Origin: Coemansia sp. RSA 487
Taxonomy: Eukaryota; Kickxellomycota; Kickxellomycetes; Kickxellales; Kickxellaceae
DNA length: 46,135 nt
Assembly (NCBI GenBank): GCA_027577595.1
Contig: JANBRJ010000119.1
Coordinates: 1 to 46,135, forward strand
Direction: 5' to 3'
Shown here in pieces: positions 1 through 46,135 of this stretch. The first letter of the stretch is position 1, and each line of letters starts with the position of its first letter. Both the position numbers and the translations under genes were made by a program. The notes under the pieces are model-generated. The model worked only from the letters and a program-made list of their open reading frames with translations. It was not told the origin of the DNA and did no database searches.

Positions 1-1100
1 GGTGATGGTGTTCTGCCACTGCACAAGTATCGCCATATTATTGGAGAGTTCCAACAGTGCCCTGGCCTCGACTACAACGACCTGTTTGCTCCAGCTGTGT
101 AGTGCAAGTCGATTCATATCATTCATGCTCTTGCAGCACAGTCTAGTCTCCCAGCTCACAGCATGGATGTCAAGACACCTTTCCTTCGTTGCGACATTGG
201 CGAAGACCTGCACATTGAGTTTCTGGATGGAATTGGTGGTGGTTGCAAGCCTGATATCTGCAAGCTGAGCTGCTATGGACCCAAACAAGCTCTGTATGTC
301 TGGAACAACCGTCTCGGTATTCACCTGTGTGACTAGAATGTATGTCAAGCATACTGCAAATGGCAAGGTATAAACGGTGACCAACATATGTTGACGGCCT
401 GCTCATTGCAGCATCAGATGGCACTCTTATTCAAGACACCAAGTCTTGTCTGCTGAATTCTCGATAAAGGACCTTGAGCTGCACACGATTAGTTTTCGCA
501 TTGACATTGTCCAGATCAAGAGCGCGATCATTCTGAGCCAGGAATCAGTTGCGCTTCACCTTCTCGACATTGCTCATGCAAATTCTATTCTTGGCTCTTT
601 CAACTCCAAACCAACCAAGCCACATCTGCTTGTATCCAAACATGTTATCCGCTATCTCAAGCAATCGGCCAATTTATGTGTCAGGAATCCGCACCAGCCA
701 GTATTCCAGCTCATTAGCTGCACTGACACCAACTATTTCCATGCTGGTGGTGCAGTAACCTGGCGCTTCAAGATGATCAAGTCTGCTGTTCCCTAATATA
801 CTGTCGAGGCAGAGATGAATGCACTGAGTGCAGGTACTTGCGAGGCTTGCTGAATTGTGGATCTAGTCAAACAGCTCCACACTGACATTCCAGTACCTGC
901 CCTTTTCTGTGACAACCAAGCTACTGTACATATGGTTCATTCTGGCAGTCTCATTGAGAACAATAAACACTATCAGCGCAAGCCTTGTCTTTCTCATTAG
1001 CACTTCAATAATGATCTCTTTGATATTCAGCATGTTCCTTTTTAAGACCAAGCTGCTGACTCTACAACATAAAGCTGTTTGTGTTAGTTCTCTAAGAATA
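1..1100 (+). mobile_element. Ty1/copia LTR retrotransposon fossil (RT and RNase H remnants)
   Basis: Conceptual translation of short pieces in several frames gives recognisable copia-type reverse transcriptase in the first ~450 bases (a 'MDVKTPFL' block close to the usual copia MDVKTAFL, then a weak YVDD-like patch). RNase H remnants follow at about 720-1080 (a 'LFCDNQA' block and a 'VHSGSLIENNKHYQRK'-like block). The element enters from the left edge, so gag, protease and integrase would lie outside the window. It is broken in several places and looks old. No primer-binding site or LTR border can be set with confidence, although the repeat-rich DNA after it could include LTR sequence. Family is from motif recognition; the right end is approximate. 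Confidence 0.8.
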
Positions 1101-1359
1101 TACGTTGAATCTGTTGTTGCAAACGATATTTATTGCTAGGGAATGAAACATGAATGTTTGCCCAAGGAAATGCTACTTAATTAGCTTTAATGGTCAAGCC
1201 AAGTACTTTTATACTTTATTCCTGTTTTTGTTTCACCGTTTCAGCATTATGGATTACTTATGCTTTGACACATGTTACTATTTTGATTAGATGTTAACTG
1301 AAGTTTATTATAAAATATAAATAACTGAAACTCCTTATTTAAAATTAGTTATCATTCAT

Positions 1360-1720
1360 CACAGTGACGAGCCAATGTTTTTTCCACATATAGTATATTA
1401 GCCATGTTTGAACCTGCAACACAACGGCCAAAGTGGGCGATTAGCATGTAGGCATCGCAAATGTTTTTGATTGTGATTCAGAAAAAGACAGCAAGCGGTG
1501 CAGCTGCAAACGATTGTTAAATATTAGTTATTTCTCTCTAGCTCATTTTATTTTGTAATATAATAAAATAGAGCAATGTATACATGGTGTTTCTACAAAC
1601 ATTACAAGTTTATCATATCTTTGGTATCATATCATCGGTAAAAGAAACAACAAATATATTGAAAGTAAAAATATTGGCTCACCACTATAATTCATTAAGA
1701 GTTTATGAAACTTTTGGCAT
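1360..1720 (+). repeat. Dispersed repeat, copy A (possible old LTR or non-autonomous element)
   Basis: This AT-rich segment aligns by eye with 32130-32400. Shared blocks include AGCCAATGTTTTTTC, TTCTCTCTAG, TTTCTACAAAC, ACAAGTTTATCATATCTT and AATATTGGCTCACCACT. Copy A carries about 130 extra bases after the first block. Its place just downstream of the copia fossil suggests LTR-derived DNA, but no terminal TG...CA pair or target duplication was identified, so a MITE-like element is equally possible. Confidence 0.6.
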
Positions 1721-1822
1721 GTGTGCCATTCGCATTGTGATTATATTCGAGTTGTTATTGAGTATTAATTTTAGCTCCAAAACATTACAAAAAGCAATAA
1801 ACTAGATAGGGGTTTCTGTCTG

Positions 1823-1959
1823 CACTGAAACCTCTTTTGGCGTCTGCCCCAACTTTCAGTGATGCTCGCCAAAAGCAAGTCATCTTTTTTCTTTGATTTA
1901 AATATGATAAATGTTGTATTGTAGTGAGGCAAATTTGGTGGACCAAATGCTTCCTCACT
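1823..1959. other. Structured inverted-repeat cluster in gene-free DNA
   Basis: Two interleaved inverted repeats are present: CACTGAAA (1823-1830) with TTTCAGTG (1854-1861), and CTTTTGGCG (1834-1842) with CGCCAAAAG (1867-1875). Their order a-b-a'-b' is that of an H-type pseudoknot. About 50 bases on is a hairpin: AGTGAGG (1923-1929) pairs with CCTCACT (1953-1959) and ATTTGGT (1933-1939) with ACCAAAT (1942-1948). The rest of 1100-2095 is AT-rich and shows no gene. Whether this is an RNA structure, a transposon end or a regulatory site cannot be told from sequence alone. Confidence 0.55.
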
Positions 1960-2095
1960 GGTGTTATATTTTATAATTTATAATTTCCTCCATTTCTGCT
2001 TTGATAAATATAATATATCTTCAAACTGTAGAAAAAAGTAAAAACACATGTAGGTGCTTTGGAGACTTATCTGGTAAAAGCAGCACTTGATATTG

Positions 2096-3322
2096 CTACT
2101 GTTTAGTGTGGTGCTCATTGTAAAATTCCTTCATAAATGCTACAAACACTTCCGCACCCTCGATTGGCATTGCATTGTAAAGAGATACCCGGATACCTCC
2201 AAGACTACGATGCCCCTTGAGCTGGATCATATTGTACTTGGCAGCCTCGGCGATAAACTGCGATTCAAGTGCGGATGTAGGGAGATTGAACACTAGATTC
2301 ATTGCACTGCGGTACCTTTTGTCAACCGGACCCCTGAAAAAATCTGGATGCGCATCAATCATGTTGTAGACAAGTCCAGCGCGTGCCTCACGTATCTTTT
2401 CAAGTTCAGATACGCCGCCCTGAGACTCTACCCATTTGAACACGAGCCCACATACATAAATCGAAAATGTAGGTGGAGTATTTGGCATTGAGTCTGCTTT
2501 GTCAAAGTAGCACCAGTCCAAAACAGATGGGAGTCTCTGGAGCGCATCATTGTTCCTCTCGTCCCGCTCCAAAAGGTCTTTGCGCACGATCACAACAGTC
2601 ACACCGGCTGGGCCCATGTTCTTTTGCGCTCCAGCAATGATGGCGCCAAAACGGCTTACATCCACCGGGTGGGAGAGCATGCTGGACGACATGTCACAGA
2701 TTACAGGTACCGACGGATCAACAGCATCAAGAACAAGGGATGCGGGTGTCTCCAAGCCGTGAATTGTCTCGTTCTCGCAATAGTAGACGAATGCAGTCTC
2801 TTCAGGCTTGCCAAGCTTCCATTCCGACACTGGAGGCAGGCCAGTGTATGAAACGGCAGGGCTAGACTTTTTGGTCGATGACTCAATGCCGTCAAGGACC
2901 ACATTGGGGTTTGCACCCAAACGTGTTACTTCCTGGAGTCCACCCTTTGACCATGAGCCGGTAACAAGGTAATCACAGCTAAGCTGTCTACCTAGCCTGC
3001 CCTGCTTCTCGCGTACCACCTTGCTGGCGAACATGTTGAGGTAGGCCGCAGCAAACCCTCCAGTACCACCTCCTTGCATAAACAAAACAGAATAGTTGTC
3101 GGGCACATCAAGCACGCGACGCAGAGTTGCTTCAGCAGCAGAAATAATCTCGCCGTACACTTTCGAGCGATGCGACATCTCCATTACCGACATGCCATGG
3201 CCTTTGTAGTTTATTAGATCTCGCTGGACTTCCTCAAGAACCGATACTGGGAGCGTTGAGGGGCCAGCGGAAAAGTTCCACACACGGCCGTAAGAAGGAT
3301 CGGATGAAGTGTTTTGCGACAT
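2096..3322 (-). CDS. SER1: Phosphoserine aminotransferase (SerC/SER1 type)
   Basis: Catalyses the PLP-dependent conversion of 3-phosphohydroxypyruvate to O-phosphoserine, the second step of serine synthesis. It is a complete single-exon frame of 408 residues, slightly longer than typical SerC (about 360-400). Family landmarks: the N-terminal 'NFSAGPSTLP' block (16-25), 'GGGTGGF' phosphate-binding turn (84-90), the aspartate in 'VICDMSS' (210), the PLP Schiff-base lysine in 'GAQKN' (K234), and C-terminal 'GHRSLGGIRVSLYNA'. The start at 3322 gives a normal short N-terminus ahead of the first conserved block. The gene is convergent with nothing; its promoter lies in the ~480-bp gap before the 3' end of the acetyltransferase gene. 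No break or missing catalytic residue was seen. Confidence 0.97.
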   Translation of the reverse strand: MSQNTSSDPSYGRVWNFSAGPSTLPVSVLEEVQRDLINYKGHGMSVMEMSHRSKVYGEIISAAEATLRRVLDVPDNYSVLFMQGGGTGGFAAAYLNMFASKVVREKQGRLGRQLSCDYLVTGSWSKGGLQEVTRLGANPNVVLDGIESSTKKSSPAVSYTGLPPVSEWKLGKPEETAFVYYCENETIHGLETPASLVLDAVDPSVPVICDMSSSMLSHPVDVSRFGAIIAGAQKNMGPAGVTVVIVRKDLLERDERNNDALQRLPSVLDWCYFDKADSMPNTPPTFSIYVCGLVFKWVESQGGVSELEKIREARAGLVYNMIDAHPDFFRGPVDKRYRSAMNLVFNLPTSALESQFIAEAAKYNMIQLKGHRSLGGIRVSLYNAMPIEGAEVFVAFMKEFYNEHHTKQ

Positions 3323-3799
3323 GGTTATTTTGAATCGTTGAACAAGACAAAGAGCAGTATAGTCAAGAAAAGCAATTGTTAAATTGTAATAAGAATGAGA
3401 AGAGGAAAGAGAAAAGAGACAACAGCACTTGCGTTGGTGTTTTTATCGCTTTGGTGGAGTTCCGATTTCCCTCCTATTCGACGAAAAAGAGCCGATAATA
3501 CCCAACCACCCTTGAATGCTCAGCTTTGTCGGCCAATTTGCAGTTTCTGTGATGATTCACCAGCTGTTACTACCCCACACTTCTGTAGAAGGACGCAGAC
3601 GCTGGTGTAATTCACACCTTGAGCAATTTCTATATGCATATACTGTGATGCACAGGTATTCCTAAATAGTGTCTTTGCGCAGATCAAGCAAAATTATATC
3701 GATGTATTATCGTTATCATCGTCGTTACTTTACAAAAAATTATGACAGGAAGGTGGGCTGCTGCTTAGCGGCCAACAGCATTTAAAACCAGACATGGGA
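3323..3799. other. Intergenic gap: SER1 upstream region
   Basis: About 480 bases between the SER1 start and the 3' end of the MYST gene. It holds the SER1 promoter by position. No RNA gene, repeat or recognisable element was seen; short open frames here have no family resemblance. Confidence 0.5.
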
Positions 3800-5197
3800 C
3801 TATTCTGACTCACCATCACTGCCTTGGTCATTGTCTGTGTCATTGCTGGTATCATCGCTACTATCTGCCTGCGTATCAGTGTCGCATTCATCCGTGCCAG
3901 AAGACTGCTCGGCTAATTGGTCATGTGTGCTGTCGACGGCCAGGCCGGTAGGATCCATGCGCATCCCGAGGCTTATACGATTCTCTGCTATTGTGCAGTG
4001 GAGTGTCTCGTCGGATATGCAAACAGTGTGCTTCCCTAGCCAAAAGCCAAGTAGGCCGAGATCCTCAAGCGTGAACAGTACATCGTCAATGCGAATACCA
4101 GTCAAAAGAGCCAGGCGCGATAGTGAGAAGAATCTCCGGTCCTTCTCGCGCTTGTGGTTATGGTGTTGTATAGCATCGTGGCTTTGGGAATTATATCTCT
4201 CGGCTGCCTGCGATTGACCAAGAAGGGTTAAGGCGATGGCACGTCGCCAGTGCGATCTGTAGCTGTGAAAGCCCTGCGAGGATAAGGGCTGCTCGGGACC
4301 GCCTGTTGTACGTTCTCGCTTGGTCAATTCATAGCTCAGCTCAATCAGCAGCTGGCCGTAGTTTTGTCCACGGAACGGTGGCAGTACAATGATACATGCC
4401 AGGTTGTTTTGCTCGATAGAGTACTTTTCCTTTGAAAAGTATCCGGCAAATGTATAGCTGTGCGGCTCCAGCGCTCGTCCTCCCAATGTCGGGCCATTTG
4501 TTTGGTGTTTCGGCGGATAGTCATTTTGTTTGACCAGCAAGATGTAGAAGAGAAAGCTGCCGATGTCATAAAATATTGTCTTTTGGTCTAGAAACAGTTT
4601 TGACAGAAGACACAGGTTTTGGCAATAGAGAGCATGCTCTTTTCCGTCAACCTCATACAGAGAAGCGCCAGCGTCTTCATACACCCGCCTGCCACGAGGA
4701 AACGGATCAGGACAGCTGTGCGCCTCGAGCGAATGGCGGAACTTCATATACTTTAAACAGCGCTCGCATATGTAAAGCTCCTGGCTCCCCTTGTACTCTG
4801 CTGGATAAGGCGACGCATACCAGGCGGCAATGCTATAGTTGCCAAGGACTACGCTGCATATCTCTTTTTCACCTCCTGTCTGGGGGGATTTGACCGCCAA
4901 ACGCATAGGCGTATCAGGTTTTTTGGTGTTGCTCTGTGAGTCCTTGGGCTTCTTTCCTCGTTTGCATTTTGCGCCAGCCGCTTCTTCGCGGCCACGTTCA
5001 TATATTTTCTTCCTAAATGAACATTAGTGCAAACATTTTTAAAATGAGATTTATATTAGTAAACGTGCTGTATGGGCCCGCGTTCTACAGCAGCTAGGTG
5101 AAGTAAATTACTCGTGCAAACCCAGTCAGTAATGGAAAAAGGGAGAGGGAATAGCCATGTGGTGCTTCATTGCGTACTTTTTTGGTGGTTTTCCCAT
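3800..5197 (-). CDS. MYST-family histone acetyltransferase, SAS2-like, two exons
   Basis: Transfers acetyl from acetyl-CoA to histone lysines. The open frame 3800-4906 lacks an N-terminus. A 20-nt first exon (5197-5178, ATG to donor GTACGC), a 165-nt intron (5177-5013, ending TTTAG) and exon 2 (5012-3800) restore one 410-residue frame beginning MGKPPKKKKIYERG; the join is my inference from phase. Seen: a C2HC-type finger (C89, C92, H105, C107; the last spacing is two residues shorter than in Esa1/Tip60), K151 in 'FLDQKTIFYD' (autoacetylation lysine), C213 in 'LACIIVLP', acetyl-CoA loop 'FRGQNYGQLL', E247 in 'GPEQPLS'. There is no chromodomain, and the C-terminus is a Ser/Asp acidic tail. Length and lack of a chromodomain favour Sas2-like over Esa1. 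Shares a promoter gap with CWC21. Confidence 0.85.
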
Positions 5198-5526
5198 TTG
5201 AGAAAAAGCCGATAGCTTGCTGTCTCTTCTCTTGGACCGGCACGCGAGTATCAAAATATAAAATATAAAAGCAGCAAGAGGCCATGTATATGCTGTACAG
5301 AGCAGAGAGGATAGAGAAAGGAGAAAGGAGAGCACAAGAAACGCGTTGACAGCAAACAAATAAAAGCCTGTTTTCTTTTTTCCTTTCCCCCCTCTGCTTT
5401 GTCAACGCATATTTGCAGATTCCAAAAGCTGAGCCATGATATGTTTTTAGTGTGCCAAAAATTGCTTTTCAGGCTTTTTGCTTTTATTCGTTTTCCACAC
5501 GTTTTTAATACTATTTTATTTCAGAA
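5198..5526. promoter_or_regulatory. Divergent promoter interval, MYST gene / CWC21
   Basis: About 330 bases separate the proposed MYST start codon (-) from the CWC21 start codon (+). It is AT-rich with pyrimidine tracts towards CWC21. A CAG at 5522-5524, three bases before the CWC21 ATG, could be a leader-intron acceptor. No specific factor site is claimed. Confidence 0.45.
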
Positions 5527-6336
5527 ATGTACAACGGAATTGGCCTAACAACGCCCCGTGGCAGCGGAACAAGCGGCCACGTCGTGCGCAATGCCTCCGC
5601 TTTAAAGTCTGGTCAGGAGCGAAGCGTAGCACAGAACAGACTCCTGAAATACTCTGGCGAGAGTCCTCCTAGAAGCAAGCCCGTAGACAAGGGGATTCTT
5701 GAGCACGAACAAAAGCGCCAAGCCGAGGTCAAATGTCTAGAGCTGCAAGATGAGCTAGAAGAGAAGGGCTTGGACGATGCCGAGATAGAAAAAAGAGTCG
5801 ACCGGTTCCGGCGCCAGCTGTTGGAAAATATCGACCATTTGGACCTTTCCAGTGGCAAAAGCATAAAGTCCTTTGAGATCCAGAAAATTGCAGCAGCAAA
5901 GAGCAAAGAAAACCATCGGATGGCAGCCGCATTACATGTTGAGGAGGGCTATATGGAAGGAGCGGCTTTTGATCGCGAGTTGCAAGAGCTGAAGCGCCAA
6001 AAACGCCTGTTAGAGCGCGAAAGAGATCGTGCTTCCAGAAGAGAATGTGGTAGCTCCAGACAGCATCGTCATCACCGCTATCACGGCTCACAGGGGCGTC
6101 ATAGTGGAAGCAGGAGCAATGGCTCAGGTGCTGAGGTTAAAAGCGACAGTTGTAGTGATACAGAGCGGCGTCATACTTCGAGTAAGCACGATCGCAGACA
6201 TGGAAGCCACCGCACCAGTCATCGCAGTGGCCGAGACCGGAGCCAGAGTCCTATGAAGGCCAGCGTTAGAACTGTCGAAGATGGAGAGCCAGGGGAGATT
6301 GAGGACATTGTAGATGAAAATAGCACGAGTGAGTAA
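5527..6336 (+). CDS. CWC21: Pre-mRNA splicing factor Cwc21 / SRRM2 N-terminal type
   Basis: A spliceosome component that sits near the catalytic centre next to Prp8 and Snu114. The 269-residue frame starts with the family's signature 'MYNGIGLTTPRGSGTSG', which fixes the start codon. The cwf21 domain is at about 55-100 ('EVKCLELQDELEEKGLDDAE' region), a short acidic/basic coiled-coil-like helix. From about 165 the protein becomes an Arg/Ser/His-rich tail typical of SR-related proteins, closing with an acidic end. It is longer than yeast Cwc21 (135 residues) and far shorter than human SRRM2. Single exon. Its 3' end faces the Pelota gene about 100 bases away. CWC25, which acts at the neighbouring catalytic step, is about 10 kb downstream. 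Confidence 0.95.
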   Translation: MYNGIGLTTPRGSGTSGHVVRNASALKSGQERSVAQNRLLKYSGESPPRSKPVDKGILEHEQKRQAEVKCLELQDELEEKGLDDAEIEKRVDRFRRQLLENIDHLDLSSGKSIKSFEIQKIAAAKSKENHRMAAALHVEEGYMEGAAFDRELQELKRQKRLLERERDRASRRECGSSRQHRHHRYHGSQGRHSGSRSNGSGAEVKSDSCSDTERRHTSSKHDRRHGSHRTSHRSGRDRSQSPMKASVRTVEDGEPGEIEDIVDENSTSE

Positions 6337-6438
6337 TGTAATGTAATATATCCATTCTTTATCTGCTCTCTTGTGTAAAAATGCAATATATTCGAGTTTC
6401 TAGGGTCTGAGCTGTTACTACCAAGATAAAGATTGTGG

Positions 6439-7605
6439 CTATTCTTCATCGCTGGAGCTATTCTCATTTTCGCTTTCTCTATCGGACTCGATGATGAGTG
6501 GAAAGTTGAGAATTGCTGCTACACCAGTCAGCTGGCTCAGCTGCTCGCCTGAGACATGTAGACTTGAAAAAACCAGCACATCGGCACTTGTAGCCTTTGA
6601 GTCCTCCACAAGACTGATGTACTTTCGTCTGGTTGGAATATCTGCTGCGCGGAACAGCTCGTCAGTGACCATCAGGGTGCCAATAGCACCGTTGTCGGCA
6701 GCTTTTCGTACATCACTGTATCCATAGAGCGCACGATCCGGATCATTGTTGAGCATCTGGTAAAAGCTGTCTAGCGTTTTGGCATCCTGTGCAGACTTTG
6801 TATCGGCTAGTCGGGCTTTGATCTGCGGGTCGCGCATCACTTCCTCAAGTGCGCCTTTGTGGCCAGATGATGTATGGACCCGCAAGAACTTGGCCTTATT
6901 TCCCATTATTATTTTGTCATCGGACTTTACTGCCTGCGCCATCATGTAATCAAAGAACTGGTCACGCAGAAAGCCAGGACTGCCTAGAATGACAACTTTG
7001 ACAATGTCGAAATCAATGTGCTGTTTGATGCTTCGGTAAATTTGCTCATAGAACCTTTCAACGCCCTTTTCATAGTTTGTGGTCGACCCTCTTCGTTTGC
7101 GTGGAATCGGAACCTCGATTCTTTGGCGCACCACCGTCATGTACTGGGTAACGAGGCAAACAACTGCCAGGCCCTCGTGCATTGTGACCGCAGCAACGTC
7201 TGCCTGGCGAGCAATGTCACAAGCATCATTGATTCGTTGGAGCGAAATAAAGTCCCACCTTGACTTTATGAGCGTGAAGGGCTGGTTCATTTCAAGGTCT
7301 AGTGTGTGATATTGCCCAATACTGACAACCCTGTTTTCCGCAATGTTACGCCCATTAATTCGCAGCGCACCTGCTTGTACGTCAAAAAACACATCCTCGA
7401 TGGATATCGTCAGCTTAATCCGTACCCGGTCAGTAGTCACCGACCCCGTGCTACTCTCACTTTTCACGCCTCGCACAGTCGATGCCTTTAGCTGGTCGCC
7501 CTTTTGAATAAGGTTATAGACGTGCCACATGTCTTCCGGGTGTTCAGGAATCAGACGAGCAGAGCCTGATTCGTCCTTTTCAATGTGCTTGTGAAGTAGC
7601 TTCAT
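6439..7605 (-). CDS. DOM34: Pelota / Dom34 ribosome-rescue factor
   Basis: Acts with Hbs1 to split ribosomes stalled on mRNA (no-go and non-stop decay). The sequence matches Pelota along its length: N-terminal Sm-like domain opening MKLLHKHIEKDESG, 'PEHPEDMWHVYNLIQKGD', central 'PRKRRGS' and 'HIDFDIVKVVILGSPGFLRD', and a C-terminal eL30-like domain with 'VFSSLHVSGEQLSQLTGVAA', ending in an acidic Ser/Asp/Glu tail. An upstream in-frame ATG at 7629 would add eight residues; I chose the ATG at 7605 because Pelota proteins begin with MKL, giving 388 residues against 385 in human PELO. The lack of the GGQ loop of eRF1 is normal for this family. Single exon, complete. Confidence 0.96.
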   Translation of the reverse strand: MKLLHKHIEKDESGSARLIPEHPEDMWHVYNLIQKGDQLKASTVRGVKSESSTGSVTTDRVRIKLTISIEDVFFDVQAGALRINGRNIAENRVVSIGQYHTLDLEMNQPFTLIKSRWDFISLQRINDACDIARQADVAAVTMHEGLAVVCLVTQYMTVVRQRIEVPIPRKRRGSTTNYEKGVERFYEQIYRSIKQHIDFDIVKVVILGSPGFLRDQFFDYMMAQAVKSDDKIIMGNKAKFLRVHTSSGHKGALEEVMRDPQIKARLADTKSAQDAKTLDSFYQMLNNDPDRALYGYSDVRKAADNGAIGTLMVTDELFRAADIPTRRKYISLVEDSKATSADVLVFSSLHVSGEQLSQLTGVAAILNFPLIIESDRESENENSSSDEE

Positions 7606-8092
7606 TTCCTTCCTTTTCGATTTCTTCAATAGTCCGGCTGTTGTGTATGGGCTGTATAGTGCTGTGGTAAATCCGCGTAAAGGTGCTGATAAACGATAGC
7701 GAACTGTACAGAGAAGCCCAAGTATTATAATTTGGGAGAGGTTTAAGCTTTTAGGTGCTAGGTAAAAAAATATAAAATACTAGAAATTGAAAATTGAAAA
7801 AAGAAAAAAAAGGCACCTGTAAAAAGTGCTAAAAGAGATGGCACTGATTGCTATGTTGTACAAAACTAACTGCGTCGGTCGGCGTGGCATATGCGTCAGT
7901 GCGAAACAGGAAAACACAAGAGAAAACACAGATGATTAGTACTGTTTCCTAGAAGCAGCCACAGATGTTTATTTCTTCTGCTCTCATTTGAGCACCTTAC
8001 CTGCAAAAGGGACAGCATCCTGTCCTAGAACTAGGGTCCCTAGAACTAGGATTTGCCGCGGCTATAACCTTGGCTGAATGTCGTGGTGGTTG
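7606..8092. other. Pelota upstream region and Fanzor 3' flank with palindromes
   Basis: No gene is seen in these ~490 bases. The part next to the Fanzor remnant is structured: a perfect 6-bp hairpin GGACAG-CATC-CTGTCC at 8010-8025, directly joined to two tandem 15-base units (8023-8037 and 8038-8052), each holding the near-palindrome CCTAGAACTAGG (8024-8035 and 8039-8050). In Fanzor and TnpB systems the guide (omega) RNA scaffold is made from the 3' end of the element, which is where these repeats lie relative to the gene. Assigning them to an omega RNA is inference. Confidence 0.5.
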
Positions 8093-10529
8093 TTATTTGT
8101 TGGTCCTCGCCGTCTTCTTTGCCGCAGTCGTCTTCCTTTTCTTCTTGGGCTGCTGTTCATCGGTGGTAACAGCGGCTGCAGGCTGACTGCGACAGAAGCG
8201 CTCTGGAGTCTCACCATGATCGCGAAGACCATGGAAAATATGCCTGAAGTTGAGAACGGCTGCGAGATCTCAGCTGTACATATGTGAACGAGGAGCCAAA
8301 ACACCATCCACTTCCACAGGCCCCATACATAGTTCGTTGGTGCACTTAAGGAGACCGTGGCAGAGTATTTCTTTCATCTTCTTACGTTGGTAGGGGCGGG
8401 GGTTGGGCACTTTCAGGAACTTCTCAAGAGCGCCGGTGAGGCAGTTCGGGCAAGTCTTTGACGTTCTGAATTCGTCAATAAGATAGACTTGGCACCCTTT
8501 CTTCCTCAACATTCGTCGAAACCCGACACCCCGTATAAACTCATGGTAGCGAGCCATTGGCACACTCCAGTTACCCAAGATCGCAGTGGAGGTTTCATCG
8601 TCGCATGTCGCCCGAATGCTCTTTGCTAGCTGCTCATCGGCTTGTTGCTGCTTGATGTGAGCCGATTGCCGAAGCTTGCGATGAATCGGCTGAGGGTTGT
8701 TCCGATTCTTGCTGGTGGTCATGGCGTTTGTGTAGAATTTACTTAGCACTGGCCAAACAGCAGCACGCGTCCTGACATATTGCTCATATTTACCTGGCAA
8801 TATCGATGTGCACGAAAAAGCAGCCAATCTGGCCTCAGCAGCCTTGATTTCGTTGCTGTCTGGATGCGCTTTCTTGCCCTTTTCCCTCAGCTTGCGGTAG
8901 TGGGTTGTCCGGGTTTCTTTAGCCTTCTGGCTCCGTGTGTACCGGAAAAGAGCTTTCTCCTCAGAGGTGCTCTCCTCCGTCATGCCAAAGACAGTATCCT
9001 GGCAACCTGGATCCATGAAAATTGGGTTTTCCATGTTGGCCAGCTGCTCTGGCAAAAGCTCGTGGATATATGTGAACTCACCTAACTTCTTTTCGCCTGG
9101 CTTTTCTCGCTTCCTGGGCTTCCTGGGCTTTCTGGGCTGGTCCTCCAGGGGTGAGTTAGTAGCTACGCTTGCGACTGGAGCAGTCAGCCCACTTCCGCTG
9201 GCCACAATGGAGGCATTTGTTGAAAATAATATAATGTGGATCTCTTAATCTAATAGTCCATTTTTAACATCCAAAAAAGGTCCCCTCCAAAAGCAAAAGG
9301 GCAAAAGGGCTTCTCTAAAAGAAGGTATTTATAGGCCTCTATTAACTAAGAATTATGTAAGCAGCTCGTTGTGATGCGTCATACTCATCATGACCTGGAA
9401 ACAAACAGTGCCCTTGATTTACAATCAAGGTGTTGGTAGATCTGCCAACAGCATTTGTTTCAGTGTCCCTTTTCTTTGCTTTCCAGCTGCTTTTTTCTTT
9501 GGCCGCTGCAGTCTTTTTGATCACTGACACCAACACGCCATCAGTCTGTATTGTGCCATAGAACCTGAAGCCATTTCTTGTTCTCAGCACCCGTGTGACT
9601 ATTCATTGAGCAGTCTATACAAATAGTTTTCAATGGGAAATTTCGCGTTATAGCTCCAGCCCATTATGTTTCGACATAATACAGAGGTGTCAATCTCTGT
9701 GCATTGGCACAAACGACTTCCGCAACGGGAAACACTGGAAAGACCTGTAGCCATTCATCTCAAGGAGCACTGCCAAGCAATAGAATGCTATGAAGTGCTT
9801 TTTTGGATGCGCCTTGATATTGTAATAAAGGCCCTCCTCTGCAAACTTGTAGTCGTTGTCGTATGCTGTCAACACAGGTTCAAGCATGTCCCCGATGTTC
9901 TTGTCGCCCACAGTGATAACTGGAAGAACAGTGCTGCGGTGTTTTATCGCCTCTTTCAACTCTCGTCCGGATTTCCAGATCTAGTCTTCATACGCTTCCT
10001 TTATCTCATCCGTCGTTCTGCCCTTCATTGCCTCCTCAAGGTCCCTCTTGCGCTCCCGAGTTTTCAGCAGAGCATTTACTGCACGCCAAAGATACTGACC
10101 AAACTTGGTCTGTATATTATTCATGTATGCAGTGTAAATTCTTGCTGCCTCGAACTGTGCTGTCTGGTTTGGGTTGGCTATATCAAACTCTGTGATGCCA
10201 GCAGCCTCCTTGTACGCATCCAGGTGCTTGCGTATGACCCTCCTGTACTCCTGGATTTCAGCCTTGACATTCGGCCTGACTTTCCGCTTGGTGAGGTGCA
10301 GGAATACCTCGCCAAAAAACCTCTTTTCCGGGCACACAGAGAGATCGAGCTGCTTGTGCGTAGCTAGCCCATATATGTACGCAGAAGCTGTATTGGTCAC
10401 TACAACATAGTCGTTTACCTTGGTAATGTCGTTTCTGTCATTCACCAGAGATTTTAGGGGACACTTTATAACATGCGTCCCTGTGTCTAATATATCATCA
10501 TTGTCTATTGTGGATGGGTGAGCAAACAA
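8093..10529 (-). pseudogene. Fanzor (eukaryotic TnpB-like nuclease) gene, decayed
   Basis: Fanzors are transposon-borne RNA-guided DNA nucleases related to bacterial TnpB. Reading right to left on the minus strand: an N-terminal region ('HVIKCPLKSL', 'KRKVRPNVKAEIQEYRRVI') to about 9981; a middle part with 'KSFVPMHR', then 'IDTSVL'; the 'FYGTIQTDGVLVSV' block near 9570; RuvC-I 'IFMDPGCQD' near 9080-9050; 'ILGNWS'; 'YLIDEFRTS' with the relocated RuvC glutamate; a CPNC...C...C zinc-binding region; RuvC-III 'DLAAVLNFRH'; and a basic tail containing PKKKRK, a likely nuclear localisation signal, stopping at 8093-8095. The frame is interrupted about five times, including in-frame stops at 9981-9983 and 8270-8272, so this copy should be dead; one interruption (about 9190-9350) could be an intron. 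No serine recombinase (TnpA) is nearby. Confidence 0.85.
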
Positions 10530-10755
10530 GAGCAGGTAACTAATATAATATATGCGTTGAAAGGTGTATTTGGTGCTACTGGAAGAAATAAAATGTCAAA
10601 GGAAAGCTAAGGAGAAACAAAAGTGAAAGGGAAAAATAAACGTTCTTGGAATGTAAAATGCACTATCGCCACTGCAAATCTCTTACCATTCGACGCGTAT
10701 ACATCCTTCTTATTTAACGCAATTAGTTTTGCGAAATACAGTATCTTTAGAAAAT

Positions 10756-11406
10756 TCAATATGCAAGAGATGGGCTTTCGTTGACAAACCCACCATCAAC
10801 AACACATTTTTCGAGGATAAAGTGAGCCAGATCGTTGTGAGAAATTGTGTATCCGCAAACATCTGTTCCTGCGCGGTATTTCCCAGTAATATCTCCATTT
10901 GTGAAAAAGGCTGGCCTAACAATGGTGTATGGCACACCGCTGCTCTTGATACTGGTCTCTGCAATAGCCTTGTGCTTGTGCGGCGTACGCAGAATAGTTG
11001 CATACAAAGGACGCACCAATTACGGCACATCGTAGTAATTGCCAGCTCCAGTAGAAGATACCATGATAAAGCGGGGCGGGTTGTCTGCGCGCGTCTCTTT
11101 GATAGCATCCAGGACAATTGGCGTTGCCTCGCTCTCAATGCCAGCATCTGGTGGCGTGTTGAGCCCGTTGAACTTTGCTCCAAGCGTAAATAGAATTACA
11201 TCTGCATTAGCTATTGCCTTGGCAACATCCTCCTTCACCAAAGCATTGCCCTTTACCACTGTAACATTCTCCAGCTGCTCCTCAGTGTATGTCAGGTTTT
11301 CAGGAGTACGCACCAAAATGGTAATATCGATGCCTCCTTTGGCGATTGCCTGCTCAACAAAGGACTTTCCGGTGTTGCGAGTGGCACCAAATACAGTAAT
11401 ATGCAT
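10756..11406 (-). pseudogene. NAD(P)-binding atypical SDR (NmrA/BLVRB-like) with one in-frame stop
   Basis: A Rossmann-fold reductase of the NAD(P)H-binding (PF13460-like) group. The N-terminus 'MHITVFGATRNTGKSF' carries the dinucleotide-binding glycine motif, followed by 'VVKGNALVKEDV', 'ADVILFTLGA' and 'RFIMVSSTGAGNYYDVP'. Directly after, TAA at 11020-11022 interrupts the frame, which continues unchanged for 87 more residues of the same fold ('KHKAIAETSIKSSGVPYTIV', 'RPAFFTNGD', 'ISHNDLAHFIL'). Counting the stop position the protein would be about 216 residues, normal for the family. With only this lesion it is a young pseudogene, a strain polymorphism or a sequence error. Substrate cannot be inferred. 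It lies beside the decayed Fanzor. Confidence 0.8.
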
Positions 11407-11721
11407 TTTGGATACGTTGGTTTCTTATTCTTGACGTGTTTGTGAAATAAATAAAAGCTGTAAAAAACAATATGTTTCTGAGAAAGTGTTTTATGGCAAA
11501 CGACGAAAACAATTCAAAAAGGACAAATTATATACTATGCCAAGACATGGCCACTGAAAGTCCTCCCCCCAATCTGATCAGTTTGTTCATCCAGTTTTTC
11601 CACATCATCTGACAAGCGCACATGATAGTATTTTTGTACCTCCTAACGATTGTTATTTATTTTGGCTTTCAAAATTCGCTCTAGCATGATTTCAGATCCA
11701 AAAAGTATCTGCATCCATATA
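11407..11721. other. Intergenic gap between SDR pseudogene and TIM50
   Basis: About 315 bases: SDR upstream sequence and the TIM50 3' flank. AT-rich; no RNA gene or repeat seen. Confidence 0.4.
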
Positions 11722-13296
11722 TTACTTGCTTGATGTTTGCGGGTTGCTACCAGCAGCAGAGGCTTCTCCCCCAGAAGAGCCTTCGGGATTTTGGTTCTGC
11801 CCGCCGATGGCCTGAGTCATCATCTTCCACAGTGTCATATCCTTCATCTGGCGCTGCATCTCTTCTTCGTTGTGTTTGCGATCCTTCTCGATAAGCGCCA
11901 AGACCTCTTTATGCTGGACCTCAAAGTTCTCACGCATCATCTTGCGCATCTTATCAAAGTCAGGTACTGGGGGGTTCTCCAGATCAGATGGCACGCCACC
12001 AAACACCCACGACTTCCAGCTACCTGCATTCTTGCGCTTCTCCTCCCATTCATCCACAAGCTTCCTGCGGACCGAGTCCTCCCACTTGTTAAACTCGCGT
12101 GCCGCATCCATTCCCGCATACGTCTTGATCCACGACCGCACATCCTTGGGCTCCATCATATGCACGTACTCCAGGAACTCGGTAATTTGCTCGATCCAGT
12201 TGTCCTTTGCATCGCCATGGAACGGTCTGGCCATCAGCACGTTGTCTGGCTGCATCTTGATCGAGTCTGGCGTCACGTCAATCATAATGACACGCGACAT
12301 GTCACGATTGATTGTAGTCAAGTCCTTGTAGTTTTTGCCGTCGATATTGCGCATGTGGTCTTTGTATAGCCGATATGGTGCGTACTCTAGCGGGTCAAGT
12401 CGCTCCATCACCAGCATGCCACTGTGGCTAGGCTGTGTTGAAAAAACCACAACCTCATACATGCTAGCCATGTATGCAAGGAAATGGTCCAGACCCGGCC
12501 GCTTTGCAATGCGCCATCCACTCTCCTTTGACCAGTCCATATGGATCAGCATGTCATCTAGATTCAGCACAAGAGTGTACGGCATCGTGTACTCGTTGGG
12601 GTCGGGCAAGAGCTTTTCTGTGGCTGGTTCCGAAAAAAAGACAAACGTGCTCTCCCAGCGTCTGACAACTCTCTGCCATATCTGCTGGAGTGCGTTCTTT
12701 TCGGGGTCGTCCTTGAATCCCTGCTCCATCTCCTCCTCTGTATATGGATAGGCGTTGTAGCCAATGCCTCCAATCAGCGCCCCAAACAAAATGCCTGTTC
12801 CAACGATCTTGAACGCTTTGATCATGGGATCGTCTTGAAGAGGCGGCAGATCAGCACGCTGGCGACGAGCACGCCTTGCCTCGGCTGCGCTTTCACTACT
12901 GCGGTGAGAGACATTTTGGTGATCGTCCTGGGACCTGCTGCTACCTGCACCGTTTTCACCGCCAGAACCTGCCGGTTCCTCACCTAGAAAGCTCTTGGCC
13001 ATGCCGCTACCAACAGACGAAAACCCGAATGGCGACACGTCAGGCTTCTTTTTCTCGCTAGCAGAATGTGACTGCAGTGGATCCTTGTAAGCTTCGCTCG
13101 TCTTTTCATTTACTTTTGACTCTTCTGAAAGCTCATCATTGCTCTGTAGTTTCTCAGGCGTCTCGTGCGCTTTATCCAAATGCTTTTTAGTGCGAGTCAT
13201 CGCTGGCCTCGTTGTTGCAAGCTCTCTTATCTGGATTTTCTTCGAGCTAGAGACTCTGAGACTCCGGGATAAGGGTAATGCGATACGACCAAGCAT
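11722..13296 (-). CDS. TIM50: Mitochondrial import inner membrane translocase subunit Tim50
   Basis: The presequence receptor of the TIM23 complex, anchored in the inner membrane and facing the intermembrane space. The 524-residue frame has an Arg/Ser-rich, acid-poor N-terminus fit for mitochondrial targeting (1-35), a low-complexity polar stretch, one membrane segment with GxxxG-like spacing at about 161-183, and the FCP1/NIF-like domain at about 238-380 ('TLVLNLDDMLIHMDW', 'RPGLDHFLAYM', 'VVFSTQPS', 'DNWIEQITEFLEY'). The phosphatase motif DxDx(T/V) is degenerate (NLDD), as usual in Tim50, so no phosphatase activity is expected. A Gln/Met-rich helix and Ser/Gly tail follow. The start at 13296 gives the targeting sequence. 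Divergent from RAD18. Confidence 0.95.
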   Translation of the reverse strand: MLGRIALPLSRSLRVSSSKKIQIRELATTRPAMTRTKKHLDKAHETPEKLQSNDELSEESKVNEKTSEAYKDPLQSHSASEKKKPDVSPFGFSSVGSGMAKSFLGEEPAGSGGENGAGSSRSQDDHQNVSHRSSESAAEARRARRQRADLPPLQDDPMIKAFKIVGTGILFGALIGGIGYNAYPYTEEEMEQGFKDDPEKNALQQIWQRVVRRWESTFVFFSEPATEKLLPDPNEYTMPYTLVLNLDDMLIHMDWSKESGWRIAKRPGLDHFLAYMASMYEVVVFSTQPSHSGMLVMERLDPLEYAPYRLYKDHMRNIDGKNYKDLTTINRDMSRVIMIDVTPDSIKMQPDNVLMARPFHGDAKDNWIEQITEFLEYVHMMEPKDVRSWIKTYAGMDAAREFNKWEDSVRRKLVDEWEEKRKNAGSWKSWVFGGVPSDLENPPVPDFDKMRKMMRENFEVQHKEVLALIEKDRKHNEEEMQRQMKDMTLWKMMTQAIGGQNQNPEGSSGGEASAAGSNPQTSSK

Positions 13297-13728
13297 TTCC
13301 CTATTGGTTCAGAGCGTTGTTAAATGTAATTTCCTTTGGCGGTGTGAAACGGTATGTGGGATACAAAGGCACACTCTGCGTGCTTGCTTCTGTTTCCAAA
13401 TGACCTATCTTATGGATTGAAAACAGGTACCGTTACAGGCGGATTATGATAAGAGATGCGACGAAAACAAATTGCAAGTGTAAATCAAAAACGTACCAGG
13501 AGAAAGAAGAGAAGAGAAGCAAAGAAAAGAATAGAAATTTACACAATGCTATTTATCTATACTTGGTGATCATTAAATCAATTAAATAGTTGATTTTTTT
13601 ATCTGATCAACGCCATTTGAACGCGTAAAAGTGCACATCTGCGCCCTTTTTCTTTTTCTTTTTCTTTCTTTGCTTTCACGTTTCTCCACTCTTCTTGTTT
13701 ATGTTTTTTATTAATATTTTCTACCGAG
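13297..13728. promoter_or_regulatory. Divergent promoter interval, TIM50 / RAD18
   Basis: About 430 bases between the two start codons. AT-rich with a CT tract near 13646-13700 upstream of RAD18. No distinct factor sites are claimed. Confidence 0.45.
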
Positions 13729-14898
13729 ATGGATGGGCTGTTAGGCTCTCTTGAGCTAGAGGATCCAGGTGACTGGCCGTCATCATTCCCGCACCTACGT
13801 GAGATTGACCAACTACTGCGGTGCCCTATATGTAAAGAGTATTTCGAAACAGCCATGGTAACCAGTGGCTGCGGACACACATTCTGCTCACTTTGTGTTC
13901 GTAGATGCTTAACGCAGGAGACAAAGTGTCCGTCTTGCAGAGTTGTTCTTACAGAAAGCGACCTGCGTCCCAGCAGGATTGTGGACAGTCTTATGAGAGC
14001 ATTTAGAAGTGGTAGACAGGCTCTTCTCAGTAGACTGGCCTTGGATGCAGCAGACAGTGGAAGTACTAAAGAGGAAAATATCCGGAAGCGGCAGCGAATA
14101 CACACAAGGAGTACGACTGCAAGGAAGCTCGGACCAGTAAGCAGCGACGCAGATTCAGTGCTGGTATCGAACAACGAGACAGCTACTGTCTCTGCAGATT
14201 CAGATGTCGCCGATGATAATGATTCACGCATCAAAGTCGATGAGGATTCCCAAGATGCTGATTATATTGATAGCGATAGCGATTTTGCCTCAGAAAGCAG
14301 AGCCCTGCAATCGAAGGACTCAACTGTAAAATGTCCCAGTTGTCAGCAGATGGTTCCTCAGTCACGCATTAACAAGCATCTTGATCAGTGTCTTAACGGT
14401 CATTTGGACAATACAAAGACAAACATATATACCGCATCCTCAACAAGCAGAAAGTCATCGACGCCAATGTTCAATTTACAGACGAAAAGGACAGCATTTA
14501 TTCTTCCTCGACCTACGAAGCTTGCGTATAGTCTATTAAGCGAATCAAAGCTTCGACGTACCATGAAAGACCTGGGTATTTCATTCAAGGGCGACAAGTC
14601 GCAAATGCAGGCTCGGCATGTGGAATGGGTCAACATGTATATGGCTAATGCTGATTCTGAAACACCAGTTTCACACCGAATACTATTAAAGCGCCTTTCT
14701 TTGTGGGAAGAAAGTATGTCACGTCAGCCAGACAACCCAAAGAATGCCCAAAGCCAGCAGCAACATTTGTCAAATACGAGTGCTATTGACCATGCTACGA
14801 AATATGCGGATTCATTTGCACAGTTGGTTGCACAGGCAAACGTATCTCAGGCAAAAAAGGCGGACAATTTGACTTTGAAACCGACTGACCACTTGTAA
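13729..14898 (+). CDS. RAD18: Postreplication repair E3 ubiquitin ligase Rad18
   Basis: With Rad6 it monoubiquitinates PCNA at K164 to start damage tolerance. The 389-residue single-exon protein has the full Rad18 order. A C3HC4 RING lies at 32-70 (C32, C35, C48, H50, C53, C56, C67, C70; 'RCPICKEYFETAMVTSGCGH'). A UBZ4-type CCHC finger lies at 202-221 (C202, C205, H217, C221), and a SAP DNA-binding helix pair at about 267-300 ('LRRTMKDLGISFKGDK'). An acidic Ser/Asp stretch lies between RING and UBZ. The C-terminal Rad6-binding part is short, as in other fungi. The start is set by the usual ~25-residue lead before the RING. All metal ligands are intact. Confidence 0.95.
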   Translation: MDGLLGSLELEDPGDWPSSFPHLREIDQLLRCPICKEYFETAMVTSGCGHTFCSLCVRRCLTQETKCPSCRVVLTESDLRPSRIVDSLMRAFRSGRQALLSRLALDAADSGSTKEENIRKRQRIHTRSTTARKLGPVSSDADSVLVSNNETATVSADSDVADDNDSRIKVDEDSQDADYIDSDSDFASESRALQSKDSTVKCPSCQQMVPQSRINKHLDQCLNGHLDNTKTNIYTASSTSRKSSTPMFNLQTKRTAFILPRPTKLAYSLLSESKLRRTMKDLGISFKGDKSQMQARHVEWVNMYMANADSETPVSHRILLKRLSLWEESMSRQPDNPKNAQSQQQHLSNTSAIDHATKYADSFAQLVAQANVSQAKKADNLTLKPTDHL

Positions 14899-15013
14899 TT
14901 GTTCTTTTACATCAACCACTTTGTTCAAGTTATATCTAGCGATTTAATACCTACACCAGTTTTCTTTAATGACAGGTTCTTAGCTCTAATAACTATCAGA
15001 AAAGAAAACATTT

Positions 15014-15343
15014 CTAGTCATAAACATATACCAGAGCATGCATAAGGGTCCAAACTAGAACGTAAGAGAGCATTGTGTTAAGGATGGGTGTTCCAGCGAC
15101 GTCCATGACACTCGATTTAAAGTATAGCGAAGGCTTGCCTTGGCATTTGACAAACAGGACCAATGTAGACAGAAACACCCAGCTAGCGATGAAGAATATA
15201 AATCCGTTCCATCCTGTAAGCCCAAGTATTCCAGCAGCAGTCCCGATCCCCCACGACGTCAGCGTATGTATATTGGATAGCGCAAGGTTGTTTTGCTGCA
15301 CTGTGGGCTCAAAGTACTTGTACAAGTCTGCGTTGTCGGCCAT
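15014..15343 (-). CDS. EMC6: ER membrane protein complex subunit 6 (EMC6)
   Basis: A small multi-pass subunit of the EMC insertase of the endoplasmic reticulum. From the ATG at 15343 the protein is 109 residues, the same size as human EMC6 (110). The match is clear: 'NNLALSNIHTLTS' before the first helix, 'GIGTAAGILGLTGWNGFIFF' (human has GATAGILGLTGLYGFIF), then 'YFKSS' and 'LSYVLVWTLMHALVYVY' at the end. Three hydrophobic segments are visible. A longer upstream frame to 15445 exists, but the added 34 residues fall outside the family and sit where a leader intron acceptor (TATCTAG) is possible, so I used the inner start. Divergent from CWC25. Confidence 0.92.
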   Translation of the reverse strand: MADNADLYKYFEPTVQQNNLALSNIHTLTSWGIGTAAGILGLTGWNGFIFFIASWVFLSTLVLFVKCQGKPSLYFKSSVMDVAGTPILNTMLSYVLVWTLMHALVYVYD

Positions 15344-15685
15344 ATCTGGGAGGGATTTACGTGTGCAAGTCAAGAGTAGCCTAGATACAAGTAGGAAAAA
15401 ACAGTTTTCTCGACAAAGATATAGTAGTTTGCTGGATATTTCCACCGATTTTGCCTAAACGAATGCTGTTCTTAGAGCTGCTGTTATTAACATTGGCTTT
15501 CATGGGTTGCTCCCACGTGTGGGTCATGTGATTGTCCCCAAAGCAAGCAAACGAAAAAAGCAACTGACTTTTGTTAATTGATTTTTAGTGTGGTGGATAT
15601 TTTTTGTAAGAAAAATATATACATACATCTTTTACTACTTTGAATTGTGCATATTTTATGGAATTCACTTGCTGTCGTAACAAAA
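15344..15685. promoter_or_regulatory. Divergent promoter EMC6 / CWC25 with a CACGTG E-box
   Basis: About 340 bases between start codons. A canonical E-box CACGTG lies at 15514-15519 inside CCCACGTGTGGG, and a second E-box-like TCATGTGA follows a few bases later. The three bHLH proteins in this window have basic regions of the type that reads CACGTG; any direct link is inference. Confidence 0.5.
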
Positions 15686-16528
15686 ATGGGGAGCGGTGAT
15701 CTTAACATGAAAAAGTCCTGGCACCCGCAGACGCTGGCAAACCAGCGCCGGGTAGCTGAGGAGAAACGCAAGGCAGATGAGGAAACCAAGCGGGCTGCTA
15801 AAATACAGAAGGAACTTCGCGAGGAGCGTCAGCGCGAAGAAATGGACCAACTAAATGCGTCAGTGACTCATAAGAGCATCAACAAGCTCGAGTGGATGTA
15901 CAATGCGCCATCGACGGGCATACCGCAAACAAGCGAGGACATGGAGGAGTACCTTTTGGGAAAGCGCGATGCACTTTCGCTTTTGAAAGAAAAAGACTCG
16001 AGGGGAAGTGAAGGGTTGACGAGGAAGCCTGAGGAAAGATGGAAGGAGGGACTATTTGCCTTCTCAAACCGTGATGCAAACAGTGAGCGTGACGCTATTG
16101 CCAAGACCATGGAAGATCCGCTTGCTGATATAAAGCGTAGAGAACAAGCGGCTATTCAGGCAATGCTGAACAACCCCCTTAACAGAAAGCGACTTGGCTT
16201 GGATGGAGGCAACACGGAGAACGGAGACAGCACCAAGGAGAAGAAGAAGAGGAGGAAGCATCGGCGACATGACAAGGAAAGCAGAGCTGAAAGGGGCGAT
16301 AGACACAGGGACCGAGACAGACATCATGGCCAAAAAAAAGATCGCAAACATGGTGGAAAGGACGATGGCCGATCGGTTAGCAGAGAGCGCACACACAAAC
16401 ACTCGAATGATAAAAGAGACTCACGAAAAGAACACCATCATCGAGAAAGAGAACGAGGTCGTAGATCAGCTTCTCCAGATCGTGGAAGAACGGCTTTGCA
16501 ACGAGAACGCACTTCTATTTCAAAATAA
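15686..16528 (+). CDS. CWC25: Pre-mRNA splicing factor Cwc25
   Basis: Cwc25 promotes the first catalytic step of splicing after Prp2 action. Starting at the ATG at 15686 the protein is 280 residues and opens with the family block 'MGSGDLNMKKSWHPQTLANQ' (Cir_N domain), then a charged coiled-coil helix to about 60, 'KLEWMYNAPSTG' at about 68-79, and 'EEYLLGKR'. The second half is a Lys/Arg/Asp/His-rich, RS-like tail. An in-frame ATG 39 bases upstream adds 13 residues not seen in the family, so the inner start was chosen. Single exon, no lesion. It is the second catalytic-step spliceosome factor in this window besides CWC21. Confidence 0.94.
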   Translation: MGSGDLNMKKSWHPQTLANQRRVAEEKRKADEETKRAAKIQKELREERQREEMDQLNASVTHKSINKLEWMYNAPSTGIPQTSEDMEEYLLGKRDALSLLKEKDSRGSEGLTRKPEERWKEGLFAFSNRDANSERDAIAKTMEDPLADIKRREQAAIQAMLNNPLNRKRLGLDGGNTENGDSTKEKKKRRKHRRHDKESRAERGDRHRDRDRHHGQKKDRKHGGKDDGRSVSRERTHKHSNDKRDSRKEHHHRERERGRRSASPDRGRTALQRERTSISK

Positions 16529-16685
16529 GAGACGGTAGCTAGCAATGACAGTGCCACTAAATGGGTATTATTTGGATTTTGAGGGATGGTATAAATGTAT
16601 TTAAAAAGAGACTGTAGAATGTTAGGGCGGTGGAAGCGGGGATGCGTCAGGAATGTTGTGGTTGCAAAAAAAGACATTGTTTGGT

Positions 16686-19600
16686 TCATGCTGCGTTGAT
16701 GGCTTTGGATATCTCGCCTTCGAAAGCTCGCATCATATCGGATGTATCAAAGTACATGTAGTAGTCTCCTGTGCCAAAATCCACAGCAAGCGAATGCGGC
16801 ATCAAAACCTCGTCTTCGGCATCTCTTGGAGAATGCACGATTGAGCTTATTTCCAGATAATCTGTAGGGATACGCGAGCATTCATTGGTGTACAAGAACA
16901 TAGTGTTCTCTGCAACAACAAAGTATCGACGCTTCCAGAACGCACTGGTTGGCTCCTGGATGCTGGTGTAGCCCTGAAGACACTGGTAGTATTTGTCGCT
17001 CATAACGCCAGTGTTTTCGGCAAGCTCGGCTGTTTCCTTACGATGTTCGCTGATCTGATCAAGCATGAAGGCAATTTCCGGTTGGATGGGCGAAAAGGAC
17101 GAGCTAAAAACGCTGGCTCTGCCTCTACGTCCGTTTGTGACTCCAGTGGCAGCGCTACCTGGGCGCTCACGCAGCCTCACAGAGCTATAACGGTTGGCTT
17201 GTGTGGTGGGATTAGCGGTCGCAGAGTTGTAGCTGTGGTTCTTCCGAAGGCCAACTGCAGGCAAAATGTTTCCACTGTTGGCAACCTGGTCATCGAATTG
17301 AGCAATCACCGGAGAGTCGGTTTGCATGAACTCCTCTGCGGTGCCGTTTTCGAGCAGTTGCATGGCTGCCACAAGTCGCGGGTGTGCCACTTCCGCAGAC
17401 ACCGATTGAACAGCTAATGGTGGCTGTTCGTGCGAGTGTTCGTCAACGGGGTTGGTAGAAGCAGCGTCGAATGCATGGCCACTGGATACCGAGTGTCTAT
17501 CTGATGAATCATTGAACGAGTTTGGCGTAGGAGGGCCAGTAGTCACTGGTGCTTCTAATGTCGACTCCTTTGCGTGGTCGGCAGGCAAAAGTACTGGTTC
17601 TGGCTTCGCATGTGCTAAATGCGCGTGGAAGAAGCGTGAGTAAATGGGCATTGCAGGTGGGTTTAGTACAACAAAGGAATGCAATATCAAAGAACAATAC
17701 AACAAAAGTTGATGGCTTGAAAGAAAAATAGCTAGAATGCTTGGTATATACTTTGTCCACATGGACAATTGATGGGCTTTTGGACACCAGAGTATTTATA
17801 TGGATCGGAAAGGCACACGACCCAGCTCTGTGCAGCTTGTCGCCACAATGATGCTACACCTGGATCGCCAACTGCAACGCAAAACCAAAACAAAAGGGCA
17901 AAATAAGGGGGAGAGAAAGACTGGCTGAATGAATGTTCAGTTATATACAAGCGTCTTTCTTTGTTGATGGCTGTATCTAGTTCAAAAGAAAGGGAGGGGG
18001 TTATATCCAGTAACATAAACAGAATATGCATTTTGAAAGTGTCGGTTTTGTCCAGAGGGGGCAAATGGACACAATCAAGTAGAAATGTGCTCAGAAAGAA
18101 GGGACTAGATAAATATCAAAAAGCACGCAAGTGCCAATGACGCCAGATGGTTCAAAAACAACGCAAATGTTACAGTCCACAGCTCCCGCTCTTATTGTTC
18201 TTTGCAGAAACGCTTATTGTATTATAGATATAGATTTACGCCGCAGTGTAGGGACGGAGATATCATTGTTTTGGTCCAGCAAACATTGAAGGATAATATC
18301 GTCAAGCTAACAAAGACGAGAGCTTGTGCATTGGTTCGTAGCATCCGAAAAAGGTGTGGTAAATCAAAATTCAAAATAAATACATAAGCAAGCGCCACAG
18401 CTAGATTCAGATAGGGGCAAAAATGGCTCTTACCTTGAGCAGCATTCAAATCATTGGTGGTTTGGACATCATGCTCCACATATTTCTGCTCGCTGCTGCA
18501 GTCAAGTGCCAGACCACCAGAGCCAACGTCATCCGGGACGATGGATTCATGGGCGTCAGCATTGATTGCGCTTCCCGTAGCCGTCACACTGCCTTCGAGC
18601 GCTATTTCAGGTTTATTAGTCGATACTGCTGGTGGGATAATATGCTCTACTACCTTAACTGGTGGTGTAGATGGGGTTGAGGGACGACTCGATTCTTGTG
18701 AGCGCTGGCGCCATTCTGTCGGTCTGAGCTTTCCAGGATGTCCTGAATCCGATCGGCCAAGGCTGCCTGCTACTTTGGAAAACAAATTACGGAACCGTTT
18801 GATTAGTGGCATGGTCAGACACGCCAGTACGTAAGAAGGTTGGTTGTAGATATATTTCAGAATAGAGAGCGTATATTTTGGTTTGCCTCTGCGCTGGCTG
18901 TGGAAGGGTGCTATCAGAGTATACCAACGCACGTATACCACAAGAAAAATACAAAGTGGAGAGGGTCGATGGTGGTTGGATGCAAGAAGTATGACTGGCC
19001 CCAGAAAATAAAATAAGTGACTAAAAGGGCCAAAAGAAAAGCAAAGTGGAGAAGAGGGTGGGCTTGCTGTTGATAAAGCACAAAGGAAGTAAAACATGCG
19101 CCATGTGTTCAAAAGGGCTGCATGGCCGAGTTGTGAAAAAGAGTGCATACAAAAATAGTGTGATTTTCATGGCCATGCATAATACAGCAAGGGGGCAAAA
19201 CTCACAGAAGGTAGAAATTCCGTTTCTACGACATCAGATTTCAATAGATGGTGTGTGGAGAAGGAGAGTAAATTCATTGTAAACGAGGCGCATGTGGAGA
19301 CACCGCACAAATAAGAACACTCACGGAGAATATGCAGTATGGTTAAGGAACAGCAACAGTAGAGATATAATTGGTGTTGCTAGTTTGAAAGTAGCACCTA
19401 CCTAGCTTTGGAGCCATCTTTGCGGCTAGATGCCTGGTTTTGTCGCGTAGCATGGCTGGCGAGATATCTGAGGGCTTGGATGTGTTGACAACAACATCGT
19501 GCTGGTCGAAAAACTCGGCTATCGCTGTCTGATGTGCAAGTGCACGGGCTACGGACCAAGAATAAGCAGATCAGTTCCAGCAGTAGGATAAAAAGACAGG

Positions 19601-20535
19601 AAAAATAAATATATGTACGCATGTGCAAAGATGGTTTGGAATTGGCAACCAATTGGTATGCTGTTTACTTGGTAAATATTTTTGGACAAATCCTTTCCAG
19701 ACAAGAAACTCTTCCCCAATTGCGCAGAAGGGCTTGTTTGTGTATATTGTGTATCTTTTAGCGCAAAAGTTTTGGATCCTACCTCTTCGAACACCACTAC
19801 ATGAAATAAGAAAGTACCCAAAATTCCCAACGATACCACATCATTCACAAGTATCTCAGTCATATAATACAAACAGACAAACGTATTTAGCTAAATAAAA
19901 TAGAGCACCACTTTCCCTGATGCACTTTGTATTAGTGCAAAGTCATCACTATACAATACACGACGCACCTGAGATGACATTACCTGATCTTTTCAGAGAC
20001 ATGGATTACCAGAACCTTTGCCCCTTCAAACGCAATGAACCCGAACACCACCTCGTCGGGCATATTGGTCGCCATTTCAGCCACTCCGTCATTTCCCGAC
20101 GCATAGAGCGCTAGCTGGTCACGCGAGCTGCCATAACCGATTATCATCCTATTGACAGATTTGCAAATATACATATTGCGCTTTAGCTTTTTATTGCACT
20201 GGGCGCAAAGCGTTAATACACTAAAATAATCGAAGAAATCTCACAAATGCTGAGCCGCTCCAAGAAAAATAACGATGCACGCAACACCTATCCACTGTTT
20301 ACAAGTTTGGGTGGCGCTAAATCTTGGCATTCAGCTGTGTACTCCTAATCTAAGCCAACAATTGCTCTCGGGTATACCCTTCCAGCACCATTGTAAAAAC
20401 CCTTCTAGCACAGCAATTGCATTGTTGTTTGATCCGAGAAAAGGAAAACATAGCTTACCAGTCAATGCCATCACAGTTGATAATGCTGCTATATGCCTCA
20501 GCAATCTTAGAGTCGTTATTTAAATCGCACACCAT
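16686..20535 (-). CDS. Coactosin-like ADF-H protein with C-terminal PH domain, seven exons
   Basis: Proposed exons (minus): 20535-20459, 20148-19984, 19796-19783 (14 nt), 19548-19402, 18766-18434, 17871-17752, 17614-16686. All introns are GT-AG and phases agree, giving 594 residues. The N-terminal ~130 residues form an ADF-H/coactosin domain: MVCDLNNDSKIAEAYSSI, 'GIDWMIIGYGSSRDQLALY', 'VVFGFIAFEGAKVLVIHVSEK', then 'ISGVRRARALAHQ' across the microexon, where other coactosins have a GVxRxRA stretch. A Ser/Pro/Asn-rich linker follows, then a PH domain over the last ~100 residues ('FWKRRYFVVAENTMFLYT'). A role linking F-actin to membrane lipids is inferred. The ~635-nt fourth intron is the weakest join: an ATG at 18811 could instead start a separate PH protein. 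The fourth acceptor is a TAGCAG tandem site. Confidence 0.75.
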
Positions 20536-21770
20536 CCTCGTGGCAAGAATAAGACCACACTCGGACTCGGTAGTATTGTTGCTGATATCAAGCCCGTGAA
20601 ATTCCCGACTGGTTGAAGGGAAAAGGGAGGAATTGATATTATGACAGATAAAACTTGTCTGGTTTTGTGAGCCGTGAGTCGAATAACAGAAATGCAGAGT
20701 CGCGTGTACAAGTATACGTGAAAAGAGAAGATAAAAGAAGAGTAGAGCGGTATATGCGATAGAGCGAAAGAAAGAAAAAAGAAAGAGAAAAAGAAAGGAA
20801 CTCTGGCGGGAATCTACGAGAGTAAGATGTACAAGTTTGTTTTGTTTTTTTTGGTTCAGCATAATCATAAAAGGCAACACATCACAGCGCATCCTGCAGT
20901 TGATACCCGAAACAGCAAAACAAACAGCACAAAAATATTGTTGCTTGCGTTGCTGTAAAATAAATGCAAACCATGACTCTTTCCTTTCTGGGCAGTATTG
21001 CCTATCTTTTTTTTTTCAAGGATCTGTGGCACCATGTTCCTGGTAGACATAGACTGCACCCCGAATCAAGCAGGTATATGGCACCCCCTTCACTACAAAA
21101 AAATATTATATGCGAAGCCACATAAAACCACATAAGTTTGGCTGTGGTTTTTGGAATTTATGTGGTTTTAATCACGTGCAATAACTTCAACCCATACCCA
21201 TAGTGTGATCTGTTTCAAAAATCGACGATGCTTCCTTGATAGTTCTAGGTTTCTTTTTTGTTTTCTCTATTAGGACATATTGAAGTGGAAATTTATATAT
21301 CAAAAAATACTATTGCTTGCGTTGCACTAGGTCAACACCAGTTTTCTAGCCAGCATCATAACTACCAGATAATGATTGAAGTTACTTTACTTGTAGAGTG
21401 GATGTGATGGAAATGATGTTTGCTTGTGAACCTGTGTGCCGATTGACACTTATGTCTAGTTTTCTAAAGCGACATTCGCTCACCTTGTTGTTTTGACGAT
21501 ACTCGGGTGTGACAAAGTCTACAGTGTACAAGTAAAGGATATGTTTACACACATGGTATTCAAAGATTGGTATTTGTAAAATGCAGCGGTGGATATGCTT
21601 GTTTAGCTGCCAAGCCATTCTTCCCACCGTTGTTGCTCTTTTATTGGTAGAGCATCCTGGGTATTTTATTTTGTCCACACTTCAATGTTCTTTCAGTGCA
21701 GAATAAACGGGCAAAAAGACAAACATTTGCCGTTTTCCAATTTTTGCAGCCATTGTTTTTGTGCTGTACA
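20536..21770. other. Gene-free interval with a three-copy inverted repeat
   Basis: No gene was recognised. At 21118-21135 CCACATAA occurs twice in tandem (21118-21125 and 21128-21135). Its inverse TTATGTGG is at 21158-21165, and the arms AAAACCACATAA / TTATGTGGTTTT form a perfect 12-bp inverted repeat with a 22-base loop. A CACGTG E-box follows at 21173-21178. The first part (20536-20900) is the upstream region of the ADF-H/PH gene. Confidence 0.5.
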
Positions 21771-21773
21771 TGG

Positions 21774-22340
21774 TATAAAAGCGCAGAAACGCACGCCCCA
21801 GCTCAAGCGAAATGTTCCTTCTCCAAACACACATTTTGCAGGGCGGCGTCTGGCAGCCCCAAGTAGAGGCTTTGGTTGCACCTTTAATTTCTTTGCCCAT
21901 GGGACCAAGACTCATTTGTCAGCGACGCGGCAGGGTGGGGAAATCGAGCAGCCAGCCCCTGCCTGGCCACTTGGAAGTGGGTGCTGCTGAATCCTTTTTA
22001 ATGGTGCTCATGCCCTTATCCGGTCAGCTCCTGCAACTTTTCCAGGCCAGGCGTCGCTATCCTCTATTGGGACTTTAGAGCTGGTGTGGGAGCCCTTTTG
22101 TCTATGGCCGCTGGGCGAGCATGGCTGGATGTTCGCTTCAGGTAAGCTTTGTTGATATTTAATGCTGTATTTTGCTTGGGTTTATGCAGTGTTTACAAAG
22201 CACTAATTCTGCGAATTGTCTCTTGTTTCCATTATTTTTAGCTTGCACTTTGCTGCCGATTCTCCGACCACACAACGCCAACGCTTCGCTCGCAGCGATT
22301 CTCCACATACAACGTTGCTGCTTCTTCCTGCTTAGCCCGA
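21774..22340 (+). other. Candidate spliced transcription unit of unknown type
   Basis: A TATAAAAG box (21774-21781) is followed by a GC-richer stretch and then a well-formed intron at 22142-22241 (donor GTAAGC, acceptor after a T-rich tract ending TTTTTAG, 100 nt). Reading across the join gives only a short frame (from an ATG at 22104, about 43 residues, no family recognised). It may be a small protein gene, a non-coding RNA, or a leader exon of the downstream PdxT gene. I did not recognise U1-U6, SRP or RNase P RNA motifs. Confidence 0.3.
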
Positions 22341-22706
22341 AAAATGCACGCGTTTTTTACGAATGTGCACTCATGATTGTTTCCCCTCTCTGCTTAATTT
22401 TTTGTAGTGTTTTAAATGCTATGAAAAGATTGACTACTATCCACAGCAAGAGTGTATTCTGGTATCTTTTGGAACCAAGCCGTTCGGTATTCCACGGCAG
22501 CAAGCACCAACTCCCGGCGCAAACGTATTTGTGTGCCATATAGAGGCAGTCTGTAGCGAATCTGAGAGTGTGACTGTTTTATATGACTCAGTTCTTGATC
22601 AACGGACAAAAAAAGCAATATAAAATATGCCCGCACCTATTTGTCAAAAAAAACTCGCTTTTGCGTTGCTCGTTATCTTCTCCTATTTTTTTTAACTCTA
22701 TAAAAA

Positions 22707-23372
22707 ATGGCCAAAACAGTTCAGATTGGTGTACTCGCGCTTCAGGGAGCGTTCATCGAGCATATCCACGCACTCAACTCTCTTCGTGGAACAGAGCACA
22801 TCAGTGAGGTCATTGAGGTGCGAACAAAAGAGGATCTGGCTTCTGTCGATGCGCTTGTTATCCCAGGTGGCGAGTCGACGACAATAGCACTTGTTGCCGA
22901 ACGTTCTGGACTGCTGGATGATCTGCATGAGTTTGTCCAAACAAAGCCCACCTGGGGGACCTGTGCTGGCTTGATTCTGCTATCGAAGAATGCAGTGCAC
23001 ACAAAGAAAGGCGGGCAGAAGCTGCTCAATGTGCTTCCAGTGACTGTATGCCGCAACCAGTTTGGCCGCCAGGTCGACTCGTTTACTATCAATCTATCCT
23101 CACCTTGCTTGCAGGCGGTTTCCGAAGGCACCAACGTCCCATTTGAGTACGTATTTATCAGAGCTCCAGCCATTTCGTCCATTGATGACTCCGAGGTTGA
23201 GCCGCTTGTTGTGCTCCCACCAGGACACGGACAGACCGAGGCAACAGAAAACGGCGTGCTTGTTGCTGTCAAGTACCGCAATCTGCTCGGCACGTCGTTC
23301 CATCCAGAGCTGACCACTGATAACCGCTGGCATCGGTACTTTGTCAGGATGGCTCTTGATGGAGAGAGCTGA
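22707..23372 (+). CDS. SNO1: PLP synthase glutaminase subunit PdxT / SNO
   Basis: Releases ammonia from glutamine for PdxS/Snz in the one-enzyme-pair route to pyridoxal 5'-phosphate. The 221-residue single-exon protein has the class-I-like amidotransferase fold with all key residues: 'GVLALQGAF' at 8-16, 'PGGESTT' (oxyanion region, 53-59), nucleophile C86 in 'GTCAGLILL', and H199/E201 in 'GTSFHPELT'. Length fits the family. The start is fixed by the conserved N-terminal strand. The partner PdxS gene, often divergent from it in other fungi, is not in the window. The upstream 360 bases contain its promoter. SerC in this window uses PLP, but no regulatory link is visible. Confidence 0.97.
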   Translation: MAKTVQIGVLALQGAFIEHIHALNSLRGTEHISEVIEVRTKEDLASVDALVIPGGESTTIALVAERSGLLDDLHEFVQTKPTWGTCAGLILLSKNAVHTKKGGQKLLNVLPVTVCRNQFGRQVDSFTINLSSPCLQAVSEGTNVPFEYVFIRAPAISSIDDSEVEPLVVLPPGHGQTEATENGVLVAVKYRNLLGTSFHPELTTDNRWHRYFVRMALDGES

Positions 23373-23524
23373 CTTTTGACTTTGATTATGTGCTGGATAC
23401 GTTTGTCTTTTTCTATTTTCTTCCACTTTATTGTCCAATAATTTTTGTTTTCCTTTTTACGAGTATTTTGTTCTGGATTTGCTTTATTCGAATTTAAGAG
23501 GACATTCTATTACTCTACTAGCAC

Positions 23525-24613
23525 ATGGTATACATCTATAATATGGATTCAACACAGAGCCAAAGCAATGTCGACACAGTTATTTTTTCGGACGAGCCAC
23601 TGCTTTTGCGCCTTGACATGGCGACATATGCGTTCTACCGAACTCTGAGCGACGATAATGTTTGCGAGAAAAAGATGTTAGAGCTTGCTACCTCTTTTGC
23701 AAACGTCGCTGTACAAGCGAGGTTGGTAAGCAAGAAAGATATGAAAAAGTACAAATATCCCGGCCAGTATGCTGCAACGCGAGAGATCATGATCAAATAT
23801 CGGGACCGTGAGAAGCAGCTGTTGCAGTCTGGAACGTGGGACATGCAGTGGGGGTTGCGGTGGCTGTTATCATTTGTTGTGCTGATAGACGCCCCTGTTT
23901 TGAGCATTCCCAACGCAAATGCAATGGTTTCTGTCGTCAACAAATGGCTGTACGCTTTAAAGAAGGCAAAAATCCAAGAGGTGGAAGAGCAGTTTGCAGA
24001 GCTAGAGCATATCATATCTGTTGCTACCGATGAGTTAGCCGCCTCGCTCTCTGCATCCGGAAAACTACCTGGAAGGTTCAACGCAGCATGTAGTCTTATT
24101 TTTGCTGGAGAGCTAAAGGAGGCGTTCATCGACCTCCATATGCCCAAATGGGCGTTAGCCGATCATGTAATAAACACAGAAGAGTATCGGCCCACTGATG
24201 CATATAGTGCAGCAGACAGTGGACTATCGCTTGCAGAGGCTAGAGAGTGTGTTGCCCAAGTATTTGGATCTGATGACTTGAGCCAGGTGGCTTGTACACA
24301 TAGTATAGCATGCGACTTGCGAGTCAGCAAAATAGCAGGAGCGCGTAATGATGATGATTCCAATACAAATGGGGAAGCACAGGATGTAGCATCTTTTCAC
24401 AAGGTTGCTGTTCACACATTTAACCGCATGACTCTTGCAGATCAAGGTGACCAGCTCGTGCTTTATTTAGAGAGTGATATTGTTGCAGAGCTTCGTCCGG
24501 GGTTTGTGCTTGAGGCGACACTACACACCTTGAATAACGGGTATCATTATATCGACGCGGTCACTATGGTATGGCCCAGCTATACGCCCCTGGACTATGT
24601 TGATAGCGTTTAA
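23525..24613 (+). CDS. Probable Arb1-like subunit of the Argonaute siRNA chaperone complex
   Basis: A 362-residue single-exon protein, mostly helical, no signal peptide or membrane segment. Arb1 (fission yeast ARC complex) holds duplex siRNA-loaded Argonaute and is needed for heterochromatin. The resemblance is from memory of the family's layout: a central 'LPGRFNAACSLIFAGE' block and a C-terminal 'LRPGFVLEATLHTLNNGYHY' followed by 'IDAVTMVWPSY', which match the Arb1 pattern of a 'PG...NG..fID...PS' ending. No catalytic motif is expected. The start may be 23525 or the in-frame ATG 18 bases later (MDSTQSQS); an acceptor-like TACTAG just upstream may reflect a leader intron. If this assignment is wrong the gene is simply uncharacterised. 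Confidence 0.5.
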   Translation: MVYIYNMDSTQSQSNVDTVIFSDEPLLLRLDMATYAFYRTLSDDNVCEKKMLELATSFANVAVQARLVSKKDMKKYKYPGQYAATREIMIKYRDREKQLLQSGTWDMQWGLRWLLSFVVLIDAPVLSIPNANAMVSVVNKWLYALKKAKIQEVEEQFAELEHIISVATDELAASLSASGKLPGRFNAACSLIFAGELKEAFIDLHMPKWALADHVINTEEYRPTDAYSAADSGLSLAEARECVAQVFGSDDLSQVACTHSIACDLRVSKIAGARNDDDSNTNGEAQDVASFHKVAVHTFNRMTLADQGDQLVLYLESDIVAELRPGFVLEATLHTLNNGYHYIDAVTMVWPSYTPLDYVDSV

Positions 24614-24884
24614 GACCGTGAATGAGGATGGTGACTTGGTAAATGGCGTCTCGGCTCCAGCTGGAAGACAACCATAAACTCGAAACCACGATGCATTTAA
24701 TTCCGCAGCACAGTGGGCAATATATATAAAACAGCAAGACCATTTTCCAACACGCAGACCTTATACTTTTTCCTTATCTACTTTTCCTTTCCTTTTTTCT
24801 GTTGATTAAATGCAAAATTAGCAAATATCACAAACGTGTTTAATTTTTTTTGCGAGAGTCATTGTGTATTTCTAATAGGCAGCC

Positions 24885-25649
24885 ATGAGCTTCCAGCCAG
24901 ACATTGAGTCGCTCTTTGCAGACCACGTCAAGAATGCAGATATTGTTGCAGATATTAATCGCGCGGATGCAAGTATGCGGATGTTTTCCAAAGCGGAGTC
25001 TATTGTATTTCAAACAGAAACAGCTCGGGTTGTGTTTATAGAGTGCAACAATCGGGAGGCATTCCAGAGTTCATTTACCAGTGCAGCTGCTACGGCAAGA
25101 CAGCACACCCCATCGATAAACGCCGCAGTAGCTGGAAACCGGCATGCGGATAATGCATTAAATCGCATATCAATAAAATATACACCAACGACAGAGATAT
25201 TTTGTGCACTGCTTTCGGCGTGGCACTATCACGGCAACATTGCTCATCACGATAGAGACACATGTAGCAGATACGAAGAAGAAGATTTTGTTTTGTGGGG
25301 TGCTGACGATGACGCTGCACCAACAGAGGACAAAATAGAGACATTGCCCGATTGCATATTCATCGATGGAATCGATAAAATTGCATCTGCAGACAGGTAA
25401 GATTAATATGGTCAATTGCATATTTTCGCTTTTGTTGCAACTGCTTAAACACCCGCTCTTTCTAATTTATTTATATTTAAAGTTGTTCAATGTAGTATGC
25501 CGTATATATGGGCGCTGTTAAACAACACAGTGGACTACATCAACAGAGCACGTCGGAGCAAGGATATGGCTGGATGCTGTCGGCTGTTTGTTGGACTCGT
25601 CGAGGATGATGATGTTGATGTTGATGATGTTGATGATGCTACTACTTGA
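24885..25649 (+). CDS. Unrecognised two-exon protein, faintly RecA/Rad51-paralogue-like
   Basis: Exon 1 (24885-25396) ends at a consensus donor GTAAGA; a 99-nt intron ends in AATGTAG; exon 2 (25496-25649) restores frame to TGA, total 221 residues. Without splicing the frame stops after 171 residues. Exon 2 ends in an Asp/Val-rich acidic tail. No family is certain. The order of predicted strands ('ARVVFIECNN', 'NRISIKYTPTTEIFCALLSA', 'PDCIFIDGID', 'CCRLFVGLVE') recalls small RecA-fold Rad51 paralogues such as XRCC2 or SWSAP1, without a Walker A motif. This is a weak analogy only. The gene follows the Arb1-like gene after about 270 bases on the same strand. Confidence 0.6.
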
Positions 25650-25806
25650 CTGACAAAGCTTACATTTTCGGACATCTTTTTTTGCAAAGACTCGAAGATG
25701 ATAGTGACTGCTTTTTTGTTGCGAGCTAAGGGGTATTTTTCTTAAAGTATGGACAAAAATACATATTTACGATTACAGAAAACAAAGAAAAGTGTTTAGC
25801 AGGCTT

Positions 25807-26757
25807 TTACGAAGTCAGAAAGCCGATAGAGTTTTTGACTTGTTGCAAAGATTTACCACTGTCGGCTTCAGAGTCATTTAATTCGGCTATGTCGTTATGT
25901 CGAGGGTCACAGATTGGAGAAGCAGTCAAAACTGCAGAGGAAGTGGTTGATGAAGTGGGGGAGCTGGATGGCACCACTAGCTCCGGCAAGCTGCAAGAGC
26001 TGCTGGACTCATTGCATGTGAAAGTGGTCGGAGGATCCTGGGAATGTGGAGAAGAAGCGTCAGAAGATGAGTGCGAGATTGAAACAATGGCAGAGTCGGC
26101 AGCATTGGAATATGGCATTGTTTGGCAGGAGCTCTGGGGCAGCAGCGAGAAAACATGTGGAGAATCCGGAGCATCGGATGCAGGCGTGACTTCCTTTTCA
26201 AAGGTGCTGCTGCTTGTCCTGCGGCGCTTTCTTGTAGGAGAAGGAAGGGGAACGGAGGCAGACAAGAGGCTTTGCGGCTCCAGATGCTGCTGGAGAGACT
26301 TTATATAGCTGACGCACTGCTCGAGGACCTCGAGTTTTTGCATACGGGCTTCGTTGCGTATCCAGGGGACCAGAGCTTTGAGCTCGTCGATGACGTTGTT
26401 GGTACGTTCCCTACGCCGGCGCTCCATTGCTGAGTGCGAGATGCGACGCTTGCGCTCGCGTTCCTCGGCACTATTGCTGGTGGCTGCTGCGTGGTAACGA
26501 GGGCCATGGTACGTGGGTTCGCTGAGCAGGGGAGATGCATAGTCTTCGTAGGCAGGTGGGGCATACGAGTGGTAGCCTGGGCGTGATGGGGGTTGGTGGT
26601 TTTGGAACGCAGGCAAAAGCTGTGTGTCTGGGGGCGACAGGAAAGAGGTATCGGGATATCGCTGATGTAGCGAGTAGCGGCGAGGCGACGCCGGAACTGG
26701 ATTGGCAGCGGTGGAGCTGCGAGAAAAATGAGCAGACGCGGTGCTGACCGTATACAT
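25807..26757 (-). CDS. bHLH transcription factor, paralogue 1
   Basis: A nuclear DNA-binding protein of 316 residues. The bHLH domain is at about 103-160: 'RRISHSAMERRRRERTNN' basic region, helix 1 'VIDELKALVPWI', a short loop, helix 2 'KLEVLEQCVSYIKSLQQHL'. H, E and R at basic positions 5, 9 and 13 are the set used by CACGTG (class B) readers. The N-terminus is Pro/Tyr/Ser-rich and the C-terminal half Ser/Pro-rich, as expected for activation regions. It ends in NSIGFLTS, a diverged form of the MKVNFLL tail of paralogues 2 and 3. A TATATAAA box lies 167 bases upstream of the ATG. Target genes cannot be inferred. Confidence 0.9.
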   Translation of the reverse strand: MYTVSTASAHFSRSSTAANPVPASPRRYSLHQRYPDTSFLSPPDTQLLPAFQNHQPPSRPGYHSYAPPAYEDYASPLLSEPTYHGPRYHAAATSNSAEERERKRRISHSAMERRRRERTNNVIDELKALVPWIRNEARMQKLEVLEQCVSYIKSLQQHLEPQSLLSASVPLPSPTRKRRRTSSSTFEKEVTPASDAPDSPHVFSLLPQSSCQTMPYSNAADSAIVSISHSSSDASSPHSQDPPTTFTCNESSSSCSLPELVVPSSSPTSSTTSSAVLTASPICDPRHNDIAELNDSEADSGKSLQQVKNSIGFLTS

Positions 26758-26923
26758 TTTTTGGCGGAGCTGAATGTGGAATGGCTGTTACTAGCGAGGA
26801 CAAGGCGTAATGGCAAAGCAGGGCGAATCGGAATGTAGAAGCTAAGGACAAGTATATCTTGGAATGGGAGCTGAGCTGGGAGGCAAATGAATCCTGGCGC
26901 CCACTCGGGGCGGATACGTGGGG

Positions 26924-26931
26924 TTTATATA
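26924..26931 (-). promoter_or_regulatory. TATA box of bHLH gene 1
   Basis: TATATAAA on the minus strand, 167 bases before the start codon, in a GC-rich setting that makes it stand out. Implies a leader of about 130 bases. Confidence 0.5.
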
Positions 26932-29661
26932 GCAGGAAGGAGGGAAGGCAGCGCAGGGCAAGAAGCATTGCCACAATTGGAAAAGCGCGCAGGCGAGAGA
27001 CGCAGGCGCCAATTCCTCTAAGGGGTCAGCGCGAATCTGCCCTCTCCCTCCCCGTGAAGGGCGGCAGAGGCAGCCACTGGCTGGATGCTGCTCTGCGGGT
27101 GAGCGTGCGCATGTGCGTGTGCATTGTTCCGAGCGCAACCGAGCCGCGGGCATAGGCTGGGCCAGACAGGGCGCTTTGCTGTTGAAGCGCGTGCATGTGC
27201 GCCGAATTTCGCCTAAGGCAGCCACCGCATCTACCCAGGCAGAAAGTGGTACACACGCGCAGATCCCTGGAGGCAATGCACATACCCACTTTTTTTCCAT
27301 TTCACATGACAGTCTAGCATCGCCCACGGAGCCCACGCTTGCGCCGTCTCTCCCTGCTGCTGGTCTCTGCTGCTCTTACCTCACTCATGTCTGAGAAAAT
27401 CGGCGCATAGATCGCCAGGTGCCTAGAGGGATGCCTGTCCTTTTACGAACAAGCAAATATGGATATGGCTCTGTCGCCCTTCATGTCCGTATCCAGTGCA
27501 GTTCCAGTGAATAAAAAGGCAGATATTACTTAATACTAGACCAGCATGTGAGTGTTTAGCGCATGACTGCCTTCTACAAATAGCCGCCGCCAGCGCACAA
27601 ATCCTGGAACTGCTTTGGCTCGGGCATTCCCGGCCACTACCAGAATCTGCGCTGTTTCTACTGGTGCTCGAAGATTTTGGTGGTGATTGTACTGCGTATG
27701 CGTATCCTGTTCAATCTCTACCATGTGTTGCACCTGTACTCATTTTGTGACATGTACCGTGCATAATACACGGTATGATACGGCAGGTATGTTGTGACCG
27801 CTTTTGTCTATCTGCATCTGCTTTTTCTTTCTAGATAAACAACTGCCGCAACGCCATTTGTCTTTGCGCTATCTCCCGCCTCTTTGCTCTGAGCATGTGC
27901 TTTTTTTAGCAACAACTCTTTCAGCATCCCCTTTTTCATGCATATAGTTACCCAAGCTTGACGCTCTGGAGCGGGTGTTTGGCTGGGGCCGGGATGTGCA
28001 GGTGGGTGGCAACATCGGAGATAACCGGTGTGACAGAGCTAAGCAGCTAATTTTCAGGGGACTTGACACTGTGCTCCGTGTCGATCCAGCGCTTTGACCA
28101 ATTCCACTTAGAGACCCCCTCTTCTCCAGAAGTAAAGTATTAATCATCCGCTCTTGGCATTTTACTAAAAAATTTTTTAAACAAAAAACACGGCACAGAT
28201 CTGCAGCATGTGCCGAGGATCCAAAAGCGAATTGCCAAAAAAACTGACTGTGTGCGTTGCATCCACGTGCCATATATTCAAGGCATCTGAAACCCACCTG
28301 TAACCAAATATTGCATTGCCGGAGAACGACGGGTTGGTGCCAATTATCGCCAGAAGGAAGTAAATCCCACGCTAATGAATGGGTATAATTGGAAGCAGGA
28401 AAACATTTGGCCTGTGCGCAAATATCAATTGTATTAATTTCCAATTAAGGAAAGCATGTGTACAAATCAAGACACGACGATGCTTGTACACTGATGGGCG
28501 CTGCGGAAAACCGGTCGAATAAGGAAAACATCTTTTATTCAAGGACAACCACATTAATACGAACTGCTCTGCTGGTGGCAAATAGTGAAAGACTAAACGC
28601 GCAGTACATTGCGCCTGAATTTACAATGGAAGGTAAGCACGATAAGGTGTTTGAAGAAAGGCACTGGCGATTATATTTCCATATTCTAGAAAAAATAATG
28701 TGTGGCTAAAGCAGAGCATTGGGAAATGGATAGAGCACGCCCCCTATTATTTTTGCTTTGCTGCATACGTTCAGTTTGCAAGAGCAAAGTCTGCATATAT
28801 CTCTTTGAGCGTTTGCTACGATCACAACAACAGACACATACATACTCGCCATACATGAAGAACAGTGGAAAGCCTCTTTCAAGACCTAACCAAATGTCGA
28901 TTGGCAACTAGCGGCTGCGCGCCGTATATGAGCTGCTTATCTGGAGGGTAAATACATATGATGGCCATCCAGCCGCCTAGATGACACGGAAAAACAATGG
29001 ATAATTTATTTGCCAGAAACAGAGTTGAATGCCATTAACAATCTGCCTCAGATATAGGCTGATTTCATCAAAGGTGATGATCGTACCAGAGCAGCAGCCC
29101 CCTGGTATCAGAGACATGGTTTCTTGGTGCACACTGATTGCTGTGCACAGGCAGCAATAATCAAAGGGGGCGAGCGGCGGCTCCGTGCTTCCTCCCACTC
29201 CCAGCAATTGCCACGGACGCTGCAAGAGGGGATGGACATACAGGATCACAGCGCACCAGACCCGAGTAAAGGAGTGGACAAAAGGCACTGACCACTCCTT
29301 GCGAGAGCGTGGGGGTTAATCACACGAATGCAAGTCTATCAGGCATGGGCGATCGCCACCATTTTTCTTCTGGGATGTACCGCACACATTGGAGCGACCC
29401 ACCCTTTTCTGGACGAGGAGCAATGATGGACGCAAGGCTTTGGGTTCCCGTCCATTTTCCTTGCTCCACCCTCTCCTTGCATCGTCAATGGCAGCAATGG
29501 CGTTCTTTTTTCTGTTCGTAGATTTTTACTCTCCCCTTTCTCGTACTGCGATAATTCCTGCCTGCTTCCAAAGTCAAACAACAAAAGGGAAATTGCCCGC
29601 GCCCTGCCTTTACGTGCTGAACAGAGATGTGTTTCTTTCATATGCCTTGTTGCCTTTGCTT

Positions 29662-29669
29662 TATAAATA
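29662..29669 (+). promoter_or_regulatory. TATA box of bHLH gene 2
   Basis: TATAAATA about 560 bases upstream of the start codon, followed by a CT-rich tract. If used, the leader is long (about 530 bases) with several upstream ATGs, or spliced. Confidence 0.4.
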
Positions 29670-30231
29670 CAAAGTCCCAAGACACTTTACTTCCTCTACG
29701 TTTCCCCATTCTAATCAAAATACTTTTCTTCAATCGAGGTCTTTCCCCCTTTATATCTCTTATCAATTGTCTAATCTCCCTGGCCAGTTGGCCTACATCT
29801 CTTCTATTAATGGATGGTTGCTAAAGCGCAAACACGTCGCTCCAACTACACCGACTACAAACACAAGCTGTGAATCTGCTTGCTCTCCGCATCTATAGTT
29901 CTCTTGGAGAAGAGCTCCTTTTGTCTATTTAGCCCTCCACTATCGGGTTTTTAGCATGTAAGCACGCCGCAACTCAATGTGCTCGAAAATAAAAGGCTCA
30001 CTGTCTTGTAGCAAACAGACATTCTTGTACTGTGAAAGTTGTTTGTACTGAACTACATGTCATATATACTCTATACCCTTCCGTAGACTAGTTTTGCAGT
30101 TCAGCAACTCCGTGCTCGGTAGCTACAAATCAGCTACTCTCCACAAACGTGGCTTCAAATACATATTGCTGTAAAAATACATACTGGGGAAATAGCACTT
30201 GTAAAAAAAAATAAAAAATAAAATATAAAGA

Positions 30232-31770
30232 ATGCCTAGTTCTCGCCGCCAAAAGTCGCTGTCTAAAAGCGTCCGGGGCCTCTCTAAATATCAACAAAAA
30301 CGGTGCACGGCTCCGACCACATATTCCTCTCCTACAAATATCACATCCGCTGCCTTGCCCCTTTCAGCAGACACAGCAACCGCTGGCACAGACTCATGCA
30401 ACCAAGCACACGCGCCATTTTTGCCACATTCCGGTGGCCGTCCTTGCACCGAGAATCCACATCCACATCCCGATCGCCAGCGCCAGCAGCAGGATTCTCC
30501 GTTGCACCCACGGACGGCAGCGGCCATTCCAGAGCTACAGGAACGAGCCATCATCAGCCAGCATAACAGCCCACAGACGATGCATTTTGGCAATGCCAGC
30601 ATCAGCAAGCACCCGCCGCATTTCTACTCTCAACCGCACCCAGGCATATATCAACAATTCTCCAGTAGCAGCATTTCTTCCTATCAGCCTCATCATCTCC
30701 ACCATGCTAGCCCTGCGCCCTCATCTTCCTCCTTTTCCTCACCCATGCAACAGACTTCGCGGCAGCACATCCATTCCACCTACGTCTCACACCTTCCGCC
30801 GCCTTCTCGTCATCTTGTGTACCAGCCCCGTCCATCATCCGGTCTGTTGTCTGCGAGTTCGACCGTCGAGCACCATCCGCACGGCACACAGCCCTGCCAC
30901 AATGCCAGAGAATCTTCTTACTATATCTGTCACCGTGGCCCCTCTACTCACGCCGAGTCTCCACTTACAGCACCCGCCGTTCTCTATACGCAGTCCGAGC
31001 CGTCATCGGCGCTGCCAATCTTGCCAGAACATCAGCACGCGATGACACGCAGTCATCATCATCCTTATTCGCAGCCCCTGGGCCACTCCACTGGTCATGA
31101 CTACCCACATGGCTCGAACGCCGGCCTGCACCCAACTTCTGTGCACCAGAGCCACGCTGCTGTGCCGTCTTCTTCCTCCGCAATGTCTGGGCTCTCAGCG
31201 GCCAGCAGAAGCTATCTAACCGAAGGACGCCCGCTTACCGCTGAGGAAAAGGAGCTGAAGCGTAAAGTATCGCATTCAGCAATAGAGAAGCGACGGCGCG
31301 AGCGTACAAACACAGTGCTTCGTGAGCTACAAAGCATCATCCCTGGCTTGTCAAAGTCTGGAAAAATACAAAAGCTTGAAATTTTGGAAGCTGCTGCCGA
31401 GTATATACGCGATCTAACCACCGAGCCAAAGCCAAATGATAAAGTGGAAACAGGTTCCTCACACGCAGGACATCTTGGTTCCAAAAAGCAGCGCAGAAAA
31501 AGGATGAACTGCTCGCAGGAATACGGCAGTGCTTTGGATAGCCTCCATGCCCCAAGGGTGCTTACAGAAAGCACTCCTTTAGAAACAGTCATGGAGCAGC
31601 AGCAACATCCAGCCGTTGCAACGCCAATGTCTGTGTCTTCAAACGCTTCAAGCGACGACTCTAGCGACGATGCTTTGGCAAACAACCTTCCAAAGCCCGC
31701 ACCCGACCTCCATTCTTCATCTCCTGATCCTTCCTCCATGAAGGTCAACTTTCTTCTTTGCAAAGAGTGA
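30232..31770 (+). CDS. bHLH transcription factor, paralogue 2
   Basis: A 512-residue single-exon nuclear protein. Residues 1-340 are low-complexity, rich in Ser, Pro, His and Gln (a probable activation region). The bHLH domain is at about 342-396: 'KRKVSHSAIEKRRRERTN', helix 1 'VLRELQSIIPGL', helix 2 'KLEILEAAAEYIRDL'. The basic region has H5/E9/R13, predicting CACGTG binding. The C-terminal part is Ser/Asp-rich and ends in SMKVNFLLCKE; MKVNFLL is shared exactly with paralogue 3. The start follows an A-rich leader, a good context for fungal initiation. The closest relative in the window is paralogue 3 (near-identical basic region and helix 2). Confidence 0.9.
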   Translation: MPSSRRQKSLSKSVRGLSKYQQKRCTAPTTYSSPTNITSAALPLSADTATAGTDSCNQAHAPFLPHSGGRPCTENPHPHPDRQRQQQDSPLHPRTAAAIPELQERAIISQHNSPQTMHFGNASISKHPPHFYSQPHPGIYQQFSSSSISSYQPHHLHHASPAPSSSSFSSPMQQTSRQHIHSTYVSHLPPPSRHLVYQPRPSSGLLSASSTVEHHPHGTQPCHNARESSYYICHRGPSTHAESPLTAPAVLYTQSEPSSALPILPEHQHAMTRSHHHPYSQPLGHSTGHDYPHGSNAGLHPTSVHQSHAAVPSSSSAMSGLSAASRSYLTEGRPLTAEEKELKRKVSHSAIEKRRRERTNTVLRELQSIIPGLSKSGKIQKLEILEAAAEYIRDLTTEPKPNDKVETGSSHAGHLGSKKQRRKRMNCSQEYGSALDSLHAPRVLTESTPLETVMEQQQHPAVATPMSVSSNASSDDSSDDALANNLPKPAPDLHSSSPDPSSMKVNFLLCKE

Positions 31771-32922
31771 CACACATCTATTGTTCGTTGTTATTTTTAT
31801 TATTAACTAAAGAGCCATGCTTTAGTTTCGTTTATCAAATGTTTATTCTGTTGTTTATTATCGTAGTTCAGCGAAAAAGCAGCAAGCAGCGCAGTTGCAA
31901 ACGATGGGAAACAGCGCAAACGTTATTGCATAGAGCCAAAGACCACGAAAGCGATAGAAATGCCAAAGAAATCAAGCTGGCAGCGTCTACCCAGGACAAC
32001 CACACAAACACTGCAACTTTGGTTGTTAAAAGGTGCGATAAAGAAAGCAGCATCTACAGAACACAGCTACTGAGCTAGCATCTGGTAGTAGATGGTATGC
32101 TGGCTAGAAGCACTGGCGGGCTTTCCGTATGAGCGATAGTACAGTGGGTAGCCAATGTTTTTTCTGTTCAGCCTTTAAATATTGGTCCATTCTCTCTAGT
32201 TCCTTTTATTTTATAAAACAACAAAAGACAGCAATGCACACTTGTTGTTTCTACAAACGTCACAAGTTTATCATATCTTAGTGTCATGCAACAAGTAAAG
32301 GAAACAAATGTATGGAAAGAAAAACATAGGCTCACTATTGCATCAAAGGGGAAAATATTGGCTCACCACTGCAATTAAGCTCTTGCTTCTGCAACGCAAG
32401 ATGAGCAATAGCATATGCACACACCAATGACAAGCCAGCTGATCTAATCAATCAGAGAATACGTAGATTACAAACAGCGAAATTTCCGACAGCGATAAAC
32501 AAATATCCGCTACAAAAATGTGGATACTTTGGATGTTAAAAAGCGCGTATTTAATTTGGAGAAGAATATAATTGCGGAAGCATACTTACGAGCGGAGCAT
32601 TGAGTAAAAGGCGCGGCAATATTTGCCATATACTTTTGCTGGAAATATGGAAGTGTCTGGTGCCAAAAAAGCAGCCATCAGACCAACAAGAGCAATAAAA
32701 AAGGAACCAATTTCCCGCATAGTGGAGAAGAGTTTTGTGTGTGAATCCGCTGCTATTTTATCCTGATGCTCCAAGAAAAACCTCCACGCTCTACCCCTCC
32801 ATTCCCTTTTAACAGCCCATTGTTGCTTCCCTTTCTTTCTCTCTCTCTCTTGTCGCCCTTGGTAGTAGTTGTTATCTTTATCTTTGAAATTGCCTTTTTA
32901 TACTTTTTTTTTTTTTTAAAAA
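31771..32922. other. Gene-free gap between bHLH 2 and PDB1
   Basis: About 1.15 kb without a recognisable gene. It contains the second copy of the dispersed repeat (32130-32400) and, near 31880-31900, a short GCAGTTGCAAACGAT stretch like one at about 1500-1514. The last 150 bases, CT- then T-rich, are the PDB1 promoter and leader. Confidence 0.5.
32130..32400 (+). repeat. Dispersed repeat, copy B
   Basis: Aligns by eye with 1360-1720 in the same orientation, with many substitutions and a short internal duplication (two GGCTCAC segments at about 32329-32335 and 32352-32358). It is shorter than copy A because the ~130 bases after AGCCAATGTTTTTTC are missing. No coding sequence. Confidence 0.6.
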
Positions 32923-34597
32923 ATGTCTGCTCCTCTCAAGTCTCTTTTCAAGCAGCCTCTTGTTTCACGCTTGGCAAATCGCTCTTCCCGCGCGCTTGCC
33001 AGCGCACTCCGCCACAACTCGTCCGCTGCTGGAGGCGAATCGGTAAGCATAAGTGGCAGCTAGAAGCCATTATAATTCTCGAAATTTGGCAGCACAGCCT
33101 CAAACATTTAGCCGTGGTCGCAATCGCAAGCTTGTTTCATTCATTTAACTAATTCCATCTTTAATCTGTTTATTGCTGGGCTTGCAATTTTGTAGATCAC
33201 TGTGCGCGAGGCGCTAAACCAGGCCATCGATGAGGAAATGGAGCGTGACGAGTCGGTTTGGCTTCTCGGAGAAGAGGTCGCTCAGTACAACGGTGCCTAC
33301 AAGGTATGAAATACATAGCATATGGAAACGGCTTATTGCATTGATCGTTAGAACTATCTTGGAGATTCCAGCATCTACAGAAACACTGGCTGTGTGGTTT
33401 GATCTTGTTTTCTTCTTCTTCTTCTTCTTCATCTCCAAGCAGAGATATACACTAGACCACTTGCATCATTCCGTGGTTTGTACTAAATGGGTAAGGGGGC
33501 AGCGATTCTTTGGTTAACTGATGGTATTGTAGGTATCCAAGGGTCTTCTAGACAAGTACGGTCCCAAGCGCGTCGTCGACACCCCGATTACGGAGATGGG
33601 ATTCGCCGGGATTGCTGTCGGTGCTGCTTTCCACGGCACAAAGCCTATTTGCGAGTTCATGACCTTCAACTTTGCTATGCAGGTAAGTTCTTGTTTGCAC
33701 GGCACCGATGAAAAAGCTGCGTCTGTAGGAAACAGCGTCATAGACAGGAGCCGTTGGCAAAGAATAAAAATCATCGTGTGCTAATGTCAGAGCAAACTGA
33801 GAGCGCACGTTTTACATGTCCATTTCTGCTAACGATCTGTCAGATCTAATTGCACGTTCTTTCCATAGGCCATCGATCAAATCATCAACTCTGGCGCAAA
33901 GACGCACTACATGTCGGGCGGATTCGCCAAATGCCCAATCGTGTTCCGTGGCCCCAACGGCGCAGCAGCCGGCGTCGGTGCGCAGCACTCGCAGGACTAT
34001 GCGTCATGGTATGGACAGATCCCCGGGCTCAAGGTTGTCAGCCCGTACGATGCTGAGGACGCAAAGGGCCTGATGAAGGCGGCCATTCGCGACCCCAACC
34101 CCGTTGTTGTTCTGGAGAACGAGCTCATGTACGGTGTTAGCTTCCCTCTTAATGCTGATGTCGCTAGCAAAGACTTTGTGCTTCCATTCGGAAAGGCCAA
34201 GATTGCACGCGAGGGCACGGATATCACCATTGCCACGTATTCGCGCTCGGTTGGCTTCGCGCTGGAGGCAGCCGAGCTCCTCGCCAAAGAGGGCATCAAC
34301 GCCGAGGTCATCAACCTGCGCTCGATCCGCCCTCTGGATCTTGACGCCATCATCAGATCTGTCAAAAAGACCAACCACCTGATGACTGTCGAACAGGGCT
34401 TCCCGCAGTTTGGCATGGGCTCCGAAGTTTCCGCCCAGATCATGGAGTCCGAGGCTTTCGACTACCTTGATGCACCTGTCTGCCGCGTTACTGGTGCTGA
34501 CGTCCCCATGCCCTACGCCCAGAACCTCGAGGCGCTTGCTCTCCCGGACACCGAGGTCATTTACAAGCAGGCCAAGCGGGTGCTCAACGTCGAGTAG
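32923..34597 (+). CDS. PDB1: Pyruvate dehydrogenase E1 component subunit beta, mitochondrial
   Basis: Beta subunit of the E1 heterotetramer that decarboxylates pyruvate in the mitochondrial matrix. Exons: 32923-33042, 33196-33303, 33533-33682, 33869-34597; introns of 153, 229 and 186 bases, all phase 0 with GTAAGC, GTATGA and GTAAGT donors. The product is 368 residues, normal for the family. Residues 1-38 form an Arg/Ser-rich targeting peptide ([20 protein letters not shown]...). The mature part starts [15 protein letters not shown], then '[15 protein letters not shown]', '[18 protein letters not shown]', '[20 protein letters not shown]', and 'IRPLDLDAI'; all are standard E1-beta blocks. No lesion. 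Intron 2 contains a TTC repeat. Confidence 0.97.
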
Positions 34598-35099
34598 GTC
34601 TAGACTACACAAAAATGGTTTTTGTCGTGTCTCAGTTCAAATGCCTAAAAAAGGCGACGCATATAAAATAAAATATGGATGGCGGTTATGCGTATGTGAA
34701 ACAAGCATATAGTGTTTTGCATACGCCAAAGTCAAACGCAAATGCAAAATGCCCGGGTGTTTCAATCCGGACTGCTGGTGTAAAATGCTAGGACAGAAGA
34801 CGACATTCCAGACCCTCGATGGCTTGCTTTATGCGTCCATTTGCTTGTATGTCTAGACACATGCACCAGCTCTTTCTGTTTGTGCAATAGAAAAGATGTT
34901 GAGTACATTTGTGCGAGGTGGATAACATCTCTCCTCCCATTGCAATAAAAGGAGACATAGACGGAGAAATTTCCTTCAAAAAGGCGATCTGTTTTATTTA
35001 GTTTGTATGTGAGCGCTCAATAAATCCTTACTATTACTTGTTTGTTTTGGCACATCAATATCGGTCTTACACCACTTTCTAGCCTGAATCTAAAAAAGA
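34598..35099. other. Intergenic gap PDB1 / HAM1-like gene
   Basis: About 500 bases, PDB1 3' flank and the promoter of the next gene on the same strand. No RNA gene or repeat seen. Confidence 0.4.
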
Positions 35100-37370
35100 A
35101 TGAGCGAGGCGATAAAGGGTGCATTCAACAGGCGCAAATCGGAGCCAACCGATATCAGCCCCGGCGACACATTCTCGCCCTTGACAGATGAGTTTAAGCC
35201 AGATTCTACAAGGGCGCGCTTTGAGGAGCTTGTCAGCACCTACCGCAACACGCACGACGCTCGTGGCAAGGCTCTCAGCGGATTTGACAAGGCTGTCGGG
35301 AACGGCGGCTCGTTGTTCCAGCTCATGGCAATGGCCAAGGGCGGGGAGCTTCCCCCTACATCTCAAATCGAACGAGTGGTGAATAGGATAAACTTCAACA
35401 AGCTGCGCGAGCACGCAACAACCTTCCAGGGCAAGAAAGTCATTGACAACCTAGAAAACTCCACCAGCAAGGGCCTAACCGCATTCCAAGAGATCAACGG
35501 CGAGGACAATGCTCAGGAGATCATAGGCAGCATGAACAGCATCCGCAAGAAAACCATCGACGAGCGCAAGGCGATGACAAAGAAGGCCAAGGAAAGCACG
35601 GCCAAGTCAAAGACGGATATCAACGCTGCTGGAAAGGACGTTCTGGTGCTTGCAAAGGGTATTGGAACATCCTCTTCCTCCCGCAAGGCCCTTGGCGACA
35701 TGTTCAGCCTCATTAGCGCTACGATACAGAAAAAGGAGATAAGCGATGACGATAGCACGTCGCTAGTCGACCGTGTGCGCAACCTTGTTATCGAAGTCCG
35801 CAACGACACGGGCGTTCGCAAGTCCATGTCCTCGCTTCACTCCCTCTACGGCACCTCCTTCGTCAAGGGCACAGACGCTATGAAGGGCGCACGCGAGAAG
35901 ACCAAGGACCACCCGGCGCTCGAGGACTATAAGCAAGCGCGCAGGCATGCCGAGGATCTGTTCAGCCGGATAGGCGGTGGCTATGACATCACCAAGATCA
36001 CCACCGCCCTGACGGCCGTCGGCGTCATGATCCGCGACAACCAGAACATCAGGGATCTGATGGACAACACCAAGAGCTTTGGTGACTGGGCTATGAACGT
36101 TGATGAGGATGAGCTCACCAACGAACAGTTCGTGTCGCGCAGCAAGGATCTCATCCACCAGAGCCAGAGCGTCTTCACCGAGGAGGACGGCGAGCAGTTC
36201 AACACGCTGTCGCGCGAGTTCAAAGCCTACACGCGTGCAGTCCAGGAAAACCCCGTGCTTGTCGAGTACAAGGACTCCCTGTATGGCCTGGCACGATCGG
36301 TATCTGGCAGCAATCTGGACTCCGAAGCACGCGCGGAGCACCTTAGGGCACTGCGCCAGGATATGATGGCCAATCTGCCGATTCTCATGCAGACGCTGCG
36401 CTACGTGCCGCTGCCGCGCGTATCTGGGGAAAATAAAGATCTGGAGTTTGCGGCCGACAACATTGTACTGGATCTGAAGCATTTTGTCCCAGAGCACATA
36501 AGCTTTGACATCCACAGCGAGGTCTATCCGCGCTCTGCGATGCTCAAGGACAAGTCGGCAATGCGCTCGCGCCATGACCACCAGGGCGAGCAGTTCTACT
36601 ATATCAACATCACCGGCGTCAACTGCGTGGCCAAGCGCGTTGCGTTCTACCTCAAGAAGAAGAAGGGTCTGCCTCGTCTTGCCGAGAAGGGAATCGCAGA
36701 CCTGGTGATCGGTGAGCGCGGAATGGATATAGCCATCCGTGCTCGCAGGCTGCACCCGAGCGAGAAGCCGCAGAGGCAAAGCGCCGCAAGTGCTGGCAGC
36801 AGCGAGGGAGGTGCTGAGCAGCTTTCTGCAAACTTGGCTCGTGAGCTGGATATTGCAGATGTCAATGTTAAGTTGCATCATCTGGACATGAGGGTACACG
36901 AGAACAAGCACAACATCTGCAGCACCCTTGGGATCATGTTGATGCGTCCAGTGGCACGCAAGCTGGTTGCCAGGACCATCGCAAAGTCCCTTACAGATCA
37001 GCTTGTGGCTGGTGACAAGATCATGAGCAAGTACAGCGCCACTGCGCACACCTTTGTGGCAAACAACACCAAGAAGGCGATGGCGTCTGCAAAGAAGGGC
37101 GTTCAGAAGGGCAAGGAGCAAGCGTCCAGTATGCGCACCAAGGCAAAGAACCCAAATAAGGATGCTGCCAAGAAGGCTACCGAGGCGAGCCCAGGCACAG
37201 TGGCGAAAGACGCTAGCAAGGAGGCCAACACAGCCAACGAGCGTCACAAGGCAGAGGCTGAGATGAAGAGATCGGCCCCCACCGGAGACAAGCTCCAGCA
37301 GCAGCGCGAGGAGAGACGCGACTCTCTAGTTGAGCAAAGCGAAGCTGAGCCAACTGCCACTCAAGTTTGA
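35100..37370 (+). CDS. HAM1-like fungal protein (HAM1 N- and C-terminal domains)
   Basis: A 756-residue single-exon protein. The layout fits the fungal HAM1-like family (Pfam HAM1_N / HAM1_C): a long helical N-terminal half with 'FEELVSTYRNTHDARGKALS' and repeated amphipathic helices, then the conserved block 'LRYVPLPRVSGENKDLEFAA' followed by 'DNIVLDLKHFVPEHISFDI' (about residues 437-475), resembling lipid-binding BPI/SMP-type folds. The end (about 645-756) is Lys/Ala/Glu-rich and probably disordered. No signal peptide. The molecular role is not established; lipid binding is suggested by family resemblance only. Codon use is markedly GC-rich at third positions relative to flanking DNA, as in PDB1, which points to high expression. 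A frame of 494 codons on the opposite strand is a by-product of this bias. Confidence 0.8.
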   Translation: MSEAIKGAFNRRKSEPTDISPGDTFSPLTDEFKPDSTRARFEELVSTYRNTHDARGKALSGFDKAVGNGGSLFQLMAMAKGGELPPTSQIERVVNRINFNKLREHATTFQGKKVIDNLENSTSKGLTAFQEINGEDNAQEIIGSMNSIRKKTIDERKAMTKKAKESTAKSKTDINAAGKDVLVLAKGIGTSSSSRKALGDMFSLISATIQKKEISDDDSTSLVDRVRNLVIEVRNDTGVRKSMSSLHSLYGTSFVKGTDAMKGAREKTKDHPALEDYKQARRHAEDLFSRIGGGYDITKITTALTAVGVMIRDNQNIRDLMDNTKSFGDWAMNVDEDELTNEQFVSRSKDLIHQSQSVFTEEDGEQFNTLSREFKAYTRAVQENPVLVEYKDSLYGLARSVSGSNLDSEARAEHLRALRQDMMANLPILMQTLRYVPLPRVSGENKDLEFAADNIVLDLKHFVPEHISFDIHSEVYPRSAMLKDKSAMRSRHDHQGEQFYYINITGVNCVAKRVAFYLKKKKGLPRLAEKGIADLVIGERGMDIAIRARRLHPSEKPQRQSAASAGSSEGGAEQLSANLARELDIADVNVKLHHLDMRVHENKHNICSTLGIMLMRPVARKLVARTIAKSLTDQLVAGDKIMSKYSATAHTFVANNTKKAMASAKKGVQKGKEQASSMRTKAKNPNKDAAKKATEASPGTVAKDASKEANTANERHKAEAEMKRSAPTGDKLQQQREERRDSLVEQSEAEPTATQV

Positions 37371-37390
37371 AAAACAGGCACACGGCACTT

Positions 37391-37416
37391 TTTTATTTTA
37401 TTTTATTTTATTTTAT
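37391..37416. repeat. TTTTA microsatellite in the HAM1-like gene 3' flank
   Basis: Five tandem TTTTA units about 20 bases after the stop codon; lies in the expected 3' UTR. Confidence 0.9.
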
Positions 37417-37570
37417 TCCAAATTGCTTTCTTATATATTTACCTACTTTTAAATAGATTTTTTTAAAATAACACAAAGGCAAAAGGCAGAATTCGTCAAG
37501 AAAACGCCCTCGAAGAGTGCGCACTATCTCCGGTCAAAGGGCAAATATAATACAGCACAACATAAAACAA

Positions 37571-40500
37571 ATGCACTTTTGCAATTTGGTACTTGCAAGC
37601 ACCACTTTCCTGTTGTGCCTATGTAACCACGACACGCTGGCCTTTGGTATCTCGGAAGAGAGACGATTGGAGCTTAGAGATCAAGCCAGAGAGGCGTTCT
37701 ATCATGCGTACCATGGATATATGGACTATGCGTTTCCATTTGATGAGTTAGATCCTATATCTTGCATTGGCAAAGGAAGAGACCGGGCGAACCCTGGATC
37801 TTCAGGCGTCAACGACGTTTTAGGCGACTACCTGCTTACGCTGGTAGATACTTTGGATACGCTTGCAATCATGGGCGACCGTGAAGAGTTTGCCAAGGCC
37901 GTCCAGAACACAATCATGTACCTGCGAGACTTTGACATTGACAGTCATGTCCAGGTGTTTGAGGTTACGATCAGGATGCTTGGTGGGCTTTTAAGCGCCC
38001 ACATTATAGCTACCGATGAAAACGACGCCCTTGGAATGCGCTTAGACAGGAACGGGTCATACAGTGGCGAGCTGCTGTATCTGGCCAGGGACTTGGGATA
38101 CCGTTTGTTGCCGGCTTTCGAGGCGTCTCCTAGTGGCGCCCCATATCCGCGCACAAACCTGAAGCACGGGTTCCTCGCAAGCGAAACGCCAAACACATGC
38201 ACCGCGGGGATAGGCTCGTTGATCCTAGAGTTTGGTACTCTTAGTCGCTTGACGAACGAGACGGTATTTGAGCGGGTGGCCCGGCATGCATTGCAGGATC
38301 TATGGATCTCGCGGACAAAGGCCAATCTGTTTGGAAATGAGTATAACGTAGTTAGGCAGCACTGGGCCGGATCGATATCGGGAATCGGCGCAGGGGTGGA
38401 CTCATACTTTGAATACCTTCTCAAAGGGTATGTGTACTTTGGGGACGAAAGCTATCTCCAGATGTTTGAGGTGGCCTACAGCGCGATTCTGCAGCACATG
38501 CGCGACTCTATGGCTGGTTATGCGTTTTTCAACGTCAATATACACTCAAAGGAGGTGACCACAAACTGGGTGGATTCCTTGTCTGCATTCTTTCCTGGGC
38601 TGATGGTTCTTGCAGGCGACGTAGAGGGCGCCGAGTCTGCGTACCTGCTTTACTATCATCTTTGGCGACGATTCCGCGCAATGCCGGAGCGCTTTAACCT
38701 GAACAGCCGCGAACCGAATATAGCATTCTATCCGCTGCGTCCCGAGTTCATTGAAAGCACGTACCACTTGTACCGAGCCACCGGAGACAAGTTTTATCTT
38801 GACGTTGGTGAGATGGTCCTTGCCGATCTAAACGCCTTGTACAGAACAGCATGCGGGTTTGCTACTTTACATGACATACATACCGGCGAGCTGGAGGGAC
38901 GGATGGAAAGCTTTGCGCTTAGTGAGACTCTAAAGTACCTGTACTTGCTTTTTGACGAGGAAAACCCGCTCCACAAAGTGCACAACCAGTATGTTTTTAC
39001 CACCGAAGGTCATCTGTTGATGCCACTATCGCCTGTTTGTAATAGCTCCGCCCAGTATCCACAGCACTCATCGTTTGCACGGCGCAAGCTGCTACATAGC
39101 AGCATGCCTCCCAAAAAAGTAAAGCCCTCCCTCTACAATATCAGCAACATTCGCAAAAAGCTGCAGTCGGTGCATCCAGGCGATATGTTTGCGACTCCGA
39201 CACGCGGTTCCGGTAACGAAAGTTTTACTCGCACAATAAAAATACCGCGGAAGTGTCCTGCAAAGCGCACATTAAGCATTAATGGCCGTAGCGGCTCCTA
39301 CCACGGCAAGGATGGCGCCTCGATAGCCACAGGAGCCTTCTATAGTCGCGGGGCTACGCCCATGCCATTTGTTGACGAACCAAGGACAGAGCACCTAAGG
39401 AGCCCCCTGGAGCAACTCCACGTCATGCGACAGCTTACTCACGCTATACACGACCTCCCGCCTAACACAGCACCAGAACAACGGCAGCAGCTGGTTGCGC
39501 TGCATCTCAATGCCGCACCAGTGACAATGCCGCTGCGTGCCGATTTCTATAGCACTGGTTTGCTTGTGGACAATGGCGGTCAACAGACAAGTGCAACACC
39601 CTTGCCAGCTGGCTTCGAGTTGAGGGGAGGTGCTGGAACGGCATCTATCAACTCATCACTCGCCGCTGCCATGGACTACGGCGGAATGTGCTCTGACCCA
39701 GCGAGTCTCGTTCTTTCCCAGCGCCAGGAGCTCTGGAAAACAAATCTGCTTGCAGAGTCCTTTCTTCATGCAGACGAGCTAGGAATTCGAGATCCGCCAA
39801 GCTATGCAAAGACCTGGCTGACGCCTCATACTCAGCAGTTTTCATTTATGGAGTTTCTGTTTTCGAGAGCGACAAAGCGTCAGGTATTTGGGTGGAATAT
39901 CCCACAAAGGACAAAAACCCGCCATGGAGTTCCGTTGCTCAAGGACGTGTGGGACGAGAGTGCGGATATGCCTTCAGACAGCACATCGTCTGATAAGGGT
40001 CGTCCCGAGTCGTACCATGGGTTTTTACTTGGCCGCAACAAGAGCGATGACCACGAGCCATCTAGACGCATTGTTGTTACAAACGGGGCAGGACAAGTGA
40101 TGTCGGATCATGTTATTGTTCGTGCGACTGTTGATGTTTCTCTGCAAACACTCATCAAGGAATTGCAAGCGCATAATGGAGATGCAATGGGCTCCAGGAA
40201 AAGAAAGAAGCTAGAATCAGCAATGTCGGCGCTTTGCAATAACAGCAATGCAGCGGACTTGCAAGGCCACGACAGCCTCTGCAACATAAGCAGTGGCAAC
40301 AAAATAAAAGGCTTGAAGCACACCGGCAAAGGCGGTGCACAGAGCGTAGAGACGACTACACGGTTACAGCATGACATCCACCGCAAACGCAGCTATGTCG
40401 GACGGTTGGCAGGCTTTTCAGAATTGTCGCTGTATCGGGGGGATGTACCATTTCTTGTTCCACAGCCGACAACGCTGATCATGCACCGTGTACACCGCCG

Positions 40501-41077
40501 CTTGCCGGCGGGCTCAGGATGCACAGAATACAGCGTAGATGAACGCAAGTTCATTCGGCACAAGGTAGTGGCGGCGCGTTCTGACAAAGACTGCACAATA
40601 AGGGAGAAGGCAATTCATGCAATGAACGCAGGCGCAAGCGCATTGTTGGCTGTTGAGACGGACAGCGGGTATAGCCACAACCACACGCGTCAAAAGAAGG
40701 CGGCAACGCGGCAGCAGAATCGACACAAGAAAGAAAAAGCTGGAAACCAAATGTACAATCGGATGCAAAAACAAAGATCAACAGCAAATGGGCAAACGGA
40801 TAATAGCAGCAGAGGCAGGAGCCGAGGTATTTCTAATACATGCAGAACATCTGCCATTTTTAGTCGCATGTGCCTCGCTGGTGCTGGTGATGGAAGTGCT
40901 GATCATGAGCGCGGAAAGGCAAAAGCAACTGCAAAGAATAATGACGACGCTCAGGGTGAGATTAGGCGGCTGGCTCAGCAGATAGACATGCCTGTTGTCA
41001 TTGTTAGCCAGAGTGCCTTTGAGGAGCTTGAGAGGTATCTGACAGCTGGGTTGCTGGTTAGGGTTGAGCTGTTATGA
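37571..41077 (+). CDS. EDEM-type GH47 alpha-mannosidase-like protein with split PA domain
   Basis: Trims mannose from, or recognises, misfolded glycoproteins for ER-associated degradation. From the ATG at 37571 the protein is 1168 residues with a signal peptide (MHFCNLVLASTTFLLCLC...); an in-frame ATG 54 bases upstream would bury it. The GH47 domain spans about 27-485: 'FEVTIRMLGGL' (E131), 'GAGVDSYFEYL' (D277, E281), 'LRPEFIESTY' (E392, E395) and the calcium-binding 'TTEGH' (T478); all acidic residues are present. A 470-residue, poorly conserved region follows. The end resembles the PA domain of EDEM3: 'REKAIHAMNAGASALLAVET' near 1010-1030 and 'DMPVVIVSQSAFEELERYL' near 1140-1158, separated by about 100 Lys/Gln/Arg-rich residues. 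The closest named relatives are EDEM3 and yeast Mnl1/Htm1. Confidence 0.9.
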   Translation: MHFCNLVLASTTFLLCLCNHDTLAFGISEERRLELRDQAREAFYHAYHGYMDYAFPFDELDPISCIGKGRDRANPGSSGVNDVLGDYLLTLVDTLDTLAIMGDREEFAKAVQNTIMYLRDFDIDSHVQVFEVTIRMLGGLLSAHIIATDENDALGMRLDRNGSYSGELLYLARDLGYRLLPAFEASPSGAPYPRTNLKHGFLASETPNTCTAGIGSLILEFGTLSRLTNETVFERVARHALQDLWISRTKANLFGNEYNVVRQHWAGSISGIGAGVDSYFEYLLKGYVYFGDESYLQMFEVAYSAILQHMRDSMAGYAFFNVNIHSKEVTTNWVDSLSAFFPGLMVLAGDVEGAESAYLLYYHLWRRFRAMPERFNLNSREPNIAFYPLRPEFIESTYHLYRATGDKFYLDVGEMVLADLNALYRTACGFATLHDIHTGELEGRMESFALSETLKYLYLLFDEENPLHKVHNQYVFTTEGHLLMPLSPVCNSSAQYPQHSSFARRKLLHSSMPPKKVKPSLYNISNIRKKLQSVHPGDMFATPTRGSGNESFTRTIKIPRKCPAKRTLSINGRSGSYHGKDGASIATGAFYSRGATPMPFVDEPRTEHLRSPLEQLHVMRQLTHAIHDLPPNTAPEQRQQLVALHLNAAPVTMPLRADFYSTGLLVDNGGQQTSATPLPAGFELRGGAGTASINSSLAAAMDYGGMCSDPASLVLSQRQELWKTNLLAESFLHADELGIRDPPSYAKTWLTPHTQQFSFMEFLFSRATKRQVFGWNIPQRTKTRHGVPLLKDVWDESADMPSDSTSSDKGRPESYHGFLLGRNKSDDHEPSRRIVVTNGAGQVMSDHVIVRATVDVSLQTLIKELQAHNGDAMGSRKRKKLESAMSALCNNSNAADLQGHDSLCNISSGNKIKGLKHTGKGGAQSVETTTRLQHDIHRKRSYVGRLAGFSELSLYRGDVPFLVPQPTTLIMHRVHRRLPAGSGCTEYSVDERKFIRHKVVAARSDKDCTIREKAIHAMNAGASALLAVETDSGYSHNHTRQKKAATRQQNRHKKEKAGNQMYNRMQKQRSTANGQTDNSSRGRSRGISNTCRTSAIFSRMCLAGAGDGSADHERGKAKATAKNNDDAQGEIRRLAQQIDMPVVIVSQSAFEELERYLTAGLLVRVELL

Positions 41078-44060
41078 GCCAAATATATCTATTTTCCATT
41101 TTTTAGATCATTACCATTTATATTAATGCATGACCTGTTGCTGCAATCGTAATCGTGTGTTGCTATTACGCAGTGTGTTTTCTTCTGTTCTTGGCATTAT
41201 TCTTGTAGCACCATGTCTTTTTTAATATTATATTCTGAATTGTTTGCGCAAAGGCATACATGTAATATTGTGAATAGATCAACCAAAACAAGCACTAGGA
41301 AACAATCAAATGCTTTGCATTTAATTGCAGCACAAGACCCGTCTGTCTGTCTGCAAATATGTAGCCAGAAGCGTAAATGGTATTATTGCTTGGTGAAAAA
41401 CATCATTTGAGAAAGATAATATGGCATTGTCCTTTTGTTTACAAAAAATTAGATGAAACTTTGAATGTGGCAATGGAAAGAGCGCAGAATTGAATACCAG
41501 AGTAGTACGTGCTGGAGGCATCGCGGAACTTCCTTCTTTACTGTGTAAAATGTATTGGTAATTTACAATGTGAATTTACGGGATTCGCCTAGTGTCGATG
41601 TTAGTTGCATATAGCATGGAGTGATTCTTATGTTTTGGCATGCAGCTTGTCTGCTAGCGTCTTTGCAACACAAGAAAAGCAAGCTGCTATTTTTAAGGAA
41701 AGTCGTCGATATGGAGAAGAAATTCGGCGTTATGTTTACATCGGGATGCGTGGGCGGTGCAGATGGAGTTTACAGTTGATAAGACAAAAATGTTTGTATG
41801 CTATTAATTATGCGTACTCGATTCTACTATCTGAGGTATGCTGAAGATCGCAATGCGGTGAATTATTCGGTGCGCATTTGTTTATCGGTGGAAAATCGCC
41901 AAAAAAAAACAATGCCAAACCAAAAAAAGTACTATAGCAGTGTGGTTGGAAACGCGTATAGTTGCAAGCATAAGCAGGATGGCCATGTATTACATGTGCT
42001 TTTCAATATCTACAACATGTACTTTTTCTACGCACATAATATTAACAACCACGTGGAACCTGCAAAAGCCATCAGCATAAATGGCAACCAAAAAATTAAA
42101 CGAGGCCGACATTGCAAACATGATTGTGCTCACGTAACTCTTCCATTTTTGCCGATTGGAGTGGAATAAGTGGTGATAAATTCAAGAAATGTTAGTTCAC
42201 AATGTTCTTTTTGGTATTTCCCGCAGATCTAATCGCATTCCTGGGTTTTTTTTGCAGAAATCTGCCAGCCAAAACGGCCAAGTTTATATCTGTTCTATCA
42301 CTTTAGCTTTTGATGCCTGTCACAGCATTTTTATCACCTTCTGCAGTATGCGTAAAGCGGCATTTAGCCTATCTCTGCTGATAATGGCTGCTTATCATAA
42401 TAGGAGAAGTAATTGCCAATATTTGTTACGCATTCGGTCACACTTCAGAGCTGAGAATGTGGAGATAAATGACGCATGGAAAGAATAGCGCCTTCTAAGG
42501 GCAATATCTCGGACAGTGTAGCAAAGGATGCATGATGACCACCGCTTTTATATTTTGACTGCTGATACGCGGATGCTATGTCAGAAACGATTAGACAGGG
42601 CAAAGCAGAGCAAAATACAGGTAAGCGTGTTCATGTGAACAAAAGGTATTATGTAAAAGCAGAAAAATATGCTAGATAAATGGACTGAGCAAAAACACTT
42701 GCTTGCTATGCATAGCTGTAGCCTTTCTTTTTGGACTGGTGGGAAAAGTAAACAAATACGTATGTGCGTGCGTGCTGCAGGCTCTTACGACGCATTGAAA
42801 ATTTCTAATGCTGGCCAAGCACAATGGGATCCGCCATTCCTGGTGTAGTTGGGAGGGCTGGTATGCAAGATTATAGACATTGCTGGCCCGAAGAATACGT
42901 ATGAGATAAACGGAGCAGGCGGAGTGAGCGGAGCAGAAGCAACGACCATCAAGCAGCACGAGGTATGATTGGCCGACGACCTCGCGGCTCGGGCCTTTTC
43001 GAGGAAGTTGTGTAGACGCTGTGCAAATCGTCCATGGATGCTGCTGTGTTGTTTTTTCGTGCAGTGTATTAAAATGCCCAGCTGGTCGATCTCGGATGTA
43101 TTGATTGGCTGCATGGCGACGACGCATATGCCCATGCTGAGGTCGGCCGAACGAAAGCCTGTGGACACGGGCAATTTAGTGGGCATATTGACATTCCAAT
43201 CTTATCGCCAGCGAATGGCAGCAGCCGCACACTGCACATCAAAGAATGCCGCAAAAGGAAAACCCACACAGATAAGTAATAAGTGAGCGAGTATTTGTGC
43301 GAACTGTGTGGCTGTCACACGATGTGCAGAATGGCAGAAAAGCATTCCAGGCTGCGGTTGGTCGGGTACACCGACAAGAGGCTGAAGGAAACGCCGCAAT
43401 TCACAACTCTAGTGGGTTTTATTCAAGCTTGTTTGTCCCATCAGCGCGCGCAGAAACAGCAACAAAAGGAGAAGCAGCCGCCACCGCCGCAGCATCGACA
43501 GGCAAACAGAGGCGACATTGGTAGCAGGCACAGTCCCGGGAATATCGCTTGGGCCAAGATGCACAAATGAATACAAAAACACACAGTCGGGTGCAGAACA
43601 CTGGTCGGATATCCACCCCAGGGCATATCAGCAGGGGCGGCGGCCGGGAGAAAATATCTATTTTCTGGTGGCCTGTTTCGCGGCAGGCGTGCTATTATTC
43701 GGGCAGAAGGGGGAAGACGAAGTGTGGAGATATTATGCCCAGAGCAGCAGGCATCCTCCAGTGGTGGCGGGCGGATTGCCCGTGCCTTGGAACACGATTG
43801 AGCGAGAAATTGTCCTTCTATTCCGTGCTGTCTGCTCGCACGCACAGATTCGTTTAAAAGGCTCGGAACATCCCCAGCCGCGGCTGCACTCCCCGACCTC
43901 CCCTCTTTTCCTCACAGAACCTGCCTCTACTAATCCCCTTCTGGCTCCCTTTTTCGTATTGTCTTGCCCCAAAACAGCTCTTTCTGTTGTTCCCTCCCTG
44001 CTCTTCAATCGTTGCTCCTCTGCAGCTCTTTCTTTCTTTCATTTCCTTTGGCACAGCATC
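41078..44060. other. 3-kb gene-poor interval, AT-rich then GC-rich
   Basis: From 41078 to about 42700 the DNA is strongly AT-rich with no recognisable gene; a CACGTG inside a longer palindrome-like CCACGTGG lies at 42049-42056. From about 42700 to 44060 it becomes GC-richer. Here several overlapping open frames occur on both strands (for example 133 codons on the minus strand, 42785-43186), none matching a family I know. The last few hundred bases are the bHLH 3 promoter and CT-rich leader. Confidence 0.45.
43853..43860 (+). promoter_or_regulatory. TATA-like box of bHLH gene 3
   Basis: TTTAAAAG about 200 bases before the chosen start codon at 44061, followed by a C/T-rich leader; it supports the internal start over the longer upstream frame. 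Confidence 0.4.
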
Positions 44061-44981
44061 ATGTTCCAGCCGGCCCGCTACCACCAGCCGCAGGCAGTCC
44101 CCATTTCTGCCTCTCCATCCCGCCACATATACCTCGAGCACCACGCTCTACGTACAAGCCAGCCAGAACTCCAACACAAATCGCACATTCCTCCTCCCCT
44201 TGTTCTGCCGCCACTCATGCACAGAAGCGACAGAGCCAAGAACCTTAGTTACCGCTCTTCTGGCCATCCGAGCCTTGTTTCTCCGCGCTCGCCTCCTAGT
44301 GCCTGCTACTCACCTGGGACAGCCGTGGCTTCTGATGCTACCGTTGTTGACTATCCCTCGACGATAATCCCCAAGAGCCCTAATATCTCTGCCAAGTCTC
44401 CATCTCTTTCGTACGTATCGTCCAAGACCACATCTCCAGCACCCCTCAGCGCGCTTGCTGCTGCTGCCGTGTCTTCGCCATCCTTCGATGGCCCGTCCAT
44501 CTGTGCGAATGTGTGCGCTGCATCCATGAAGCAGGACAGCCAGCAACAGCCCCAGCAGCCTGCGAAAAGAAGAAGAGGCGGACGTGGTGCGCGTTCAATG
44601 TACACAGCCGAGGAGAAGGAAATGCGGCGCAAGATTTCACACTCTGCAATCGAGAAACGGCGACGTGAGCGCACAAACAATGTGCTCCGCGATCTGCAGA
44701 ACATGGTTCCGTGGCTCAGCAAGAGCAACAAGGTCCAGAAACTAGAGATCCTTGAAGCCGCCGCGCAATATATCAAGGAGCTACGTCTACCGTCCAGCAC
44801 AGTCGCTGGTGGTTGCGACAAGGACATTCGTGGTTCGCCGACTTTGTCAGCTTCGACACATGTGGATGAGTCTGATACCGATCCGACAAATGAATGTGTG
44901 GAGGACGAACAGGTTCACCACCGGCAGCACTCTTTGCCAGAAAGTCAAGACGCAATGAAGGTCAATTTTCTTCTTTCGTAA
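44061..44981 (+). CDS. bHLH transcription factor, paralogue 3
   Basis: A 306-residue nuclear protein from ATG 44061 (MFQPARYHQPQAV...). The open frame runs back to 43518, but that part overlaps the TATA-like box and CT-rich leader and has no protein character. The N-terminus is Ser/Pro-rich. The bHLH domain lies at about 186-243: 'RRKISHSAIEKRRRERTN', helix 1 'VLRDLQNMVPWL', helix 2 'KLEILEAAAQYIKEL', with H5/E9/R13 for CACGTG. The tail is acidic and ends in AMKVNFLLS. It shares the EEKE(M/L)(R/K)RK lead-in and the tail with paralogue 2 and 'VPWL/VPWI' with paralogue 1. Confidence 0.9.
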   Translation: MFQPARYHQPQAVPISASPSRHIYLEHHALRTSQPELQHKSHIPPPLVLPPLMHRSDRAKNLSYRSSGHPSLVSPRSPPSACYSPGTAVASDATVVDYPSTIIPKSPNISAKSPSLSYVSSKTTSPAPLSALAAAAVSSPSFDGPSICANVCAASMKQDSQQQPQQPAKRRRGGRGARSMYTAEEKEMRRKISHSAIEKRRRERTNNVLRDLQNMVPWLSKSNKVQKLEILEAAAQYIKELRLPSSTVAGGCDKDIRGSPTLSASTHVDESDTDPTNECVEDEQVHHRQHSLPESQDAMKVNFLLS

Positions 44982-45096
44982 CCATTGCTGACATTTACCA
45001 GCTTACCTTCTCTCCTTGTTTTTGCCAGTGTGTATCAACAACCTTTCTTCTTGTGATTCTGTTTTCTATAACTTTGGTTTTTTCGTTTTTAATGTA

Positions 45097-45132
<36 letters not shown>

Positions 45133-45381
45133 TCCAAAGTTCCAATTTATTTTTGGCCGTAAATATGCAAAAACGCATATTGTCTACAACAGTACTGTGA
45201 AACACTGCACTCCTTTTGCCATCTGGTGTAACTGACCAATGGTATTGTCGATGACCTCCTATTACCACTAACATGTGACAACCGAAGCCTTGTATCTGGC
45301 ATTAGTTTCTACCTAGAACCGTTCTGGACAGTTGAAGTGCTATAACACCCAGGGAAAATATGGTTGATGTTAAAACTGCTG
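44982..45381. other. Gap between bHLH 3 and Fanzor 2, with Fanzor 3' flank
   Basis: Holds the bHLH 3 3' flank and the downstream flank of the convergent Fanzor. CCTAGAAC occurs at 45312-45319 within CCTAGAACCGTTCTGG, a hairpin-like palindrome about 55 bases beyond the Fanzor stop; the same octamer lies in the 3' flank of Fanzor 1. Confidence 0.45.
45096..45132. repeat. AAT trinucleotide microsatellite
   Basis: About twelve tandem ATA/AAT units in the expected 3' UTR of bHLH 3. Confidence 0.95.
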
Positions 45382-46135
45382 CTACAATTTCGCTGAGCGG
45401 AATTGCATTCTGGGCTGCGATATTGCTAAACGTGGCTTCTTTCTGGGCTGCGTAGAGCCACTGGCAGACCTCTTGGTGCCTCTCGCGGATTTCTTGGGCT
45501 TCTTTGCTGGAAGAAGAGCGGTACCACGCTTAAAACGTTCAGGCCGCTTGTGTGTTTGGCGCAAACTATGGAGGATATGCCTGAAATCCAATACAGCAAC
45601 AAGATCCCTGTTCCAAAACCGAGCAACAGGCTCTTTCCCAAGATGGTTAGCAGGTTTCATGTTATCTGCCATGGACTCCACACATTTTTTGTTTTGACAC
45701 ATTAGGAGTCCATGGCAAGTAGCATACTCACGCCTATTCTTTTTTGGGTAGGGCCTTGGGTTTGGAACCAGTTCTTCAGAATGCACAAGCCTGGCTTCGC
45801 AACAACCAGGGCAGAAAGTCGAGGTACGGAATTCGTCCAACAGGTACACTTTGAACCCATGCTTCCTCAATATCCCACGCATGCCTACACCCCGGATGGG
45901 CTCGTGGTACTTGCACATACCAGCAGACCAATTTCCAAGAACCAGGACGGGATCAGGACCAAACTGTTCGCGGATAAGGTTGGCAAGGGTATGATCTGAC
46001 CTTTGGCTGTTAAGGTACGCTGCTAGACGCAGCTGTCGATGAAGTGGTTTCTTGTTTGTTGTGCTGTTTGTCTGTGTGCAGGAATAGAACTTGCTCAGAA
46101 GGGGCCACACCTCAGCCTGGACCTCAATGAACCTC
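45382..46135 (-). CDS. Fanzor (TnpB-like RNA-guided nuclease), C-terminal part, cut by window edge
   Basis: The frame is open from the right edge to a stop at 45382-45384, about 250 codons. Seen in order: 'WPLLSKFYS' (as in copy 1), 'VLGNWSAGMCKYHEPIRGVG', 'VYLLDEFRTSTFCPGCC' with the relocated RuvC glutamate and first zinc ligands, 'NPRPYPKKNRREYATCHGLL' with further Cys, 'FWNRDLVAVLDFRHIL' with the RuvC-III aspartate, and a basic tail (KKPKKSARGTKRS, RKKPRLA) fit for nuclear import. No lesion is seen in the visible part, unlike copy 1. The two copies agree at roughly half of positions, so they are different families rather than recent duplicates. RuvC-I and the N-terminal guide-binding region lie outside the window. 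Whether it is mobile or domesticated cannot be told. Confidence 0.88.
   Translation of the reverse strand, partial: RFIEVQAEVWPLLSKFYSCTQTNSTTNKKPLHRQLRLAAYLNSQRSDHTLANLIREQFGPDPVLVLGNWSAGMCKYHEPIRGVGMRGILRKHGFKVYLLDEFRTSTFCPGCCEARLVHSEELVPNPRPYPKKNRREYATCHGLLMCQNKKCVESMADNMKPANHLGKEPVARFWNRDLVAVLDFRHILHSLRQTHKRPERFKRGTALLPAKKPKKSARGTKRSASGSTQPRKKPRLAISQPRMQFRSAKL

Follow-up and report, generated by a model that had tools for sequence, protein, structure and literature searches.

Fanzor1 genes in Tc/mariner elements, with and without a transposase, were described by Bao and Jurka in 2013 (PMC3627910), and their descriptions of single elements provide the closest precedents for the locus reported here. 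Copies of the fungal element SPu-1, the source of SpuFz1, are given there as full-length and partial, with terminal inverted repeats (TIRs) of 30-33 bp at both ends and putative TA duplications. In Spizellomyces punctatus, according to the parts of Saito et al. 2023 (PMC10432273) that deal with its loci, 42 Fz loci stand beside 134 RNA-only ghost loci, and RNA-guided cutting was shown. In the element descriptions of PMC3627910, the mariner-type elements PUl-1, PGv-1 and PUl-4 carry Fanzor1 either beside a Tc1/mariner transposase or alone, in the latter case with TIRs of mariner type and TA duplications. The same source describes MCi-2 of Mucor circinelloides, with a constant 3′ part and variable 5′ parts, and CMe-1A of the red alga Cyanidioschyzon merolae, with ~150 copies in one genome. 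The carriers of Fanzors (hAT, mariner, Crypton and Helitron) and the repositioned glutamate are treated in passages of PMC10711439 (2023).

The window analyzed here is the complete contig C119 (46135 bases) from an assembly of 184 contigs and 17.79 Mb. At its right end, a Fanzor1 gene runs off the contig, and the minus-strand frame from 46134 to 45385 is open for 250 codons between the contig edge and a TAG (Table 1). Searching the PDB sequences with phmmer, we found that the fragment matches the Fanzor1 of Parasitella parasitica (PpFz1, E 1.1e-39) and that of Spizellomyces punctatus (SpuFz1, E 3.5e-19), which bears out the Fanzor gene proposed by the first-pass annotation. The third row of this search, RPB11 with E 0.42, is non-significant. 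Pfam and NCBIfam assigned no family to the fragment, and the identification as Fanzor1 therefore comes from the phmmer matches and the sister copies.

In the phmmer alignments, the glutamate of DEFRTS falls on E541 of SpuFz1, and the aspartate of FWNRD falls on D606, as expected for the RuvC glutamate and the RuvC-III aspartate named on first pass. The residue numbers follow the passages on SpuFz1 in PMC11423790, which names E541, and in PMC10432273; the chain-to-protein offset of 394 was counted by hand on the alignment of the sister copy L004. The zinc-binding cysteines and the basic stretches of the C-terminal tail could likewise be located, and the tail appears nuclear-localisation-like. 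Of the Fanzor1 motif given in PMC3627910, D-X(125,275)-[TS][TS]-X-X-C4 zinc finger-X(5,50)-RD in the form stated there, the fragment holds the part from TS to RD, and the first D lies beyond the contig end. Judged from its sequence, the window-end protein is a Fanzor1 with its visible catalytic residues in place.

Table 1. Positions of the Fanzor features in the window (contig C119).
Feature	Position	Strand	Evidence or remark
Family-A Fanzor1 gene, C-terminal 250 codons, cut by the contig end	45382..46135	-	TAG stop 45382-45384; phmmer
DEFRTS, repositioned RuvC glutamate	45820..45837	-	Alignment with SpuFz1 E541
C4 zinc finger, CPGC (45802-45813) to CQNKKC (45682-45699)	45682..45813	-	phmmer alignment, translation
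FWNRD, RuvC-III aspartate	45604..45618	-	Alignment with SpuFz1 D606
K/R-rich C-terminal tail, basic stretches 45469-45504 and 45430-45444	45430..45504	-	Sequence
Conserved 3′ noncoding stretch, predicted guide-RNA scaffold	45246..45372	-	Sisters' stop codon to family-A right end
Decayed family-B Fanzor element, Tc1/mariner type, without transposase	7844..10743	-	Right end approximate
Left terminal inverted repeat of the family-B element	10643..10743	-	
Family-B Fanzor, N-terminal part, six stop codons in match	9447..10493	-	
233-bp insert TGTTGG...CAACA with 5-bp AATGC duplication, inside the family-B Fanzor	9218..9450	-	
Family-B Fanzor, C-terminal part (DPG block, DEFRTS)	8093..9217	-	

The C-terminal motif is common to TnpB and Fanzor in the motif description of PMC3627910, as would suit a bacterial TnpB or another contaminant at the contig end. 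However, the solved proteins that match best are fungal Fanzor1s, many other contigs have sister copies, and the contig itself bears eukaryotic genes, for example those for an eRF1-domain protein, a MYST acetyltransferase and HAM1_N, so that we give contamination practically no credence. Since HAM1_N is a domain that we take to be fungal and the Parasitella Fanzor1 is the best solved relative, the host is very likely a fungus.

Full-length L004 matched only PpFz1 (E 5.7e-99) and SpuFz1 (E 9.9e-39) among the PDB sequences at E <= 0.01, and its D, E and D align with D383, E541 and D606 of SpuFz1 by the hand-counted offset. Pfam returned only an insignificant Tudor match for L004. Of the solved proteins, PpFz1 (PDB 9cf0-9cf3) comes closest to it, with an alignment that covers almost all of the sequence, and the DPGRRDLL, DEFRTS, CPxC and WNRD blocks are alike in PpFz1 and L004, a member of the family of the window copy, referred to as family A. 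The two differ between two aligned blocks, where PpFz1 has ~107 residues (chain 989-1096) and L004 has 6. By position, we take the extra residues of PpFz1 to be the cyclophilin-binding FRI domain, as far as PMC11423790 describes it. Four aligned sequences were used in one scan of viral contigs for relatives, and of the 44 pattern matches obtained, 0 were confirmed.

A search of the 17.8-Mb genome with the fragment revealed at least 152 Fanzor matches, a lower bound, with 150 of 175 candidates scored. When the 150 matches listed were merged on the same strand within 1.5 kb, they fell into at least 126 places, many of them partial. Among the matches listed, ten further places share 83-88% identity with the fragment across 138 residues or more. 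In six of these ten (L002-L007), the open frame extends over 763-816 codons and includes the three catalytic residues, and the usual start codon is kept in all but L007. An uninterrupted copy, deemed worth following on first pass, would be no exception in a genome with six such sisters. Long frames also occur in other Fanzor lineages, on C57 (L012, 750 codons, and C57:6773, 748 codons), and at further places on C18 (875 codons, one TGA in the match) and C29 (902 codons).

Each of the 12 sister frames examined, seven of family A and five of a second family, B, retains the catalytic D, E and D; the E motif of L006 was missed by one search pattern and found by the other. The strict Fanzor1 motif fits nine of 11 sister frames, with a spacing of 178 or 182 from D to TS and of 24 or 18 from the zinc finger to RD. 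L002 and L022 miss it because the pattern demands DEFR, where they read EEFH and DEFK.

Counted by their common right end, family A has at least 21 copies including the window, ~81-93% identical in the Fanzor-bearing part and ~3.3 kb in the longest copies. The window gene is thus most probably a contig-cut copy of a multi-copy transposable element with Fanzor1 as its only gene. Family A is like SPu-1/SpuFz1 as that element is described in PMC3627910, a single-ORF fungal Fanzor1 element with many copies.

The alignment of the fragment starts at residue 498 of L004. As the contig ends inside the gene, ~500 N-terminal residues including the RuvC-I aspartate are absent from the window. The intact C-terminus claimed on first pass stands for the motifs and the 250 open codons. 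On the other hand, only the C-terminal third is seen, and the TAG replaces the sisters' CAG three codons before their common TAA (window 45370-45372), which makes the tail shorter by 4 residues. In the same way, "uninterrupted" describes the visible 250 codons, and not the N-terminal ~500 residues outside C119.

At the right end of contig C9 lies a family-A N-terminal half whose reading frame is shifted, and this could be the part missing from the window copy. The ends of C9 and C119 do not overlap, and ~580 bases lie between them in L004 coordinates, so the link is unproven. On a rival reading, the window copy would be a dead relic with a broken N-terminal half, giving no nuclease and at most an RNA. 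The early TAG, a 1-base deletion in the RNA stretch and the broken state of other family-A copies, e.g. L009, L010, L011 and L013, agree with such a fate, whereas the unproven link, the 250 open codons and a dN/dS of 0.21-0.40 against seven sisters speak against it. We judge the relic to have a little under an even chance.

Among the open copies, pairwise dN/dS is 0.19-0.32 in family A (21 pairs, seven copies) and 0.23-0.34 in family B (10 pairs, five copies), estimates that are biased low because the copies were picked for open frames. For copy-private changes, the ratio is 0.13-0.39 in family A and 0.19-0.31 in family B. The pairwise dS of family A ranges from 0.186 to 0.422 in the 21 pairs. 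Many long frames remain open though dS between copies is 0.19-0.42, and, with the private dN/dS of 0.13-0.39, this could indicate domesticated RNA-guided nucleases with a host job of their own, rather than selfish transposon parts. We consider domestication improbable, since the copies lie on many contigs among many decayed relatives, and family B has TIRs, TA and transposases. Spread over contigs, decay and transposon features together form the pattern of a mobile family, with selection acting during its spread. Even less probable, in our view, is that each retained copy is kept in place, giving the host a dispersed array of nucleases with different guides from their own flanks; under that reading, L002, L008 and L013, which share a repeat in the right flank, would have related guides.

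The coding part of family A is followed by a conserved noncoding stretch, 127 nt long in the window copy and 128 nt in most sisters. The length from the stop codon to the right end (...GGTCATTGGCA) is 128 nt in seven of seven family-A copies compared. Its divergence is low, with K of 0.065-0.137, below dS in 21 of 21 pairs. With this stretch as query, we found 21 places in the genome including the window. Against L002, 14 of the 21 right ends align without an indel, and small indels are present in seven (the window copy, L010, L013, L024, L061, L063 and L064); 18 of the 21 finish in [TC]G[GA][CT]A or similar, while L024, L059 and L061 differ. Within the trio L002/L004/L006, conservation of the 5′ noncoding region equals that of the 3′ region (0.09-0.13; three of six pairs), which counts against a special constraint on the 3′ stretch. 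A large contrast between 5′ and 3′ (0.66-0.72) appears only in pairs with L003.

RNAalifold gave four helices for the 3′ stretch, the first two being clear hairpins, and we propose this as a possible folded structure. The fold of the L002 stretch has a z of -2.45, with five of 200 shuffles as good. Covariation of the proposed fold is not above shuffles (three compensatory pairs, 1.9 expected), and Rfam and tRNA searches of the window gave no match. The first-pass annotation had pointed to an RNA leaving the 3′ end at 45380-45250; a conserved stretch that looks RNA-like does lie there, and the right end of the family is at 45246. By analogy with SpuFz1 and PpFz1, the stretch is a predicted guide-RNA scaffold that would be transcribed as omega RNA, and the DNA next to the right end, beyond 45246, would serve as its guide. 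The Fanzor would then cut matching DNA beside a short TAM, and cutting would help the element persist or spread through repair from an element-bearing copy. Two of the 21 right ends, C4:27093 and C6:25768, have no Fanzor nearby among the matches listed, and their similarity is lost upstream. They may be guide-only loci, comparable to the ghost loci of S. punctatus.

We also notice a repeat of ~200-310 bp that starts where three family-A copies end on the right, L013 (2202-2420), L002 (C113) and L008 (C65). A part of it is found at C37, it stands by itself at C57:66364 (L085) and C69:701-884 (L086), and the left flanks gave no match. The repeat begins GTAAGT-like and contains a CTAATC block, and may thus be intron-like or promoter-like. 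For an intron-like or guide-like sense we draw no conclusion, as the repeat occurs without family A at C57 and C69. In the window, an AAT triplet run is present at 45097-45132, ~110 bases beyond the Fanzor right end.

The copies of family A share a right end, while their left ends are variable. We found no full-length TIR pair in family A, and no inverted 13/16-base match near the left end in eight of ten copies, the eight validly tested (the test of L004 and L009 used a wrong right end). This ill-defined left end differs from SPu-1, which has TIRs at both ends, and MCi-2 is a precedent for the variable left ends, as CMe-1A is for the copy number. The 3′ regions of MCi-2 copies are 99% identical and its TSDs are 11-12 bp, as described for that element in PMC3627910, whereas family A is more diverged and an unsystematic look noticed no 11-12-bp TSD. 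No transposase above the PF13358 cut-off lies near family A, and transposase remnants near two copies (C54 and C37) are below the cut-off. A left-end motif like TACAGTGGTGAG occurs in four of ten joined copies with <=4 mismatches allowed. Some left ends carry TACAGTGGTGAGCCAATG or a near match, a Tc1-like motif. Together with the presence of family B in Tc1/mariner elements with a transposase, these ends suggest that family A may be moved by a Tc1/mariner transposase in trans. Helitrons are among the carriers in the 2023 paper cited at the outset, reportedly by Yoon et al. 2023. Capture by a Helitron was set aside after PF14214 had no match in the genome, a negative that says little, since PF14214 had no match in 14 of 14 control genomes either.

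Family B has TIRs of ~115 bp beginning TACAGTGTTTTGCAAAAC. They are found at both ends in six of ten loci (L014, L015, L016, L017, L023 and L030), and in L014, L015 and L016 the right-hand repeat is incomplete. L022, read further upstream, has only the right repeat; for L018 and L020, the sequence covered did not reach far enough upstream. The 6.4-kb L017 element has a TA at either end, and in the other family-B copies displayed, one or both ends have diverged. PF13358 (DDE_3) has 62 matches in the genome, many of them below the cut-off or with stops. Matches above the cut-off lie 5′ of the Fanzor on C19 (L017), C78 (L030), C82 (L018), C71 (L014), C1 (L023) and C23 (L015), in several cases on its strand, and several contain stops. 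Among the matches listed, and counted without a shuffled control, 17 of the 62 are within 7 kb of a Fanzor place. Sixteen of these share the strand of the Fanzor, 15 being 5′ of it and one 3′, and one is on the other strand. The L017 transposase has a 298-codon frame with TDEAGF, DNVPIH and NPIEELW blocks, and no such frame of at least 110 codons was found in L014, L015, L023 or L030.

The TIRs, the TA at L017 and the DDE transposase in several copies mark family B as sitting in Tc1/mariner transposons. Its architecture is that of PUl-1, PGv-1 and PUl-4. The mariner Fanzor1 examples named in the parts of PMC3627910 on these elements belong to oomycetes, viruses and Hydra, whereas the host here is a fungus.

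A second Fanzor in the window, which the first-pass annotation does not mention, is a family-B copy (Table 1). It has the left TIR and a remnant of the right one, most of which is lost, and a TGA at 8270-8272 stands directly before its RuvC-III aspartate. The insert that interrupts it looks solo-LTR-like. PF13358 has no match on contig C119, and the Fanzor gave sub-threshold matches to the Cas12f1-like TNB domain (Pfam) and a TnpB model (NCBIfam). This copy is evidently a relic. Elsewhere in the 46-kb contig, we notice three helix-loop-helix genes, at 25807-26757 (-), 30232-31770 (+) and 43518-44981 (+). The two plus-strand genes were matched by Pfam and their frames finish in a similar MKVNFLL tail, and the minus-strand gene was assigned by eye.

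Contig ends also touch family B. All 20 contig ends compared, picked because matches lay there, resemble family-B Fanzor parts; these are left ends of C1, C3, C4, C7, C8, C24, C25, C38, C41, C42, C53, C61, C66, C72, C75, C81, C92, C99, C107 and C149. Fifteen DDE_3 matches lie no more than 5 kb from the left end of a contig, and 14 of them point outwards. The assembly tends to break in family-B elements, and the ends are not near-identical. Collapse of identical repeats was rejected as the cause of these breaks, since none of the best-scoring matches displayed among the 20 ends and the joined copies exceeds 92.1%.

Fanzor1 in mariner elements, a family of ~150 copies and ghost loci are already published, and family A is within that frame. 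To it, this compact fungal genome adds a case in which at least two Fanzor families coexist. One has only the Fanzor, in the other some elements retain a Tc1/mariner transposase, and dN/dS among open copies is low in both. SPu-1 elements were found to have no transposase inside, as stated in the section of Saito et al. on them (PMC10432273), and a fungus with transposase and Fanzor in one element would therefore be a natural place to test a helper role. What is known of the Fanzor kind is unchanged; the finding is of value as a good example, in which one fungus has both open copies and relatives that carry a transposase.
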